This document shows positions 1 to 64,000 of a DNA stretch of 64,000 bases, piece by piece. The position numbers were made by a program, and so were the translations under genes. How positions within the stretch are numbered: position 1 is the stretch's first letter; every line of letters starts with the position of its first letter. The notes beneath the pieces were generated by a model. That model was given only the letters and a program-made list of their open reading frames with translations, was not told the DNA's origin and ran no database searches. Source of the DNA: Bacillus sp. NP157 (lineage in GTDB: Bacteria > Pseudomonadota > Gammaproteobacteria > Xanthomonadales > Rhodanobacteraceae); the NCBI GenBank assembly GCA_018889975.1, contig CP076546.1, positions 1,860,001 through 1,924,000 on the forward strand, read 5' to 3'.

Positions 1-2
1 CC

Positions 3-302
3 AGCGATGGCTGCCTGCGCTTCCTCGGCTCGATCGACAACATCGACGACACCGTCGCCCCCGAGCTGAAGCCGCTGTATGGCGAGTTCGCCGTCTTCCG
101 CCGTGCCGAGAACTCCTTCCACGGCCACCTGCCCTACGAGGGCGAACGCCGGGTGATCCAGGTCGCCTGGCTGACCTCGGAAGAGGAAAAGGCCCGCAAG
201 ACCAAGCGCGGCAAGTTCTCCCGGGCGTTCAAGAAGATCTTCGGCAAGCTCGACCGCAAGGTCGGCGCCGACCGCGACCGCAACGCCTCGCACCCGGACT
301 AA
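3..302 (+). CDS. 2OG-Fe(II) oxygenase, C-terminal part
   Basis: This is the last 99 codons of a gene that begins before the window. The stretch NSFHGHLPYEGERRVIQVAW resembles the C-terminal part of the double-stranded beta-helix of 2-oxoglutarate/Fe(II) dioxygenases (prolyl-4-hydroxylase-like): a metal-binding His in the FHG segment and an Arg (GERR) in the place expected to bind the 2OG carboxylate. The tail after it is very basic (KTKRGKFSRAFKKIFGKLDRK). The substrate cannot be told. The gene ends convergently toward the exchanger gene, with a REP hairpin between them. The first iron ligands lie outside the window, so the catalytic state cannot be judged. Confidence 0.7.
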   Translation, partial: SDGCLRFLGSIDNIDDTVAPELKPLYGEFAVFRRAENSFHGHLPYEGERRVIQVAWLTSEEEKARKTKRGKFSRAFKKIFGKLDRKVGADRDRNASHPD

Positions 303-319
303 CCCCCGCACGCCCCGCT

Positions 320-385
320 GTAGGAGCGCGCCTGCGCGCGATGGGGGCATCATCGTGCCCCAATCGCGCGCAGGCGCGCTCCTAC
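320..385. repeat. REP-like inverted pair (long hairpin)
   Basis: Two oppositely oriented copies of TAGGAGCGCGCCTGCGCGCG face each other. Together they form an about 30-bp stem with one mismatch and a 6-nt loop (TCATCG). The element sits between two convergent genes and could act as a bidirectional transcription barrier or mRNA-stabilising hairpin. Its form is that of a REPIN. Confidence 0.85.
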
Positions 386-405
386 ACAGGGCGGGGCGGG
401 GCGCG

Positions 406-1413
406 TTACCCGCGCCCGAAATACCACGCGACGAACAGCGCAAACACGCCATACAGCGCACCGATCGGCATCAGCCAGCGCGCTTCCACCGCCCCGCGGC
501 GGAACATGGCCCACAGCGCGATCACCGCGACCATCGTGATGACGCCAGCGACGATCAGCGGCGTATCGAACAGCCACGGCGTGGCGAACAGGGCCAGCGA
601 GCTCGGGATGGTCGCCTGGATCATCATCGCACCGGAGATATTGGCCAGCGCCAGCCGTTCCTTGCCCTGGCGGACCCAGATCAGCGCGTTGACGGTTTCC
701 GGCAGCTCGGTCGCCACCGGGCTGAGCACGAGGGCGACGAGGTGCGGCGAGAGGTGGAAGAACTCACCGAAGGCCTCCAGCTGCCACACGAACACGCGCG
801 AGGCGATGGCGATCACCACCAGGGCGAGGCCGGTCTGCAACAGCACCCACTTCAGCGCCGGGTCCGCGTCACGCGGACGGAACGACAAAGGCTCAAGCTC
901 TTCCTCTTCCGGCGCGGAACTGTCGTCGCGCATCTCGCGCCACACGTACATGCCATAGGCGAGCAGGAACAGGACGCCCAGCCACGGCTTCCACGCGAAG
1001 GCGATCAGGCCAAGCCCGACCTTCACGACGAAGATGGCGAGGAACCAGGACTGGTCGCGGGCCAGCCGCTGATGGTCGACGCGAACCCGACTATCGCCGC
1101 GATTCAGGCGTTTACGGCCCGCATATAAGGCAAATCCTACGACCGCGTAGGCGATCGTCGCGAGGACCAGGGGTCCGCCGAGGGCAGCACCGACACCGAT
1201 GTCCTTCGCCTCCGGCGTCTTGCCGAACATCACGGCCACGAAGGTCACCGCACTTTCCGGCAGCGCCGTGCCGAAGGCCGCCAGCACCGTACCGGTCGCC
1301 GTGGAGCCAAGGTTGAGCTTTCGCCCAAACCACTCGACGCCGTTGACGAAGTATTCGCACGTGAAATAGATAGCCCCGGCGGAAACCAGGAACAGGAAAA
1401 GAGTCAGCAGCAT
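406..1413 (-). CDS. CaCA-family cation exchanger, probable manganese exporter
   Basis: A 335-residue membrane protein of the calcium/cation antiporter (CaCA, YrbG-like) superfamily. Two inverted alpha-repeats are visible: FGTALPESAVTF with a following GAALGGP segment in the first half, and SPVATELPETVNA with NISGAMM in the second; both carry the acidic PE residues that bind cation. About ten hydrophobic segments fit the family. The start is the ATG at 1413 (MLLTLFLFL). Longer in-frame starts would run through the riboswitch. The yybP-ykoY leader just upstream senses Mn2+ in characterised cases, so Mn2+ export is a better guess than Ca2+ export. That substrate call is inference. Confidence 0.8.
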   Translation of the reverse strand: MLLTLFLFLVSAGAIYFTCEYFVNGVEWFGRKLNLGSTATGTVLAAFGTALPESAVTFVAVMFGKTPEAKDIGVGAALGGPLVLATIAYAVVGFALYAGRKRLNRGDSRVRVDHQRLARDQSWFLAIFVVKVGLGLIAFAWKPWLGVLFLLAYGMYVWREMRDDSSAPEEEELEPLSFRPRDADPALKWVLLQTGLALVVIAIASRVFVWQLEAFGEFFHLSPHLVALVLSPVATELPETVNALIWVRQGKERLALANISGAMMIQATIPSSLALFATPWLFDTPLIVAGVITMVAVIALWAMFRRGAVEARWLMPIGALYGVFALFVAWYFGRG

Positions 1414-1488
1414 GTAGGTACGCAAAGGCCGGGCGAGCGAACGAAAACCATTGGCACAACGACACCGCTCGCCCGGCCGGGTGAGCAT
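1414..1488 (-). promoter_or_regulatory. Riboswitch expression-platform hairpin
   Basis: Between the aptamer and the exchanger start, GGCCGGGCGAGCG and CGCTCGCCCGGCC form a perfect 13-bp inverted repeat around a roughly 26-nt loop. The second arm ends about 13 nt before the ATG, so the stem can hide the ribosome-binding region. No long U-run follows, which suggests translational control; that reading is inference. Confidence 0.5.
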
Positions 1489-1493
1489 GTCGA

Positions 1494-1626
1494 TGGCCAA
1501 AGGTCTCGCCGGGCCGGCACCGCGCTCTCCACGCGGTACAACCGTTCGCGCCATGGGGTCCGGAGACCACCAAGTCTGTTGACGCGAACTCCTCAGGGGG
1601 AACGAGGATGGCTACTCCCCAATGAC
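1494..1626 (-). ncRNA. yybP-ykoY manganese riboswitch aptamer
   Basis: Read on the minus strand, the leader has the family's hallmark blocks in order: ATTGGGGAGTAGCC (RC of 1611-1624), CGTCAACAGACTTGGTGG (RC of about 1568-1585) and GGCGAGACCTTTGGCC (RC of 1495-1510). These match the two conserved loops that dock to form the Mn2+ site in known yybP-ykoY RNAs. The sequence between the last two blocks, with arms near 1525-1550, is variable stem. A protein start inside this element would be spurious. Confidence 0.85.
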
Positions 1627-1645
1627 ATCGGCGCGGATGTTAGCA

Positions 1646-1730
1646 CAGGGCCTGATCGGGCGCAGGGCCTGATCGGGTGCAGGCAGTAATCGCGCGCAGG
1701 GCCTGATCGCGCGCAGGGGCCAATCGCGCG
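1646..1730. repeat. Five-copy 17-bp tandem array running into a REP
   Basis: Five consecutive 17-mers start at 1646, 1663, 1680, 1697 and 1714 and follow the pattern CAGGGCCTGATCGCGCG with a few changes. The last unit joins directly to a REP arm (1731-1746). The 3' half of each unit equals part of the REP, so the array seems to have grown from a REP end. Confidence 0.75.
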
Positions 1731-1746
1731 CAGGCGCGCTCCTACA
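1721..1746 (-). repeat. REP-like palindrome copy
   Basis: Minus-strand copy of TAGGAGCGCGCCTGCGCGCG. Its TAG (1742-1744) is the stop codon of dapB. Confidence 0.85.
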
Positions 1747-2536
1747 CTTTGGCGGCGATGACGTCTTCGATGGTCCAGGCGCCCGGCGCACGCCCGGCCA
1801 TCCACGCCGCCGCTTCCAGCGCGCCGCGCGCGAAGATCGAGCGGTCGGTCGCCCGGTGGCCGAGTTCGATCCGCTCGCCCTGCCCCATGATCAGCGCCTG
1901 GTGTTCGCCGACGATGTCGCCGCCGCGGACGACGGCGAAGCCGATCGTGCCGGCCTCGCGCGCGCCGGGCCGACCTTCGCGGGCATATACGGCGAGGTCT
2001 TCGAGCGCGGCGCCGCGACCGGCGGCGGCGGCATGGCCGAGCGCCAGCGCGGTACCGGAGGGCGCATCTTCCTTGCGGTTGTGATGCGCCTCGACGATGT
2101 CGATGTCCCAGCCCGGTAGCGCCGCCGCGGCCTCGCGCAGCAGGCGGGTCAGCACCGCGACACCGAGGCTGAAGTTGGCCGCACGCAGTACGGCAATCCG
2201 CTCCGCAGCGTGTGCCAGCCGCTCTTCCATGGCCGCATCCAGGCCCGTGGTGCCCGTCACCAGCGACGCGCCCGTGGCTTCGCAGGCATCCAGCGCGGCC
2301 GCCAGACCTTCCGGACCGCTGAAGTCGATCACCACGTCGATACCCGCCGGGTCATCCCAGCCGGTGAAGTGCAGTGCGGAGACATCGCCGTAGGCGGCTT
2401 TGCCGAGGCGCGTGGATTGCGCGGAAACCACGGCCCGGACCAGCTCGAAACGTTCGTCGTCGCGCACGAGGTTGAGCAACGCGAGGCCCATGCGGCCAGA
2501 GGCGCCACTGATGGCGAGGCGAACGGGGCGGGTCAT
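1742..2536 (-). CDS. dapB: 4-hydroxy-tetrahydrodipicolinate reductase DapB
   Basis: 264 residues, normal length. DapB reduces 4-hydroxy-tetrahydrodipicolinate with NAD(P)H in the lysine/diaminopimelate pathway in the cytoplasm. The N-terminal nucleotide motif ISGASGRMG and the catalytic block EAHHNRKEDAPSGTA (active-site His-His and Lys, GT pair) are intact. The ATG at 2536 (MTRPVRLAISG) puts the Rossmann beta-strand at the N-terminus as usual; the longer reading frame would add 26 residues crossing a REP. It follows dnaJ on the same strand, a common order in xanthomonads. The stop codon belongs to a REP element. Confidence 0.97.
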   Translation of the reverse strand: MTRPVRLAISGASGRMGLALLNLVRDDERFELVRAVVSAQSTRLGKAAYGDVSALHFTGWDDPAGIDVVIDFSGPEGLAAALDACEATGASLVTGTTGLDAAMEERLAHAAERIAVLRAANFSLGVAVLTRLLREAAAALPGWDIDIVEAHHNRKEDAPSGTALALGHAAAAGRGAALEDLAVYAREGRPGAREAGTIGFAVVRGGDIVGEHQALIMGQGERIELGHRATDRSIFARGALEAAAWMAGRAPGAWTIEDVIAAKV

Positions 2537-2575
2537 GCGGCAGGCCTTCGTCGAGCGTAAAGAAGCCCATCGTAA

Positions 2576-2600
2576 TGTAGGAGCGCGCCTGCGCGCGACG
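2576..2600 (+). repeat. REP-like palindrome copy
   Basis: Single plus-strand copy of TAGGAGCGCGCCTGCGCGCG in the dnaJ-dapB intergenic space. It may be a hairpin between the two cistrons. Confidence 0.85.
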
Positions 2601-2652
2601 GGAAATGACGGCAATCCCCATCACACGCAGTCGTTGTCCCACACGTCCCGCC

Positions 2653-3783
2653 CTACGAAGTAACCTTCGACCAGAAGTCCTTGACCCCGTCCATGAAGGT
2701 ATTCGACCGCGGCGTGTGCTTCGACGGCTCGTCGCCGGCAAAGGTGGCTTCGAGCTGCTGTAGCAGGTCGCGCTGTTCCTTCGTAAGGCGGACCGGGGTC
2801 TCGACCACCACGGTGCAGATCAAATCACCGGTGCGGCCACCGCGGACGGACTTGACGCCACGACCGCGCAAACGGAACTGATGGCCGGTCTGCGTCTCGG
2901 CCGGCACACTCACGGCGACTTCGCCTTCCAGCGTCGGCACCATCAGGTCCGTACCCAGCGCCGCCTGCGCGAAGCGGATCGGCATTTCGCAGTACAGGTC
3001 GGAACCGTCGCGCTGGAAGATCGCATGCTCGCGCACGCGGGTTTCTACATAGAGATCGCCCGCGGGCGAACCGGCCGGGCCTGCCTCGCCCTGCCCGGTC
3101 AAACGAATCCGATCGCCATTGTCGACACCAGCGGGAATGCGAACGGACAGCGTGCGCTCTTCTTCCAGGCGGCCCTCGCCGTGGCACTTCTTGCAGGGCT
3201 TGTCGATCTTCTGGCCCGAACCGTGGCACGTCGGGCACGCCTGCTGGATCGAGAAGATGCCGTTCTGCATGCGCACGCGGCCGTGGCCGGCGCAGGTCTG
3301 GCAGGTCGACACCTTGCCGTCTTCCGAACCCGAGCCATTGCAATGGTGGCAATTGACCTGGGTGGGAATCTCGATCTTCTTCTCGACGCCGAACACGGCC
3401 TCTTCGAGATCGAGTTCCATGATGTAACGCAGGTCGGCACCCCGGCGAGCGCGCTGGCGTCCACCGCCACCGCCGCCGAAGATGTCGCCAAAAATATCGC
3501 CGAAGATGTCGCCGACGTCGCCAAAACCGGCGCCACCGCCACGACCGAAACCACCGCCTTCGAACGCGGCATGGCCATACTGATCGTACGCCGAGCGCTT
3601 CTGCGCATCGGACAGCACCTCGTAGGCTTCCTTGGCTTCCTTGAATTTGTCGATCGCCTCCGGATCATCCGGATTGCGGTCAGGGTGGTACTTCATCGCG
3701 ACGCGACGAAAAGTCTTCTTGAGATCGCCTTCGGTGACGGTACGTTCGACGCCGAGGATTTCGTAGTAGTCGCGTTTGCTCAT
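2653..3783 (-). CDS. dnaJ: Chaperone DnaJ (Hsp40)
   Basis: 376 residues, full length. In order: J-domain (about 1-70) with the HPD tripeptide (YHPDRNP), Gly/Phe-rich linker (GGGFGRGGG), four zinc-finger repeats of the CxxCxGxG type ([32 protein letters not shown]), then the C-terminal substrate-binding domains. It stimulates DnaK ATPase and delivers unfolded clients. It lies downstream of dnaK, from which it is separated by a broken gene and hairpins rather than being tightly coupled. The ATG at 3783 gives the canonical [12 protein letters not shown]; no strong Shine-Dalgarno is visible. Confidence 0.98.
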
Positions 3784-3797
3784 TTTTTGCTGCGTAG

Positions 3798-3905
3798 GCT
3801 CGCCGCTGTGCGGCTTGTGGTGAGACGGCCGCTCTGCGGCCTCAAGTCAGACGACCGCTATCGCGGCCTCGAGTAAGGCAGCTGCTTCGCAGCTTCAAGT
3901 AACGA
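3798..3905. repeat. Array of four ~26-bp hairpin units
   Basis: Four degenerate units in a row, each a small stem (GCCGCTGTGCGGC, GGCCGCTCTGCGGCC, CCGCTATCGCGG, AGCTGCTTCGCAGCT) followed by a TCAAGTA-like tail. They sit just upstream of dnaJ within the dnaJ-dnaK gap and would fold in either strand's RNA. Confidence 0.6.
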
Positions 3906-3906
3906 G

Positions 3907-4141
3907 TTATGGCCCATGACGCCCCGTAGCAACCCCAGCGGCCCCTTTCCTCTGCAGGTGAGCCATGAGGCCGTTCAGTAAGCCAAACAGCGATTCTACC
4001 CGGGATACCAGAGGATCGGCATTGCCGTAGCCCATGCGGTCCGCAAGACGGAGCTGGGTATCGACCTGCGTATCGGTAGACCATCTCGGCCAACTCCATC
4101 GCGCCTTGCCAAACCCGCAAATCATGGTGCGCACGAGACAT
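3907..4141 (-). pseudogene. Broken four-helix-bundle (23S rRNA IVS-type) protein
   Basis: From an ATG at 4141 with a good ribosome site (GGAGGCAAGG), one frame reads AHHDLRVWQGAMELAEMVYR, the N-terminus of the four-helix-bundle proteins first found in 23S rRNA intervening sequences. A second frame, to the stop at 3907, reads its C-terminus (RLADRMGYGNADPLVSRVES, then LFGLLNGLMAHLQRKG). About 40 middle codons and the reading frame are lost, so an internal deletion inactivated it. The family is mobile and often lies between housekeeping genes in xanthomonads. Confidence 0.65.
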
Positions 4142-4228
4142 CCTTGCCTCCAGTTCAAAGGGCGGCGGCCCGATTGGACCGCCGCCCCGCTGTCACTCGT
4201 TACTCTGAACTCTCAACCCGACACGCTC

Positions 4229-6154
<1,926 letters not shown>

Positions 6155-6205
6155 AAAAATTGCTCCGAATTTCAATGCGGCCCCCGCGGCCGCGACTGTG
6201 TCTGG

Positions 6206-6235
6206 AAATGGGGCCGGGCCCCATCGATTCAATGC
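6206..6235 (-). promoter_or_regulatory. Candidate sigma-32 promoter of dnaK
   Basis: On the minus strand CATTGAAT is followed after 13 nt by CCCCATTT, close to the heat-shock consensus CTTGAAA-N(11-16)-CCCCATNT. The -10 block is an exact match; the -35 differs at two positions. It lies about 50 nt before dnaK. Confidence 0.55.
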
Positions 6236-6285
6236 CTGGTGAGACGCCCTTGCGGCCTGTAACCCGCACCGCTTAAGGGTTTTGT

Positions 6286-6819
6286 TCAGTTGTCCCTGAC
6301 GACCGCGACCAGCGCCGGGCGCAGCAGTCGGTCATTGAGGACGAAGCCCTTCTGGACCACGGCGACCACGGTATTGGGCGCATGCTCGGTCGAATCGACC
6401 GCGCTGATGGCCTGGTGGTGTTCCGGGTTGAACGGCTGGTGCAGCGGGTCGACGACGGTGAGGCCGTTGGACTGGGTCACCTTCTCGAGCTGCTTGAGCG
6501 TGAGCGAAAGGCCTTCGCGCAGCGCCTTTGCGTCGGCGTTCTCGTTGGCCAGGCCCAGGGCCAGGCCGTCGTACACCGGCAGCAGGTCGCCCAGCAGCTT
6601 CTCATTGGCGAAGCGGCGGGCCTGCTCCAGGTCGCGCTGGAGGCGACGACGCTGGTTTTCGATCTCCGCCCGCTCGCGCAGCACGGTCTCGCGCGCCTGG
6701 GACAGCTCGGACTCAAGGGCCGCCAGACGGGCGGTCAGCGCGTCGAGGTCGGCATTGACGCCATCGGCGGCATTGCCTTCCTGCGCGGGATCCGTCGCGT
6801 GGGGATCGTTGTTCTGCAT
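6286..6819 (-). CDS. grpE: Nucleotide exchange factor GrpE
   Basis: 177 residues. A long N-terminal coiled coil (about 25-75, [20 protein letters not shown]) and the C-terminal beta domain ([36 protein letters not shown]) are characteristic. It drives ADP release from DnaK. The ATG at 6819 has a clear GGAG ribosome site 6 nt away. It is second in hrcA-grpE-dnaK-dnaJ. Confidence 0.97.
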
Positions 6820-6901
6820 GATTACTCCAAATGTCAGCCATCGGCCCCCGCGAGGGGACCGAACATTCGCGGGAAATAGTAAACCCGCCTCCCGTGGCGG
6901 T

Positions 6902-7960
6902 TTATGAGGTCGCCACGGCGCGATTCAAGGAGTCGCTCAGCAATCCGGCGGTGGCTTGTACCACCGGGATGACCCGCTCATATGCCATACGCGTCGGTCC
7001 AATAACTCCGATCGCGCCCAGCATGCGGCCGCTGGTGCCGTAGGTGGCGGTGACGATGCTGCAGCCATCCAGGGCGGAAAACCCGGATTCTTCGCCGATG
7101 AACAGGCGTACGCCCGGCGCCTTGACGCAGTTTTCCATCAGCTGCAGCAGCTCACGCTTTTGCTGGAAGGCGTCGAACAGGTCGCGCAGGCGCTCGATGT
7201 CGGCCAGTTCCGAATACCCCATGAGGTTGGTCTGGCCGCTCACCAGCATGTCGTTGGTGTCTTCGTCGCCGAACGAGGCCGTGGCCAGCTCGACCACGCT
7301 GGCCAGCATGCGGTTCAGCTCCCCGCCCGCCTCGCGCAGCTCGGCGGCGAGGTGCGCGCGGATGTCGGCCAGGCGAAACCCGGCGAACTGCGCGTTGAGA
7401 TAGTTGGCGGCCCGCTCCAGCTCGCCGCTATCCAGCGGCTTGGCCAGCTGCACCACCCGGTTCTGCACCTGGTTGTCCGAGAACACCAGGATCACCAGCA
7501 CGCGGGCGTCGGGCAGGCTCACGAAGTCGATGTGGCGCAAGGGGAAATCGCCCTGGCGCGGCACCGTGACCACGCCGGCGAAGTGGGTCATCGCCGAAAG
7601 CAGGTTGGATACGTTGCCGAGCAGGTCGCGCGTGGTGGTCTGGTGCGGCGGCAGCCCGCCCTGCAGGCGCGCCATCTCGTCGCGCGGCAGCGGCTTGAGC
7701 TCGAGCAGGCTATCCACGAAAAGACGCAAGCCACGCGGAGTCGGGATCCGCCCGGCCGAGGTGTGCGGCGACGCGACCAGGCCGGCCTCTTCGAGGTCGG
7801 CCATGATGTTGCGGATGGTCGCCGGGCTGACTTCCAGGCCAGAGGACTTCGCCAGCGTGCGTGAGCCCACGGGCTCGCCGTCTGACAGGTACTGGGATAT
7901 CAGGGTCCGCAGCAGCCGGCGCGCGCGTGCATCGATGTCGTGTCCAGAGAACGGGTTCAT
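6902..7960 (-). CDS. hrcA: Heat-inducible transcription repressor HrcA
   Basis: 352 residues. The N-terminal winged helix (RARRLLRTLISQYLSDGEPV, then ATIRNIMADLEEAGLV) and the HrcA signature HTSAGRIPTPRGLRLFVD are present, followed by the GAF-like dimer domain. HrcA represses chaperone operons at CIRCE operators. I find no CIRCE inverted repeat before this operon, so HrcA probably acts elsewhere (groESL). The ATG at 7960 (MNPFSGHDID) fits the family; the frame upstream runs into the promoter region. Divergent from recN. Confidence 0.96.
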   Translation of the reverse strand: MNPFSGHDIDARARRLLRTLISQYLSDGEPVGSRTLAKSSGLEVSPATIRNIMADLEEAGLVASPHTSAGRIPTPRGLRLFVDSLLELKPLPRDEMARLQGGLPPHQTTTRDLLGNVSNLLSAMTHFAGVVTVPRQGDFPLRHIDFVSLPDARVLVILVFSDNQVQNRVVQLAKPLDSGELERAANYLNAQFAGFRLADIRAHLAAELREAGGELNRMLASVVELATASFGDEDTNDMLVSGQTNLMGYSELADIERLRDLFDAFQQKRELLQLMENCVKAPGVRLFIGEESGFSALDGCSIVTATYGTSGRMLGAIGVIGPTRMAYERVIPVVQATAGLLSDSLNRAVATS

Positions 7961-7996
7961 GCGCGTGGTTGGCTGCAGGGTCGGGTGGCAGGCGAT

Positions 7997-8027
7997 ATCA
8001 ATAAGGTCTGCGCGGCTGGCTTGCAAG
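7997..8027 (-). promoter_or_regulatory. Candidate sigma-32 promoter of hrcA-grpE-dnaK
   Basis: On the minus strand CTTGCAA (8027-8021), a 14-nt spacer and CCTTATTGAT (8006-7997) resemble a heat-shock promoter about 35 nt before hrcA. The -35 has one mismatch and the -10 two. Confidence 0.4.
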
Positions 8028-8090
8028 TCTCGGCCTTTGCGACGCGCCTCCCGCTACAATCGGCGTGATTCCATCCGCCGCCCGGTACCC

Positions 8091-9761
8091 ATGCTTACTT
8101 CGCTCTACGTCCGCCAGTTCGCCGTCGTTGAAGAAGCCGAGGTCGCCTTCGGCCCCGGCCTTACCGTGGTCAGCGGTGAAACCGGCGCGGGCAAGTCCCT
8201 GCTGGTGGACGCGCTGATGCTGCTCGCCGGCGCCCGCGCCGACAGCGGCATGGTCCGTTCGGGCAGCGATCGCGCCGAGCTGGCCGCCGAATTCGACCTG
8301 GCCGGCCTGCCCGAAGCGCTGGACTGGCTGCGCGAAGAAGCCCTGGACGACGGCGAGACCTGCCAGCTGCGCCGGGTGATCCGCGCCGAGGGCAGCTCGC
8401 GTGGCTGGATCAACGGCCGTCCGGCCAGCCTCGCGCAGATGTCCGCGCTGGCGGCGCTGATCGTCGAGATCCACGGCCAGCACGAACACCAGGCCCTGCT
8501 CTCGCGCCAGCACCAGATGGGCCTGCTCGATGCCTTCGCCGGCAATGAGGAACGGCTGGGCCGCGTGCGCGAGCTGGCGAAGGCCTGGCGCGATGCCGTG
8601 GCGCATATCCGCAAACTGTCCGGTGGCGACGACCGCGGCCAGCAGATCGACCTGCTCTCGCACGAGCTGGCCGAGCTGGATCGCTGGGCGCTCGCGCCGG
8701 CCGCGCTGGACGACCTCGAAGCCCAGCACCGCCGCCTCGCCAACGCCGGCCGGCTCGCCGAAGGGGCGAACGGCGTGGTCGAACTGCTCGACGGCGAAAG
8801 TGAATTCTCGATCGGCCGCGCCCTGCTCCGTGCCCATGCCGAGCTGTCGCGCCTGGCCGAACTCGACGCCACGCTGGCTCCGACGCTGGAGCTGCTCGAC
8901 AGCGCCCAGATCCAGGTGGGCGAAGCGGTGGATGGCCTCGGCCGCTACGCGCAGGATGTCGAGCTGGACCCGGAGCGCCTGGCCGAGGTCGACACCCACC
9001 TTACCCACCTGCACGACCTGTCGCGCCGCTATCGCCTGCCGATCGGCGAGCTCACCGGCAAGGCCGAGGAGCTGCGCGAGCGGCTGGCCGAACTGGAAGG
9101 TGCCGGCGACGCGCTGGAGCGGCTGGCCCGCGAGCGCGACACCCTGCGCAAGGATTACGACACCGCCGCCACCGCGCTGTCCAAGGCCCGCACCGACGCC
9201 GCCGCACGCCTGGGCTCGTCGGTCGCTGCGCTGATGTCCGAACTGGGCATGTCCGGCGGCCGCCTCGAAGTGGCGCTGGAACCCGCCGAAGGCGACGATC
9301 CGGATCCGCAGGGCCGCGAACGCTGCGAACTGCTGGTCAGCGCCAACCCCGGCCAGCCGCCGCGGCCGCTGCGCAAGGTGGCCTCGGGCGGCGAACTGGC
9401 CCGCATCAGCCTCGCCATCGAAGTGGCGACGCTGGGCAACGACAACATCGGCTGCATGATCTTCGACGAAGTCGACACCGGCATCGGCGGCGCCGTGGCC
9501 GAAGTGGTCGGCCAGAAACTCCGCGCGCTCGGTGAACGCGTGCAGGTGCTCTGCGTCACCCACCTGCCCCAGGTCGCCGCGCAGGGCCATAACCACCTGC
9601 AGGTCGCCAAGGAAAGCGACGGCGAATCCACCCGCACCCGGATCAGCAGCCTCGACGGCAACGGCCGCCGCGAAGAGATCTCGCGAATGCTAGGTGGCGT
9701 GGAGATCACCAAGGAAACCCGGGCGCACGCAAAGAAGATGCTCGACCGCGCCCAAATGTAG
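8091..9761 (+). CDS. recN: DNA repair protein RecN
   Basis: 556 residues, family-typical. An SMC-like ATPase: Walker A GETGAGKS near residue 30, long coiled coils in the middle, then the signature KVASGGELARISLAIE and Walker B CMIFDEVDTGIGG, and a D/H-loop CVTHLPQVAAQGHNH. It acts in double-strand-break repair. The ATG at 8091 (MLTSLYVRQFAVVEEAEVAF) gives the canonical N-terminus. Divergent from hrcA. A TACAAT hexamer at 8055-8060 could be its -10, but no convincing -35 or LexA box was found. The stop TAG is the first part of a REP. Confidence 0.97.
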   Translation: MLTSLYVRQFAVVEEAEVAFGPGLTVVSGETGAGKSLLVDALMLLAGARADSGMVRSGSDRAELAAEFDLAGLPEALDWLREEALDDGETCQLRRVIRAEGSSRGWINGRPASLAQMSALAALIVEIHGQHEHQALLSRQHQMGLLDAFAGNEERLGRVRELAKAWRDAVAHIRKLSGGDDRGQQIDLLSHELAELDRWALAPAALDDLEAQHRRLANAGRLAEGANGVVELLDGESEFSIGRALLRAHAELSRLAELDATLAPTLELLDSAQIQVGEAVDGLGRYAQDVELDPERLAEVDTHLTHLHDLSRRYRLPIGELTGKAEELRERLAELEGAGDALERLARERDTLRKDYDTAATALSKARTDAAARLGSSVAALMSELGMSGGRLEVALEPAEGDDPDPQGRERCELLVSANPGQPPRPLRKVASGGELARISLAIEVATLGNDNIGCMIFDEVDTGIGGAVAEVVGQKLRALGERVQVLCVTHLPQVAAQGHNHLQVAKESDGESTRTRISSLDGNGRREEISRMLGGVEITKETRAHAKKMLDRAQM

Positions 9762-9781
9762 GAGCGCGCCTGCGCGCGATT
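9758..9781 (+). repeat. REP-like palindrome copy
   Basis: Plus-strand copy of TAGGAGCGCGCCTGCGCGCG. Its TAG at 9759-9761 terminates recN. Confidence 0.85.
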
Positions 9782-9834
9782 GGGGGTATCACCCCCATCG
9801 CCAACGCAACCCCCATCGCCGCCGCCCATCCCCC

Positions 9835-10464
9835 TCAGGTACGAATAAGCCCGCGCTCCTGCGCCATCCGGTACAGATCCAGTTCCGACCCCGCATTGAG
9901 CTTGTTCATCACCGCGGCGCGGTGGATGTAGATCGTCTTCTGCCCGATGCCCAGCTCGGCGGCCACCTGCTTCGGTGCACGGCCCGCGGCCAGCAGCAGG
10001 AACACTTCGCGTTCGCGGGCGGTGAGGCGGCTGAAGGGATCCAGGTCCGCGGAATTGCGCGTCGAGCGGCGTTCGCGCAGGTCGGAGCTGAGGTACTGGT
10101 CGCCGGCGAGCACGGCGCGAACCGCGGCGACCAGCTCTTCCGGTGCGACACCCTTGGTCACGTAGCCGCGTGCGCCGCGGCGCATGGCTTCGGAAACGTA
10201 GGGTTCGCCGTCGTGCATGCTCAGCACGATGATCCGCATGGATGGCTCGATGCTGCCCAGGTGCTCGATCAGCGGCAGGCCGCTGCCGTCGGGCAGTGAC
10301 AGGTCCACCGCCACCAGGTCGGGACGGTGCTGGGTAACGGCATCGACGGCCTCGTCGGCATTGCGCGCTTCGGCAACGACGTCCAGGTCCGGTTCCAGTT
10401 CGATGAGGCGTTTGAAACCCTCACGGACAATGGCATGGTCATCTACAAGGACGATTCTTGGCAT
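9835..10464 (-). CDS. NarL/FixJ-type response regulator
   Basis: 209 residues. The receiver domain (1-120) has the acidic pair VDDH, phospho-acceptor Asp in VAVDLSLPDG, the conserved Thr/Ser in VLSMHD and Lys in YVTKG. A LuxR-type helix-turn-helix follows (LTAREREVFLLLAAGRAPKQ, then LGIGQKTIYIHR). It is transcribed divergently from a histidine kinase 87 bp away, so the two probably form a two-component pair, similar in design to UhpA/UhpB. The ATG at 10464 (MPRIVLVDDH) is the family-typical start. Confidence 0.93.
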   Translation of the reverse strand: MPRIVLVDDHAIVREGFKRLIELEPDLDVVAEARNADEAVDAVTQHRPDLVAVDLSLPDGSGLPLIEHLGSIEPSMRIIVLSMHDGEPYVSEAMRRGARGYVTKGVAPEELVAAVRAVLAGDQYLSSDLRERRSTRNSADLDPFSRLTAREREVFLLLAAGRAPKQVAAELGIGQKTIYIHRAAVMNKLNAGSELDLYRMAQERGLIRT

Positions 10465-10551
10465 GGGCTGAATGTAACAGCACCGGCACAACTGTGCGCG
10501 CATGCCGGATCGCCGCGTCGGAACGCCACGGCCGACGTGTAACATTCGGGT

Positions 10552-12138
10552 ATGCGACTCCGCGCCCTATTCCGCTTTGCCGGCCCTCTCATCGCCATTG
10601 CCTACGCGCTGGCCTGGGTGATGCTCTGGCCGACCGAGCAACCGTACTGGGTGTTGCCCTTCGGCCTGCGCTTCGGCGCGCTGTTGCTGACCCGCACCCG
10701 CGACTGGTTCTGGATCCTCGGTGGTGAAATCGCTGCCAGCGCCTTCTGCGAGTGGCGTAGCGGCCTGCCGATCGGCGGCGCCGGCTTCGTCCTGGGCGAT
10801 ACGCCGGAACCGCTGATGGTCGCCGCGTCGCTGTGGCTGCTGCGCCGTGCGCACCTGCACGCGAGCCTGAGCACCCCCGAAGACGTCGCCCGACTGCTGC
10901 TGTCGGCGATGGTCACCGCGACGGTGGCGACCGCGGGCAACGCCGCGATGATGGCCTCGCTGCACCCGGCCGCCCCGGTGGAAATGCTCGGCACCACCTT
11001 CGGCAGCGACCTGCTCGGCAACTACCTGGGCGTGCTGCTGGTGGTGCCGGTGATGGTGCTGGCCTTCCGCGAGCGACCTACCCAGACCGCCCTGGCCGAG
11101 CTCTTGCTGGACGGCCTGCTGGTGATGCTGCCCTCGCTGGCGATCCTGATCACCCTGGCCGAGTACTCGCCGCAGCCGCAGTTCGCCCGCGTGCTGTCGC
11201 TCGCCCCGGTGCTGTTCTTCGCGTTCCGCCACGGCTGGCGTGGCGCCGGCCTGGCCATGCTGATCACCAGCGTGGGCCTGAATGTCACCGAGGACATGAT
11301 CGGTCGTGGCGCGCCCACGGCGGCCGCCCACCTGTTCCTGGCCGTGGCCGGCACCGGCACCCTGATGCTCGGCGCCGCCACCGATGCCCTCCGCCGCAGC
11401 AGCGAGCGGGTCGCCCAGCAGAACACCCACCTGGCCGCCGCCAACCAGCGGCTGGACCAGCTGGCCCGCCAGCTACGCGACGCGGCCCGCGGCAACCTGC
11501 AGGCCGAAGAAAACCTGCGCCGGCACATGGCCTCGGAGCTGCACGACGAGCTGGGCCAGAACCTCACCGCCATCCAGACCCACCTGAAACTGGCCCAGGC
11601 CCGCCTCGGCGACGCCGGGATGAACGACATCGGCAGCGCGATCAACGGCATCCTCGGCCACATGCGCCGGGCCCTGCACAAGATGCTGGACAGCCTGCGC
11701 CCCTCCGTCCTGGACGAATTCGGCCTGCTCCGCGCCCTGGACGAGGGCCCGATCCGCGACATGCTCACCGCCGCCGGCATCCATTACGTGACCGACCTGC
11801 GCGGCGAGCCCCGCCTGCTCGACGACGACACCCTGACCGCGATTTATCGCGTGGTGCAGGAAAGTGCGACCAATGTGGTCCGCCATTCGGGTGCCCGCGA
11901 GATGCGCCTGCGCCTGCGGATCGGCATCCGCGACGTCGGCCCGGTGGCGGTCCTCGACATTCGTGACGACGGCACCGGCCTGCCCGCTACCCCCCGCCCC
12001 GTCCGCAGCGATGGGGGTGGGCGGGGCCTGCAGGGCATGAGCGACCGGATCACCGCCCTGGGTGGGGTGTTCCGCATCGTCCCGGAGGCCGTCGGACTGC
12101 ACCTGCGCGTGCTGCTTCGCAGCACAAGTATCGGATAG
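10552..12138 (+). CDS. MASE1-type membrane histidine kinase
   Basis: 528 residues. Residues 1-280 hold about eight transmembrane helices of MASE1 type, an integral-membrane sensor. A coiled linker leads to a HisKA_3 dimerisation helix with the phospho-acceptor His in SELHDELGQNLTAI, and a UhpB/NarX-type ATPase domain with VVQESATNVVRHSG (N box), DIRDDGTGLP (G1) and GGGRGLQGMSDR (G2). It should phosphorylate the divergent NarL-type regulator. The ligand is unknown. An inverted repeat (GTATCGGA ... TCCGATAC, 12128-12160) brackets its stop codon. Confidence 0.93.
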   Translation: MRLRALFRFAGPLIAIAYALAWVMLWPTEQPYWVLPFGLRFGALLLTRTRDWFWILGGEIAASAFCEWRSGLPIGGAGFVLGDTPEPLMVAASLWLLRRAHLHASLSTPEDVARLLLSAMVTATVATAGNAAMMASLHPAAPVEMLGTTFGSDLLGNYLGVLLVVPVMVLAFRERPTQTALAELLLDGLLVMLPSLAILITLAEYSPQPQFARVLSLAPVLFFAFRHGWRGAGLAMLITSVGLNVTEDMIGRGAPTAAAHLFLAVAGTGTLMLGAATDALRRSSERVAQQNTHLAAANQRLDQLARQLRDAARGNLQAEENLRRHMASELHDELGQNLTAIQTHLKLAQARLGDAGMNDIGSAINGILGHMRRALHKMLDSLRPSVLDEFGLLRALDEGPIRDMLTAAGIHYVTDLRGEPRLLDDDTLTAIYRVVQESATNVVRHSGAREMRLRLRIGIRDVGPVAVLDIRDDGTGLPATPRPVRSDGGGRGLQGMSDRITALGGVFRIVPEAVGLHLRVLLRSTSIG

Positions 12139-12195
12139 GACATAGGAAATTTTCCGATACCGGGTTCGTGAACGGTTCGTTACGATTCTTCCATC

Positions 12196-12393
12196 GATGT
12201 GGGGGAGCCGCCGTCGAGAGACGGCGAGCCCAGTTCGATCGTGGGGACGATCGGACTGAAGAGGCGACAGGATGTCAGCCTCGCCGATGCCAGGTGGCGA
12301 CACGGGATTTAGCGAGCAACTCGCGATCCACGAACCGCCAGGCAATTCGGATCAGCCGCCGGTGGACAGGAGTCCACCGGCGGCGTTTTTATT
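12196..12393 (+). ncRNA. Structured RNA candidate with GGA loops (Rsm/Csr-like)
   Basis: No protein frame fits this stretch, but four stems follow each other: 12210-12225 (GCCGTC-GAGA-GACGGC); 12233-12256 (10-bp stem, GGGG loop); 12261-12281 (loop AGGAT, embedded in ACAGGATGT); 12355-12384 (12-bp stem, loop CAGGAG), followed by TTTTTATTT. Eight GGA triplets occur in under 200 nt, three of them in loops, and ACAGGATGT matches the best-known CsrA/RsmA site. That is the layout of RsmY/RsmZ/CsrB sponges. The 5' end is a guess; TACGAT at 12181 could be a -10. Confidence 0.5.
12355..12393 (+). terminator. Strong intrinsic terminator of the RNA candidate
   Basis: A perfect 12-bp GC-rich stem with a 6-nt loop, then G and five T. 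Confidence 0.85.
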
Positions 12394-12440
12394 TGTGCCG
12401 CCCGCCAAACCGCCCCGCCCGCCGTGGCCACCGGGGCATG

Positions 12441-12467
12441 AAAAAGGCCCCGCTTGGGGGCCTTTTC
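12441..12467 (-). terminator. Terminator downstream of fur (bidirectional)
   Basis: AAAGGCCCC/GGGGCCTTT stem with a 4-nt loop and a T-run on both strands, 27 bp past the fur stop. Confidence 0.85.
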
Positions 12468-12493
12468 GTAGAACCGTCAGCGCCTTACGCCGA

Positions 12494-12910
12494 CTACCGA
12501 TGCTTTTTCTTCGGTCGCACGTACAGCACCAGGCTATGGTCTTCGATCACATACCCATGCCGCTCGGCGATCTCGTGCTGGAGGCGCTCGATCTCTTCGC
12601 TGATGAACTCGATGACCTTCCCGCTGTCAACGTCGATCATGTGGTCATGATGCTTGCCGCGGTCCAGCTCGTAGACGGCCTGGCCGCCTTCGAAGTTATG
12701 CTTCATCACGATGCCGGCCGCCTCGAACTGGGTCAGCACGCGATAAACCGTGGCAAGCCCGATGTCCTCCTGGTGCGCAAGCAGCCGCTTGTAGATGTCT
12801 TCGGCCGTAAGGTGGCGCTCATCCGCCTCCTCGAAGACCTGCAGGATCCGCATGCGCGGATGGGTGACTTTAAGGCCCGCCTTGCGGAGCTCTTGGGTTT
12901 CCTGGTCCAT
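12494..12910 (-). CDS. fur: Ferric uptake regulator Fur
   Basis: 138 residues. An N-terminal winged helix (GLKVTHPRMRILQVFEEA; ATVYRVLTQFEAAGIV) and the metal-binding HHDHMIDVDSG block followed by the dimer domain are typical. Residues His/Asp/Glu of the regulatory site are present. The CxxC pairs of some Fur proteins are absent, as is common in xanthomonads. It represses iron-uptake genes with Fe2+. The ATG at 12910 has an AGAAGAGG ribosome site. Divergent from bamE, a conserved arrangement in gammaproteobacteria. An FTR1 iron permease is carried on the island 47 kb away. Confidence 0.97.
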   Translation of the reverse strand: MDQETQELRKAGLKVTHPRMRILQVFEEADERHLTAEDIYKRLLAHQEDIGLATVYRVLTQFEAAGIVMKHNFEGGQAVYELDRGKHHDHMIDVDSGKVIEFISEEIERLQHEIAERHGYVIEDHSLVLYVRPKKKHR

Positions 12911-12985
12911 CTCAGACCTCTTCTCGCGGTGCCGTCAGGCGCTTAGTGTATCATCGCTCGCTTCACGATCTGGACGTTATTACGC

Positions 12986-13456
12986 ATGCAAAAGCTGCTC
13001 ATCCGCACGCTGGGTATGGCCCTCCTGGCAACCGCTACCGCGGGCTGTGGCCTCGTCTATACCCCCGACGTGCAGCAGGGCAACCTGCTCGACAAGAAAA
13101 ACGTCGACCAGCTGCAGCCCGGCATGACGAAGCGCCAGGTCCTCGTGCTCCTCGGCACCCCGTCGGTCATCTCGCCGTTCGACAACGATCGCTGGGACTA
13201 CGTCTCCACGTTCTCGCATCGCGGCAAGCCGATGGTGACCCGCACGCTGACGCTCACCTTCAACAACGACACGCTGGTCCGCACCGACGGCGACTTCTTC
13301 AAGCAGGACGCCCAGCAGCTGCTGGAAGACTCGAAGAAGTACAAGTCGAACCCGATCGACGACGCCAAGGGTGACAAGAACACCAGCGCCAACGACAAGA
13401 AGGACGACACGCCCATCTTCGGCGGCGGCGCCTCCACCGACGACACCAAAAAGTAG
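12986..13456 (+). CDS. bamE: Outer-membrane assembly lipoprotein BamE (OmlA)
   Basis: 156 residues. A lipoprotein signal with lipobox TAGC (Cys about residue 21) is followed by the BamE domain (TPDVQQGNLLDKKNVDQLQP, GMTKRQVLVLLGTPSV, WDYVSTF). The C-terminal 50 residues (Lys/Asp-rich, GGGAS) are a low-complexity extension seen in xanthomonad OmlA. It belongs to the BAM complex inserting outer-membrane proteins. The stop TAG (13454-13456) is part of a REP copy. Confidence 0.95.
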   Translation: MQKLLIRTLGMALLATATAGCGLVYTPDVQQGNLLDKKNVDQLQPGMTKRQVLVLLGTPSVISPFDNDRWDYVSTFSHRGKPMVTRTLTLTFNNDTLVRTDGDFFKQDAQQLLEDSKKYKSNPIDDAKGDKNTSANDKKDDTPIFGGGASTDDTKK

Positions 13457-13475
13457 GAGCGCGCCTGCGCGCGAT
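13453..13475 (+). repeat. REP-like palindrome copy
   Basis: Plus-strand copy whose TAG ends bamE. Confidence 0.85.
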
Positions 13476-13488
13476 GCTCTAGATAACA

Positions 13489-13516
13489 GGGGCCCCCAAA
13501 CAATGGGGGCCCTTTG
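13489..13516. terminator. Bidirectional hairpin between bamE and rnfH
   Basis: GGGGCCCCC/GGGGGCCC stem with a 7-nt loop and TTTG after it, placed between convergent genes. A further GGGGGCCC follows 5 bp later. Confidence 0.6.
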
Positions 13517-13560
13517 ATAATGGGGGCCCTCTAACAACGGGTCCCTTCTCAACGACCCCG

Positions 13561-13833
13561 TTACCTGGCAGCCCTCCTCCTCCGAGCCTCCATCGGATCC
13601 AGCAAAAGCCCCCGATAGACCTCAACCCGGTCGCCATCGGCGAGCACATGCGACGCCCCGACCTTCCTGCCAAACACCCCCAGACGCTCCGGATCGGGCT
13701 GGGTGCCCACGGGAAGCGAGGGCAAGGCCAGGATGGCGGCCTCCCAGGCCGTCGTCCCCGCCGGGACCTGCAGCGCCACGACCGCCTGTCCCTCGGGGCC
13801 GGCGTAGGCGACCTCGACGCGCAGCTCAGCCAT
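13561..13833 (-). CDS. rnfH: RnfH family (UPF0125) ubiquitin-like protein
   Basis: 90 residues with the beta-grasp pattern of RnfH: RVEVAYAGPEGQAVVALQVP at the start, LGVFGRKVGASHVLADGDRV and EVYRGLLLDPMEARRRRA at the end. The molecular role is not firmly known. The start ATG (13833) overlaps the end of ratA by 8 nt, so the pair is translationally coupled; ratA-rnfH pairing is widely conserved. Confidence 0.93.
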   Translation of the reverse strand: MAELRVEVAYAGPEGQAVVALQVPAGTTAWEAAILALPSLPVGTQPDPERLGVFGRKVGASHVLADGDRVEVYRGLLLDPMEARRRRAAR

Positions 13834-14254
13834 ACCAGCGGCGAGCCTCGTCGCAGAAGTCGTCCACCATCTTGTTAGCGAGCTGCTGGAAACCCATCTT
13901 CAGTACCGTGCCACCGATGCCGGCGTAGTCGAAGTCCAGGGCAAGGGCGATCTTGCAGCCGACGTCACCCAGGGCCTGGAAGGTGAAGACGCCATCCAGC
14001 GAGCGGAACGGGCCTTCCACGAAGTTCATGGTCAGGCTGTCCGGGCGATGCATGGTGTTGCGGGTGGTGAAGTGTTGCTTCATCCCGGCGAACTTCAGGT
14101 CGAGCCGGGCGACCAGCACATCGCCGTCGCGCTCCACGACGGTGGCGGTGTCACACCAGTTGAAGCGCTTTGGGTATGCTTCAACGTCGTTGACCAGGTC
14201 GAACATCTGCGCGGGCGTGAAAGGCACGATCGCACTGCGGCGGATTTCAATCAC
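13826..14254 (-). CDS. ratA: RatA/COQ10-type START-domain protein
   Basis: 142 residues, a polyketide-cyclase/START-like fold (IEIRRSAIVPFTPAQMFDLV, NDVEAYPKRFNWC, GPFRSLDGVFTFQAL, VDDFCDEARRWYG). E. coli RatA was reported to block 70S ribosome assembly; eukaryotic relatives bind coenzyme Q, so which role holds here is open. I choose the GTG at 14254, which yields the canonical VIEIRRSA; an upstream TTG would extend into smpB. It is divergent from smpB by 80 bp. Confidence 0.93.
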   Translation of the reverse strand: MIEIRRSAIVPFTPAQMFDLVNDVEAYPKRFNWCDTATVVERDGDVLVARLDLKFAGMKQHFTTRNTMHRPDSLTMNFVEGPFRSLDGVFTFQALGDVGCKIALALDFDYAGIGGTVLKMGFQQLANKMVDDFCDEARRWYG

Positions 14255-14334
14255 TGGATAAGACCTCGTCGTATTTGCCGGCTCACGGACCCGCCGGCCT
14301 CGTATCAGGGACCGATAGACCGATTTTAGCGGAC

Positions 14335-14835
14335 ATGGCAAAAGCGAAAGCAAAGGACACGGAAAAAGAGGGCCGCGGCACGATCGCGCTGAACAAGCGT
14401 GCGCGCCACGAATACCACATCGACCAGCGGTTCGAATGCGGCATGGCGCTGCAGGGCTGGGAACTGAAGTCGCTGCGTGCCGGCCGGATCAGCTTCGGCG
14501 AAGGCTGCTACGCCATCATCGAGCACGGCGAGGTCTTCCTTGTCGGCGCCCAGATCCCGCCGCTGATCAGCGCGTCCACCCACGTGGTCGCCAACGACCG
14601 GCGCAGCCGCAAGCTGCTCCTGCACCGCGAAGAAATCGACCGCCTGGTCGGCGCCGTCGAGCGCAAGGGTTACACCCTCGTCCCCACCGCGATGTACTGG
14701 AAGAACAACAAGGTGAAGTGCGAGATCGGCCTGGCCAAGGGCAAGCAGGACCACGACAAGCGCGCCGCCGACAAGGAACGCGAATGGGCCGTGGACAAGC
14801 AGCGCGTCATGCGGTCACACAACCGCCTGGGCTAA
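14335..14835 (+). CDS. smpB: SsrA-binding protein SmpB
   Basis: 166 residues. The family blocks NKRARHEYHIDQRFECGMAL, GWELKSLRAGRISFGEGC and the basic tail (DHDKRAADKEREWAVDKQRV) that mimics codon-anticodon pairing are complete. It brings tmRNA to stalled ribosomes. The tmRNA gene itself follows 140 bp downstream on the same strand. The ATG at 14335 gives a lysine-rich N-terminus typical of the family. Confidence 0.97.
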   Translation: MAKAKAKDTEKEGRGTIALNKRARHEYHIDQRFECGMALQGWELKSLRAGRISFGEGCYAIIEHGEVFLVGAQIPPLISASTHVVANDRRSRKLLLHREEIDRLVGAVERKGYTLVPTAMYWKNNKVKCEIGLAKGKQDHDKRAADKEREWAVDKQRVMRSHNRLG

Positions 14836-14845
14836 CCAGCCTCGT

Positions 14846-14868
14846 GTAGGAGCGCGCCCGCGCGCGAC
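14846..14868 (+). repeat. REP-like palindrome copy (last one in the window)
   Basis: A slightly diverged copy (GCGCGCCCGCGCGCG core) between smpB and ssrA. No further copy was found to the right edge. Confidence 0.8.
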
Positions 14869-14915
14869 CACCCCAACCCCAGCAAAACCCCACACCCCAA
14901 ATCCCCCACCGCCCA

Positions 14916-14944
14916 TTGTGACCACCCCACCCCGCCCCTATACT
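14916..14944 (+). promoter_or_regulatory. Sigma-70 promoter of ssrA
   Basis: TTGTGA, a 17-nt spacer and TATACT, 30 nt before the mature tmRNA 5' end; the leader would be removed by RNase P. Confidence 0.7.
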
Positions 14945-14974
14945 GCGGGTTGTAGATTCACCACAGCTTTCCCC

Positions 14975-15367
<393 letters not shown>

Positions 15368-15424
15368 ATATGGCTCATGCCCCCGGTCCATCGGGGAACA
15401 TGACCTGCCTCGGCTGATTCCTTC

Positions 15425-15446
15425 GGGTATCACGCGGGGTATCACG
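15425..15446 (+). repeat. 10-bp direct repeat before the integrase
   Basis: GGGTATCACG occurs at 15425-15434 and 15437-15446, 12 bp apart, the second copy overlapping the integrase start codon. It could be an integrase arm site or an autoregulatory operator. Confidence 0.5.
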
Positions 15447-16984
15447 TGCCAAAGCCTTTGCTGCTGCACCGACCAAGCGGACTCCATGTCCGCTTTTTCG
15501 TGCCTGCCTTCCTGCAACCCTCCCTCGGGCGCCGGTATATCGTTTTGAGCCTGCGCGGTCAGCGGGCCGATGCGGCCCGCCTCCGGGTCGCCCAAATCGG
15601 CTATGTTCTGGGCCACCTCTTCGAGCGGCTCAGGAGCACCCCCGTGACGGACCACAAGGACCTCCTGGCCAAGGCGCTCGCCGCTGTCCGTGGTCCGCAT
15701 GTCGACCTGACCATCGAGCTTCCGGGCGGGGTGCGCATCGTCACCGATGGTTCCGAGCGCGAGAACCTCGAAGCCCGGGGCCTTGCCCTGGAGCTCGAAG
15801 CGCTCCGGCTTGGCGCACCCCCATCGGCAGCTGCACCTGGCCCGGTCCCGGCTAGCAGCCCCGACGACCTCCTGTCTGTTCGCATCGGCAAGTTCGTCGC
15901 GCACATGGAAGGACAGAACCGCAGTGGCAAGAACCTCCTCGACACCGAGCACACGTTGCGGCTGTTCCTCGCCCTGGGCGGTGACAAGCCCGTCCAGCAT
16001 GTCACGGCCGACGACATCGACGCGTTCATGGAGGCCATGCGCTTGTGGCCTGCCAACGCGTCAAAAAAGCCCGCCTACAAGGGGCTGACCCCGTCCGAGA
16101 TTGTGGCCAAGGCCAAACGGGAAGGCTCGCCAGGCCTTGCACCCCGCACGCGGGAAAAGCACCTTGACCGCTTGCGCCTGTTCTTCGGTATCTGGGCCAA
16201 GCGTCGGCTGATTGCCTTCAATCCGTGCGACGGTTTCCAGATCACAAACAAGGCCCAGGATGAGGCACGCTCGCGGGAGCCCTTCTCACCAGACGACCTC
16301 AAAGTCATCTTCGCGCCGGACCGAATCATCAACCCACAACCGCACAAGTACTGGCCGCCCATCCTTGCGCTCTACTCCGGCGCGCGGGTCAACGAAATCG
16401 CACAACTCTTCATTGAGGACATCGAGGAGATCGCGGGCATCTGGGGTATGCACATCCGGCGGCAAACCAAGAACAAGGCTTCCCGCCGTTTCGTGCCTCT
16501 CCATCCCGAACTCATCCGGCTCGGCTTCCTCGACTACGTCAGTGACGTCCGACTGGCCCGGTTTGAGCATGTGTTTCCGGGTTTGACCTGGGGTGAGAAC
16601 GGACCTGGGGATGTCATCGGGGATTGGTTCAACAGGACGTATCTTCGAAAAACCTGTGGTATCGATGACCCTTCAAAGGTGTTCCATAGCTTCCGACATG
16701 GATTTGCCACGGCAGCAGAACGCGCGGGCGTGCCCGACGGCCGCATTGCCCAGTTGACCGGTCACAGTGCGGGCGGCACGGTGCTCAGAAAGCACTACAT
16801 CCAGGTCGCTGACCTTCCCCGCCGGCTCGACGACATCAGCAAGGTGGCGTTTCCGGAAGTCGACCTTTCCCCCAAGAAGCCAGGTTTTTTCGAGCCGTTT
16901 TTGCGACGTCAGCGAGCCCTCGACAGCCGTGCACGCCGGGCAGAGGAAGCGAAGATCAAACAAGCCAAAAAAACGGCCGTTTGA
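15446..16984 (+). CDS. Tyrosine recombinase (island integrase)
   Basis: 512 residues. A variable N-terminal half is followed by a SAM-like core-binding domain (about 145-255) and a catalytic domain with all expected residues: Arg in LYSGARVNEI, His-x-x-Arg in HSFRHGFAT, His in LTGHSAGG and the nucleophile Tyr in RKHYIQVAD. It should catalyse integration and excision at the ssrA 3' end. The GTG at 15446 gives VPKPLLLHRPSGLHVRFFVP, typical of proteobacterial integrases with an N-terminal DUF6538-like segment. The gene looks intact. No excisionase was recognised nearby. Confidence 0.93.
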   Translation: MPKPLLLHRPSGLHVRFFVPAFLQPSLGRRYIVLSLRGQRADAARLRVAQIGYVLGHLFERLRSTPVTDHKDLLAKALAAVRGPHVDLTIELPGGVRIVTDGSERENLEARGLALELEALRLGAPPSAAAPGPVPASSPDDLLSVRIGKFVAHMEGQNRSGKNLLDTEHTLRLFLALGGDKPVQHVTADDIDAFMEAMRLWPANASKKPAYKGLTPSEIVAKAKREGSPGLAPRTREKHLDRLRLFFGIWAKRRLIAFNPCDGFQITNKAQDEARSREPFSPDDLKVIFAPDRIINPQPHKYWPPILALYSGARVNEIAQLFIEDIEEIAGIWGMHIRRQTKNKASRRFVPLHPELIRLGFLDYVSDVRLARFEHVFPGLTWGENGPGDVIGDWFNRTYLRKTCGIDDPSKVFHSFRHGFATAAERAGVPDGRIAQLTGHSAGGTVLRKHYIQVADLPRRLDDISKVAFPEVDLSPKKPGFFEPFLRRQRALDSRARRAEEAKIKQAKKTAV

Positions 16985-17386
16985 ATCGACAGCCACGTCT
17001 GCAATGCGCCGTTTGCATCTGGCACCGACCTCACGCAGGAACTGCTCCGGGCGAGGTACCGTCTGTGCATCCTCCGGGAAGTAAAAAACGAGATGAACCG
17101 AGGGCTGGAACAAGAGCACATCCCCGAGGTTGTTGCCTGCATCAATAAGGCCAGTGGGCACCTGGCAGGGTGGAGTCAACCACCGACGTCTCGATGCCGT
17201 CGGCACGACCGCGCAGACCCCTGGCCCGCGACCCGCAATAAGCCGAAGGCAAGCAATGCGCCGATGCGTCCATCCGTTTGCGTCATTTGCAACGGCTGAG
17301 TGATGCCTCACACATGTCGAAACTGTTTTGACATCCGCCACTGTCGAACCCGGCATAGTCGGCCAGTCCTTCTTACCAAATTCCGC
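16985..17386. other. Intergenic stretch with no assigned gene
   Basis: Open frames exist on both strands (a 68-codon plus-strand one from 17093, and a minus-strand one running back under the integrase). Neither has a clear ribosome site or a recognisable domain, so I assign none. A 14-bp element near its right end (17352-17365) is described separately. Confidence 0.4.
17352..17365 (+). promoter_or_regulatory. Conserved 14-bp element, copy 1
   Basis: GGCATAGTCGGCCA, 21 bp before the ATG of a DUF2188-like gene. The identical element occurs at 54061-54074, at the same distance from a paralogous gene. CATAGT could be a -10. Confidence 0.5.
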
Positions 17387-17626
17387 ATGCTCATTATTGA
17401 TGTTCCCTACTCAGCGCAGAGCGACGGGACGTGGAAAGTCGACCAGACCTCTGGTGCCCTCCGCGGCTTTGCCAGCCGGATGAACGCGGCGCTCCCTTCT
17501 GCGAAGAAAGCGGAAGGTGTGTCCCCTGAACAAGGGAAACCCGTGGCGCTCAAAATCGAGGGTGGAGACGATGATTGGCGGCTAATTGGACCGCACCTCA
17601 AAGAGCCCATGCAGAGGTCCCGCTAG
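17387..17626 (+). CDS. Small DUF2188-like protein
   Basis: 79 residues, soluble. The pattern of a Trp-containing strand (GTWKVDQ), a helix rich in Ala/Lys (MNAALPSAKKAEG) and a final strand IEGGDDDWRLIGP resembles short DUF2188-type proteins. A paralog at 54096 shares ML-x-x-D-x-P, the Trp, IEG-x-D-x-x-WRL and LK-x-P. Function unknown. Its stop TAG touches the ATG of the SemiSWEET gene, so the two are probably co-transcribed. Confidence 0.6.
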   Translation: MLIIDVPYSAQSDGTWKVDQTSGALRGFASRMNAALPSAKKAEGVSPEQGKPVALKIEGGDDDWRLIGPHLKEPMQRSR

Positions 17627-17947
17627 ATGATGGGCCTGGCCGCGCACCTGTCCAGTCCCGAGCCTCTTGGCTGGCTCGCCTCCCTCATCTTGCTCTCGAC
17701 CATCAGCCGGCAAATCTGGCGGCAGGCGCGTGCGCCGACAGTTGAAGCTGTATCGAAATGGCTTTTCATTGGCCAGATGTCGGCGTCCCTCCTCTACCTG
17801 GTCTACAGCATTCTCGTCAAAAACCCCGTCTTCATTGCCAGCAATGCCGCCCTGCTCATCACCGGCATCGTTGGACAGGTCATCTATATCCGTCACCGGA
17901 ACAGGGATGAAAAAATGACAAAATCGGTGGCCGCCGGGCGCGTTTGA
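17627..17947 (+). CDS. SemiSWEET (PQ-loop) sugar transporter
   Basis: 106 residues with three transmembrane helices (about 14-30, 45-62 and 68-88), the size of a SemiSWEET half-transporter that dimerises to carry sugars. The segment EPLGWLASLILLSTISRQIW with RAPTVEAVSKWLFIGQM matches the PQ-loop/MtN3 pattern. It begins directly after the stop of the upstream small gene. The sugar is not predictable. Confidence 0.8.
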   Translation: MMGLAAHLSSPEPLGWLASLILLSTISRQIWRQARAPTVEAVSKWLFIGQMSASLLYLVYSILVKNPVFIASNAALLITGIVGQVIYIRHRNRDEKMTKSVAAGRV

Positions 17948-18051
17948 TTCTTCGTCGTCCGTCCGTGTTTTCCGCCGTAAAATGCTGACGGACACCATCA
18001 CATCTTCATCAAAATCGACGGCCTATGTTGCGGGAAAAAGGGGATCCCGTA

Positions 18052-19335
18052 ATGTCAGCAAAAGCGAAGGATGAAGCGAATAAACCCACCGGCATCCGGC
18101 GGTTTTTCAATGCATTGGGGCCCGGCCTGACGGCCGGTGCCGCCGATGATGACCCGTCGGGGGTGGCGACCTTTTCCATCGTCGGCGCCAAGTTCGGCAC
18201 CCAGTTTTTGTGGACCGCGTTGTTGACCTGGCCGTTGATGGCCGTGGTGCAGATGATGTGCGCCCGCGTCGGCATGGTCACGGGCATGGGCCTTGGCGGT
18301 GCGCTTCGCGAACGCTTTCCCCGCTGGCTGGTCGGCATCGGCGCCGTGGCGTTACTCGGTGCCAACCTCTTGAACATTGCAGCCGACCTTGGTGGCATGG
18401 GCGACGCCATGGAGATGCTCCATGCAGGCCCCGCCCTGCTCTGGGTATGGGTGTTCGGCATCGGCATCTGCCTCTTGGCCATCCGCCTGCGCTACTACCA
18501 GCTCGCCAGCGTGTTGAAGTGGTTGGCCATGGTGTTGCTCGCCTACGTCGTCACCGCCTTTCTCGTGAAACCCCATTGGACCCAAGTTGCCCACGACACG
18601 TTCATTCCAACGCTGCCGAAGGGCAACGACGGGTGGAGTTCGGTCGTCGCCCTCTTCGGCACCACCATCAGTCCATTTTTGTTTTTCTGGCAAGCAAGCC
18701 AGGAAGTCGAAGAAGACAAGGCCAAGGGCCGGCGGCTATTGTCGTCCCGGCGAAATGCGACAAAACGGGAACTCGGGGACCGGAAGCTCGATGTGTGGAC
18801 GGGGACATTCTTCTCCAACCTCGTCATGTTTTTCATCATCCTCACAGCGGCCTTTACCCTGCACACGCATGGGAAGACCGTGGAGACAGTCAAGGATGCA
18901 GCCAGCGCCCTCCAGCCACTGGCAGGTCGTCACGCGTTTCTATTATTTACCGGAGGGCTCGTCGGGGCCGGCCTTCTCGCCATCCCAACCCTCGCTGGCT
19001 CGGCCGCCTACGCCTTTGCCGAGACGTTCGATTGGGTGTGTGGCCTCGACAAGAAATTCCACAAAGCGGTGTCTTTCTATGCCGTTTTCATCATCGCGAC
19101 AATCGGAGGTGCGCTCTTTGATGTCTTTGATGTCGACCCGGTCAAAACCTTGTTCTGGTCGGCGGTCGTCAACGGCATCCTCGCACCCTTCCTGCTTGTC
19201 GGGCTTCTCCTCATTACCGGTGACCGCACACTCATGCAGGGCCAACCGAGCCCGACCAGTAACCGCATCGTTGTCGGTCTTACCGCCGCCCTCATGTTTG
19301 CCGGGCTCGGGGCCATGGTCTTTCTTGGCGGATAA
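18052..19335 (+). CDS. Nramp-family divalent metal transporter, divergent
   Basis: 427 residues with about eleven transmembrane helices. The start of helix 1 reads GPGLTAGAADDDPSG: the family's Asp-Pro is kept, but the usual DPGN/DPGS is replaced by DPSG. In helix 6 the Met-containing metal motif is replaced by TTISPFLFFWQASQEVEED. The protein therefore belongs to a divergent clade whose metal may not be Mn2+ or Fe2+. I choose ATG 18052 (MSAKAKDEAN), which has AAGGGGA upstream, over ATG 18025. An acidic/basic loop (KAKGRRLLSSRRNATKREL) is inserted between helices 6 and 7. Confidence 0.85.
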   Translation: MSAKAKDEANKPTGIRRFFNALGPGLTAGAADDDPSGVATFSIVGAKFGTQFLWTALLTWPLMAVVQMMCARVGMVTGMGLGGALRERFPRWLVGIGAVALLGANLLNIAADLGGMGDAMEMLHAGPALLWVWVFGIGICLLAIRLRYYQLASVLKWLAMVLLAYVVTAFLVKPHWTQVAHDTFIPTLPKGNDGWSSVVALFGTTISPFLFFWQASQEVEEDKAKGRRLLSSRRNATKRELGDRKLDVWTGTFFSNLVMFFIILTAAFTLHTHGKTVETVKDAASALQPLAGRHAFLLFTGGLVGAGLLAIPTLAGSAAYAFAETFDWVCGLDKKFHKAVSFYAVFIIATIGGALFDVFDVDPVKTLFWSAVVNGILAPFLLVGLLLITGDRTLMQGQPSPTSNRIVVGLTAALMFAGLGAMVFLGG

Positions 19336-19524
19336 AAAAAGGCCCGGGAGAACCGTGCCTGCGGCGGACCGCACATCAGCCGGCACCCGGTGCATCATCA
19401 AGACGGATATCGCCTGGCCATGGAAGACGACGACTTCCATGGGCGAAATCGGTCACCGCAGGCTTTGCCGTAAAGCACGGAGCCCAAACGGGTCGTCGTT
19501 GGATGACGGGCAACCGCCCGATAG

Positions 19525-19548
19525 AAAACGGGCGCCCGGAGGCGCCCG
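19525..19548 (-). terminator. Terminator downstream of the YciE-like gene
   Basis: CGGGCGCC/GGCGCCCG stem with a 4-nt loop, followed on the minus strand by TTTT. Confidence 0.75.
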
Positions 19549-19578
19549 CAGAAGCTTCTGGATATGCAGTTGTCAGGG

Positions 19579-20076
19579 TCAGGCCTTCTCGGCGGCCCTC
19601 TGCTTGCCCATCTGCTCGGCAAGCAACGTGAGCTTTTCGTCGGCGGCTTTCTCTTCTTTCAGGGTCGCTTGCAAGAGAGGAACCGCTTTCGTGTACCCGA
19701 GTTGATTGGCCAGGGCAATGAGGACGCCGTAGCCTGCAATCTCGTAGTGCTCGACCCGGTTGCCGCCACCGATGAGCGCAACGTCCCGCAACGGGCCCTT
19801 TTCGATTTCGTCGATGACTTCCTTGCCCTCTTCGACCAGACCTTCCATCGCGGCGCACTTCATGCGTTTGAGCCGGATACCAAGCAGTTCAACGATTTCG
19901 TCAATTCGCTCGACCTGACCTTGCGTCTCTTCCAGATGCGACTCGAAGGCGCTTTCAAGGTCAGGACTCGACGAAGCCCGGGCCAAACGCGGCAGGGCCC
20001 GGGTCAGCTGCTTTTCTGCACTGTAGATGTCAGACAGCTCGTGGATGAAGAGGTCTTCGAGGGTTTTGACAGCCAT
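19579..20076 (-). CDS. YciE/YciF ferritin-like protein (DUF892)
   Basis: 165 residues, all helical: MAVKTLEDLFIHELSDIYSA, EKQLTRALPRLARAS, SHLEETQGQVERIDEIVELL and NRVEHYEIAGYGVLIALANQ. The Glu and ExxH-type residues are those of the ferritin-like DUF892 fold. The family is linked to stress response and possible di-iron chemistry. The ATG at 20076 is chosen because the family begins there; 50 further upstream in-frame codons lack similarity. A good intrinsic terminator follows. Confidence 0.92.
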   Translation of the reverse strand: MAVKTLEDLFIHELSDIYSAEKQLTRALPRLARASSSPDLESAFESHLEETQGQVERIDEIVELLGIRLKRMKCAAMEGLVEEGKEVIDEIEKGPLRDVALIGGGNRVEHYEIAGYGVLIALANQLGYTKAVPLLQATLKEEKAADEKLTLLAEQMGKQRAAEKA

Positions 20077-20571
20077 GGGAGCGCTCCGCAGGGTAAGAGT
20101 CCGCAGCGTACGCGCATGAGTGTTCAAGGCGACGGTCGCGGGTGTGAACGCCTCGGCGACGTGTGTGAGCAGAGCTTTCCTCTTCGACCCCGCTGGAAAC
20201 AGCTTGTTGCCCGTGCGCCTGTCCAAGTTCCAGACTCGTTCGTCCGCACAAAGGCCTCTCCATCGTCGTTCCTCAATAATGTGCTTGCCGCCTGGGCCGC
20301 CCGATGAGCTTCGGCCGTCCGCTCAACGGTAAGAACGGCATCCCCACCGTACGCCTTTCGTGACGCGTCTCCCCGCCTCGTCAGCATCGATTTATGTCCC
20401 GCTTCGCTGGAGAACTGGAAGGTTGAATACCTCCGCGCGGGAGTCTGAGAACAGCTAACGGTCCGGGTATGACAAAGAAGCTCAGCCGACTCGAGGCTTA
20501 AGCTCGAGGAGCCCGATGCTGCACGCAAACGGCTTGTCTGGAAGCTTTGCTGGGCCTTTCAGTCCTCATCC
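20077..20571. other. Intergenic stretch
   Basis: No supported gene. It should contain the promoter of the YciE-like gene. A short palindrome, CTCGAGG-CTTAAG-CTCGAG, lies near 20493-20511. Confidence 0.4.
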
Positions 20572-20703
20572 TCAGCCCTGGTCCTCGTCGTCGGCTTCCT
20601 GCTGCGGTGATTCTTTCGGAGCGGGTGACTTTTCCACCCTGGTCGCTGTCGCTTCGTCACGCTTGAGGGGGGTGGTGTCGGCTTTTGTCTTGTCGTCTGA
20701 CAT
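20572..20703 (-). CDS. Small charged, disordered protein
   Basis: 43 residues (MSDDKTKADTTPLKRDEATA ...), rich in Asp, Glu, Lys and Thr, with no hydrophobic core, so probably intrinsically disordered. A good ribosome site (AAGGAC) precedes the ATG. Similar-looking hydrophilic small proteins are encoded at 28869 and 55132. No family recognised. Confidence 0.5.
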   Translation of the reverse strand: MSDDKTKADTTPLKRDEATATRVEKSPAPKESPQQEADDEDQG

Positions 20704-21129
20704 GGTCGTGTCCTTGGGTGAGGAAAAATGAGCGTGCGCCGGTCCCTGCATACGACAAGTACAAGCCGGTGCGTTGAGGCCCTCACGCGGTCTTGAACGT
20801 CGCACCGAAAACACCCGTATCGATTCTTGCGTCTGCTCCACTTTCACCCTTGGCAACACGCTGCTGTCGGGGAAGTCCGTTCAAGTGCGGGGAAAACACC
20901 GTGCACTGTAAAAACCACTCTCAAGACGGAATTAACACCGGTCGTTCAGAAATCCGCCACGCCCAGCGCGGTGGTGTCTTCACAATTGAAATGGGAACGA
21001 TGTGTGAAATACGCTTGAAACGCTGGCAGTTTGGTGCGAGGGTCGAACCAGGAAAACGGTCCTGCGCCGCACCGGTGCCGTGCCCACGGGGAATTCGCCT
21101 CGGCTTCTGAGCCCCACGAGGAATGCCCG
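20704..21129. other. Intergenic stretch
   Basis: No supported gene or RNA seen. Confidence 0.4.
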
Positions 21130-21645
21130 ATGAATGCATACACCCGTTGCGCCCGCCTTGCGTTCGACTGCGTGGACATCCATGGCCGCACCGCACACGC
21201 GAGCGTAGCCACGAGTTTTGAAGACGGATGTTCTGGCTGGATTTGGCACGCGCACCTCAAGCGCGGTCGCGGTCGGCCGGCTGAGATACTGGGTTTCTCG
21301 CGAGACCTGAATGCGGTGCGCCGCGATGTTTGCGAGAAAGCGCCCGGCTTTATGGGAACTTCAGACGACATGCCGCCAAGGCATGTTGAGCCCGCTCGTC
21401 CGGTCCGGAGCTGCGTGATTGAAGGCATGTTCGTCCGTTCCGATGGCGCCCCTGGTCAGTACCGGGCAGAGCGCAAGGACGATGGCGTGATATGGACGGT
21501 CGAGATCGTATCCGCGGACGGCGACTGCTTTGACAGTATTGAAATCCCGAGCGACGCCGTCCCGAGCACTACAACCGATGCGGGTGCACGGACGGTCATT
21601 GCTGACCTTTTGTTGCGACGCTTTCGCGGGGCGCGCTCCGCATGA
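21130..21645 (+). CDS. Orphan family A protein, copy 1
   Basis: 171 residues, no recognised domain. A paralog is encoded at 37701. Both begin with a Cys-containing strand (LAFDCVDIHG / LLFHCIDGGG), have a W-x-WHA motif, a DVC segment, then VxEGxFVxxxGxPGxxRAERKxDG and TVEIVxxxGxCFxSxExPS, and end in a helix with LLxRRxG. The middle part looks like a small beta-sheet. The stop overlaps the ATG of an XRE-like gene (ATGA), so the two form an operon. AGGA precedes the start at 21130. Confidence 0.6.
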   Translation: MNAYTRCARLAFDCVDIHGRTAHASVATSFEDGCSGWIWHAHLKRGRGRPAEILGFSRDLNAVRRDVCEKAPGFMGTSDDMPPRHVEPARPVRSCVIEGMFVRSDGAPGQYRAERKDDGVIWTVEIVSADGDCFDSIEIPSDAVPSTTTDAGARTVIADLLLRRFRGARSA

Positions 21646-21902
21646 CGCGTTGGCCGGAAGCTCACCCTTCGGCGTACGGTCCGCGCCGACAAAACCTCGT
21701 GCGTGTCGTACACGAACTATATTCCGAGGGGATGCGTGTGTTTGCCGATGTCGCCATGGCACTCGACATGACGACACGGGAGCTTCGCCATGCGCTTGTC
21801 ACCGGCGCGCTATGTGACTCCCTGGCGCGGCAAATCGAATGGTCCGTTCACAAGCCGCGTGGATGGCTTGACGCAGACCACAACGGTGATCCGCTCGCCT
21901 AG
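21642..21902 (+). CDS. Small XRE-like (family B) protein, copy 1
   Basis: 86 residues. RRQNLVRVVHEL and LARQIEWSVHKPRGWLD flank a helix-turn-helix-like segment (VAMALDMTTRELRHALVTGA). This is the layout of short phage-type XRE repressors, with the C-terminal ARxIE...GWLD helix typical of that group. Three relatives occur at 44363, 45559 and 47761. DNA binding is an inference. It overlaps the upstream family A gene by 4 nt. Confidence 0.6.
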   Translation: MTRWPEAHPSAYGPRRQNLVRVVHELYSEGMRVFADVAMALDMTTRELRHALVTGALCDSLARQIEWSVHKPRGWLDADHNGDPLA

Positions 21903-22426
21903 CCTGACACGTTTGACGGCGTTTCGCAGTTTTGCGATTGCCACGGGAGCGTCGGGTCAGATGGCCGGTTTGCTTGTCCATACAACTCACAAATGTCGGG
22001 TCTGCCGAAGAACCGTGACCTGACTGGAGACCGCCAGGAAAGTGGGGCATGCGACGCGGCTGCATCAAAGCGGCGTCGGTGAAGACACAAGGCGGTGGGA
22101 GCACGCCTGCACCTGCGGTGCCTCAGAGCAGCGAGTGCGGACCGGCCTATCGGCTTTGTGCACGAGGGGTCAATCCGCCTGAGGCCGAACGCTGGCACTC
22201 TTTGCTCGGTGACCGCGGGTTGGCAGGTTCATGGGCTGCACGCGCGGTCGCCGCCAGACGGTCCGGCCGCACCCCCGTTGGTCATCAAGGTCCGGGGCCG
22301 CCTCAGCGTGAGCGTTGCCTTGAGGTATCGACGTCGCCACACCGCAAGGAATTGACGCCGTCATATGCGCCTCTCGGTTCCTTGACGTCGCCCTGTGCAA
22401 CAAGAGAATCCCGGGAGGGCAAAATC
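21903..22426. other. Intergenic stretch before the GT/PIG-L/NodS-like operon
   Basis: 524 bp without a supported gene; it should contain the operon promoter. No convincing promoter pair was singled out. Confidence 0.4.
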
Positions 22427-22675
22427 ATGGGCTGGAACGATCATATAAGCGCGAATATCACCCAAGTGCTGATTGACATGCTCGCGGCTGGTTTCCTGAC
22501 CCCGGAGGACGTCGGATACGACATTGCGATAAAAGTTCGCGACCGTGGGGCGGGTGCGCTCACCGGCGCCGAGCGCGAGATTTATGAAATGGACCTGCGC
22601 CCGTTGATTGAATCATTTGACCAAGGACGCAACGAGCCTGCTGCGCGACATTGGTCTGACGAAGGCGACCGATGA
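22427..22675 (+). CDS. Small protein heading the GT/PIG-L/NodS-like operon
   Basis: 82 residues (MGWNDHISANITQVLIDMLA ...), helical and acidic, with TPEDVGYDIAIKVRDRGAGA and LTGAEREIYEMDLRPLIESF. No known family recognised. GGGAGGGC is an excellent ribosome site. Its stop overlaps the start of the glycosyltransferase (ATGAG), so it is translated as the first cistron of the five-gene operon. It might be an accessory or regulatory subunit; that is inference. Confidence 0.65.
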   Translation: MGWNDHISANITQVLIDMLAAGFLTPEDVGYDIAIKVRDRGAGALTGAEREIYEMDLRPLIESFDQGRNEPAARHWSDEGDR

Positions 22676-23853
22676 GACCCGGCAATCCAACCGACGCCAC
22701 GCGTTTCGTCACACCGTGTCGAAGCAACCTGGGCTCGCTCACTCGCCTCAGGCTCACCGGCTCGAAGTGGCCGTCAACGGACCTCCCCCGTAGCGTTATT
22801 GCCATCCCGGTGCGCAACGAATCGGCGCGGCTTGACGCCTGCCTCGACGCCTTGGCCGCCGCGCAGCATGAGGTGCTCCGACCGCACGGGATCATCCTTT
22901 TGTTCAACGGATGCAACGATGAGAGCTGGCCTACGGCAGCACGGTGGGCACTCCGTGCACCGTTGCCCGTTCTCATGGCCGAAACCCGCCTGCCGGTTAC
23001 TTGCAACCACGCCGGCGGCGCTCGCGCCGCGGTGCTGACCCTCGCGCTTCGGACGTGGGCAAGCGAGTGCGACGCCCGCATATTTACTTCCGACGCAGAC
23101 ACCCGGGTGGCAACGGACTGGCTCATACGTGGGCATGCTGCGCTGGATTCGGGCGCCGATGCCGTGGCGGGTGCGATCATGGTCGACACACCTGAAGAGT
23201 GGCCGAGAGCGCTCCGCCAGCGGCACATGTTGGAGTCGGCCTACGCACAGATGCTCGACGAGATTGACGTCCTTTGCGACCCACTTCCGCACAATCCCTG
23301 GCCGACACACGGCCAGTGTCCCGGAGCGAGCCTGGCCTTCCAGTCCTCCGCACTTCGGCGCTTGAGAGTCATTCCGGCCCCGGCCTCTGGTGAGGATCGC
23401 GCACTCATTGCTGCATGCACGGCGCTCGATTTACGCATCCGGCATGATCCTGATTTCAGAGTTGTCACCTCTGCCCGGATGAAGGGCCGGGCAGTGGGCG
23501 GCATGGCCGACGCGCTGTATCGCAAGGCGTATTTTCGCGACGAACCTTGTGATTCAACCCTTGAGGCGCTCCAGCAGCACATCTTGCGCGCGACGACGCG
23601 GGCGGATGCCCGCCGGCGGTTTCTCTCAGGTATGTCGGCACAGCGCATGGCGCGGCAGATTTGTCTTCCCCTCAACTCGACATCCGGCAAGCGCTTCCGG
23701 TATTTCGGTGCGCTGTGGCAGCATCTCGAAGCCGGCGCTCCTGCCCTTGCCCGCGTACCCATGAATCCTGGCCAGTTGCCTTCCCAAATGACCCAGGCTC
23801 GCCTCTGGTTACGCCGTCGCGCCTCAGCAGAGTGCGGCAGGGTGACTGTGTGA
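22672..23853 (+). CDS. GT2-like glycosyltransferase
   Basis: 393 residues. The GT-A signature starts at SVIAIPVRNESARLDACLDA, with IILLFNGCNDES for nucleotide binding and a DXD-type motif in FTSDADTRVATDWL. It is soluble, without membrane helices, so it probably acts in the cytoplasm on a soluble or membrane-surface acceptor. Starts and stops overlap with the genes on both sides (ATGA upstream, GTGA downstream), meaning tight coupling. Donor and acceptor are unknown. The first 40 residues before the GT-A fold are not recognisable. Confidence 0.8.
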   Translation: MRPGNPTDATRFVTPCRSNLGSLTRLRLTGSKWPSTDLPRSVIAIPVRNESARLDACLDALAAAQHEVLRPHGIILLFNGCNDESWPTAARWALRAPLPVLMAETRLPVTCNHAGGARAAVLTLALRTWASECDARIFTSDADTRVATDWLIRGHAALDSGADAVAGAIMVDTPEEWPRALRQRHMLESAYAQMLDEIDVLCDPLPHNPWPTHGQCPGASLAFQSSALRRLRVIPAPASGEDRALIAACTALDLRIRHDPDFRVVTSARMKGRAVGGMADALYRKAYFRDEPCDSTLEALQQHILRATTRADARRRFLSGMSAQRMARQICLPLNSTSGKRFRYFGALWQHLEAGAPALARVPMNPGQLPSQMTQARLWLRRRASAECGRVTV

Positions 23854-24995
23854 CCGTGCACGCATTCCAGCCAGATGGTCAGGCCGCCCGCGAGGGGGCG
23901 TTGGCCAGCCTCGGCCGGGAGCTGCCGGGCATTGCCGCCCTGGCGTTGCATGACGATATCAACGGCCAGTTTGCTTCCCACGCCGTGGCGCGCATGCGCG
24001 ACGTCGGGATACTGTCGTCGGTGTTGCCTTTGGAGGAAGGCGGTGCCGGCCTCGGCACTGACAGGCATGCCACCGTCACCTTGTTCCACGTCCTTTCCCG
24101 CCTGGGCGCGGCCCACCTGTCGGCCGCGCGCCTCTTCGAGGGCCACGTCAACGCCTTTGGTTTACTGTGGCAATACGGTACTGCAACGCAGCGCTCCCGA
24201 CTGTTGCGCTACGTGCGCGAGGGTGGCCTTCTCGGCGTGTGGAACGCGCCCGAGCCCGGTGCCCCGCTTCGACTGTTGGCCGACGGCTCTCATTTCCGGC
24301 TCTCGGGGTCAAAAATACATGCCTCCGGAGCCGGCGCAATCCGGCGGCCATTGCTGACAGCCCAGACGGCAGACGACCGTCTGCTGATGGTCTGGTGCGA
24401 TGTCGGTGCGGCTCAAGTGGACACCTCGGGATGGCGCATGCAAGGCATGCGCGCCACCGCTACTGGAACGGTGCACCTCGACGGCGTTGTCGTCGACGCC
24501 ATCGAATTGTTCGGAGCTGATGGGGATTACCATCGCCAACCGGCGTTCTCTGGCGGCGCCTGGCGGTTCCTGGCAGCGCAACTCGGGGCTGCCGGAGCAC
24601 TGGTCGACGCGGTTCGGCAATCGCTCAACATCAGCGGGCGAGGTGAAAACCAGCATCAGAGCGCACGTCTGGCCGAGGCCAGCACGCGCCTGGAAACGGG
24701 ACGGTTGTGGACGCAGGCGGCGGCACGGATGGCGGACGACCCAGGCCAGGACCCCCATGACGTCGTGATCTATACCGCCATGGCTCGTCTGGTCGTCGAA
24801 GAGGCAGCGATGGCCATCGTCGCCCTCGCCCAGCGCTCCATTGGCTTGCGTAGCCTGCACGAGGACCACGCTGCTGAACGCATTGCCCGCGACCTTGCGA
24901 CCTATCTGCGCCAACCGGCGCCCGATGCGCTTCGCGACGCTGTCGCTGCGGACGCCCTCAAGTCCCACGGGCCGATGCTCGACCGGTGGCACTGA
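23850..24995 (+). CDS. Acyl-CoA dehydrogenase-like flavoprotein
   Basis: 381 residues with the acyl-CoA dehydrogenase layout: helical N-terminal domain (DVGILSSVLPLEEGGAGLGT), middle beta domain (GVWNAPEPGAPLRLL, LSGSKIHASGAGAI) and helical C-terminal domain (SGGAWRFLAAQLGAAGALVD). The usual catalytic Glu position is not obvious to me, so a reaction other than alpha,beta-desaturation is possible. The start is a GTG overlapping the upstream stop by 4 nt, and the end overlaps the PIG-L start (TGATG). It is third in the five-gene operon. Confidence 0.75.
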   Translation: MTVHAFQPDGQAAREGALASLGRELPGIAALALHDDINGQFASHAVARMRDVGILSSVLPLEEGGAGLGTDRHATVTLFHVLSRLGAAHLSAARLFEGHVNAFGLLWQYGTATQRSRLLRYVREGGLLGVWNAPEPGAPLRLLADGSHFRLSGSKIHASGAGAIRRPLLTAQTADDRLLMVWCDVGAAQVDTSGWRMQGMRATATGTVHLDGVVVDAIELFGADGDYHRQPAFSGGAWRFLAAQLGAAGALVDAVRQSLNISGRGENQHQSARLAEASTRLETGRLWTQAAARMADDPGQDPHDVVIYTAMARLVVEEAAMAIVALAQRSIGLRSLHEDHAAERIARDLATYLRQPAPDALRDAVAADALKSHGPMLDRWH

Positions 24996-25744
24996 TGAAT
25001 CGACTCCCCTCCCTGCGCCCGCCACTTGGTTACCTGCATCGCATGGAGAAGCTGCCGCTATTCTCTCCAGAAGCGGTCCTGCAAGGCCGGTCACTCCTTG
25101 TCATCGCGCCGCACCCGGACGACGAAAGCCTGGGCGTCGGAGGGCTCCTGGCCGCGGCGGCGCGGCAGGGGACCAGCATCACGGTCTGTTTCCTCACCGA
25201 CGGTGAGGCGTCGCACGTCGGGTCATTGACTTACCCCGCCGTTCGCCTGGCCCAGGTGCGCCGTCAGGAGGCTCTGGCGGCACTGGCGGCTTTGGGCGTG
25301 GCGGAAGGAAATGCGCACTTCCTCGGTCTGGGCGACACGCACCTGGGCGAACTTGCCGCTTGTCAGCGTGATGAGATTTGCCTGCGTCTCGCCGAACTGA
25401 CACCGTCGCCCGCCCTGGTTTGTGTCACGGCAGACACCGACCCACACGCCGACCATCAGGCGGCGAGCAGGCTGGCGCGGTCCTTTGCGTGGCCAAGCGG
25501 GTACACGGTGATGCAATACCCTGTCTGGACCTGGTGCGCCAGCCCGCCGCAGTTGCCGTCCGGGGCACCGCATGGCGTCCGGATTGACATCCGGCCTCTC
25601 ATGGCGCGAAAGCACGCCGCAATTGCCGCGCATCGCTCCCAGCTCGGAGCGGTTGTCGACGACGCGCAGCAGGCGTTCGAAATCGAGCCAAATCTTCTGC
25701 GCCATTTTCTCGGTCCCACGGAGACACTGCTGTGGCCGCCCTGA
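24995..25744 (+). CDS. PIG-L/LmbE-type deacetylase
   Basis: 249 residues. The zinc-site motifs of the family are intact: IAPHPDDESLGVGG near residue 40 and PHADHQAA (HxxH-type) near 150. Family members remove N-acetyl groups from GlcNAc-containing lipids or thiol cofactors (MshB, BshB, LmbE). Coupling with a glycosyltransferase and a NodS-like methyltransferase suggests deacetylation of an amino sugar followed by N-methylation. The ATG at 24995 overlaps the upstream stop; a GTG 9 nt earlier is possible. It overlaps the next gene by 13 nt. Confidence 0.88.
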   Translation: MNRLPSLRPPLGYLHRMEKLPLFSPEAVLQGRSLLVIAPHPDDESLGVGGLLAAAARQGTSITVCFLTDGEASHVGSLTYPAVRLAQVRRQEALAALAALGVAEGNAHFLGLGDTHLGELAACQRDEICLRLAELTPSPALVCVTADTDPHADHQAASRLARSFAWPSGYTVMQYPVWTWCASPPQLPSGAPHGVRIDIRPLMARKHAAIAAHRSQLGAVVDDAQQAFEIEPNLLRHFLGPTETLLWPP

Positions 25745-26313
25745 CCTTCGATGAAGCCCATTTCGACGCGCTTTACCGCCGTGATCCTGACCCTTGGAAG
25801 TTCCGGGGCAGTTCGTACGAGCACGAAAAATATGCCGCAACGGTGGCGGCATTGCCCGGTGCCCGGTATCGGCATGTGCTGGAACTCGGCTCCTCCATAG
25901 GCGAGCTGACAGCCCGCCTTGCTGAACGCGCGGAGCGCGTGACGGGCATTGAAACCTCATCCGTTGCAATCGCTGCGGCGCGTCACCGCTGCAGCGCCCT
26001 CCCAGGAGTGTCCTTCATCCACGCGCACCTGCCGGCCGGCGACTGGGCGCTCGAGTCGGATGCCGTCGTGCTCTCGGAGGTCCTTTACTACCTTGCTGAG
26101 GCCGGTGTGAAGTCGGTTGCCGAACGACTGCGACGCTGCGCGCCACTATCGGACCTCGTGCTCGTGCATTGGACCGGAACCACCGACTATCCGCTGGCCG
26201 GTGACCACGCGTCGGACCTCTTCATCGAAGAATACGGTGCCGACGGTTGGAGGCATACGCGCACGCCGGATTATCGGCTCGACGTGTTGAGCCGACAGCA
26301 GAACTCACGCTGA
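25732..26313 (+). CDS. NodS-like SAM-dependent methyltransferase
   Basis: 193 residues. DPDPWKFRGSSYEHEKYAAT at the N-terminus is the NodS signature; the SAM site is VLELGSSIGELTARLAER, with an acidic strand end (VTGIETSS). NodS N-methylates the deacetylated end of chitooligosaccharides in rhizobial Nod factor synthesis. Here it follows a deacetylase, as in the chemistry of NodB-NodS, but NodA and a NodC-type chitin synthase are absent. The GTG at 25732 lies inside the PIG-L gene (13-nt overlap). It ends the operon. Confidence 0.85.
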   Translation: MAALTFDEAHFDALYRRDPDPWKFRGSSYEHEKYAATVAALPGARYRHVLELGSSIGELTARLAERAERVTGIETSSVAIAAARHRCSALPGVSFIHAHLPAGDWALESDAVVLSEVLYYLAEAGVKSVAERLRRCAPLSDLVLVHWTGTTDYPLAGDHASDLFIEEYGADGWRHTRTPDYRLDVLSRQQNSR

Positions 26314-26531
26314 CCGACTGCACGCGTTCCGGCGACCGTGAAGCGGTGATTCACACCTATTGCCGCATGTCCACAACGTCCGTTCGCGCAAGGAAGACGG
26401 CGGCATATCGTCCCACTGCGGCACCGGAAGACAGTCTGAAAATGGACGGCCGCACCGCGTTCGCGGTGCTATGGCGCAGGGCAGCCGGTTCCAGCAAGAG
26501 CTAGACCTGGCTTCTCCCGACCGCCACACCC

Positions 26532-26744
26532 TCACTCGCGGACGACGTGCCACGTGCCGCCCGCGTCTTCTTGCAACACCGTGACCTCGTCACCGATGGT
26601 CTCGATGACCCTCGCCCGATCGCATGCTGCATGTAGAGCGGAGAGCCCGTCGGTATACGACTCGCCGTCCTTTCCGTTTTCCGACACATGCCATGTACGG
26701 GTCCCCTGCGCGGGATACATGATGTAAATGCGCACATGCGCCAT
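26532..26744 (-). CDS. Small DUF2188-like protein
   Basis: 70 residues (MAHVRIYIMYPAQGTRTWHV ...) with a Trp strand (RTWHVSENGKDGESY), an Ala-rich helix (LSALHAACDRARVIE) and a terminal strand (DEVTVLQEDAGGTWHVVRE), the pattern of short DUF2188-like proteins. A frameshifted close relative lies at 31228-31441. GGAG precedes the ATG at 26744. Function unknown. Confidence 0.6.
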   Translation of the reverse strand: MAHVRIYIMYPAQGTRTWHVSENGKDGESYTDGLSALHAACDRARVIETIGDEVTVLQEDAGGTWHVVRE

Positions 26745-26795
26745 TGCGGACTCCGATAACATCGACCACCCCTCTTGCTACACCTGTCCGGCATC

Positions 26796-26823
26796 AAAAA
26801 GCCCCTGCTGATGGGCAGGGGCT
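26796..26823 (-). terminator. Terminator of the DUF1275 gene
   Basis: AGCCCCTGC/GCAGGGGCT stem, with TTTTT on the minus strand. Confidence 0.8.
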
Positions 26824-26922
26824 CGGGCGACACAGGGGGGTGGGAAGGGCTGTGCCACCGAAACTGATGGTCGCCGGATTCAGGTCTTTTTTACGTGAGC
26901 GCGAATGGAAGGCCTGCAGCTT

Positions 26923-27597
26923 TCAGGCAGCGCGCCGTCTCCGCGCGCGCCGCAGCGCGAGACCGAGGGTTACCGCGGCCGTGGAGGCCGCAATCGCGGC
27001 CGGCATCCACAGTACGGCGAGTCCGGCGGAGCGGAACCCGGCGCCGGCCAGCACACCGCCCATCACGAACGATGATATGACAGCCATGCAAAGGACGACA
27101 CGGCGGCGGTCCCAGGATGCGCCCCCGGCCGCCTGGCCAAGTGCGACAGCGGCATCGGTAAACATCCCCGTCAAATGCGAAGTGCGAACGACGGCACCGG
27201 ACAATACCGTGCTCAGCCCGTTTTGCACGCCCATCGCGAGGCCAAGGCACGCCAGGCAAGACAAAGGCGGCAGCGTGCTGTCAGCTGCAACAGCAATGAG
27301 CGTGGCCTCTCCAGCCAGAAGCACGGAGGCACGAACCGTCGGCGCCCAGCGCGGCAACCGGTAGACGTATCCGCTTACTGCGCAGCCGAGGCAATACAAG
27401 AAAATGACAAGGCCGGCGCGTGCCACCAGACGGACGTCCAGAATCCCGACAGCGGCGGCCGCCTCCGAGGTTAACCCGGTCAGATGGGTAATGCCGCCGT
27501 GCTGCAGGAACAAAAGCGCCGTGACGTTGACCGCGCCTGCGACAACGGGAAGCAAGACGACCCAGAGCCAAATCCACCGCGGAAACACCGGCACCAT
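26923..27597 (-). CDS. DUF1275 (YoaK-like) membrane protein
   Basis: 224 residues with about six transmembrane helices. The family blocks VAGAVNVTALLFLQHGGITH, LTGLTSEAA and AMGVQNGLSTVLSGAVVRTS, HLTGMFTDAA match DUF1275, a conserved bacterial family of unproved transport role. It ends in a basic tail (LRRARRRRAA). A strong terminator follows about 100 bp downstream. Monocistronic in appearance. Confidence 0.85.
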   Translation of the reverse strand: MVPVFPRWIWLWVVLLPVVAGAVNVTALLFLQHGGITHLTGLTSEAAAAVGILDVRLVARAGLVIFLYCLGCAVSGYVYRLPRWAPTVRASVLLAGEATLIAVAADSTLPPLSCLACLGLAMGVQNGLSTVLSGAVVRTSHLTGMFTDAAVALGQAAGGASWDRRRVVLCMAVISSFVMGGVLAGAGFRSAGLAVLWMPAAIAASTAAVTLGLALRRARRRRAA

Positions 27598-28005
27598 CGA
27601 GTTCCCCTACGTCCTCGTCTTCATGGCTTCGAGCATCGTGCAACCGCAGCCGGGGTGTAAAGGCCGGCAGTGCGATGCGCAAAGCCGATGCCCCGATACG
27701 TGCTGTCCCGCGCCGCCTTGGCTCCTGACGGCCAAGCGAATTCGGGCCAGTGGAGACGGACGAGGGAGCGACGCCGACGAGCCATCACGAGCCTTCGGCC
27801 TGGCGCCCTTGAAAAACCAATATCTCTTGCGCGTTTTGCAGGCGTTTGCGTTGTCGGGGCCGGGCGGGGACAGGAAATCCGCGTCTGCCGGTCGCGTGAC
27901 AATGGTCACTGGGACCTTCGGTGAACAAGCCGTCCACGTGGGCTGCACGTCCTCCCCCACCTGTCTCCGCGCACAGTCCGCGCACCAACCACCGAGGGCT
28001 GCAAG
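27598..28005. other. Intergenic stretch
   Basis: No supported gene. Promoters for the divergent DUF1275 and CsbD genes should lie here. Confidence 0.4.
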
Positions 28006-28182
28006 ATGGACAAGAACCGTACCGAGGGCGCCAAGCACGAAGTCAAGGGAGCCGTAAAGGAAGCGGCCGGCAAGGTCACGGGTAATACCGCCAAGGAAGC
28101 CGCCGGCAACGTCGAAAAGAACGCCGGCAAGGTCCAGAAAGAAGTCGGCAAGGCCGCCGACAACGCCCGCAAAGGCAAATGA
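28006..28182 (+). CDS. CsbD-like stress protein
   Basis: 58 residues (MDKNRTEGAKHEVKGAVKEA ...), Lys/Ala/Gly-rich, with repeated GAVKEAAGKVTGN and NAGKVQKEVGKAADNARKGK, typical of CsbD-family general-stress proteins of unknown biochemical role. It is followed by a strong intrinsic terminator. Confidence 0.9.
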   Translation: MDKNRTEGAKHEVKGAVKEAAGKVTGNTAKEAAGNVEKNAGKVQKEVGKAADNARKGK

Positions 28183-28208
28183 CAACTTGAACCCATCACG
28201 GACGATGC

Positions 28209-28232
28209 GGGCGCCTCCGGGCGCCCTTTTTT
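28209..28232 (+). terminator. Terminator of the CsbD gene
   Basis: GGGCGCC/GGCGCCC stem with a short loop, then six T. Confidence 0.9.
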
Positions 28233-28234
28233 GG

Positions 28235-28500
28235 TCAATCAGGCACTAGAATGGCGGCAATCATCAAGGCAAAGCTGCCCATGGCCACGAGCGTGTCGCG
28301 CGTCGAGGGCACCGGGTAGGTACCCCGGCGGTAGCCTTAAATCGTTTTCCGGAGGGGCTGATACACGGGCGCCCTGGGCACGCATGCTTCAGGCCATGCG
28401 ATGGGCAGGAAAGCCCCCATAGCAAGGGCATGGCGGCGGCTCGGCGCCACGCACATCATGCCGGTTCCCCACATGGCCAAGCCCGCGGCCCCATGCCCTC
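28235..28500 (-). pseudogene. Broken copy of the 53687 membrane-protein family
   Basis: Read on the minus strand, HALAMGAFLPIAWPEACVPR and PLRKTI, then after an in-frame TAA, GYRRGTYPVPSTRDTLVAMG and SFALMIAAILVPD align throughout with the intact 99-residue protein at 53687-53986 (HALAMGAFLLSAWLEAFVPR, PLRKTVQGFRDGTYPSP). A Gln codon has become TAA, and the N-terminal codons are disrupted by a stop as well. Confidence 0.7.
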
Positions 28501-28836
28501 TTCTGCCAGCTCAAACCGATCAGCAATCCCCCGGACGGGCATCCTAGTACGGACAGCCCTTCGCAATCGTATAGGCGACCTGGCCCCCGGCCATGGCTGA
28601 TAATTCCGTGGTACAGCCCCGGGCCTCTCCCACACCCGGGAACCGGCAAATCGTGCTCTGCTCGGTATTGCAGTCACGGTGGGGCCATTGGCCCGCTTAG
28701 CCCAGACTTGGCTGAATGCCAGCCGGCCCCAAATGCTGCCTGCCGTGCGACGGAGGCGCTGGTGGCCCCACCCGGTCGGCAAAAGGAAGCCGAGCTAAGG
28801 ACCTGCCAAGGATCAGGGCCCCTGTTTGGCCCGCCG
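28501..28836. other. Intergenic stretch
   Basis: No supported gene. Confidence 0.4.
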
Positions 28837-28863
28837 AAAAAAGCGCCCGCATGTGCGGGCGCT
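28837..28863 (-). terminator. Terminator of the Gln/Gly-rich small gene
   Basis: AGCGCCCGCA/TGCGGGCGCT stem, with TTTTTT on the minus strand. Confidence 0.85.
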
Positions 28864-28868
28864 CCGGT

Positions 28869-29072
28869 TTACCTGTTTCCCTGTCCGGGCTCTTTGCCCT
28901 TCTGTCCGCCGCCGGACTGGTCATCCCTGCCCGGTTGCGTCTGGTCGTCGTCCTTCCCGGGTTGCCCGCCCTGGCCTGGCTGCTGCGTCTTGTCGGGCTG
29001 GTTGCCCTGCCCGGACTGATTGCCTTGCTGTCCGGACTGGCCCTGCTGTTTGTCGCGCCCTTGCTCGTTCAT
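28869..29072 (-). CDS. Gln/Gly-rich hydrophilic small protein
   Basis: 67 residues made almost only of Gly, Gln, Asp, Asn, Lys and Pro (MNEQGRDKQQGQSGQQGNQS ...), low complexity and probably disordered. The start at 29072 has a good AGAGGTG site and the gene is closed by a strong terminator, which supports expression. It recalls desiccation/stress-related hydrophilins, without clear homology. Confidence 0.6.
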   Translation of the reverse strand: MNEQGRDKQQGQSGQQGNQSGQGNQPDKTQQPGQGGQPGKDDDQTQPGRDDQSGGGQKGKEPGQGNR

Positions 29073-29412
29073 GGCACACCTCTTCCACCGCTGTCGGGAA
29101 GGTATTTGGGCGCCGATTGCCGTGATGGCGCCGGGTGGCAAACGTTACTTGGGGGTGAGGGTCTTCACGGCTGTGAAGGTATGGCTTTGGACGCCCTGCC
29201 TCCCCTCGATGCAGTCGTCAAACGCTTGAACCAGAAGTTGTCCAACGTTCCAGATTGGACGCCATCGCCGCGTAGGCAAAAGGCAGGGCAGCACTGCGAA
29301 GGTCCGTATGCCGCCGATGCCATGGAAGCTCTTGGCGCCCCACTCATGGGCAACCGGGACCCGGTACCAGTGGACGATGTCTGCCAGCCAACAACGTGAC
29401 GACCGACCAGCG
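29073..29412. other. Intergenic stretch
   Basis: No supported gene. Confidence 0.4.
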
Positions 29413-30159
29413 TCAGCGATGGAAATCAGGAACGACGGCGGGGCCGGTCGACGGGCGGGCAAAGTAATAGCCCTGTTGGAGCACCACACCCATGTCCGAC
29501 AGGGCAGATGACTCACCTGCAGTTTCTACCCCTTCGCCGATGACCCGCACGTCGAGGTCCGCGCAGAGCCGAACCATGTGGGCAACGATGCGCTGGCGAA
29601 CCCGATCACCATCGATGCCCCTGATGAGTCCGATGTCGAGTTTGAGCAAGTCGGGCTGGAAATCTGCAAGGAGGTTAAGGCCCGCATACCCCGCGCCAAA
29701 ATCATCGATGGCGGTCTGGAATCCACGGGCACGGTATGTGCGAAGGATGTTGAGCAGATGGGCGGGTTCAGCAACGGCCTCGTGTTCGGTCACTTCGAAG
29801 ATGATGTTGGCCAAGGGCCAACCGACCCGTTCCGCAGCGGCAAGGGTCGCCCGCAGGCAATGCTCGGGGTTGTAGACCGCATTGGGCAAGAAGTTGATGG
29901 ACACCAATGCCGGAAGACCGGACTCGACCGCGCATTCGAGCGCTCGCACGCGACAGGCCTGGTCGAAGGCGTACTGGTTATCAGTGCTCACAGCGCCCAG
30001 CACCTCTTGCGCCGATGCACCATCTGACCCCCGAACAAGTGCCTCATGGGCGAATACCGTCCCGGCTGTCACATCGACAATCGGCTGGAAGGCCATGGTG
30101 ATTGACTTACCGAACCCCTCCCCGTCGCGGCAAGCGCCACAAGCAAACGGCTTTCCCAT
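29413..30159 (-). CDS. EAL-domain cyclic-di-GMP phosphodiesterase
   Basis: 248 residues, a single EAL domain. The signature is present as HEALVRG (EAL), with SINFLPNAV (metal Asn), EVTEHE (Glu), AIDDFGAGYAGLNLL (DDFGTG-type), LLKLDIGLIRGID (Lys), GEGVET and QGYYFARP. The catalytic set appears complete, so it should hydrolyse c-di-GMP. A CGACRDGEG segment at the N-terminus holds two Cys that might bind metal or sense redox. ATG 30159 has a strong GGGGGAAGGGA site; an ATG 18 nt upstream is less likely. Confidence 0.9.
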   Translation of the reverse strand: MGKPFACGACRDGEGFGKSITMAFQPIVDVTAGTVFAHEALVRGSDGASAQEVLGAVSTDNQYAFDQACRVRALECAVESGLPALVSINFLPNAVYNPEHCLRATLAAAERVGWPLANIIFEVTEHEAVAEPAHLLNILRTYRARGFQTAIDDFGAGYAGLNLLADFQPDLLKLDIGLIRGIDGDRVRQRIVAHMVRLCADLDVRVIGEGVETAGESSALSDMGVVLQQGYYFARPSTGPAVVPDFHR

Positions 30160-30420
30160 CGTCCCTTCCCCCTTCATCCGACCTGTAACGGCCGATGCTT
30201 CCTAGACTAAACAGAAGCGCGATTGCATCTGTGAAGACGGGTTGCTGACGAGCCAACAGGGGGACATGGCCTGCAGGAACGTTTGGAACGCCATTTCCTC
30301 CGGGCCGGAGCCTTGCGTGGCCCGGCTGCCAGAAGCATCGCCAAACGTGTTGGGCAATTGGCTTGAAGTTGCATGCGCTGCTCAATCAACATCCTCCCCA
30401 GGCAAATGTGGGGGATGGCA

Positions 30421-30750
30421 ATGGGGCGAGTTCTGGTGGTGGCGTATCAACCCGCCGACGGCAAGCGTGAGGAAGTCCTCGAGCTTCTGGCGAGACAACA
30501 CACCCATGCCCGGAAGCTTGGCGTTCTCGATGAGCGGCGGCCCATCGTCTGTGAAGCCACAAACGGGGAAATCATGGTCGTCGCGGTCCTGGCCCGAGGG
30601 GCCGGGGTCGAGGCGTTGTTCCAGGACGAGGTCTTCCAGGACATCAATGCGAAGATGGCAAGCGTTGCCGTGGTGACGCCTGTCCGTACACTCACAGAGG
30701 CAAGTGCCACCTTCATCGACATCGCCCTGCTGCCCAACCGGGGCGGTTGA
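30421..30750 (+). CDS. Small dimeric alpha/beta-barrel-like protein
   Basis: 109 residues (GRVLVVAYQPADGKREEVLE ...). The alternation of a strand, helix (EEVLELLARQHTHARKLG) and strand (EIMVVAVLARGAG) resembles ferredoxin-like dimeric alpha/beta barrels such as ABM monooxygenases, but no family signature is clear. Starts at 30415 (too close to GGGGG) and 30421 are both possible; 30421 has better spacing. It precedes a receiver-domain gene on the same strand. Confidence 0.6.
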   Translation: MGRVLVVAYQPADGKREEVLELLARQHTHARKLGVLDERRPIVCEATNGEIMVVAVLARGAGVEALFQDEVFQDINAKMASVAVVTPVRTLTEASATFIDIALLPNRGG

Positions 30751-30853
30751 CGGACGGGGTTCTCTCACATTCGCGCAAACGCCCTCCGCATCGGTCACAC
30801 GGCATTTTGACGGGGCGATGGCGAGTGTGGGCCAACCCCGCGAGAGACCTCCC

Positions 30854-31227
30854 ATGACCAACCTGCCTGACGATGCACCACGCTGCCTTCTCGTTGAAGA
30901 TGACCCTGCAGTTTCCGGGGTCTTTGAACTCGTCCTGGAGGGCGGCGGATTCCGGGTGTGCAGTATCGCCGCTTCCGAGCAACAAGCGGTCGAAGCCATC
31001 GTTAACAAGCGGCCAGACATTGCGCTCGTCGATATCGATATTGAGGGCGGCGATTCGCTTGGCGTGGCAACGGCCCTTCTTGCAAAGGATATTCCCGTCG
31101 CGTTCGTGTCGGGCCACCCGCGTACTGTCCTGCCCTCCCCGTTCTCGACATTCCCATTTGTGCATAAGCCGGTGACGCGGGAGTGCTGCTTGGGCTTGCC
31201 CATGTCCTCGCCAGGACCCGGGTATGA
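30854..31227 (+). pseudogene. Single-domain response regulator, frameshifted near its C-terminus
   Basis: Receiver domain: LLVEDDPAVSG (acidic pair), phospho-acceptor in IALVDIDIEGG, AFVSGH (Ser) and FVHKPVTRE (Lys). After KPVTRE one base seems missing; in the other frame the expected last helix LLGLAHVLARTRV appears and stops at 31225-31227, exactly abutting the convergent gene at 31228. Without the shift the frame runs to 31285 with an unrelated tail. The core may still fold. It is related to the receiver at 51897. Confidence 0.65.
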
Positions 31228-31441
31228 CTACTCCCGGATGATCTGCCAACGGCCGTCCGCACCTTCCTGCCTGACCTGCACGTAAAACCCCCATTTCCTC
31301 GAGTGCGCAAGCCCGGTCACATGCCGCGTGCATGGCAACCAGGCCGTCCCTGCAGGAGCTCCCTTCTTTCCCGTCTTCGGAAACATGGCAGTCCGGGCCT
31401 GGCTGGAAAGGATGCATGATGCAGATGCGAATGAAAGACAT
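31228..31441 (-). pseudogene. Frameshifted DUF2188-like gene
   Basis: MSFIRICIMHPFQPGPDCHV, HAACDRACALEEMG, then in another frame FYVQVRQEGADGRWQIIRE: the whole is parallel to the intact protein at 26532-26744. The break is in a GGGGGTTTT run. The two genes are clear paralogs within the island. Confidence 0.65.
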
Positions 31442-31720
31442 CGACGCTCGGACGGCGTTCGCTGGAGGTGGCTGAGAATAACCATCCGTCGGGCATGGCC
31501 TCCACGCGGTCCGAGGAGAACCCCAGCCAGTTCTTGGCTGCCAGACACTTGCCGGAGAAGGATGTAAAGGCCCCCGATCCACTCATACCACTGGCCCCTA
31601 GCGGCAGCGACGCACAGCAGCGTGGCGCTTCCCATTGCGTGCGACCAAAAGCAGTCCCAGTCGAACTGTGCTGCCATGCCCGTTGGCCGGGCGCCGACCC
31701 ACGGCGCAGTAAGACCTGGC
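31442..31720. other. Stretch with no clear gene
   Basis: A minus-strand open frame here reads through into the pseudogene frame. It has no recognisable domain or ribosome site. Confidence 0.35.
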
Positions 31721-32674
31721 TCATTTGGGATGACCAACCGGCAGGACGAAAGCCAGCACGGGATTTAGCGCGGTCCAGGGAACGGTGTTGTGCGTCTGTC
31801 CGTCGAAGACCCAAGTCTCCAAGACCATTCCGTGCTGGTCAAAAAATGGTTTGACCAGGGCGGTAAAGTCCCGGACATTCCCAACCATGCGGGCGTACTT
31901 CACCTCGGCAGCGAAAGCGTGCTGGTCGACCGGCCACTTTTTCATGCCTTCGGTCAGCTCCTCCTCACGGCTGCCCACACCCATAAAGAGACTGACGTGA
32001 GGGCTCCCGGCTGAGACAGTCTTTTCAAATGTTGGGACCTCCCGAAAGACGGCGCGGTCGCTCCGCCACAGGGCGGGACTGATGGCGACGTAGCACGTGA
32101 AGTAATCCGGGTGCTTCAACATCGTGTGGACTACTGCCTGACCGCCGAGCGACCAGCCCAGCAGCGTCTGGTGCTTTGCGTCTACCGGGACCATGTGCCG
32201 GACACGGGGCTTGATTTCCCGCTGGATGGTGTCGATGAATTTCTCGTAGCCACCGAACTTTGCGTCCGGCCCAAGGTCCACCACCACCTTCTTCTCATAG
32301 GCGGTCAGGTCTTCAGGGGTAAAGTCGAGTGTCCTGTCCGCGCTGTTTGGCCCAGGACCACTCTCGATGCCGACCACGACAGCCTGCTCAAGCTCCAGCG
32401 CCTTCGCCTCGTTCCACACCGCACTCGCGAACGTACCAAAGAAGACATTGCCGTCGAGCACATAAAGTGTCGGATAGCCGGAGGCCGGCGGCGTTCCCTG
32501 GGGCACATACACCTTGACCCGGTACGACTCGCCATTGAATTTCGATACAAAGTCGAAATGCCTTGTGTAATCGATTGTCGCCTCGCCCACCCGGTCGGGC
32601 GCATGACTGGCGATGACAGAAAACAGGGGGAGGACTCCAAGGAAAGCTGCGGTGATACAGAGAATGGGGTTCAT
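31721..32674 (-). CDS. Secreted alpha/beta-hydrolase esterase (Fes/IroE-like)
   Basis: 317 residues. A signal peptide (MNPILCITAAFLGVLPLFSV) precedes an esterase-D-type alpha/beta hydrolase: PTLYVLDGNVFFG oxyanion region, nucleophile in LLGWSLGGQAVV, and a late catalytic His in FDGQTHNTVPW. Relatives hydrolyse siderophore esters or small acyl esters in the periplasm; the substrate here is unknown. It is next to, and on the same strand as, a GlxA-type regulator gene (53 bp apart), which may control it. Confidence 0.85.
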   Translation of the reverse strand: MNPILCITAAFLGVLPLFSVIASHAPDRVGEATIDYTRHFDFVSKFNGESYRVKVYVPQGTPPASGYPTLYVLDGNVFFGTFASAVWNEAKALELEQAVVVGIESGPGPNSADRTLDFTPEDLTAYEKKVVVDLGPDAKFGGYEKFIDTIQREIKPRVRHMVPVDAKHQTLLGWSLGGQAVVHTMLKHPDYFTCYVAISPALWRSDRAVFREVPTFEKTVSAGSPHVSLFMGVGSREEELTEGMKKWPVDQHAFAAEVKYARMVGNVRDFTALVKPFFDQHGMVLETWVFDGQTHNTVPWTALNPVLAFVLPVGHPK

Positions 32675-32727
32675 GAATTGCCGAGTCGATGGTGGGAGTG
32701 TGAGTGTCCACGGAGAGGCGATGGCCG

Positions 32728-33687
32728 TTACCCGGATTGCGACGTTATACGGGCGTTGCGTCGGATTGCCTGTGGAGATGCGCCGAACGTGCGCACAAAG
32801 GCCCGACGCATCCGGTCGACGTCGGCAAATCCGGTCTCCCGTGCAATGACTTCGAGCGACAGACGGCCCTGTTCGACCATCAGACGCGCCTGTTCCAGAC
32901 GCAGGTTCTCAATGGCCTTTGCCGGCGACTGGCCGGTCTCCTCCCGAAACGCACGCCGGAACTGCCTGACGCTCAGGTTGGCTACTTCTGCCAACCGCTC
33001 AACCGTGAGGGGAGCCTTCAGATTGCTCCGCGCAAAGACCAATGCGGTCTGGATGCGGTCGGTCTTTGTCCCGATATCGAGAAGGGTCGAGTGCTGCAAC
33101 TGCCCTCCGGCCCGTCGATGGAACATCACCATGCGTTTGGCAACCGTGCGAGCCGTCTCCACGCCGAGGTCGCGCTCGACCATCGAAACGGCCAGGTCGA
33201 TGCCTGCCGTCATTCCGGCGGACGTCCAGATGGGACCGTCGACGATGAAAATGCGGTCTTCCTCAACGCGGACTCCCGGATGGGCCTCTTGCAGTTTGCG
33301 CGCGTGCGCCCAATGCGTGGTCACGCGACGACCTTCGAGAACACCAGCCTTGGCGAGGTAAAAGGCACCGGTACACATCGAAGCCACACGTCGTGTGGTC
33401 TTCACCGCACTTCTGAGAAATTCAAGCAGTGCGGGCGTCGCCGTATACACGCCATCGAGCACCCCGCCGATGATGACTGTGTCGAAGCCCGCGTCAGCCG
33501 TTTGGGCGAAGCTGTCCGTCATCACGGAGTATCCAAGCGAACTACGGACCAAACCGCCTTTTTCCGAAATCAGATGAATCTCGTAGTGCGGGTTCTTGAC
33601 TATCTTGTTGGTCAGCTCAAAGACAGCGAGTCCGCCAAACACGATGACGCCAAAGTTGGGCACGACGATGTAGGCGATGCGCTGCAT
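32728..33687 (-). CDS. GlxA-family transcriptional regulator
   Basis: 319 residues. A DJ-1/PfpI-like N-terminal domain (RIAYIVVPNFGVIVFGG, VASMCTGAFYLAKAGVLEGR with the nucleophile-elbow Cys) is fused to an AraC-type DNA-binding domain (VERLAEVANLSVRQFRRAFR, GFADVDRMRRAFVRTFG). ATG 33687 has GGAGG upstream. It lies between the esterase gene and the divergent epoxide hydrolase/aldo-keto reductase operon, so it probably regulates one or both. Confidence 0.9.
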   Translation of the reverse strand: MQRIAYIVVPNFGVIVFGGLAVFELTNKIVKNPHYEIHLISEKGGLVRSSLGYSVMTDSFAQTADAGFDTVIIGGVLDGVYTATPALLEFLRSAVKTTRRVASMCTGAFYLAKAGVLEGRRVTTHWAHARKLQEAHPGVRVEEDRIFIVDGPIWTSAGMTAGIDLAVSMVERDLGVETARTVAKRMVMFHRRAGGQLQHSTLLDIGTKTDRIQTALVFARSNLKAPLTVERLAEVANLSVRQFRRAFREETGQSPAKAIENLRLEQARLMVEQGRLSLEVIARETGFADVDRMRRAFVRTFGASPQAIRRNARITSQSG

Positions 33688-33993
33688 GAGGCCTCCTCTA
33701 TGGCGTTGGTCTGCGTCACCCGATGCTCCCATGGTGCGCCGCTGTACATGACGATGGGAAGGGTAAAGCGCCGCCGAAGGGGCTGGGCCGGAGAACGGCC
33801 CACCATGGCCGAAAATGTCGGATTTGCGACCTGCTGAAGCCCTTTTGCCCGCCTAGCATTGAGCGGGGAAGGCCGGCTCTTCGTCCATCCCTGCCTCACG
33901 ACGCCCCCGACGTGGTGCCACGTGCTGCATGCAGGTGGCGTGTCACACCCCGATACCTCCCCCCCACGGGCTTTCGCACCCAAGGAGCGCCTC

Positions 33994-34956
33994 ATCAAAA
34001 CCTACGATATCCAGACCAACGGCATCACCTTGCACGTCACCGAGGAAGGTGAGGGCCCGACCGTGCTTTTTTGCCACGGTTTCCCGGACACGTCGCGCAC
34101 CTGGCGACGCCAGATGGAAGCCGTGGCCTCTGCCGGCTACCGCGCCATCGCTCCAGACATGCGCGGCTACGGACGGAGTACCGCCCCGAGCGATGCGGCG
34201 CTTTACACGCCCCTGCATACGACCGGGGACCTGGTGGGACTGCTTGACGCCCTCGGAGTCAATGACGCGGTACTGGTCGGCCACGACTGGGGCGCGACGC
34301 ACGCGTGGCAGGCGGCGCTGATGCGTCCGGACCGTTTCAGGGCGGTGTTCTCTCTGAGCGTGCCATACGTTCCGAGGTCCGATACCAGCGTCTTTGACCG
34401 CATGCGCCAGGCGGGACACGAAGAGGACTTTTACATGTTCGAGCAGGCCCAGCCCGAGGCGAATGACACCTGGGCCAACGCTGCCGTGACGATTCCGGGA
34501 ATCCTCTACTGGGCTTCGGGCCGTCCTACAACCGGCACGGGGTGGAGCCCCATGAATCGAGCGCGCGCACTGTATCGCCCGTCACCAACTCCGCTCCCGG
34601 CGTGGGTGGACCCTGCCTATGTCGCCCACAACATCGCCGAGTTCGAAAGAACGGGCTTCCACGGGGGCCTCAATTATTACCGGGCGGCCGAGCCCTACTT
34701 CGCCCTGTCGGCACCGTGGAAGGGAGCACGCGTTATCCAGCCTTCCTACTTTATCTGGGGACTGGCGGACGGGTTGCGGGAACTTTATCCGATAGGGCCG
34801 GAACAGCTGCGTGTCGGCGTACCTGACCTCGTCGGCATGGTCGAACTCGAAGATGTAGGCCATTGGGTACAGCATGAGGCGTCAGACGTCGTCAATCAGC
34901 ACCTCCTGGCATTCCTGCACACCGTAAGACAGCTCCCGACAAGGAAGGACTGCTGA
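33994..34956 (+). CDS. Epoxide hydrolase-type alpha/beta hydrolase
   Basis: About 320 residues. HGFPDTSRTWRRQM (oxyanion HGxP), nucleophile Asp in VGHDWGATHAWQ, cap-domain Tyr residues, and the catalytic His in DVGHWVQHEAS define the epoxide hydrolase family. The start is unclear: AAGGAG (33982-33987) is ideally spaced from an ATC at 33994, which is where family members begin, but ATC is a very rare start. In-frame GTG (33940) and TTG (33859) lie upstream without such a site. It overlaps the aldo/keto reductase start (TGATG). Confidence 0.82.
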   Translation: MKTYDIQTNGITLHVTEEGEGPTVLFCHGFPDTSRTWRRQMEAVASAGYRAIAPDMRGYGRSTAPSDAALYTPLHTTGDLVGLLDALGVNDAVLVGHDWGATHAWQAALMRPDRFRAVFSLSVPYVPRSDTSVFDRMRQAGHEEDFYMFEQAQPEANDTWANAAVTIPGILYWASGRPTTGTGWSPMNRARALYRPSPTPLPAWVDPAYVAHNIAEFERTGFHGGLNYYRAAEPYFALSAPWKGARVIQPSYFIWGLADGLRELYPIGPEQLRVGVPDLVGMVELEDVGHWVQHEASDVVNQHLLAFLHTVRQLPTRKDC

Positions 34957-35867
34957 TGCCACACGCAATTGATGCAAACCACGGCTTTACTCTGAACAAT
35001 GACGTTTCGATGCCGGCGCTCGGCTTTGGCGTTTTCCGCGCCGAGCCTGCGGAAACCGTTGGCGCCGTGCGAAGCGCCATCGAGCACGGCTATCGACTGA
35101 TTGACACCGCCTCGGTCTACAACAACGAGCGGGAAGTGGGCGAGGCGGTGCGCTACTCCGGGATAGCCCGTCCCGATGTCTTCCTGACGACAAAGGTGTG
35201 GATCACCGACTTTGGCCGCGACGCAACCCGCCGCGCCTTCGACCGAAGCGTACAGGCGCTCGGGACGGACTACGTCGACCTGTACCTTGTCCACTGGCCG
35301 GTTCCCGATAACTTCGGGGCGACCATTGAAGCCTATCAGGCAGCACAGGCCATCATGGCAGAAGGCCGCATTCGAGCCATCGGCGTTTGCAATTTCCGCC
35401 CCCTGGACCTCGACTTGCTTGTCCGTGAAACCGGTCATGTCCCAGCTGTAAACCAGGTCGAGCTCCATCCGCTCTTCAATCAGCCGGATGTCCGTGCGGC
35501 CAATGAGCGGCTCGGCATCGTTACGCAGGCGTGGTCCCCCATTGGTGGGATCAATCGCTACGGGCAGAAGCAAACGGGCGGCGAAGCAACCGCCGACCCG
35601 CTTTCAAATCGCTCCGTTGTCGCGCTCGCCGAGAAGTACCGTAAGACCCCAGCCCAGATTGTCTTGCGATGGCAGCTGGAAATCGGGACGTCTCCAATTC
35701 CGAAGTCGGTTAGGGCGTCGCGGATTGCCGAAAACATCGATGTCTTCGACTTCAGTCTTCTGTTTGACGAGGTCGAAGTCATCAGTGCGCTTGATTCCGG
35801 CGAGCGCGGAGGACCGGACCCGGCTGTCGTCAGCCCAGAAACATTTCCGCTCACCATTGCACGCTGA
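34956..35867 (+). CDS. Aldo/keto reductase
   Basis: 303 residues. The AKR signature GYRLIDTASVYNNEREVGEA with catalytic Asp and Tyr, LTTKVW (Lys) and YLVHWPVP (His) forms the full tetrad; the NADPH end IPKSVRASRI is present. It reduces aldehydes or ketones with NADPH. The start overlaps the stop of the epoxide hydrolase gene, and the second epoxide hydrolase follows 12 bp later, so the three form an operon suited to epoxide/carbonyl detoxification. Confidence 0.92.
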   Translation: MPHAIDANHGFTLNNDVSMPALGFGVFRAEPAETVGAVRSAIEHGYRLIDTASVYNNEREVGEAVRYSGIARPDVFLTTKVWITDFGRDATRRAFDRSVQALGTDYVDLYLVHWPVPDNFGATIEAYQAAQAIMAEGRIRAIGVCNFRPLDLDLLVRETGHVPAVNQVELHPLFNQPDVRAANERLGIVTQAWSPIGGINRYGQKQTGGEATADPLSNRSVVALAEKYRKTPAQIVLRWQLEIGTSPIPKSVRASRIAENIDVFDFSLLFDEVEVISALDSGERGGPDPAVVSPETFPLTIAR

Positions 35868-35879
35868 AGGGATAGCCCC

Positions 35880-36995
35880 ATGCACAATCCTCCGTGTCGC
35901 CGCTTCCTCACCACCAGCGCGACCCTTGCCGCAAGCATCATGGCCGCCCGTGTCGTTGGAGCGCGTGATAATGCGCCAGCCGCCCCTCGCCTTGTCCCGC
36001 AGCGGCTCAAAACTGCGCGTCACAGCACTTTTTACTGGGAGACCGGCCCGGCCGATGGACCGTTGATGGTCTTTATCCATGGTTGGCCCCAGATTGGTTT
36101 GATGTGGCGGGCGCAGATGGAGGCCTTCGCCTCTTCAGGATGGCGATGCATTGCACCCGACATGCGGGGATATGGCCGGTCGTCCGCGCCACGTGCGAGC
36201 AGTGCCTACGCATACCGGGAAATTGTGGCGGATATGGTTGAGCTCCACGACCACTTGGGCGGTAAAACTGCCGTATGGGTCGGGCACGACCTTGGCAGTC
36301 CCGTGGCAGGCGCGCTTGCAGCGATGCATGCGGAGCGATGCCGTGGTGTGGTGTTGCTGTCGGTCCCCTATTTTCCGGACACCTTCGCCCTCGACACGCT
36401 CCGTCCTCTTGTTGACCGAAAGCTCTACCCTGAGGATGAGTATCCGGACGGACAGTTCGACTACTACCGCTTTTACCTCACGCACTTTGACGTCGCCACC
36501 CGCGATTTCGATGCGGACATCCCATCGACACTTTCAGCCATCTACCAGCCAGGTGACCCTTCGTCTGCCGGCAAGATTTATCGGTCGGCGTCCATCAGCC
36601 GGAATGGGGGATGGTTCGGTCCCGCCCATCGTGCTCCGGCGCTTCCGCACACACCTCTATGGCCAGAGCGTGACTTTGATGTCCTCGTCGATTCCTTCCG
36701 CTCCACCGGCTTCCGGCCGGGGAACGCCTGGTACCTCAACGATGAAGCCAATCTCTCATATGTCCACATGGCCCCCAACGGAGGACACGTCGCCCAGCCC
36801 GTCCTCTTCGTCAATGGCGTCTGGGACCCTATTTGCGATGTCACCAGAAACCCGCACCTTGGCAGACCGATGGGGGAGGCTTGCAGCAAGCTGTCGGTCC
36901 GCCACGTCAACGCTGGACACTGGCTTCCGCTTGAGCGCAAAGACGAGGTCGTCCGTGTGATGAACGAATGGCTGCAGTCAAGCGGCCTGGCATAG
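35880..36995 (+). CDS. Exported epoxide hydrolase-type hydrolase
   Basis: 371 residues. The N-terminus MHNPPCRRFLTTSATLAASI looks like a twin-arginine (Tat) signal. The hydrolase domain has HGWPQIGLMWRAQM, nucleophile Asp in VGHDLGSPVAG, an acid in GVWDPIC and His in NAGHWLPLE. It is a diverged paralog of the hydrolase at 33994, but apparently periplasmic. Last gene of the operon. Confidence 0.87.
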   Translation: MHNPPCRRFLTTSATLAASIMAARVVGARDNAPAAPRLVPQRLKTARHSTFYWETGPADGPLMVFIHGWPQIGLMWRAQMEAFASSGWRCIAPDMRGYGRSSAPRASSAYAYREIVADMVELHDHLGGKTAVWVGHDLGSPVAGALAAMHAERCRGVVLLSVPYFPDTFALDTLRPLVDRKLYPEDEYPDGQFDYYRFYLTHFDVATRDFDADIPSTLSAIYQPGDPSSAGKIYRSASISRNGGWFGPAHRAPALPHTPLWPERDFDVLVDSFRSTGFRPGNAWYLNDEANLSYVHMAPNGGHVAQPVLFVNGVWDPICDVTRNPHLGRPMGEACSKLSVRHVNAGHWLPLERKDEVVRVMNEWLQSSGLA

Positions 36996-37160
36996 CCGAA
37001 CGTATTGCGCTGGTTCGTTGGCTACCGTACCACTCGGCTTGTCGCCGGCCCATAACCCTTGCGGTCGGGTCTTGTAGTTTGCCGGCACGTAAATCGCGCT
37101 GGCAAAAAAGAAGGCACCGCCAGCCAACGGTGTCAGGCCGTTCAACGGCAAATGCATCAT
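36978..37160 (-). CDS. Possible small protein, one hydrophobic segment
   Basis: 60 codons from an ATG with AAGAGGGG upstream (MMHLPLNGLTPLAGGAFFFA ...). One hydrophobic stretch could cross the membrane. It overlaps the end of the convergent hydrolase gene by 18 bp. No family recognised. Confidence 0.3.
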   Translation of the reverse strand: MMHLPLNGLTPLAGGAFFFASAIYVPANYKTRPQGLWAGDKPSGTVANEPAQYVRLCQAA

Positions 37161-37221
37161 CCCCTCTTCCACGCGGGGCCGGGACCCGTGCCCGGCGTCC
37201 CCGCATGACCCGGCCGACCCT

Positions 37222-37400
37222 TCATGAATCGTGGAAGGCAGCGCGGACATCCCTGACCATCACACCCGCGCGTTTGACCAGCGCCCGGGGCATGTCTTCG
37301 GACACGCCAGACTCCATGGTCCAGTGCTTCACTTCGTAGTCTTCGTGCTCGTTGATATGCTCGGCATCAGCGGGGAGCGGTTGCTCTTGTCATCACCCAT
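37222..37400 (-). pseudogene. Frameshifted DUF3606-like gene, copy 1
   Basis: MGDDKSNRSPL in one frame, then AEHINEHEDYEVKHWTMESG and VSEDMPRALVKRAGVMVRDV in another. INEHEDYEVKHW with GVS and the V-x-x-x-G helix is the DUF3606 pattern. A single base is missing at about 37362. A similar broken gene lies at 50042. Confidence 0.5.
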
Positions 37401-37700
37401 GGCAACGTGTCTCGGTTGAGACCCAAGCATGGGTGAAATCACAACATTTGCAGTCGTCCGCATATTCGCGCGGGCAGACGGTAGCGGCACGATAATTGTG
37501 CCCATCAAATGCACCGTTTTTTCCTCAAAGATTGCAGGTGCGACGCGACGTATCCGGCTTTTCCAGCCCTTGCCTCGAAAAAGCGCTTGCAATGGCGCTT
37601 CCATGGTGGGAGGTTGGGTTCGAAAACCGCAGGCGTTATCCCTGACGCCCTGTCTCGAGGAATTCGTCCTGGGGTTCGGATTCCCAGTCCGGAAAAGCCA
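37401..37700. other. Intergenic stretch
   Basis: No supported gene. Confidence 0.35.
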
Positions 37701-38204
37701 ATGACACGACCCATGCATCCGGCGCGACTCCTTTTTCACTGCATTGACGGCGGCGGCAACGCCGTCGAGGCAAAGGTCAACGCAGCATTCGATGGGCGCG
37801 TTGCGCGTTGGGTGTGGCATGCGTCCATCCAATGCGACCAGTCCCCAACGGCTTACATGCTCGGCACTTCACCAACCCTTGATGACGTGACGATGGACGT
37901 CTGTGCCCAGGCTCGAATGGTCATTCTTGGCGAGGACCTTGCCGAGCCAATCATGCGACCAGGCCGCAGCCGGGTCCTGGAAGGGCCGTTTGTCCATGCA
38001 AACGGCAGGCCCGGGCGGTTCCGGGCCGAGCGAAAGACGGACGGCACCATCTTGACGGTTGAAATCGTCAACGAAGCGGGCGAGTGTTTTGAAAGCCTTG
38101 AATTGCCTTCTTTGACAGCCATCGACCGTGCGTCGACTGAGGCGGGTGCGATGGAAGTTATTTACGAACTTCTACACCGGCGGTATGGAGCAACAGTCGG
38201 ATGA
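37701..38204 (+). CDS. Orphan family A protein, copy 2
   Basis: 167 residues, paralogous to the protein at 21130 along its whole length (WVWHASI, DVCAQA, RAERKTDGTILTVEIVNEAG, ESLELPS, LLHRRYG). No domain recognised. Unlike copy 1 it is not followed by an XRE-like gene. The ATG at 37701 has GGAAAAG upstream. Confidence 0.6.
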   Translation: MTRPMHPARLLFHCIDGGGNAVEAKVNAAFDGRVARWVWHASIQCDQSPTAYMLGTSPTLDDVTMDVCAQARMVILGEDLAEPIMRPGRSRVLEGPFVHANGRPGRFRAERKTDGTILTVEIVNEAGECFESLELPSLTAIDRASTEAGAMEVIYELLHRRYGATVG

Positions 38205-38533
38205 CGATTTAGCCACTTGCCGCCCCCAAGGATCGTCACCGCAGAGAGAACCTCGTCCGTGTTCTCCGTGAGTCTGGCACGGAGGCAATGACGGGCTGAC
38301 ATCACATGCCGAAGCCCTCGGCGCGAATGGATGCGTTATCGCCCTGCCCTCGTTGATGACCGGTTTCCACCGGTTCGCACGCTTTATCGAGTAAGGTCAG
38401 CGGGCCCCGCCGATGGCTGCTCGGTAACCAAGCCGGGGATCCGTCGGGACTCGGGCTCGGTGGAGGACGGCGGCTTCTTCGCCATGCCTTGACGCACAAA
38501 CCGGTTCACTATGGGCCTCATCGGGAGCCACGT
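38205..38533. other. Intergenic stretch
   Basis: No supported gene. Confidence 0.35.
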
Positions 38534-39292
38534 TTGCGCACGTTCACAGACCTGACATCGCCAGTTTGGGTGCCTGGGCGTCTACCGGACCCGCTTCACC
38601 TTCGCGGTCTCCAGGTGTTTCTGAATGCGCTGTCCGCGCCAGTCCCGCCAGCCGGTTCATACGGACGCCGCGCGTCGGGCTTCGAACGCACGGTGCTCGA
38701 AGCTGCTGACGATGCCTGCCGGCGATGGGCTGGGCAGCCGCCAGAGCTGCTCTCTGTCTTTTCGACTCATTCTCGCGACGCCGACGCCGTCGACAGAATG
38801 ATGGACACGCTGAGCACAGCCCCGCGAAACCTTTCTCCGTTGACCTTTATCCGGACACTCACCGTCAGCGTCGCCGGCTCTTGGACGCAGCGGGCAGGCA
38901 ACCACAGGGCCACCACGACAGTGACCGCAGGCGAAGCCAGTTTCGGCGTAGGTCTGCTCGAAGCTGCGGTCCTGACAGTTGCCGAAGCCCGTCCGGTGCT
39001 CTACGTTTTCTGTGATATCCCGCTTCCAGCGTCACTGAGAGCGCTTCGACCGGAAAGTACGCCGCTAGCCGCCGCGATGGTCATCTCGCCGGAGAGGAAA
39101 GGTCCATGCCGACGCCTGAACCTCGAGTTCGGGCGCGGACGGGACGGGCCGGACGCGACCGCGGAAGAGGTCTTGCACGCCCTTCGTGCGCCGACGGGAA
39201 CGCGGGGCCGCGGGCTGTCTGTTCCAACTGCACCTCACACCCAGTTCCTGCTGCATATTGACGCTCCCCTCCCCCAAGTGTCCCGACCATAG
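38534..39292 (+). CDS. Beta-ketoacyl synthase N-terminal-like protein
   Basis: 252 residues. LLSVFSTHSRDADAVDRMMD, NLSPLTFIRTLTVSVAGSW, VTAGEASFGVGLLEAAVL and VLYVFCDIPLP follow the Ketoacyl-synt_2 pattern (chain-length-factor-like proteins of aryl polyene/FAS-II type clusters). The active-site Cys of true ketosynthases is absent, as in that family. No ACP, ketosynthase or other partner is nearby, so it is an orphan. The TTG at 38534 follows GGAG; an earlier TTG (38489) is possible. Confidence 0.55.
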   Translation: MRTFTDLTSPVWVPGRLPDPLHLRGLQVFLNALSAPVPPAGSYGRRASGFERTVLEAADDACRRWAGQPPELLSVFSTHSRDADAVDRMMDTLSTAPRNLSPLTFIRTLTVSVAGSWTQRAGNHRATTTVTAGEASFGVGLLEAAVLTVAEARPVLYVFCDIPLPASLRALRPESTPLAAAMVISPERKGPCRRLNLEFGRGRDGPDATAEEVLHALRAPTGTRGRGLSVPTAPHTQFLLHIDAPLPQVSRP

Positions 39293-39409
39293 GCGATATC
39301 GTCCAGGGCGCACGCGCCCGACCTTTCGGGCGTTACCTAGCTGTCATGGGTAACCGGCGACCAGGACGTCCATGTTGTCAGCGAAAAGTCCGGGTGCTTG
39401 ATGCGGGCA

Positions 39410-40141
39410 TCAGGGTTCAAGCCGTCGAATCAGGTTTTGCGCATCCGGAACGGCATGTCCGGCGGCGGTGTTGTCAAAAATGCACCATGCAGGCTCGCCA
39501 AGCGTAACCGCTTTTTGCAGTTTCGCGGCCATCGCATCTAGGACCCCGTCGCCATAGGATGAGTAGTATGTTCGCGGCGATCCATGGAGGCGGCAGTACA
39601 ACATGCCTGTTGGCTGAAATGGCTCTGCGTCCGCGACCGGGATGGGGTCGGCCCATACCGGCGATACTCCGGCGCCGTCCAGGACATCGCGCCCCTGTGC
39701 CGTGAACCACGACCGGTGCCGGGGTTCGCACACGATGTGTGCAGGCGTGCGATTGCGGAGTTGGGAGAAGAACCGGAGCACTGTTGGCACGGCGAGCTCA
39801 AGTCCCGGCGGCAGCTGGACGAGGATGCATCCGAGACGGTCGCCGAGACCGTCCGCTTCGTCGAGGAAGGTACCCAAGGCCCTTTCACATCCCTCAAGCC
39901 CGTGGGTGTGGGTAATCAACCTTGGCATTTTGATGCTGAAGCGGAACGATTCGGGCACGCTTTGTGCCCATCTGACATAGGTTTTCCGAAGGTGCTGACG
40001 ATAGAACGACGAGTTGATTTCCACGCAGGAAAAGACTTGCGCGTAGCGTTCGAGGTGGCTCCCTTCCACCGGAAAGAGGTGAGCTGCCCGGCGCGGCAGG
40101 GACCACCCGGCGCACCCCACCCGTGGTTTGGTTTCTTGCAC
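39410..40141 (-). CDS. DUF72 family protein
   Basis: 243 residues, a TIM-barrel-like DUF72 (YecE) protein: VGCAGWSLPR at the start, VEINSSFYR, FRFSIKMPRLITH, CILVQLPPGLE, VCEPRHRSWF and CRLHGSPRTYYSSYGD are all family blocks. Biochemical role unknown. The GTG at 40141 gives the family length; longer frames exist upstream but share no similarity. Confidence 0.88.
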   Translation of the reverse strand: MQETKPRVGCAGWSLPRRAAHLFPVEGSHLERYAQVFSCVEINSSFYRQHLRKTYVRWAQSVPESFRFSIKMPRLITHTHGLEGCERALGTFLDEADGLGDRLGCILVQLPPGLELAVPTVLRFFSQLRNRTPAHIVCEPRHRSWFTAQGRDVLDGAGVSPVWADPIPVADAEPFQPTGMLYCRLHGSPRTYYSSYGDGVLDAMAAKLQKAVTLGEPAWCIFDNTAAGHAVPDAQNLIRRLEP

Positions 40142-40431
40142 CGGCCATCCAACCTGTGCGGGTAAAGACCCGCGATGGGAATTGTAGGCGCCTTCGACCC
40201 GGAACACCTCCGAAAAAGTCGCGCCGCGAGAGCCGACCATGGGCGGGGCCGCCGTCCAGCAGGAGGTGGCCATCACGGCCATACAGCCGTTTGCCACCCG
40301 TCGCGCGGCAGCGGCTGCCCGGCACCGTTGGCGCCCCTTGGCGGAGGCGTCTGGTGGATTCGCTGCTCCCCTGCTCCGCACTGGTCGGATAGTCCGTTGG
40401 ACGGTACGATCGGCCTGTCAGCCGCCAGGGA

Positions 40432-40692
40432 ATGACAGTCATGAAGTCACGAATACGCGCTGCCGAATACTTTGTCGTGGTCCGGGATGACGACCAGACC
40501 ATCGTTGCTTCCACGATGACGCTTGCCGGTGCGATGGCCGTCCGCGACAAGACGGTGCGTGAGTCAGGTGACGGGCACAGTTGCCTTCCCGCAAGTCAGG
40601 AACTCGCCGAGGAATTCACCAGTTGGCGATGGCGCACGGAGATTGTCGAGCGGGACGGCATTCCCACGCCCGTCGCTGTGGTGGCCCGGTAG
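40432..40692 (+). CDS. Small hypothetical protein
   Basis: 86 residues (MKSRIRAAEYFVVVRDDDQT ...), a strand-helix-strand pattern with two Trp near the C-terminus. No family recognised. The ATG at 40432 or 40441 is possible; CAGGGA lies before the first. Confidence 0.5.
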   Translation: MTVMKSRIRAAEYFVVVRDDDQTIVASTMTLAGAMAVRDKTVRESGDGHSCLPASQELAEEFTSWRWRTEIVERDGIPTPVAVVAR

Positions 40693-40756
40693 CATGGGCC
40701 GAGGCGACGCATTGCAGCGACGACGCTGCACCAGCCGCGCATCAGAAGTCTGAGCC

Positions 40757-40969
40757 GTGCGCCGAGAACCGGTCGACTCGTCAGTGCTCGCCTCCGTCGG
40801 CTACGACCCGGATTGCCACATCCTTGAAATCGAGTTCCGATCGGGTTCGGTCTACGCTTACGACGATGTCACGCCGGGGCTGCATTTACGGCTGATGACG
40901 GCGCCCTCAATCGGCAGCTTCTTCGACGCCGAGATTCGGGACATCAAACCGTTCCGGCGCGTCCGCTAG
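40757..40969 (+). CDS. KTSC-domain protein
   Basis: 70 residues forming one KTSC domain: VDSSVLASVGYDPDCHILEI, EFRSGSVYAYDDVTPGLHLR and SIGSFFDAEIRD. KTSC is found alone in many small bacterial proteins and resembles a segment of lysyl-tRNA synthetase; it is thought to bind RNA. The start is GTG. Confidence 0.85.
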   Translation: MRREPVDSSVLASVGYDPDCHILEIEFRSGSVYAYDDVTPGLHLRLMTAPSIGSFFDAEIRDIKPFRRVR

Positions 40970-41320
40970 ACGGCACCACCCAAGGACACTGCGCAACCCA
41001 GGGACACAGGCGGGTGGAGGTGATGCCCCGGAGGCAGCCGTCCATCGACCCGGTGTTCCTGCGCAGCTGCGCGATTCACGCGAGACACCCGACCCAGCCA
41101 AACGAGGGAGCTTGTCGACTTTTGACAATGGACATTGACCCAACGGCGGAGGCGGTCTTCCCAGGGACGCGACAGCTCCGCTCCATGCAGGCAATGGCCG
41201 GCAGGAAAGCGTCCCCGACGCGCTTTGTGCGTTGTCGAGCAACCCGAAGCCCCATGCATGCCAGAGGTTGAGGCCTTGGGCTCAGCCGGACCGGCGATTG
41301 CAGCTTGTCCAAGCGAGTTC
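40970..41320. other. Intergenic stretch
   Basis: No supported gene. Confidence 0.35.
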
Positions 41321-42309
41321 TCATCGGACCCTGCCGCTCGACGGACGCTCACGGTATTCGCCCGGCTGGAGAGCCATGTGTCGCACAAAGGCGCGGCGCA
41401 GGGCCTGCTCATCACCGAAGCCAGTCAGTGCGGCAATACGCTTTACCGGCTCCGTTGTCTCGTCCAGCATCGTCGGGCCGCATCGACCCGGAGTCCTTCC
41501 ACTGCTTTGGCCGGAGTCCGGCCCATGCGTTTTTGATAGACCCGCGCAAAAGTTCGCGGCGCCATGAAGGCGCGTGCCGCGAGTTGTTCCACACGCAGGT
41601 CTTCTGTCAGGTTCGCCGCCATCCAGGCATGCAGATCGTTGAAAGTGTCGCCGCCGGTGGCCTGGGCTGCGAGCGGGGTGCTGAACTGCGACTGGCCACC
41701 CGATCGCTTGAGGAACACCACGAGTTGCCGCGCAACGTCGATCGCCACGCGGTGCCCATGGTCTTCCTCGATAAGGGCAAGGGTAAGGTCGATGCCCGCC
41801 GTGACACCGGCCGAAGTCCAGACGTTGCCATCCTTGACGAAGATGCTGTCGGCGTCGACGCGGAGCGCCGGATACGAGCTTGCCAGACGGCTGGCCCATT
41901 GCCAGTGTGTGGCGGCGCGACGGCCGTCGAGTTGCCCGGCCGCCGCGAGAAGAAACGCACCCGTGCACACCGAGCAGACCCGGCGGCATCGCGATGCATT
42001 CGCGGCGACCCACGCTGCGACAGCGTCGGAGACCTGGTACGTTTCGTCCCGGCAGCCACCGGGGGCGATGAGGGTGTCAATGTCGCGCCCCTCGAGCGAT
42101 GCGAGCCCCTCGGTCATGACCTGGAGGCCTGCGCTCGTCGTCACCAGACCGCCAGATTCGGAGGCCACGACAAGCTGATAGCGTGGCGCCTGCCCGACAT
42201 CCAGCCGATTGACCGTATGCAGGGCCTGCATGGGGCCGGTCAGGTCAAGCACATTCATCTCCTCGTGGGCCAGGAGGACGATGCAGCGGGGCGGAGAGGT
42301 GGACGGCAC
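41321..42309 (-). pseudogene. GlxA-family regulator with a frameshift
   Basis: DJ-1/PfpI-like domain (CIVLLAHEEMNVLDLTGPM, RVCSVCTGAFLLAAAGQLDG) plus AraC-type domain (VEQLAARAFMAPRTFARVY). After GLRVDAAR the frame breaks; the expected remainder MLDETTEPVKRIAALTGFGD and EQALRRAFVRHMALQPGEYR continues in another frame to 41321. One missing base near 41486 explains it. As it stands the frame stops at 41443 without the second recognition helix. GTG start, 15 bp after the DJ-1-like lipoprotein gene. Confidence 0.75.
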
Positions 42310-42324
42310 AGGCTGCCTGCTTGG

Positions 42325-43470
42325 TCAGGGTCGGGCGGGTTGAGGATATTCGAAGACCAGTGCAACGCCCCTGGCTGTTGCCCGGCCGTACCGCTGCATG
42401 ATGCCATCCAAAGCGGTATCGAGCGCGGAGGCGGGCTTTTCGTCCGGGGCCACCACAGGAGCGGCGACCTGCTTCGCAGGGGTGGTGCCAGAAAGCAACG
42501 CGAGCCCGTGGCTCGTCGTCACGGAGGCCGCGCCGCCTGTGTCGACGAAGACCTGGCTCCGGCCGGTGGAGGCGTAGGCATCGATGGTCAGCGCGAGGCT
42601 CACCTCATCGGCGCCTGGCTTGGCGAGTACGCGGATCGTCTCGGGGCGGTGCCACCACCGGTTGCCATATGCGACCGTCGCAAGCGGCCACGCGGTGCTC
42701 AAGCGTCGCGGCTTGAATGCCTGGGTATCATGATGGGGCGACCAGTCATTGACGCCGAGTGAATGCGCGACGCGCCCGGCTTCGGCGCGACCGTGAAACG
42801 CCTCAATGAGCGCGATGGATGCCGGGACGGCCGCGCTGACGCCGGTCGTGGAAATCCAGGGGCCATCTGCCATGAACCGGCGATTGCGCGTCCAGTGAAT
42901 CGCGGGGTAGGTCCTGTTGCGTTCGTCCTCGGTAGACCAGTGCGCGGTCGCGGACCGCCCGTCAAACAGGCCGGTTTGCGCAACAATCAGGCCGCCGTTG
43001 CAGATGCTGACGAGGGTGGCGCCCTTGCCTGCTTGCTCCCTGAGCCACGCCATGAGCGCTGCTCCCGACGCCTGCGCTGGCACGACAACAACATCAGCAC
43101 CTTCGGGAAATGCGCCGTCGAACGCCTTGACCGTCGCTTGCAGGCGCAGACCCGGTCCCGGGGCACCCATGTCGGTGAAGGTGGACACCTCGGCGTCGTC
43201 CATGGCGATAGCCCGGACATCGAGACCGGGGTCACGCGAGAGAATCCCGAAGGGCACAAGCAAATCGCTCAGTTCCACACCTGGGTTGTTGGCGACAACC
43301 GCGATAAGGGGCCGCTGATGGCCGGGGCGTGCTTGCAATGGCGGGATGCCTGGAGCGCTGTATCCCGAAGGAGACTGCGGCCGCGGAGCCCCGGCGCTGC
43401 ACGCGGTGAGGGTGAGCCAGACGAGGCCGGAAAGCCGGGGCCAGGAGCGGTCGAACCAGGAGCGTTGCAT
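42325..43470 (-). CDS. DJ-1/PfpI-domain lipoprotein
   Basis: 381 residues. The lipoprotein signal (LVWLTLTACSAG, Cys about 20) is followed by a DJ-1/PfpI-type domain (LIAVVANNPGVELSDLLVPF; VVVVPAQASG; LVSICNGGLIVAQTGLFDGR, with Cys at the nucleophile elbow). It lacks the AraC domain of the GlxA regulators beside it, so it is a membrane-anchored single-function relative. The C-terminal 130 residues are not assigned. It heads an operon with the downstream regulator gene. Confidence 0.78.
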   Translation of the reverse strand: MQRSWFDRSWPRLSGLVWLTLTACSAGAPRPQSPSGYSAPGIPPLQARPGHQRPLIAVVANNPGVELSDLLVPFGILSRDPGLDVRAIAMDDAEVSTFTDMGAPGPGLRLQATVKAFDGAFPEGADVVVVPAQASGAALMAWLREQAGKGATLVSICNGGLIVAQTGLFDGRSATAHWSTEDERNRTYPAIHWTRNRRFMADGPWISTTGVSAAVPASIALIEAFHGRAEAGRVAHSLGVNDWSPHHDTQAFKPRRLSTAWPLATVAYGNRWWHRPETIRVLAKPGADEVSLALTIDAYASTGRSQVFVDTGGAASVTTSHGLALLSGTTPAKQVAAPVVAPDEKPASALDTALDGIMQRYGRATARGVALVFEYPQPARP

Positions 43471-44018
43471 GTCATGCACACCGTGGGAGGGCAGCCGATT
43501 CTCCCGTCCGGACCTCTTGGGCGGCCATGCCTTTGTACATTCAAATCCTGCCAGGTCATGACGATCCCGGAACGCGCCAGACAAGACACCCGACGACCGC
43601 CGTCCGTGGCAGCGGGGGTTGTCTGGAAGACCGCGTTTGCGCTGGAGCCTTCGTGCGGACGGTTGCCATAGCCATCCGACCTGACGTCGTGTGACAGGGA
43701 TGCAGCCGCGCTCCTCCATGCCTGACGGCCTTGGCGGCACCGACTGACCCTCCCCGGGGCACGTGGGTTGGCAGCGGTGAAACGGTCGACTACCCTAAAC
43801 AGGCCATGCGTGAGCATCGCAGGCCATCCCGCCTCCTCGGCTTGGCCCCCTACTGGTCATGGATGACTCCGGCCCGCGGCGTCTGACATCGTCGCGGGCC
43901 GGTTTTCCGGCGGCTGTCGCGGACCGCAATGTCTCCCGTCACACCATGTGATTTGCCGGAAATGACCCTATCCGCCACGGGCATGCCGTGATGGGATGGG
44001 GGAAATCAGGACAAAGCC
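43471..44018. other. Intergenic stretch containing an orphan terminator
   Basis: No supported gene in 548 bp, but a plus-strand terminator at 43869-43906 suggests an unannotated transcript. Confidence 0.4.
43869..43906 (+). terminator. Orphan intrinsic terminator
   Basis: CCGGCCCGCG/CGCGGGCCGG 10-bp stem, 14-nt loop, then TTTT. There is no plus-strand gene upstream for more than 2 kb. Confidence 0.6.
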
Positions 44019-44255
44019 ATGCGCCAGCGATACCTATTGCCTCCTGCCGATCTCATGACACTTCGTCAGCTCGATGACACCTCGTTTCTTGCCACCCGAT
44101 CACTCGATCGCGGGTGCTGCCTGCATCTGTACGCACTGGCCCTGGTGTCTGAGGATCCGGATGGATGGTGGCGCATCACGGCGCTGGGACGACATGCGCT
44201 TCAGTACGCCGCCGATGATGGAGCGACCCCAGCCAAGGATGCCTTCGCGCCGTAG
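44019..44255 (+). CDS. Small hypothetical protein
   Basis: 78 residues (MRQRYLLPPADLMTLRQLDD ...). The middle part DPDGWWRITALGRHALQYAA resembles the end of a winged-helix domain, but the fold is not certain. No family recognised. Confidence 0.45.
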   Translation: MRQRYLLPPADLMTLRQLDDTSFLATRSLDRGCCLHLYALALVSEDPDGWWRITALGRHALQYAADDGATPAKDAFAP

Positions 44256-44362
44256 GCCAACCGGGCCCGACACCGCTTTGGTTTCAGAGAGCGCAGGGAT
44301 TGAGATGCGCCGACATGTGCTGCGTCGCGACCTTCAACAGTCAGTGAGATGGCGCAACCGCT

Positions 44363-44620
44363 TTAATTGTCCAGTGCACAGCTCGGGATTCGATCCAGCC
44401 ATCCACTGGGCCGCTGCATCGCCCACTCGATTTCTCTCGCTTGCCTGTCGTTGATGAGCCCGTTGGCGAGCAGGCCGACCAATTGGCTACCCGAAACGAT
44501 GCCAAGGATGCGACCGAGCGTCGCCCACGCCACAATACCATCGTGGCCCAACTCGGCCATGAGGTACCGCAAGTTCGCCCTTCTCAGCGGCTGCAAGTCT
44601 GGTTCGGAATCAAACGTCAC
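44363..44620 (-). CDS. Small XRE-like (family B) protein, copy 2
   Basis: 85 residues. RRANLRYLMAELGHDGIVAW, LGRILGIVSGSQLVGLLANG and AREIEWAMQRPSGWLD match the other island copies (21642, 45559, 47761). Likely a helix-turn-helix DNA-binding protein. GTG start, with no clear ribosome site. It has no evident partner gene on the same strand. Confidence 0.6.
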   Translation of the reverse strand: MTFDSEPDLQPLRRANLRYLMAELGHDGIVAWATLGRILGIVSGSQLVGLLANGLINDRQAREIEWAMQRPSGWLDRIPSCALDN

Positions 44621-45143
44621 GGGTGGAGGCCCTGGTCTGCCGGTGACACCTCACGCTACGTCAGCGACAGGTGCCGTGCAACTGTCGTGCGGCTGACGCA
44701 AAAGGGCCCGCGTCGCATTTTCCAGCGATGAGACGACGGACAAATGAGGACGGAACAGCTACATCCCGCCGTTGCGGCCGGCCTCACATCCCAACGTCTT
44801 GTGGACTGTGCGACCCGGATGCGACGCGGCGGACTCGGCGTCGGTGGATTCCAAGCGAAAACCGTCCAGCACCGCTGTCGGCAAGAGGGAACAGGGGTCC
44901 GTGGACCTTGGCCGCTCGTTGTCTGTGTGGGACCTCACTTCCCCCGTCGATATTCAGGCCACCCGGCAACCATCGTCGAGCGGCAACCATCCCACCGAAA
45001 GATGAGACCGGCAGGGGTGAGTTCCGAGTGCCGGTCGGAGACGCGGCATGTCGCGCGCCGCGTCAAATCGTCGGCACCTTCACACCTGCATGTCCGAGCG
45101 CGCCTAGACTGCACCTTGGGGCCACGTCACCGGGAGAGGACCC
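44621..45143. other. Intergenic stretch
   Basis: No supported gene in 523 bp. Confidence 0.35.
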
Positions 45144-45401
45144 ATGGGAACACAGCGTCTCTTAGACGATGTCGGCATCCTCCATCGCTGCATCGACTCG
45201 GGCGATCTTGAAGAAGCGCTGTACCGGGTCCAGCAAATTGAGCATACGGCCGATGCAATGGGCTGTGGCGAAGTCAGCTCTGCTGCCCGAAATGCCCTGC
45301 GATGTCTTTGCACCACCAAGGCAGGAACGGTCGGACGGCTGCATGCGGCACTGATTACCCTCGTTGCCGCCATCGAGCAGCTTTCGACGCCCATTGTCTG
45401 A
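45144..45401 (+). CDS. Small helical (family C) protein, copy 1
   Basis: 85 residues, all helical (LHRCIDSGDLEEALYRVQQI, SSAARNALRCLC, LHAALITLVAAIEQL). It shows resemblance to the protein at 47063 (DLDEARFR, VSVAAAAHDVLMAL, GVAVLALAKAL). The layout could be a degenerate Hpt-like bundle, without the phospho-accepting HxxKG. GAGAGGA precedes the ATG. Confidence 0.5.
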   Translation: MGTQRLLDDVGILHRCIDSGDLEEALYRVQQIEHTADAMGCGEVSSAARNALRCLCTTKAGTVGRLHAALITLVAAIEQLSTPIV

Positions 45402-45558
45402 ACCGGCAGATGGAGGCCAATGCCTAGGCAGCCAAGGCCGGTTCCGTAGCCGCCGCCAGCGTATTCTTGCCCGAAGTGCGACTCGTTGGCGGTGCGCTTC
45501 ACGCCCCGTCGCCCACCGCCGGCGCATGGTGTGGGCTTCACTCGTTGTCGAGGCGCCG

Positions 45559-45858
45559 ATGCCCGCCGTCCCCGGACACACTTGCCCTGCCGTCGCCGTG
45601 TCAGCGCGGGAACTCCCTGCGCTTCGACGCAGCAACCTGTCGACCCTGCTGGGCGCGCTGGAACGCGAGGGCTGCCAGACATTGCGCGGACAAGCCGAGC
45701 GACTGGCTCTTCCGGCGGGCGCGCTCCGAAACTTGATCGGCGGTTTCCCGATGCCTGATGACGTGGCGAGGGAACTCGAATGGACGCTGCAACTCGATGC
45801 CGGTTGGCTGGACGTCTCACACGGAAAGTCGGTGCGCCTTGGAAGCACGGAGGAGTGA
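45559..45858 (+). CDS. Small XRE-like (family B) protein, copy 3
   Basis: 99 residues. RRSNLSTLLGALEREGCQTL, LALPAGALRNLIGGFPMPDD and ARELEWTLQLDAGWLD give the same signature as the other three copies. ATG 45559 follows GAGGCG; longer in-frame starts exist. Probably a regulator. Confidence 0.55.
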   Translation: MPAVPGHTCPAVAVSARELPALRRSNLSTLLGALEREGCQTLRGQAERLALPAGALRNLIGGFPMPDDVARELEWTLQLDAGWLDVSHGKSVRLGSTEE

Positions 45859-45947
45859 GAATGTGGACGTCCTTCGCGGCGGGTCGCCCGTGTCCTGCAA
45901 GCGTGTGCGACGCTTCATGACCGCTGGCCATCCGTTGCCAGGACAAC

Positions 45948-46247
45948 TTAGTCAGCGAGGTTTTTGCCGTGCTCCGCTTCGGCGGCCCCCGACGAGGCGT
46001 CTCGGACAAAGCCAAGGAGCTCATTTGCCTCCTCTTCCGACAGGGCCTCGGCTTCGACAAGGAAGGCGACCTCCGCTCCGTCCGGGTCGACGCGTAGCAG
46101 GGTCTTCCCCGGCTCCCGCAAATTGCCATGGACCAATGCGCCCAGCCCGAGGTTACCGCGCTCGACTGTTCCTACGGTAAAACCACCACTTCTCTCAATC
46201 AGCGCCACACACAGTTCCGGGTGAAACCAAATCACTTTGCCGAGCAT
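45948..46247 (-). CDS. Small hypothetical protein with OB-like start
   Basis: 99 residues. MLGKVIWFHPELCVALIERS, GGFTVGTVERGNLGLGALVH and GNLREPGKTLLR suggest a small beta-barrel, followed by an acidic helix (EAEALSEEEANELLGFVRD). No family recognised. I prefer the ATG at 46247 (GAGG upstream) to that at 46274. Confidence 0.5.
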   Translation of the reverse strand: MLGKVIWFHPELCVALIERSGGFTVGTVERGNLGLGALVHGNLREPGKTLLRVDPDGAEVAFLVEAEALSEEEANELLGFVRDASSGAAEAEHGKNLAD

Positions 46248-46568
46248 TTTTCGCCTCGCTACCGCGCTTGCCATTTCCTCAACCCATGAATACTAACGGC
46301 GGCAACCGGTCACACTTGAAGCTGGTGCGTGGCGGCGGTTCAGGAAATCCGCTGTTGGGTTCACGAGCTGGCGTTTTATCCACCATCCCGCGTCCAAAAC
46401 CGGAATCGCGCTTGCGCCGGCGAGCCGAGCCGGAGGTCCGGCCGGCATCCCGGCATCCCTTCCGGACCGACCGCAACAGGCGCCTGTCCGGATTGCCGCG
46501 CGTCGCCTGTGGTCTCAAGCCCTGTCTGCTGCGGCCGATAATGGAAGACTGTCGACGAGGATGCGGGC

Positions 46569-46928
46569 ATGGGGTGTTTACAGAAGATGGCGCTGGCGAT
46601 CGGACTCATGTCGCTGGGTGCGTGCTCCCGCGAGCGCCCCCTCCATCTCGTCAGCCAGCCTCCTGCATCACCGGCCGACCTCAAAATCGAAGGCCAGACC
46701 GGCGTCATCTCCTGGTCCTGGGGCTCAGGAGAGGCGAAGCGTCAGGTCCGCACTGCCGACCAGGACCATCCTGGGCATCGAAGCGCGAATGCTGACGCGG
46801 TAATCCGCCTCGAGCTTGACGATGGGACCGCGGTCCGTTTCGTAGCGAGGCATGGGTTTTACATCTGCCAGACAGGCTGTGAGCAGCAACACATGCCGAT
46901 CACCTGGGTCATTGCATCGAGCGACTGA
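46569..46928 (+). CDS. Small lipoprotein
   Basis: 119 residues with a lipoprotein signal (MALAIGLMSLGAC, lipobox LGAC). The rest is a small beta-rich domain ending in YICQTGCEQQHMPITWV, with two Cys that may form a disulfide. No family recognised. GATAAT at 46538 might be a -10. Confidence 0.55.
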   Translation: MGCLQKMALAIGLMSLGACSRERPLHLVSQPPASPADLKIEGQTGVISWSWGSGEAKRQVRTADQDHPGHRSANADAVIRLELDDGTAVRFVARHGFYICQTGCEQQHMPITWVIASSD

Positions 46929-47062
46929 GCTGCGGCGCATGCCGTGCCGAACAGCCCGCGGACCTGGGCCCGGCCGGCCTATGGTGTGACCGGCGCCACA
47001 GAACCGTCGTCCCCGAAGTCAGCAGTTGCCTGCCCAGAAGATGGCTGGCGTATGCTCGGGTC

Positions 47063-47344
47063 ATGGCGCAACCCACGAATAATGGTCTGCTGCGGCTCAA
47101 ATGCCTGACCGTCGATGCCGTCGCGGTCGGTCACTCAGTGCTGGAGGACGATCTGGACGAAGCCCGCTTTCGCGCCCACCTCGTTTCGGTCAACGCCGGC
47201 ATGTGGGGCCTGGTCTCGGTGGCTGCCGCGGCCCACGATGTGCTCATGGCCCTTGGTGAGCCGGGCGAAGTGCCAAAGCCGGGATATGGGGTGGCCGTTC
47301 TCGCGCTGGCGAAAGCGCTCAGCCCCCGCTCTGTCTTGCGGTAA
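47063..47344 (+). CDS. Small helical (family C) protein, copy 2
   Basis: 93 residues, helical (LEDDLDEARFRAHLVSVNAG, LVSVAAAAHDVLMALGEPG). Related to the 45144 protein by pattern. Function unknown. Confidence 0.5.
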   Translation: MAQPTNNGLLRLKCLTVDAVAVGHSVLEDDLDEARFRAHLVSVNAGMWGLVSVAAAAHDVLMALGEPGEVPKPGYGVAVLALAKALSPRSVLR

Positions 47345-47574
47345 TCGTCCAACCGCCGACGCCAGTTTTCGCGTCTGTGAATGGAGCAATTGCAAGCAGG
47401 TCGGCGTGATGCCTTTCACGGTCGGCCGCGTTGGCGGGGCGCGGTGTTCCGCTGAGCCGGTATTCTCTGTTGATATCCATCACGGACCGGCGGAGCAGGA
47501 CACATGCCTCGGCGGCCTACTCGGCGATCGGTGGGACAACAATTCCCCTGCCCTGGAACGTCGGAGCGGCGTGT
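47345..47574. other. Intergenic stretch
   Basis: No supported gene. Confidence 0.35.
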
Positions 47575-47724
47575 TTAATCGTGGGTCGGCGCTTTGAGCA
47601 TCTCCTGGAAAGCATCCCTCCAGCTCGCGCCTGGCGCGGGGTCGAGGAATGCCACCTTCGGTTCGACGCGTCGAAGGTCTGCCGCAGCGTCCAGTGGCGG
47701 AACGTTAAAATTGTTGATTCGCAC
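47575..47724 (-). CDS. Possible small protein after an XRE-like gene
   Basis: 49 codons from GTG (VRINNFNVPPLDAAADLRRV ... FQEMLKAPTHD). The sequence looks protein-like, but the start has no ribosome site. It begins 37 bp after the stop of the XRE-like gene on the same strand, so it could be a partner of that regulator. Confidence 0.3.
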   Translation of the reverse strand: MRINNFNVPPLDAAADLRRVEPKVAFLDPAPGASWRDAFQEMLKAPTHD

Positions 47725-47760
47725 ATCATTGCTGCCACTCCGCTCCATTTTCGTTTGCGG

Positions 47761-48057
47761 TCAGACATCGCGCTCCCGCTCGTCTTCGTCCATCCACCCC
47801 GCCCGCCGGTGCATGACCCATTCGACGTCCCGGGCGAACGCATCCGGGATGTCGTCTCCTTTGAGCATGCCGTCGAGATCCCTCGGGTCGACTTGCAGAA
47901 CCTGCGCAGCTGCCCTCGTCGTGACCACGCCCTCCGCAAGCAATTCACCGAGTATTGCCCGGAGGTTTGCCCGCCGGTTGAGCTGCACCAGATCGGGTAT
48001 CGCGCCGACGACACCCGGTTTGGCCTTCCCCGACTCGTGCCGTTTCACCAAGACCAT
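47761..48057 (-). CDS. Small XRE-like (family B) protein, copy 4
   Basis: 98 residues. RRANLRAILGELLAEGVVTT, AQVLQVDPRDLDGMLKGDDI and ARDVEWVMHRRAGWMD match the other copies. It has the best ribosome site of the four (GAGGAGGTG before ATG 48057). It is divergent from the photolyase gene, 366 bp away, and might regulate it. Confidence 0.62.
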   Translation of the reverse strand: MVLVKRHESGKAKPGVVGAIPDLVQLNRRANLRAILGELLAEGVVTTRAAAQVLQVDPRDLDGMLKGDDIPDAFARDVEWVMHRRAGWMDEDERERDV

Positions 48058-48423
48058 CACCTCCTCACAAAGGCCGGGACAATGGTCGCACGCGCCATGC
48101 CGTTGCGGGTTGTCGGTGGTCGCACTTTGCTCCTTGCGCGCTTTGAATCCTACGCTTTCTTCGGGTACCCGCACGGGCGGCAAAACGCAGTTCGTCTTGA
48201 CTCCGCCCTTTCCGCTCACGCGGTCGGGCATCGCGCATGGGAGCCATTTCGGCGGCGATCTGCCCAGACACTCTTGACCCCATGCGGACACGGTTGGGTT
48301 GAGCGCGCGCATCGAACTCTCACGCCAAAAATAAGGCAGATCTTCCGACCGGGACGGACCAGGCCTTCGCCCGCGCTTGACGCGCCCCTTGCTCAACTGC
48401 CGGTCGTTTTCCGAGGGCCGCCC
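48058..48423. other. Intergenic stretch between regulator and photolyase
   Basis: No supported gene; the divergent promoters should be here. Confidence 0.35.
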
Positions 48424-49962
48424 ATGCGCCACCTCGTTGTAATCCTTGGTGACCAGCTCAATCCTGACTCTCACGCTCTCGATGATTTCGACCCATCGAC
48501 GGACATGGTCTGGATGGCCGAGCGACGGGGCGAGTCCAAGCATGTCTGGTCGTCCAAGCAACGCAGCGTGCTGTTTTTGGCAGGAATGCGCCATTTCGCG
48601 GCCTCCCTACCACCGACCCATCCGCTTCGCTACACGAGGCTGACCGACGAGGGGCCCGATGACCTCGCGGCCCTTCTCGGATTGGAATTGGCGCTGAGCC
48701 GCCCAAAGCGGGTTATCATCGTCCGACCCGGGGATCATCGCCTCCGGGAAGCGTTCAAGGCCGTCGCGCTCTGCCACGGTGTCGAATACGTCGAGCGTCC
48801 CGATCGCCACTTCCTGTGTGCGGTCGAAGACTTTCGGGCGTGGGCGCGAGGCAAGTCGTACCTGCGCCTGGAATCGTTCTACCGGTGGATGCGCCAACGC
48901 CATTACGTGCTGATGGATGGCCGTACACCCGTCGGCGGGCGGTGGAACTTCGACAGTGAAAACCGGCGGTCCTTCGGCCGGGAGGGTCCGGGGTGGGTCC
49001 CGGCGGCCAGGTCGTTCCCGCCTGACGCCGTGACCCGAAGCGTCATGTGCGATGTCAATAACGCCCTGGCTGACCACCCGGGTGACCTTGCCCGATTCAA
49101 TCGGCCAGTGACGCGCGCCGATGCTCTGGTCGCGTTGGCGGACTTCCTGGACCATCGGCTTGCGGGTTTTGGTCGCTGGCAAGATGCGATGTGGACGGGA
49201 GAGCCTCTGCTTTACCACGCGCACCTGTCGTCCAGCCTGAACCTTCGGCTCATTTCGCCGAGAGAAGTCATCCTCGCGGTGCTTGCCCGGTACAAGGGCG
49301 GCGAGGTGGCGCTGTCGTCGGCCGAAGGCTTCATCCGCCAGATTCTGGGGTGGCGCGAGTACGTGCGAGGCGTGTACTGGCTGGACCCGGAACGGCTGCT
49401 TCGGTCCAATGCACTCGGCGCGCATGAGCCATTGCCCGCCTTTTACTGGACGGGCGAAACGGAGATGGCATGCATGAGGGAGGTCATCGGGCAGACGCTG
49501 CGCACGGGTTATGCGCACCACATCCAGCGGCTGATGGTCACTGGCAACTTTGCGCTGCTCCTCGGCGTGTCCCCATACGAGGTGCACGAGTGGTATCTGG
49601 CGGTCTATGCTGACGCTGTGGAATGGGTCGAGGCCCCCAACACCATGGCGATGAGCCAGTTCTCGGATGGTGGGCGAATGGTATCGAAACCCTACGCGGC
49701 TTCAGGGCGGTACATCGAGCGGATGAGCGATTATTGCCGCGGGTGTCGTCTCGACCCCGGGGATGCGACGGGCGAGCGCGCGTGCCCGTTTACCACTTTG
49801 TACTGGGACTTTCTGGACCGGCATCGCGGCCGTTTCCAGAACCACCCCCGCGCCGCCATGCAATGGCGATCGCTCGAGCGTTTGCCCGAGGGGCGGCTGG
49901 AAATGATTCGGAAACGGGCCCGTCTCATCAAATCGCAAATGGCGGCCCGCTCCAGTTCCTGA
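48424..49962 (+). CDS. FeS-type cryptochrome/(6-4) photolyase
   Basis: 512 residues of the FeS-BCP (PhrB-like) group: N-terminal Rossmann-like domain (RHLVVILGDQLNPDSHALDD), FAD-binding C-terminal helical domain (EGFIRQILGWREYVRGVYW, HHIQRLMVTGNFALLLG, WVEAPNTMAMSQFSDGG), and the cysteine set YCRGC and ACPF near the end that holds the [4Fe-4S] cluster. Characterised relatives repair (6-4) photoproducts. ATG 48424 gives the family N-terminus MRHLVVILGDQL; an upstream frame of about 330 codons has no similarity. Confidence 0.93.
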   Translation: MRHLVVILGDQLNPDSHALDDFDPSTDMVWMAERRGESKHVWSSKQRSVLFLAGMRHFAASLPPTHPLRYTRLTDEGPDDLAALLGLELALSRPKRVIIVRPGDHRLREAFKAVALCHGVEYVERPDRHFLCAVEDFRAWARGKSYLRLESFYRWMRQRHYVLMDGRTPVGGRWNFDSENRRSFGREGPGWVPAARSFPPDAVTRSVMCDVNNALADHPGDLARFNRPVTRADALVALADFLDHRLAGFGRWQDAMWTGEPLLYHAHLSSSLNLRLISPREVILAVLARYKGGEVALSSAEGFIRQILGWREYVRGVYWLDPERLLRSNALGAHEPLPAFYWTGETEMACMREVIGQTLRTGYAHHIQRLMVTGNFALLLGVSPYEVHEWYLAVYADAVEWVEAPNTMAMSQFSDGGRMVSKPYAASGRYIERMSDYCRGCRLDPGDATGERACPFTTLYWDFLDRHRGRFQNHPRAAMQWRSLERLPEGRLEMIRKRARLIKSQMAARSSS

Positions 49963-50041
49963 TTGGCGGGCGCCGACGGTAAGGGACAAATCGACACCTG
50001 GCACTCCCGGAGCCAAGCCCTGACCGTGCGCCAGTTGGCCA

Positions 50042-50232
50042 TCACCTGTAGTCGTCGGGATTCGCGTCAATCTCCGCCTGCACAGCTCTTGCCTCAATGC
50101 CTACCTTCGACACAGCGCGGCGCACCGCCGACACGGGGGCGCCAAGAACCAGACCCCAGAGTTCGAGACCCGGGCAGTCGCCGATGCCGATGTCCCGGGA
50201 TGGCCCTCTTTCCCATCAATCCCGGCGTTCAT
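50042..50232 (-). pseudogene. Frameshifted DUF3606-like gene, copy 2
   Basis: MNAGIDGKEGHP (good GGAGGCGG site) in one frame, then DIGIGDCPGLELWGLVLGAP and VSAVRRAVSKVGIEARAVQA in another. The W-x-x-x-x-G-V helix followed by VxxVG is the DUF3606 pattern. One base is missing near 50195. Confidence 0.45.
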
Positions 50233-50658
50233 GTGCCCGCCTCCTTCCCCGTTTTGACGCTGAATCTGGCGCGGATACTGTATGGACCAAGTCAGCCCGG
50301 TGTCTGTGCCGCATCGACTACCACCGGCGCAGGAGACGGGGTCACGTAGACCCGTTGAGATGCCCGCAAGTTCCCAATTACAAGGGAAGCTGCAACCAGT
50401 GGCCGCTCCAACCAGGGTGGCATAGCGGTGCACGACACACCCGGGCGCCCGCATCAGGCGTCGCGACCAGCTGTTGGACGGGTGCAACGCGGAGGGCCGT
50501 GCGTGAGCCGGCGAGTCGCTGTGGCGCCTGGTTGCCCCGGCATGAAGCCACATTTTTGCCGGCCGATTGCTCCAATGCCAGCGCAACCGCCTTGCGCCTC
50601 CCTGCAATGCTGGCGCGAAGGCGATTGACCGTCCCACTCATCGTCATCCGCTCCGCGC
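50233..50658. other. Intergenic stretch
   Basis: An open minus-strand frame from 50641 (MSGTVNRLRASIAGRRKAVA ...) has a weak GGAG site but no recognisable domain; I do not call it. Confidence 0.35.
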
Positions 50659-50931
50659 TCAAGGAGGCAGGACGGACCGGTAGGTCCCGCTCAGGACAGT
50701 CTCCGTACGCGCAGCATCTTCAAGCGCCTGGGCGCGCGCATCGTCTTCAGACGAAAACGCCCGCGTCCCCCCCGACACCAGAGACAAGCTGCGCTCCGGC
50801 ACGCCGACCCTGACGGCGGTGTCGCGTTCCCGATAAAGCGCCCACGCTCCTATCCACAGTCCTCCCGCGCCCACAGAGGTACTGCATGCGACGAGCGCCC
50901 AGTGCGAACCGAGCTGCAGGGGCTCTTGCAT
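50659..50931 (-). CDS. Small hypothetical protein
   Basis: 90 residues (MQEPLQLGSHWALVACSTSV ...). The order strand (WALVACSTS), strand (LWIGAWALYRERD), strand (SLSLVSGGTRAF), helix (SEDDARAQALEDAARTE) resembles the small proteins at 53291 and 54301. No strong ribosome site. Function unknown. Confidence 0.4.
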   Translation of the reverse strand: MQEPLQLGSHWALVACSTSVGAGGLWIGAWALYRERDTAVRVGVPERSLSLVSGGTRAFSSEDDARAQALEDAARTETVLSGTYRSVLPP

Positions 50932-51105
50932 ACCATGATCGTCCGAGATGCCTTGTCCGGCGTGATGTTGCGTGCAATTGCGGTTCGCCGCAAGACGTCC
51001 ATACCAGCTGACCTGGTACGGTGAGCGGCCGTCCGGCGAGCCGACGCGCATCGGGTTATCTTACCGCCGGGCTGGCTGGCGCTGCCCGGCGGACCGGAAG
51101 CAAGG
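50932..51105. other. Short gene-free stretch
   Basis: Nothing recognised. Confidence 0.3.
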
Positions 51106-51370
51106 TCAGGCTGTCGTCGGACGGCCCGCCCCGGGGAACAGCAAGCAGACCTCGATGCCTTTCGCGACGGTCGACCCAAGCTCCACCGCTCTTCCGGCCT
51201 GACGCATGAGCCCTGTTGCCTGCGCCATCCCGACACGGCTGCTTCTTCCTTCGGCCTTGGTCTTTGAAAAAGCTCGAACAGCCTTGCCTGGGCCTCTTCG
51301 GCCATTCCCGTCTCGTGGTCGCACACCTCAACGACGATGGAGTCCGCGCAGCAACGGCCGCTGTACCCTG
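51106..51370 (-). pseudogene. Remnant of a sensor histidine kinase ATPase domain
   Basis: Fragments of a HATPase_c domain lie in different frames of the minus strand: IVVEVCDHETGMAEEAQARL, FELF (G1 region with a DxGxGM-like motif) and KTKAEGRSSRVGMAQATGLM, RQAGRAVELGSTVAKGIEVC (F and G2 regions). The frame changes and substitutions (DHETGM, SRVGMA) show it is dead. Upstream kinase parts are not recognisable. Confidence 0.55.
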
Positions 51371-51896
51371 GGCTGGCAAGACGCGCCCCGGGAGAGCCAA
51401 TGCAAACAGACCTCGGCAAGCATCCTGGGCACGCGTGCGAACGTTCATCATGCCCCTTTGGATGTAATGCCCGTCGGCCGACATGGGCATTTTGTGGGAC
51501 CAACACCACCTGTCAGCCTTCATCAGAGGACGGGCGAACGAGGTTGGCCTGTTGCTCTGCCCGTGCGGTCGAAGGCGCGCCCGCAATGGTGTGCGGGCGC
51601 CTCCGGCCACGTCCTTCCATCGACGCCCCAGCAATCCGGCCCCGGCGTCACATCAAAGCAAGGCGACGCCCGCTTCGTCGATGCCGATACCGCAACGGCC
51701 AAGTTCGGGCTGGGCAGCGCGGTCCGGGAAAGGTCGAACAATCCCCGATAGCAGGCCGCTTCGTAGGTCCGGTGCTCCACCGACGGGTGGCAGACCTTCA
51801 CATGGCATTTAGGCCATCGTCACTATTGTGTCCTGGATGTCTATGCGCGCGACGCAAGTACGCTCATTTGCCACTTCCAACGCCTGCAGGCACCCT
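51371..51896. other. Intergenic stretch
   Basis: Possibly further debris of the kinase remnant; no supported gene. Confidence 0.35.
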
Positions 51897-52274
51897 ATGC
51901 TCACTGGTTGTCGTGTCCTCGTCGTTGAGGACGACCCCGAAACCGCCATCCTGTGGACCTTCGTGCTCGAGAACATGCGCGCGACGGTCATCGGGCCGTT
52001 TGCCACCGCGGACACGGCGCTCACAGCGCTGGCAGGCGACGCCCCGGATCTCGCCCTGCTTGACGTGCCCCAGAACAGCGCAGACGCCTACCCCGTCGGG
52101 CACGCCCTTGTGCGACATGGAATCCCCTTTGTCCTTGTCTCCGACGGAAACCCCGACAATATCCCGGATGCCCTCCGTCGAGCGCCGTTTCTGGCAAAAC
52201 CGGCGAGTGTGCGCCAGCTCATTGAGGCACTCGAATCCCTGAGCCCCACGCGGAACAATCCGCGCCAGAGCTGA
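51897..52274 (+). CDS. Single-domain response regulator
   Basis: 125 residues, one receiver domain: VLVVEDDPET acidic pair, Asp in LALLDVPQNSADAYPVGHAL, FVLVSDG (Ser), FLAKPAS (Lys). No output domain, so it may signal to another protein or act as a phosphate sink. It lies beside the kinase remnant and is paralogous to the receiver at 30854. The GTG at 51828 would add 23 residues; ATG 51897 fits the family. Confidence 0.82.
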   Translation: MLTGCRVLVVEDDPETAILWTFVLENMRATVIGPFATADTALTALAGDAPDLALLDVPQNSADAYPVGHALVRHGIPFVLVSDGNPDNIPDALRRAPFLAKPASVRQLIEALESLSPTRNNPRQS

Positions 52275-52405
52275 CCGACAACGCCGCGGGAATACCATCT
52301 TTCTTGTGCGCTGTCTGACTGTGCGCGGGCCTCGCCGTCTCCCGCCCAACCTAGGCGACGGGCTGGCGACACTTTGGCGGCGCTTTCGCAGCGGGACGGA
52401 CGGCC

Positions 52406-53131
52406 TCAGACCGCTCTGGACATCATCAGTTCTCCCGCTGCTCGCTCGACCGCGGCAAGTACATCGGGAAGGGGCGCGTCGGCGTCGATTTCCACGACTT
52501 TAGCGAGGCCAAAGGCCAAACCGGGAAGAATCGCAATCTTTCTGGCGAGCGCTTCGCGACGGTGGTCAGGTTTTCGTGCCACGGCAACATCGAGACTGAC
52601 ATGCAGTCGCACGACGAGGTCGGGTGTGTGACGCACCATTCGCTGGAATGCCGCGTGCTCGAATCGGGCGAGCTGAGTGACGACCCATGACCCTTGAGCA
52701 TCGAACGGAAATCCCGGTCCGTCGAACGCGTTGGGAGTGCCAATCTGCGGGAAGCGGTCAGTCACGATGGCCGTGCCACGGCGCCGCATCGACAGCATGC
52801 GGCGAAATCGGCGTAGGCGACGGAGCGAAAACGCCGTGATTATCAACGCTGGCACAAGCGTCGGCTGCCGGTGCGCCTTGATCCGCCCTTTGACCCCATC
52901 GGACTTCTTGCGCAAGAAGCGTCCCACCAATCCGCCAATGACCGGAGCCCCTGCAAGCGCGCGCCCCATATTCCCCGCCTGCTTGCCAAGATGCACTTGC
53001 TCTGCGGGGCCAAACTGGCCGAGCCAGCGGACGAGGTGCTTGGCCACGGTGGACTTTCCGGCCCCATCGGCGCCGACGAGCGCGATGAGAAGTGGAGCGC
53101 TTGGGTATCCGTAAGCCGCGTTGCTTTTCAT
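52406..53131 (-). CDS. Thymidylate kinase-like P-loop protein
   Basis: 241 residues. Walker A LLIALVGADGAGKSTVAKHL near residue 20 and an acidic DR motif (IVTDRFPQIGTP) fit the thymidylate kinase-like fold. It is longer than Tmk (about 210) and lacks its LID motif, so nucleotide phosphorylation is not assured; related proteins phosphorylate sugars or lipids. ATG 53131 is chosen because the frame upstream has no similarity. Confidence 0.7.
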   Translation of the reverse strand: MKSNAAYGYPSAPLLIALVGADGAGKSTVAKHLVRWLGQFGPAEQVHLGKQAGNMGRALAGAPVIGGLVGRFLRKKSDGVKGRIKAHRQPTLVPALIITAFSLRRLRRFRRMLSMRRRGTAIVTDRFPQIGTPNAFDGPGFPFDAQGSWVVTQLARFEHAAFQRMVRHTPDLVVRLHVSLDVAVARKPDHRREALARKIAILPGLAFGLAKVVEIDADAPLPDVLAAVERAAGELMMSRAV

Positions 53132-53290
53132 CGCATTTTGCCCTGGCGTGGATGACCTTTCATTCGATGGGCAGTCGCGCAAACCTGCCTCGACCGCCCC
53201 CTGCGGACCATGATGGACGTTGGGAGCACGCAGGCGGTCGTGCCAATTGCGTACCACCGGCGGAGACTGCGCTGGCAAGCAGCAGCGCAA

Positions 53291-53554
53291 TCACGCCACC
53301 GAAGCGGCGTCCTTCGCCCCCCGGCCCGGTAACTGGTCCTGCCGGATACGTTCCATGTCCTCAAACGCCTCCACGGCGGACTGCCCTGCCTCAAGCGCGC
53401 TCGCAAGTGCTTCGCTGTAGACGGCGAACCGACGGGTGAGAACCCGCCTGTGGAGAAGCCCACCGTCGTGCCCGGAAATCGAGTATGAGGCGGAATAACC
53501 ACGCCCGGGAACCAGCTGAACGTCGACATCAACGGAGTACGGGGAAGAGTGCAC
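53291..53554 (-). CDS. Small hypothetical protein (family D)
   Basis: 87 residues. YSVDVDVQLVPGRGYSASYS, ISGHDGGLLHRRVLTRRFAV and a helix (SEALASALEAGQSAVEAFED) form a beta-beta-beta-alpha pattern shared with the protein at 54301. GTG start. No known function. Confidence 0.5.
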   Translation of the reverse strand: MHSSPYSVDVDVQLVPGRGYSASYSISGHDGGLLHRRVLTRRFAVYSEALASALEAGQSAVEAFEDMERIRQDQLPGRGAKDAASVA

Positions 53555-53686
53555 GCGCGGGCCTTGGACGGCAAACGGAAATCATGAACAGCGCCGCGTG
53601 ATCCCGAAGTGGAAAGATGCGAACCGGACCTTTCCGGTCGGCTGTCGCCTTGCGACCCGCCACTGCTGCCCGACGCCAGTGTGCGG

Positions 53687-53986
53687 TCATGCGTCCGGGA
53701 CGACGATGGCCGCCACCATCAGGCCGAGGCTCCCCATGGCAACGAGCGTGTCCCGGGCGTTCGGGGACGGGTAGGTGCCGTCCCGAAAGCCCTGGACGGT
53801 CTTTCGCAGCGGCTGGAACAGCGGCGGCCTAGGTACGAAGGCCTCAAGCCAGGCGCTGAGGAGGAACGCTCCCATGGCCAATGCATGGCGACGGCCAGGT
53901 TCAAGCATCATGATTCCGACACCCCAGGCGGCCAAGGCGCTGGCCCAAATCCTTTTCTTCCACGTCACCCGCACGGCGCGCTCCAA
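53687..53986 (-). CDS. Small membrane protein (family E)
   Basis: 99 residues, with hydrophobic segments at about 14-28, 35-50 and 82-97 separated by a conserved stretch PLFQPLRKTVQGFRDGTYPS. A broken relative lies at 28235-28500, which shows the family is older than the pseudogene. TTG start, with GTG alternatives a few codons in. Confidence 0.55.
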   Translation of the reverse strand: MERAVRVTWKKRIWASALAAWGVGIMMLEPGRRHALAMGAFLLSAWLEAFVPRPPLFQPLRKTVQGFRDGTYPSPNARDTLVAMGSLGLMVAAIVVPDA

Positions 53987-54060
53987 AAGTTCTGGTCACC
54001 TGGCGAATGCCATTCTTCACAATGGTGTGGGCCTTCTTGACGCACCTGCCCCGCCAGACG

Positions 54061-54074
54061 GGCATAGTCGGCCA
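54061..54074 (+). promoter_or_regulatory. Conserved 14-bp element, copy 2
   Basis: GGCATAGTCGGCCA, identical to 17352-17365 and also 21 bp before the ATG of a DUF2188-like gene. Confidence 0.5.
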
Positions 54075-54095
54075 ACCTTACCGCACCCACATGCC

Positions 54096-54317
54096 ATGCT
54101 CGTCTTCGACATCCCGCTCAGCCCGCCAAGCGAGACCTGGCATGTGTCCCATCCGGACGGCCAGTGCCACACATTTTCCGCACGCCACGCAGCCGTCTGC
54201 TTTGCCGCGAAGCTCGCGGCGCGACTCGACCATGTCAACGGAGGAGCGTATCTGAGCATCGAAGGGGCCGACGGGAAGTGGCGGCTGTTTACGCCCGAGC
54301 TCAAAGCACCCGTTTGA
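54096..54317 (+). CDS. Small DUF2188-like protein
   Basis: 73 residues (MLVFDIPLSPPSETWHVSHP ...), paralog of the 17387 protein: ETWHVSHPDGQCHTFSARHA, an Ala-rich helix, then LSIEGADGKWRLFTPELKAP. It overlaps the convergent gene at 54301 by 17 bp. No ribosome site is evident, but the shared upstream element supports expression. Confidence 0.6.
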   Translation: MLVFDIPLSPPSETWHVSHPDGQCHTFSARHAAVCFAAKLAARLDHVNGGAYLSIEGADGKWRLFTPELKAPV

Positions 54318-54516
54318 CCGGCGCGCCCAGGTCTGCCAGCGCGGCACCGGCCAGGAACAACACCCGTGACCAGGCAAGTTGCTGGGTCCGGTGGACACCA
54401 TCGTCCTCGCCAGCGGCAACGACCCTTCCCCTTTGGTCAAACACCTCGAATCGTCCGTGGTATCCGCCAGTCGGGAGAACGGTGATGGCATATGCGCAGC
54501 TGTAGGGCCTTGTCAT
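54301..54516 (-). CDS. Small hypothetical protein (family D)
   Basis: 71 residues (MTRPYSCAYAITVLPTGGYH ...), same beta-beta-beta-alpha pattern as the 53291 protein. A TACAAT hexamer ends 7 bp before the ATG, with no ribosome site, which suggests a leaderless mRNA. Confidence 0.5.
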   Translation of the reverse strand: MTRPYSCAYAITVLPTGGYHGRFEVFDQRGRVVAAGEDDGVHRTQQLAWSRVLFLAGAALADLGAPVKRVL

Positions 54517-54711
54517 CGTACGATTGTACAGCAGTGGAGCGACTCTAGCCCGTCGGCCACCGCTTTGGGATGGTCACGGTGCGTTGCCCAGCCTCTTACA
54601 GATCCGTCAGCGGGGTCTTCGGCCTGCCCGCATAGGCCTTCCCAGACGTGGCTGGGGCGGAGCGCTCCGCGAGCGGTTTCCCGCAATCGTGTCCAGCAGT
54701 GCGCGCGGTCC

Positions 54712-54969
54712 TTACGGAAAGGCGCCCCGTACAATCGACGGGTTTGACCTCATGCGTTGGCCCAGGTCGGCATCCCGGCTGGGATGCCGCCTCCATTGTC
54801 CGTCCTCATCATCCTCGAGCCGTTTGACGCACGACAGGTTCAATTCGACGCATATGAAGAACCACAGCCCGACGCGACCAGGGCGGATCGGGTAGAGGCA
54901 TGGATGATGGCCTCCCCAGCGTGGATCCCGGCAAGCGCTGAGTATCATAAGGGTGATGTCTGGGGGCAT
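54712..54969 (-). CDS. Possible hypothetical protein
   Basis: 85 codons (MPPDITLMILSACRDPRWGG ...) with a hydrophobic stretch RVGLWFFICVELNLS. Its codon third-position GC is better than that of the competing plus-strand frame over the same bases, but there is no homology. Weak call. Confidence 0.25.
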   Translation of the reverse strand: MPPDITLMILSACRDPRWGGHHPCLYPIRPGRVGLWFFICVELNLSCVKRLEDDEDGQWRRHPSRDADLGQRMRSNPSIVRGAFP

Positions 54970-55131
54970 AGCCTGGCGGCCTTGCTTTTGATGTGTCCAG
55001 ACCATGGGCCATCCCCGTCATTGTCCGGAATGGGGCGGCCGAGCCGCTCCACGCCAGATTGCTGCAAGACAGGGTCGCGTTGCCATCACGTTCCGGGCGC
55101 TACGGTTTTTCCCGGACGCTGAGGACATGAC

Positions 55132-55314
55132 ATGACCAGCAAGCGAGACACACCCGACGGCCCCATCGGCGACCCTACCGCCCCGCACAATGTGCCGCCG
55201 TCCCCGGACGCGCCGGAGCAACGCCCCTCGCGTCATCGTCCGGGCGAAGACCGCCCGGGGGGACGCACCGGATCCGACCAGCCAGGCCCGGGACCTCTGC
55301 CAGAGCGGAAGTGA
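55132..55314 (+). CDS. Pro/Arg/Asp-rich disordered small protein
   Basis: 60 residues (MTSKRDTPDGPIGDPTAPHN ...), rich in Pro, Gly, Asp and Arg, with no hydrophobic core. TGAGGACA precedes the ATG. It resembles the other hydrophilic small proteins of the island (20572, 28869) in type only. Confidence 0.5.
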   Translation: MTSKRDTPDGPIGDPTAPHNVPPSPDAPEQRPSRHRPGEDRPGGRTGSDQPGPGPLPERK

Positions 55315-55584
55315 CCGCAGCCAGTCACTCCTGCAGTAGCTCGTCGGCACCCGGCGGATGTCTCCGGTCGCGACATCAAGGGCACCCAGGAAAAGTGCCC
55401 GGGGAAAGGCCGAACGGTCACTGTCCTGCCGAAAGCCGCTGTTCCACCGACGGTCGTCTTTGACAACCCCGATTGCCCGGAGCCGGAGACGAGGACGATT
55501 ACGGCTGGGCAAGAATGGACAGCCGCGCCTTCCCGCCTCAAGTCCGCTACGGCGGTGCCGCTAAGGTCTTCAGGAGGAATGTCC

Positions 55585-56349
55585 ATGCCACCTGTCGTCT
55601 ATGTGCACGGTTTCATCGGGCACCTGCGATTTCCCGAGCTCCGGGAGGGCATCGCCGGCCCTGTCCTTGCGCCTGATCTCATCGGCTATGGGGCGTCGAC
55701 GGAGCACCGTTCCCCGGCGTTGACTGTCTCTCGGCAGGCAAGTCACCTCCAAGGAACACTCTCGCGAGACATTGGCGACCAGCCGGTCGTCCTCGTCGGA
55801 CACTCCGGCGGCGCGGCCATATGTGTTCGCCTTGCCCACACGCACCCTGAGCGGGTCGCGGCCATCATCAGCGCAGAAGGGAATCTCTCGCCCGCTGACG
55901 CCTCACTGTCTTCCCGCATTGCGCCGATGACACCCGAGCAAGTGGCGTTGTGGCTCGAAAATGCCCGGGCACATCCTGAGGCGTTTTTTGCAAGCGACCG
56001 GGTCGTTCCAACGCGACACCAGATGGACCGGATGCGCGAATGGCTATTGCACCAGCCGGCGTCCGTCATTCATGCGATGGCCCGGGCGGTACTCGTCGAA
56101 ACCGTCCACCCGGCCTACGAGCGCATCGTGCGCGACGTGATGACAAACATCCCAACCTATCTCATCCGGGGCGCTAATTCGCCACGCGGACTTGGCACGT
56201 CGCGTCAAATTGAAACGTTGAGCCGGGGCGTCTTTGACATCGAGGGCGCCGGTCACATGATGGTCCTCGAAGAACCCTCACGGTTTGCAGCGTGTGTGGC
56301 AGGGATTTGCAACAGGCTTCCGACCATCAACCACCTGATGGACCCGTAG
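55585..56349 (+). CDS. Alpha/beta hydrolase
   Basis: 254 residues. VVYVHGFIGHLRFP (oxyanion region), nucleophile Ser in VLVGHSGGAAICVRL, and His in EGAGHMMVLEEPS form a standard serine hydrolase triad. Substrate unknown. AGGAGGA sits 6 nt before ATG 55585, which decides the start over the ATG at 55579. Confidence 0.85.
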   Translation: MPPVVYVHGFIGHLRFPELREGIAGPVLAPDLIGYGASTEHRSPALTVSRQASHLQGTLSRDIGDQPVVLVGHSGGAAICVRLAHTHPERVAAIISAEGNLSPADASLSSRIAPMTPEQVALWLENARAHPEAFFASDRVVPTRHQMDRMREWLLHQPASVIHAMARAVLVETVHPAYERIVRDVMTNIPTYLIRGANSPRGLGTSRQIETLSRGVFDIEGAGHMMVLEEPSRFAACVAGICNRLPTINHLMDP

Positions 56350-57640
56350 CGTCCGCATCCCTCCGTGCCGCCGCTGCTTCGAAAGCCATCGAACCATCGT
56401 CGCCGGCCGACATCGCGGCGCTTGTGTGTCCACGTCAGGAGGACCATCTGACGAGCATCAACGCTCCCGCCAAGAGCCAAGACGGCGTACCGTTTGAGTG
56501 TCGAGCTGATTTCCTTAAACCCGTTGAGTATCAACGGCGCTATCGTCAGGGGAGCAGTCCCGCTGCAGGAGACTTCGGCCGGCGTCGGCCTGGGCGGCAT
56601 TGGCCCCGATCGGATGCAGGTTCGGGTTGCGGTGATGCCAACTTCGTCTGCCCGGGTGACCGTGTCCATGAGGTCGACGAGGAAATCGCCCGGCTTGACG
56701 ACGGCGCCTTCAAGGTTTGGCTTGAGTGAGCAGCGGAAAGGTCAGGGCTGACCCAAGCCCGGCATGTCAGACCTTCCGTCAAGTGGCAAGACATTGCCCT
56801 CCAATCAAACACACAACACGCACCCTGTCCCGTCCGGCTAAAGGCGCGCGACCTTGCCGCTGGCGCGACCCGGCGGGAGCGAACGCTCGAGGACGGCGCG
56901 GTCGAGTTCTTCGACGGTTTTTGGAGCGGGAACGGGATGACATGGAACCTCCAATCGATGAAATGTGCTTGGACCATGCCATCGGTTGGTCCGGCAAAAA
57001 GTTGAACCAACTTTTGTAAGGACCGAAGGTTGCCCTTGATCGACGCGGCGTGTTGGCACAACACATAAGACGCGCACCTTGCTCTGATCAACCTGCCGCA
57101 AAGATTTCGAAGGTCGTCCCGTGTCGCCCTATGCGCTGCCCTATTCCAGGCTAGACTGAAGGCTCTGCTACGATCGCCCAAGGAAGACCGGTGCGTAGCC
57201 AACCGCGCAGAAAGTCCATGCCGTGATGCGCGCGGTCCGAGCCCACAACTGAGCCGAACGCATGGCGAAGCAGGTGATGCGGGAGATACATGGTTGGAGT
57301 TGACCAACCGGATTGACCAAGCGCTTTCTATCGGGGCACGTGTAAGTGACTGATGAATCGGAGAGATATTTGGCTTGGCGGAGGGAGTGGGATCCGCCTG
57401 ATGCACTCTCCGCCAACGCCTACGGGCATTTCGGGGTGTACCGGGATGTGTCCCGCGATCCTATCTTTTGGGTTATATCTGTCAAGCCAGCAAAATCATT
57501 TCACCCAGCCCCCTTGACGTTCTCGCCATCCAGGGTAGGGTCAAACCAGACGCGGCATGTAAGGCCACGCTTCCAGCCCCCGTGGCAGAGCATGGTGACG
57601 TTGACGGCCATCCTTCCGGACAACGTCTGTCGCGTCGAAC
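56350..57640. other. Long stretch with no supported gene
   Basis: Nearly 1.3 kb without a frame that I can support. A plus-strand frame ends in DRVHEVDEEIARLDDGAFKV at 56729 but has no credible start, and a 36-codon minus-strand frame (57501-57611) starts next to GGAAGG. A plus-strand terminator closes the region at 57641. It may be gene debris. Confidence 0.35.
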
Positions 57641-57666
57641 AAGCCGCCCTTCGGGGCGGCTTTTTT
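57641..57666 (+). terminator. Orphan intrinsic terminator
   Basis: AAGCCGCC/GGCGGCTT stem with a CTTCGG tetraloop-like turn and six T on the plus strand. No plus-strand gene is recognised before it. Confidence 0.75.
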
Positions 57667-57695
57667 GTGCGGCGGAGCCCAACCGCCAGCCCACG

Positions 57696-58100
57696 CTATC
57701 CGCCGCTGTTCGTGTCTTGTTTGTTACGGTTCGCCTCGATGGCATCGAGAACCTCGGCGTTGCGCTCGGCCCATTCATAAAACTGCAGGAGCGGCTCCGC
57801 AAACCGCAGACCCAGCCCGGTAAGCGAGTATTCGACCACGGGCGGAACAACCTGGTGCACGTTGCGGACAATCACTCCATCGCGTTCGAGCTCCCTGAGT
57901 GTCTGGGTAAGCATCTTCTTGGACACGCCAGGCATTGCACGCTGGAGCTGCCCGGTACGCATCGGACCGAAGGACAACACGTAGATGGCCATCGACGTCC
58001 ATTTCGGCCCGAGGAGCGCGTGGATGCGACGCGGCGGACAGTCTTCAGAGACGACGAGAGGCTGAGGCGGATGCCTGACCGAGGAAGGGGTTGTGGTCAC
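57696..58100 (-). CDS. HxlR-family transcriptional regulator
   Basis: 134 residues, a winged helix of the HxlR type: LLGPKWTSMAIYVLSFGPMR, FGPMRTGQLQRAMPGVSKKM, LTQTLRELERDGVI and YSLTGLGLRF. These regulators often sense electrophiles or quinones through Cys; the conserved position EDCPPRRIH holds a Cys near residue 21. It is divergent from a quinone-oxidoreductase-like gene with a tandem operator between them. GTG 58100 is preferred because an upstream TTG lies between the operator repeats. Confidence 0.88.
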   Translation of the reverse strand: MTTTPSSVRHPPQPLVVSEDCPPRRIHALLGPKWTSMAIYVLSFGPMRTGQLQRAMPGVSKKMLTQTLRELERDGVIVRNVHQVVPPVVEYSLTGLGLRFAEPLLQFYEWAERNAEVLDAIEANRNKQDTNSGG

Positions 58101-58106
58101 CAAAAT

Positions 58107-58134
58107 GTGCCTACTCCACAAAAAAGTGCCTACT
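58107..58134. promoter_or_regulatory. Tandem operator for the HxlR regulator
   Basis: GTGCCTACT occurs at 58107-58115 and 58126-58134, 19 bp apart, about two helical turns. The position between divergent genes fits an autoregulated HxlR operator. Confidence 0.6.
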
Positions 58135-58207
58135 GGTGCACTGGAATCCGCGGTTCACATAATGGGCAGTGCCCCCGAGGGGGTCAACCATAATCGTGAG
58201 TACCCTG

Positions 58208-59200
58208 ATGACGACCATGCGCGCGCTCCTGTTGAACAGTTACGAAGACGGCACACTCACCGATACACAGATTACCCGCCCCGTTCCCGGTGTCGGCGAG
58301 GTGCTCGTCCGAGTGGTCGCCAGCGGTGTCAATCCCGTCGACCTGAGCATCCGGAAAGGTACTGCGCCCTACGCCATGCCGGAACTGCCGGCGGTGCTCG
58401 GATGTGACATGGCTGGCGTCGTCGCGGACGTTGGCGAGGGTGTGTCCGCATTCAAGGTCGGTGACGAAGTGTACGGCATGACCGGCGGGGTGCGCGGGCT
58501 GCAAGGTTCCTTAGCCGAGTATCAGGTCGTTGACGCCGATTTTCTGGCCATCAAGCCCTCAAAACTGAGCATGCGGCAAGCTGCCGCAATCCCGCTGGTA
58601 TTTCTGACGGCCTGGGAAGGACTGGTGGATGCAGCCGCCGTGCAGCCTGGTCAGACTGTGCTGGTTCAAGGCGGAGCTGGCGGCGTTGGGCATATGGCCG
58701 TCCAGATAGCCCGCGCCAGGGGCGCAAGGGTGTTCGCAACAGCCTCCGAAGGCAAGCGCGACCTGGTCGAGACGCTCGGCGCCACCTTCATCAACTACAA
58801 CACCGAGAAGGTGGCCGACTTCGTCGCCAGGCATACGGGCGGCGTGGGCTTTGACGTTGTCTACGACACCGTCGGCGGCAGCGTCCTCGATCAGTCGATG
58901 CTCGCCATAAAGCCCCATGGTCATATCGTGAGCTGCTGCGCATTCGGGCAGTACACGCTCGCGCCCGGATCGTTCCGATGCATGACCCTCTCTGGTGTCT
59001 TTGTGATCTTGCCCATGCTGAGCGGAAAGCAACGCTCGCATCAGGGCGCCATTCTTGCAGAGGCCACGCGCATGGTCGACGCGGACGCGTTGATGCCAAT
59101 CCTGGATCCGCGCACATTCGACCTGTCCCAAGCCATGGCTGCGCACGCCGTCCAAGCATCCGGAAAGCTGGTTGGCAAGCTGGTCATCGACGTTCGATAA
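58208..59200 (+). CDS. Zinc-type alcohol dehydrogenase/quinone oxidoreductase-like protein
   Basis: 330 residues of the medium-chain dehydrogenase/reductase superfamily. The N-terminal GroES-like domain (VLVRVVASGVNPVDLSIRKG, LGCDMAGVVADVGEGVSAFK) and NADPH-binding VLVQGGAGGVGHMAVQIA are present. The structural-zinc Cys cluster is absent, as in quinone oxidoreductases. Reaction: NADPH-dependent reduction of quinones or enones. It is probably repressed by the divergent HxlR regulator and induced by electrophiles; this is inference from context. Confidence 0.88.
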   Translation: MTTMRALLLNSYEDGTLTDTQITRPVPGVGEVLVRVVASGVNPVDLSIRKGTAPYAMPELPAVLGCDMAGVVADVGEGVSAFKVGDEVYGMTGGVRGLQGSLAEYQVVDADFLAIKPSKLSMRQAAAIPLVFLTAWEGLVDAAAVQPGQTVLVQGGAGGVGHMAVQIARARGARVFATASEGKRDLVETLGATFINYNTEKVADFVARHTGGVGFDVVYDTVGGSVLDQSMLAIKPHGHIVSCCAFGQYTLAPGSFRCMTLSGVFVILPMLSGKQRSHQGAILAEATRMVDADALMPILDPRTFDLSQAMAAHAVQASGKLVGKLVIDVR

Positions 59201-59363
59201 CAGACGATGTCCGGCCGCCGGAAGGCATGCATCCGGTGATGCGGCTTCCGCGGCGGGCCGCGAGCAGCGGGCAAACGCACGATCCTGTCTCGGTCGTGCA
59301 AGCGGGCTCGTCGGCTCTCGCATTGGCGAAGGCTCCGGCGACGCGGACGTCCGGGATGCCATT

Positions 59364-61316
59364 TCAGGCGGCCGGCCGACGATCGGTCTTCCTGCGGTTC
59401 CACCAAAAGCCTGCCACGAGTGCGAGCAGAACCAGTGCTTGCGAAAGCAGGGTTTCGGCGGTCGGGAACACGCCAAGGATCACGATGCGGGGGCCGGATA
59501 CGGGCAGGATACCGATGACGCCAGCCTCCTGGAGCGCCGAAACGCCCTTGCCAGCCAGGACCAGCGTAAGCAGCGCCATGAGCCACGAGCTGTAACGGAA
59601 GAAGCTTCCGATGGGCAGGGCTCGGCTGTACCGGAGCATCAGCCACGCGACAACAGCCAGAACGCCGGAAGCGCTGGCTGCGCCACCGAGCATTGCACCG
59701 CCATGTCCCTGCGTCCAAAGTGCGGTGTAAAAGAGGATGGTTTCGAACACCTCGCGATAGACAACCACGAACGCAAGCGTGAAGAGAAACCAGGCGGAAC
59801 GCCCGGAGAGTGCCTGTGACATCTTTTCGCGGATATAGCGTTGCCATTGTCCTGCCTGCGCTTTTCCGTGCATCCAGATGCCGACCGACAGCAAGACAAG
59901 TGACGCGAACAGCGAACCATATCCCTCGGTCAGCTCCCGGCTTGCGCCGCTGATACCGATGACCCAAGTCGCCACGGCCCACGTCGCGACGCCGGCAACG
60001 AGCGCGCAGCCCCAGCCGGCATGCACGTAAGGCAGCACCCTGGCATGACCGGCCTTGCGCAGGAATGCGATCATGGCCACGACGATGAGGAGAGCCTCGA
60101 GTCCCTCGCGGAGCAGGATGGTCGCGGCGCCAAGGAACGTCGACAACCCGGATGACTCCTCTGACGCCAGGGCCGTCTCCGACTCGTCGAGCAACGCGTC
60201 GAGGGCTCTGGCGCGCTCCGCGACGCGTTCGACCGGCTCCCTGCGCTGGATGGAGCCGCGGAACTCACCCATCCCTCGCTCAACGCGCTCGAGCAAGCGC
60301 GGACTCCGTGCGCCCAATGTCGGCTCGACGGGCTCGAAGCCGTCGAGATAGGCAGACAGGGCAAGGTGCGCACTTCCTTCAAAATCCCCCGCCCGGTATG
60401 CCGTGACACTGTCCACCAGGCGCTTCCGCGACAATGCCAGAGCCGTGTCACCCGACGCCGTCCGCGTCAAAACCTCGGGATGCCGGCGAAGATAGGCGAG
60501 TACCGCGTCCGCCTGTTCGCGTCCCAGCTTTGCTTCGAGCGTTGCAGGCGTCACGGCGGTCAATGCCCTGAGGTCGGGGACCTCAGACGCCAATGACGGC
60601 TTACCCGTCCACAACACCTTCCCACTCGCGGCGGTGGCATCATTGAACGCAAAGTGGCCGACATAAAACGCCAACGCCCAGCGGTCGTCGTCGGGCAGCG
60701 AGGCGAAGCTCGGCATCGGCGTGCCTTCAACACCCCGGGTGATGATCTGGTGCAGCGAAAAGAGACTTCGTTGACGGGCCCTGATGATGTCGGTGAACGC
60801 GATGGGGGGCGTCGACAGCGACGCGGCCGCCACGCCATGCCCGTCGCCCGAAGGGCCATGACACACGGCGCAGGTCTGCCCGTAAAGGGCCTTTCCCCGT
60901 TCGAAACTGGGCGCGGCATTCGGTGCCAGCGCAATCGGGTAGCTCACCAAAAGGGAGTCGGCCAGAGCCCGCGCCTTGATGGTGACGACCGCGCTATCGG
61001 CTTTCGTCGCGACCGCGCGCTGGAGGTCGACTGCGGCGCTCGACAACGCGGGCTTCGCCGCACCTGGAGGGAGCTTTGCAATTCGTTCCGCGACCGTTGC
61101 GGCGAACTCGCGCTGCTCAGCGTATTCACTCTGGCTGATGACCTGCCCGTGACCAACCGCGCCGCGGTAGTCGACGGCAATGTAATCGAGAAGCCGCCAC
61201 GCCGTCTCCGCATCCTTGTTTGATTCCGTCATTGCCGCTCCCGGGCCGGCGAGCACGGGCGTTGCGAGGACCATGAGTGCGACAAGGGACCATGTCAGAC
61301 CAGACCGACGCGCCAT
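59364..61316 (-). CDS. Cytochrome c-FTR1 iron permease fusion
   Basis: 650 residues. Signal peptide, then a periplasmic cytochrome c domain with heme motif CAVCHG (near residue 150) and a distal Met region (GTPMPSF), then seven membrane helices of the FTR1/EfeU family, with REGLE-type motifs LLREGLEALLIV and VVYREVFETILFY. This class couples iron oxidation to Fe3+ import. The second motif reads REVFE instead of REGFE. Iron control through Fur is plausible but no Fur box was identified. Divergent from the NTF2-like gene. Confidence 0.9.
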   Translation of the reverse strand: MARRSGLTWSLVALMVLATPVLAGPGAAMTESNKDAETAWRLLDYIAVDYRGAVGHGQVISQSEYAEQREFAATVAERIAKLPPGAAKPALSSAAVDLQRAVATKADSAVVTIKARALADSLLVSYPIALAPNAAPSFERGKALYGQTCAVCHGPSGDGHGVAAASLSTPPIAFTDIIRARQRSLFSLHQIITRGVEGTPMPSFASLPDDDRWALAFYVGHFAFNDATAASGKVLWTGKPSLASEVPDLRALTAVTPATLEAKLGREQADAVLAYLRRHPEVLTRTASGDTALALSRKRLVDSVTAYRAGDFEGSAHLALSAYLDGFEPVEPTLGARSPRLLERVERGMGEFRGSIQRREPVERVAERARALDALLDESETALASEESSGLSTFLGAATILLREGLEALLIVVAMIAFLRKAGHARVLPYVHAGWGCALVAGVATWAVATWVIGISGASRELTEGYGSLFASLVLLSVGIWMHGKAQAGQWQRYIREKMSQALSGRSAWFLFTLAFVVVYREVFETILFYTALWTQGHGGAMLGGAASASGVLAVVAWLMLRYSRALPIGSFFRYSSWLMALLTLVLAGKGVSALQEAGVIGILPVSGPRIVILGVFPTAETLLSQALVLLALVAGFWWNRRKTDRRPAA

Positions 61317-61525
61317 AACTGCGACTCATTTGCATCAAAATCGCAGTATAGCGTCGACGTTTCCGTCCGGCTGAGCTCACGGACAAAATGTCGCGCACCC
61401 GGGCGAGCTTGACGCCCCATGCCTCCCGAAACAAAGGCCTTGTCCTGAATCGAGGTATTTGCGACCGCTCTTTCAGGAAAAACGGCGTTACCTTGCAAGC
61501 ACTACGCGAACTTGAGAGGTGCGCC

Positions 61526-62056
61526 GTGAACGCAGAGGACATGCAGCGCTTGGTCAACGTCGAAGAACTCAAGAAATTGAAGGCCGCATATTGTCGTCTG
61601 ATCGATTGCAAACAGTGGGACGAACTCACGCTCCTATTCACCCCAAACGCCCGATTCGAGGGATTCAAGATTGTTGAGGACCCCACGTCTGCATCCGACT
61701 TTGTTGATCAACTGTCTGCTCGTCTGTCGGGCAGTCTGACCGTGCATCACTGCCACACGCCCGAGATTGTCATTCGCCCAGACGGAACCGCCAAGGGCAT
61801 CTGGGCCATGACGCATTGGGTCGAGTTCACGAAGCCGACTGATCTTTTTCAGCACCCCGAGGCGACCGGATTTCGCGGCTACGGATTTTACGAAGAGCAG
61901 TACCAACGCCTGGACGGGACCTGGCGCATCTCGTTGATGCGGCTTGCTAGGACTCGGGTCGACCCACTCGTTGAAGTGCGTCGTGCGTCCGGTTTCGATC
62001 CGTTTTCCTTGGCCGGCACATTTGCCCGTCCTGATGTTCGTTGGTTGGCGGATTGA
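61526..62056 (+). CDS. NTF2/SnoaL-like protein
   Basis: 176 residues with a SnoaL-like cone fold: LVNVEELKKLKAAYCRLIDC, WDELTLLFTPNARFEG, VHHCHTPEIVIRPDGTAKGI and YEEQYQRLDGTWRISLMRL. Members are isomerases, hydratases or ligand-binding proteins; the function here is unknown. The GTG at 61526 has GAGAGGTG upstream, which decides the start against an earlier in-frame codon. Confidence 0.85.
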   Translation: MNAEDMQRLVNVEELKKLKAAYCRLIDCKQWDELTLLFTPNARFEGFKIVEDPTSASDFVDQLSARLSGSLTVHHCHTPEIVIRPDGTAKGIWAMTHWVEFTKPTDLFQHPEATGFRGYGFYEEQYQRLDGTWRISLMRLARTRVDPLVEVRRASGFDPFSLAGTFARPDVRWLAD

Positions 62057-62398
62057 CGTATTCCCCCTGGCGCTGCCTATGCCTGCGCAAAGCCAGACCT
62101 TGGTATGCGCACGTCTCACTGCCCCTCAGGAAAGGCGACAGACAGACGCACTCCTTGCGGGGGTAACCGCGTAGACGAGCTTCCCCGGGACGACCGATTG
62201 ATCGTCAAACGCCCTGAGTGAACGACCCAGTGTGCGTAACAAACGCGGTTGATGACCAAATCGCAGCAAGACGGTGTCAGGCCAGCACAGCTGATCGGTG
62301 GAAGTACGCTCGCTTAGCTGCGTACTTGCCCGACCTAGGCACTACATCGATAAGGGAGGGCCTAACGCGACGGACCGAGCACCTCAGTACAATGGCGA
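62057..62398. other. Intergenic stretch
   Basis: No supported gene in 342 bp. Confidence 0.35.
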
Positions 62399-63874
62399 TT
62401 ATCTCGCCTGTCCCCGGAGCGAGAGGTCAACCCCAGCCCTCCCGTGGCCCGGTTCCCTACCTTCCGATGGCGACGTCCATCCACCACCGAGTGCCCTGAA
62501 AAGGTCAACCTGGGCATCGGCTACGCTCCCGGCAGAGGTGGCCAGGTCCGACTGTGCATCGGCGAACGTCCGCTCAGCATCGAGCAATGAGAGACTGTCC
62601 ACCTGCCCCTCCCGCTGGCGGGCCCGCACGATGTTGACGGCACGCTCGGCCGCGTCACGCGCGGTAGTCAAAGCCGTCCGGCGTTCGAGCGCTCGGGAGT
62701 AACTTGACAGCGCGGTCTCGGTCTCGCCGAGCGCCTGAAGGACTGTGCCGTCGAAGCTGGCGAGAGCCTCACGCGTGCCGGCATTTGCTCGGTCGATTTG
62801 CGCGCGGACATGCTCCTGGTTGGGAAACGACCATGACAACATGGGTCCGAGCATCCAGCGCAGTGGACCCTGCCCAAAATAATCGCCAAAGCCGTATGCC
62901 GTCGAACCGACTGAAGCCCCGATGGACACTTTGGGATAGAGCTCTGCCGTGGCCACGCCGATTCGTGCGGTCGCGGCAGCCAGACGCCGTTCGGCGGCAC
63001 GAACGTCAGGGCGGCGCTTGAGAAGTGCGAGCCCGTCGCCCGTCGGGATGGGCTCAGCGATGGTTGGCGCTTTCACCCTCGCCCCTGCCTCAGCTGGCAG
63101 CTCGGTTGGCGCACGGCCCGTCAGGACCGCGAGCCGGAAGAGCGCCGCCTGGCGTTCTGCGGCAATCGTCGGAATATCCGCGCTGCGCTGGTCCCTCAAT
63201 GAAGCGATTCGCACCACATCAAGCGCTCCCGTCAGGCCGGCTTCCCGGCGCGCGCGCGTGACACCGAGGGTGCGATCGAGCAGAGCAACGATATGCTCCG
63301 CCACGCCGAGGCGCTCGGCAGCACTCGCAGCATCGACATAAGCCCTCGTTGTATCGGCCACAACCGTCACCCGCACCGCATCCAAATCAGCCTCCGCCGC
63401 GCCGTAGTCCCCCTTTGCCGCCTCCACGTCACGGCGTACCCTGCCAAAAAGGTCGACCTCATAAGCAACGCTAAGCCCGGCGTCCACGTACGTGTTGTCG
63501 CGCGGATAGCCGGGCATCGCCTGCACTGCAGACAGTCGCTGGCGGTTCGTGCTTACGCCAAGGTCGGTGGTCGGGAGACGGGCACCCTGCGCTTCGCGGA
63601 GACCGGCGCGCGCCCGGTCAAGCCGCGCGATCGCCACGCGAATGTCCGTGTTGGCGAGAAGCGCATCCTCGATCAGCCTGTCGAGCACGGGATCGTCATA
63701 CATCATCCACCAACGGTCATTGGTCGGCACATTTCCAGTCGTTGCCCCGGCAGCCACGGTAGAAAAAGGCCGGCCAGCCGCCGCGGGAAGGGGTGGCGCC
63801 TTGTAATCCGGGCCGCTCGCACAAGCAGCGAGTGCGAGGGTGAGCAGTGACACAGTGAGCGTGCAAATCCGCAT
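62399..63874 (-). CDS. RND efflux outer-membrane factor (NodT/OprM family)
   Basis: 491 residues. Lipobox LALAACASG (Cys about 19), then the two OEP repeats with DRWWMMYDDPVLDRLIEDAL, NTDIRVAIARLDRARAGLRE and LSWSFPNQEHVRAQIDRANA. It forms the trimeric outer-membrane channel of a tripartite efflux pump. It follows the RND permease, whose end is just upstream on the same strand. ATG 63874 gives the lipoprotein signal MRICTLTVSLLTLA. Confidence 0.93.
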   Translation of the reverse strand: MRICTLTVSLLTLALAACASGPDYKAPPLPAAAGRPFSTVAAGATTGNVPTNDRWWMMYDDPVLDRLIEDALLANTDIRVAIARLDRARAGLREAQGARLPTTDLGVSTNRQRLSAVQAMPGYPRDNTYVDAGLSVAYEVDLFGRVRRDVEAAKGDYGAAEADLDAVRVTVVADTTRAYVDAASAAERLGVAEHIVALLDRTLGVTRARREAGLTGALDVVRIASLRDQRSADIPTIAAERQAALFRLAVLTGRAPTELPAEAGARVKAPTIAEPIPTGDGLALLKRRPDVRAAERRLAAATARIGVATAELYPKVSIGASVGSTAYGFGDYFGQGPLRWMLGPMLSWSFPNQEHVRAQIDRANAGTREALASFDGTVLQALGETETALSSYSRALERRTALTTARDAAERAVNIVRARQREGQVDSLSLLDAERTFADAQSDLATSAGSVADAQVDLFRALGGGWTSPSEGREPGHGRAGVDLSLRGQAR

Positions 63875-63879
63875 GGGTC

Positions 63880-64000
63880 TCAATCCGAAGTCAAAAGCGT
63901 GGACGATGATGTCCGGGCGACGCGGCGGCGTTCGAGGCGCAGGTCGAGAGCACGGCACACGACGTAGAACGTGGGCGTATACAGAAGACCGAAGCCGGTC
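63880..64000 (-). CDS. RND efflux permease, C-terminal end
   Basis: Forty codons (TGFGLLYTPTFYVVCRALDL ...) to the stop at 63880-63882. The FGLLYTPTFYVV segment matches the last transmembrane helix of AcrB/MexB-type permeases. The stop lies 5 bp before the outer-membrane factor start, an operon arrangement typical of such pumps. Confidence 0.75.
   Translation of the reverse strand, partial: TGFGLLYTPTFYVVCRALDLRLERRRVARTSSSTLLTSD

Follow-up and report, generated by a model that had tools for sequence, protein, structure and literature searches.

The five overlapping open reading frames at 22427-26313 of the window (the whole 64,000-nucleotide stretch that was analysed) raise the question of what a glycosyltransferase (GT), a flavoprotein of acyl-CoA dehydrogenase (ACAD) fold, a PIG-L deacetylase and a NodS-like methyltransferase produce together. 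A previous description made from the DNA letters, here called the sequence-only reading, saw in them a five-gene operon with Nod-factor-like chemistry and a small modified glyco(lipid) as a candidate product. All five frames were found open and joined, in order, by ATGA, GTGA, TGATG and a 13-nt overlap, as that reading had described them. A Pfam search agreed with the names given to the last four proteins. The highest mean hydropathy over 19 residues ranged from 0.97 to 1.52 across the five proteins. As none of them contains a strongly hydrophobic 19-residue stretch, the label "soluble" that had been given to the GT is a fair one.

The first frame (22427..22675, forward strand) encodes a protein of 82 amino acids, belongs to no Pfam or NCBIfam family and overlaps the GT gene by 4 nt. 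Among 61 near genomes, homologues were present as a second copy in the source genome and in four genomes of the same genus that lack the cassette (one of these four matches being weak, E = 1.9e-4), and the gene was absent from both other cassette carriers of the genus. It is a local passenger outside the conserved cassette. Only the last four genes of the supposed five-gene operon are conserved as a unit.

These four genes recur together across six phyla. Because they do so in several phyla, their grouping is far beyond chance, and the four-gene cassette is one unit; the gene order, which the sequence-only reading had offered as a point on which it could fail, is conserved elsewhere. A search of 398 genomes from the window's phylum found the flavoprotein gene in 37, with the methyltransferase gene adjoining in 33 of these, and all four genes were close together in 24 of the 35 genomes for which long stretches were retrieved. 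The complete set was also found in Deinococcus, Nostoc, Kitasatospora, Hymenobacter and one Puniceicoccaceae MAG. In two split cassettes (G028 and G151) no PIG-L gene lies beside the flavoprotein gene, and PIG-L is encoded in trans, 2.6 kb from a cassette-type GT2 gene in G028 and 1.0 kb in G151. The labels "alpha", "Methylobacterium-like" and "Pseudomonas-like" of the G-numbered genomes were assigned by inference. A single peptide-pattern scan of genome contigs gave at least 519 relatives, of which a Methylobacterium-rich set of 80 was retained; the beta/gamma type, which has a different motif, lies outside its reach. The pairwise-identity comparison comprised 43 loci, none of the beta/gamma type, as the GT match of that type is shorter and fell below the length filter. 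A description of the cassette was not found in the open-access full-text literature, a scope within which the absence of any description is weakly supported.

In the window, the tmRNA gene ssrA (14975..15367, forward strand, ARAGORN) follows smpB immediately, and a tyrosine integrase gene (15446..16981, forward strand; PF00589, 38.1 bits) lies directly downstream of ssrA. It is possible that ssrA is the integration site of an island carrying the cassette; a second attachment copy was looked for and not found.

The reading we favour, with a probability of about 0.5, is one cytosolic, stress-linked pathway in which an N-acetyl amino sugar is transferred to an acceptor, de-acetylated, N-methylated and oxygenated. 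The sequence-only reading had already combined transfer, de-N-acetylation and N-methylation, and the analysis supports that logic. The donor sugar, the acceptor, the order of the reactions, the oxygenase step and nitrogen as the site of methylation are our inferences. The active-site motifs of the cassette are intact, the dehydrogenase glutamates excepted.

In the first step, the GT2-type enzyme of GT-A fold (22672..23853, forward strand; 393 aa; PF00535 Glycos_transf_2, 25.7 bits) would transfer an N-acetyl amino sugar, in the simplest case GlcNAc from UDP-GlcNAc, onto a small acceptor. Residues D141/D143 (DxD) and E241-D242 were invariant in all 65 relatives. The AlphaFold2 model (pLDDT 87.7) matched PcManGT, AvpGT, TarP and mannosylglycerate synthase in Foldseek, with low TM-scores of about 0.36-0.42 of the query. 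The top solved-sequence match of the GT profile was the undecaprenyl-phosphate sugar transferase 9hwj, which favours a role in envelope glycan decoration; in that case the enzymes would work on an LPS or exopolysaccharide precursor, linked to a lipid or a nucleotide, and the cell surface would come to bear a rare N-methylated amino sugar. A GT4 gene and a UDP-galactopyranose mutase gene adjoining the cassette in D. gobiensis and an Acetobacteraceae MAG point in the same direction. However, in an all-against-all clustering of neighbours on a reduced gene set, clusters other than the four cassette genes each occurred in at most 16 of the 75 loci, and among the ten cluster representatives that were annotated there was no flippase, polymerase or O-antigen ligase. 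The cassette proteins of the window, moreover, lack membrane segments. We regard envelope decoration as possible but rather doubtful.

For the second step of the favoured cytosolic pathway, the PIG-L (CE14) N-deacetylase (24995..25744, forward strand; 249 aa; PF02585, 85.8 bits) would remove the acetyl group. Its zinc site is intact, with the zinc ligands and the catalytic Asp (H40, D42, D43, H151, H154) present in 71/71 relatives, and its closest solved relatives are diacetylchitobiose deacetylases, followed by TT1542 and BshB1. The third step, methylation of the freed amine, would be carried out by the NodS-type SAM methyltransferase (25732..26313, forward strand; 193 aa; PF05401 NodS, 51.6 bits). 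With 51.1 bits against a cut-off of 300 for the NCBIfam NodS model it is not NodS by that cut-off; its top solved relatives are 4isc and NodS (3ofj), NodS being the nearest characterised one. From these similarities it is probably a sugar-amine N-methyltransferase. All six fused methyltransferase relatives that were retrieved from nine long frames were GT2-NodS-polysaccharide deacetylase fusions. Like the cassette, these proteins, probably alphaproteobacterial, combine a related methyltransferase with a GT2 and a deacetylase, here in one chain of about 970-1220 aa, but the deacetylase is of another family and there is no flavoprotein. Such fusions are not known to have an assigned function.

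In Nod factor synthesis, these reactions are performed by the GT2 enzyme NodC, the deacetylase NodB and the N-methyltransferase NodS. The cassette shares the reaction types of GT2, carbohydrate N-deacetylase and NodS-family methyltransferase, and to this extent the term "Nod-factor-like" holds, but the likeness does not go beyond reaction types. PIG-L stands in place of NodB, and a flavoprotein is added. The membrane chitin-oligosaccharide synthase NodC is not in the cassette, as the GT has neither a membrane segment by hydropathy nor an NCBIfam match. NodA (PF02474) had no match in the source genome, and none in the 14 control genomes either.

The flavoprotein (23850..24995, forward strand; 381 aa; Pfam Acyl-CoA_dh_1, 31.2 bits) has an ACAD fold, modelled by AlphaFold2 with a pLDDT of 92.8, and its best named relatives are from Rhodanobacter and Dyella. 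In seven Deinococcus records a glycosidase-like domain lies within the gene. The J-K loop and the G helix, which we take to be the catalytic-Glu positions of ACADs, were located by means of three ACADs of the source genome, each with Glu at one or the other. None of 117 flavoprotein relatives had Glu at either column; among the sequences in the sets used (117 and 119) are some from close relatives and some copies that lack the methyltransferase. Nine of the top ten Foldseek matches were flavin monooxygenases, among them TdsC, 5z8t and the amino-sugar N-oxygenases ORF36 nitrososynthase and KijD3; of all the listed matches, ORF36 was the closest in sequence (25% identity). The dehydrogenase Glu is not known to occur in the group D class of flavin monooxygenases. 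An ACAD-type fold is described for this class in PMC6165268, and with its ACAD-type domain and missing dehydrogenase Glu the protein is, judged from model and alignment, a probable group D monooxygenase. In the fourth step it would oxygenate the product, possibly at nitrogen, as the monooxygenase of a two-component system whose flavin reductase would be supplied from outside the cassette. ORF36, KijD3 and DnmZ, amino-sugar N-oxygenases of group D, act on dTDP-amino sugars of antibiotic pathways (compare the title of 4kcf). They share the ACAD fold with the cassette protein, but identity is low.

The sequence-only reading had instead taken this protein for an acyl-CoA enzyme, and a true acyl-CoA dehydrogenase desaturating the acyl chain of a modified glycolipid would fit the Pfam domain name (Acyl-CoA_dh), the equal scores of flavin monooxygenases and true ACADs against the flavoprotein in VIA-align, and a conserved acidic residue near the usual catalytic-Glu position. 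As the ACAD Glu is missing in 117/117 relatives and the Foldseek list is led by flavin monooxygenases, a lipid product is left without specific evidence. Neither an acyltransferase nor a CoA ligase was among the ten annotated neighbour representatives, and we consider the acyl-CoA enzyme and its glycolipid very unlikely.

The stress link of the favoured pathway is supported in relatives, in line with the role first suggested from the neighbouring genes. Among 19 non-Methylobacterium alpha loci, a subset picked after the first promoter result, 10 carried an EcfG-type motif upstream of the convergent GT gene; the motif, sought as GGAAC-N17-20-GTT and present there as GGAAC-N17/18-GTT, matches the EcfG motif in PMC6599016. 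Permuted boxes gave a mean of 0.38 and a maximum of 4. Other GT genes were preceded by the motif in 1 of 25 cases. Before flavoprotein genes it occurred in 6/37 cases outside Methylobacterium and in 1/53 within it. The whole sets gave 11/44 GT and 7/90 flavoprotein upstream regions, and random windows 80/4500. The main text of PMC6599016 does not mention acyl-CoA, LmbE or PIG-L, and its roughly 200 EcfG-dependent genes are listed in the supplement; as the gene list is supplementary, the main text speaks neither for nor against the link. The cassette sometimes adjoins stress-survival genes, and 4 of 36 genomes had a catalase gene no more than 10 kb away, against 0.48 expected (taking 22 kb for each gene and using rounded genome sizes). 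The cassette is probably under general-stress control in a number of alphaproteobacteria.

Bacillithiol and mycothiol are made by BshA/B/C and MshA/B/C, respectively, of which BshA and MshA are GT4 enzymes. The cassette shares with these pathways cytosolic glycosyl transfer followed by PIG-L de-N-acetylation, but has a methyltransferase and a flavoprotein for the cysteine ligase. BshC had no match in the source genome (control matches occurred in Bacillus subtilis and two others), and the best MshC match reached 291.2 bits against a cut-off of 485.1, with a model that matches all 14 controls, one of them above the cut-off; membership in either pathway, of which the sequence-only reading had raised the mycothiol type, is not borne out. 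A redox cofactor of this style, with a de-acetylated glucosaminyl core and with oxygenation and methylation replacing cysteine ligation, would suit the GT and PIG-L pair, the nearest NCBIfam models of the latter (BshB1/BshB2, though far under cut-off) and the nearby catalases, but is very improbable given the missing BshC, the sub-threshold MshC match and a GT2 where MshA and BshA are GT4.

The product of the favoured pathway is probably a protectant or a redox-active small glycoside. More specifically, and as a guess that we think unlikely to hold in full, it could be a glucosaminyl glycoside that is N-methylated and also N-oxygenated, as a hydroxylamine or nitrone, and that a mobile four-gene cassette produces when needed. 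Such a compound would be a stress metabolite not described before and of very broad phylogenetic spread, protecting against oxidants or desiccation. As the cassette is small, its whole expression and a comparison of metabolites are feasible. The pathway is kept together in six phyla, and its core is present in Deinococcus radiodurans, a model of radiation resistance; this points to a stress-survival small molecule that was missed, partly because annotation names the key flavoprotein acyl-CoA dehydrogenase. If the specific proposal is true, general stress physiology would have taken over the N-oxygenation of amino sugars, a chemistry known until now from antibiotic clusters.

The five overlapping frames proposed by the sequence-only reading at 22427..26313, with their lengths and overlaps, were borne out in the window sequence. 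Pfam confirmed the domains of the GT2 glycosyltransferase (GT; 22672-23853), the acyl-CoA dehydrogenase (ACAD)-like flavoprotein (23850-24995), the PIG-L deacetylase (24995-25744) and the NodS-type methyltransferase (MT; 25732-26313), and gave no match for the 82-aa protein. The nearest NCBIfam models were distant: BshB1 for PIG-L (72.9 bits, cut-off 182.5), NodS for the MT (51.1 bits, cut-off 300) and SfnB for the flavoprotein (54.1 bits, cut-off 430.9). The cassette exists and is conserved, and it is close to certain that its four larger genes form one unit. The proposed five-gene operon holds for these four, which recur together in other genomes, but the 82-aa gene lies outside the conserved set. 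Searches of an open-access full-text library found no description of the cassette.

An initial set of seven annotated loci, from Roseomonas, Sulfitobacter, Deinococcus, Bradyrhizobium, Komagataeibacter, Paracoccus and Sphingomonas, all carried flavoprotein, PIG-L and MT genes in that order on one strand, and in six a GT2 gene lay before, after or convergent to them. The PIG-L protein matched 40 plasmid records in tblastn. Among 398 sampled genomes from the phylum of the window (taken as Pseudomonadota), the flavoprotein profile matched 37 (E <= 1e-20). An MT adjoined the flavoprotein in 33 of these, and the same 33 were recovered by the MT search; the other four comprised the three weakest flavoprotein matches and G277, a sampled genome with PIG-L only. 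The MT profile (E <= 1e-15) also matched 16 of the other 361 genomes, partly as long fused frames. Long stretches were fetched for 35 of the 37 genomes, and 24 of these had all four genes close together. The incomplete sets had no GT nearby (3), no PIG-L (2), neither PIG-L nor GT (2), the flavoprotein alone (3) or PIG-L without MT (1). The GT match was shorter and weaker in beta/gamma-type loci. At least 519 flavoprotein relatives came from a pattern scan across species genomes; among the 80 kept, mostly Methylobacterium and some on contigs that stop early, an MT was present in 66, a same-strand PIG-L in 33 and a GT within range in 37. All four genes were present in Nostoc, Kitasatospora, Hymenobacter, a Puniceicoccaceae MAG and three of the four Deinococcus loci read, which we assign to other phyla by organism name. 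D. radiodurans had the flavoprotein, PIG-L and, one gene further on, the MT, with no GT seen within the 13-kb stretch. The nearest PIG-L in Cupriavidus was a distant relative beside a catalase.

Five sampled genomes had the MT without PIG-L beside the flavoprotein. In two of them, apparently Methylobacterium-like (G028, G151), a PIG-L of the cassette type was encoded elsewhere, at 2.6 and 1.0 kb from a GT2 of that type; in G138 one lay about 12 kb off on the same contig, and a whole-genome search at E <= 1e-10 found none in G322 and G255. In a comparison of 43 complete loci, pairwise identities of the four proteins covaried (Spearman 0.74 to 0.89), as would be expected for a unit moving together, with shared species history contributing too.

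Several Methylobacterium loci (L031, L037, L038, L042-L044 and others) held flavoprotein copies without MT, PIG-L or GT within several kb, and some strains (e.g. L035/L048, L028/L056) had one copy with an MT and one without. At four Pseudomonas-like loci (L123, L124, L130, L131) the flavoprotein gene was separated by 7 to 247 nt from a gene of the GH13 trehalose/glucan type. A second PIG-L gene occurred beyond the cassette-type GT in L123, L124 and L131; L130 also had a second PIG-L gene but no GT match.

The 82-aa protein (22427-22675) belongs to a small genus-level family. Homologues were found in four genomes of the genus that lack the cassette, and a second copy lies at about 386.6 kb in the same genome. 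The gene in the window shares 4 nt with the GT gene and was probably added locally. Strong cassette presence was limited to three of 23 genus genomes (this one, G411 and G415), with weak matches near 1e-22 in two more; G411 and G415 lack the 82-aa protein, and their flavoproteins are 68% and 54% identical to that of the window. The GT gene lies 5.7 kb downstream of a tyrosine integrase, which follows smpB and tmRNA (14275-16981). Such a row usually marks an island that has integrated at ssrA; a search for a second attachment copy found none here.

The flavoprotein had been read as acyl-CoA dehydrogenase-like. This stands for the fold, which AlphaFold2 predicted confidently (pLDDT 92.8), but both catalytic glutamates are absent. 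In columns set by alignment with three ACADs encoded in this genome, 117/117 cassette-type proteins had P, S, A, C or T at the J-K loop position and G at that of the G helix. Nine of the best ten Foldseek matches were titled TdsC, flavin-containing monooxygenase, nitrososynthase or KijD3; rank 1 was 5gj7, titled putative acyl-CoA dehydrogenase, and dehydrogenases otherwise appeared from rank 24 on. The first seven sequence matches of the larger profile were DszC (three), 5gj7, 5z8t, MsuC and TdsC; ACADs followed closely. The smaller profile intermixed monooxygenases and ACADs, and VIA-align did not separate them. Group D monooxygenases are described in PMC6165268 as having an ACAD-type domain in common and including N-hydroxylases. 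The flavoprotein is thus a probable, not proven, monooxygenase; it is graded no higher because a conserved D or E three columns further on (110/119, gap in 9) speaks against this.

In seven Deinococcus records the annotated flavoprotein gene also spans a domain of about 390 aa with weak, below cut-off similarity to Glyco_hydro_53 and 42. Its relatives, in 133 plasmid records overall, were annotated as beta-glucosidase or lay within genes annotated GT4. The cassette of D. gobiensis and that of an Acetobacteraceae MAG adjoin GT4 and UDP-galactopyranose mutase genes; the loci are L198 (9772-12004) and L082 (5037-8354), the latter also with a glycosidase-like gene. The domain and these neighbours would tie the flavoprotein to glycoside chemistry.

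Zinc and catalytic residues of PIG-L were invariant in 71/71 relatives, as were the GT metal and base motifs in 65/65. The closest solved relatives of PIG-L were diacetylchitobiose deacetylases, with BshB1 lower in the list; for the MT, 4isc, whose name says only methyltransferase, ranked first and NodS next. MT relatives occurred within frames of 753 to 1218 aa at nine places in the sample, outside the window's class. All six fetched (L176-L181, e.g. L176:5373-8381) were GT2-NodS-polysaccharide deacetylase proteins, probably from alphaproteobacteria, which form a single-chain analogue of NodC/NodB/NodS chemistry. The fused proteins and the cassette thus couple a NodS-type enzyme separately with a GT2 and a sugar deacetylase, and do so with different deacetylase families, and it is mainly this recurrence that argues for N-methylation of a de-acetylated sugar.

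The EcfG promoter form is given in PMC6599016 as GGAAC-N17-20-GTT. In a subset picked after the first motif result, the 19 alpha loci outside Methylobacterium whose GT gene is convergent, GGAAC-N17/18-GTT was found upstream of that gene in 10 (three of them Ancylobacter). All other spacings between 8 and 25 together yielded 3 matches, and the reversed motif none; permuted boxes averaged 0.38 matches and reached at most 4, with a box shifted by one base. Elsewhere the motif preceded 6/37 flavoprotein genes, 1/25 other GT genes and 1/53 Methylobacterium flavoprotein genes. A catalase lay within 10 kb of the cassette in 4/36 genomes (G143, G255, G138, G329; 0.48 expected, P 0.0016), a P value that is only indicative because catalase was chosen after being sighted among neighbours, three of the four genomes included. 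Other recurrent neighbours at 75 loci were GH13 trehalose/glucan-type enzymes (9), LigD (7) and DUF892 (6). DUF892 and an Nramp-type transporter lie near the window cassette, with no catalase nearby. The stress role, first suggested from neighbours as an alternative to an envelope role, is likely in part of the alphaproteobacteria and only suggested for the window's own cassette. Overall, the most likely role of the cassette is the stress-linked synthesis of a small glycoside, whose amino sugar is predicted to be de-acetylated, methylated on nitrogen and oxygenated.
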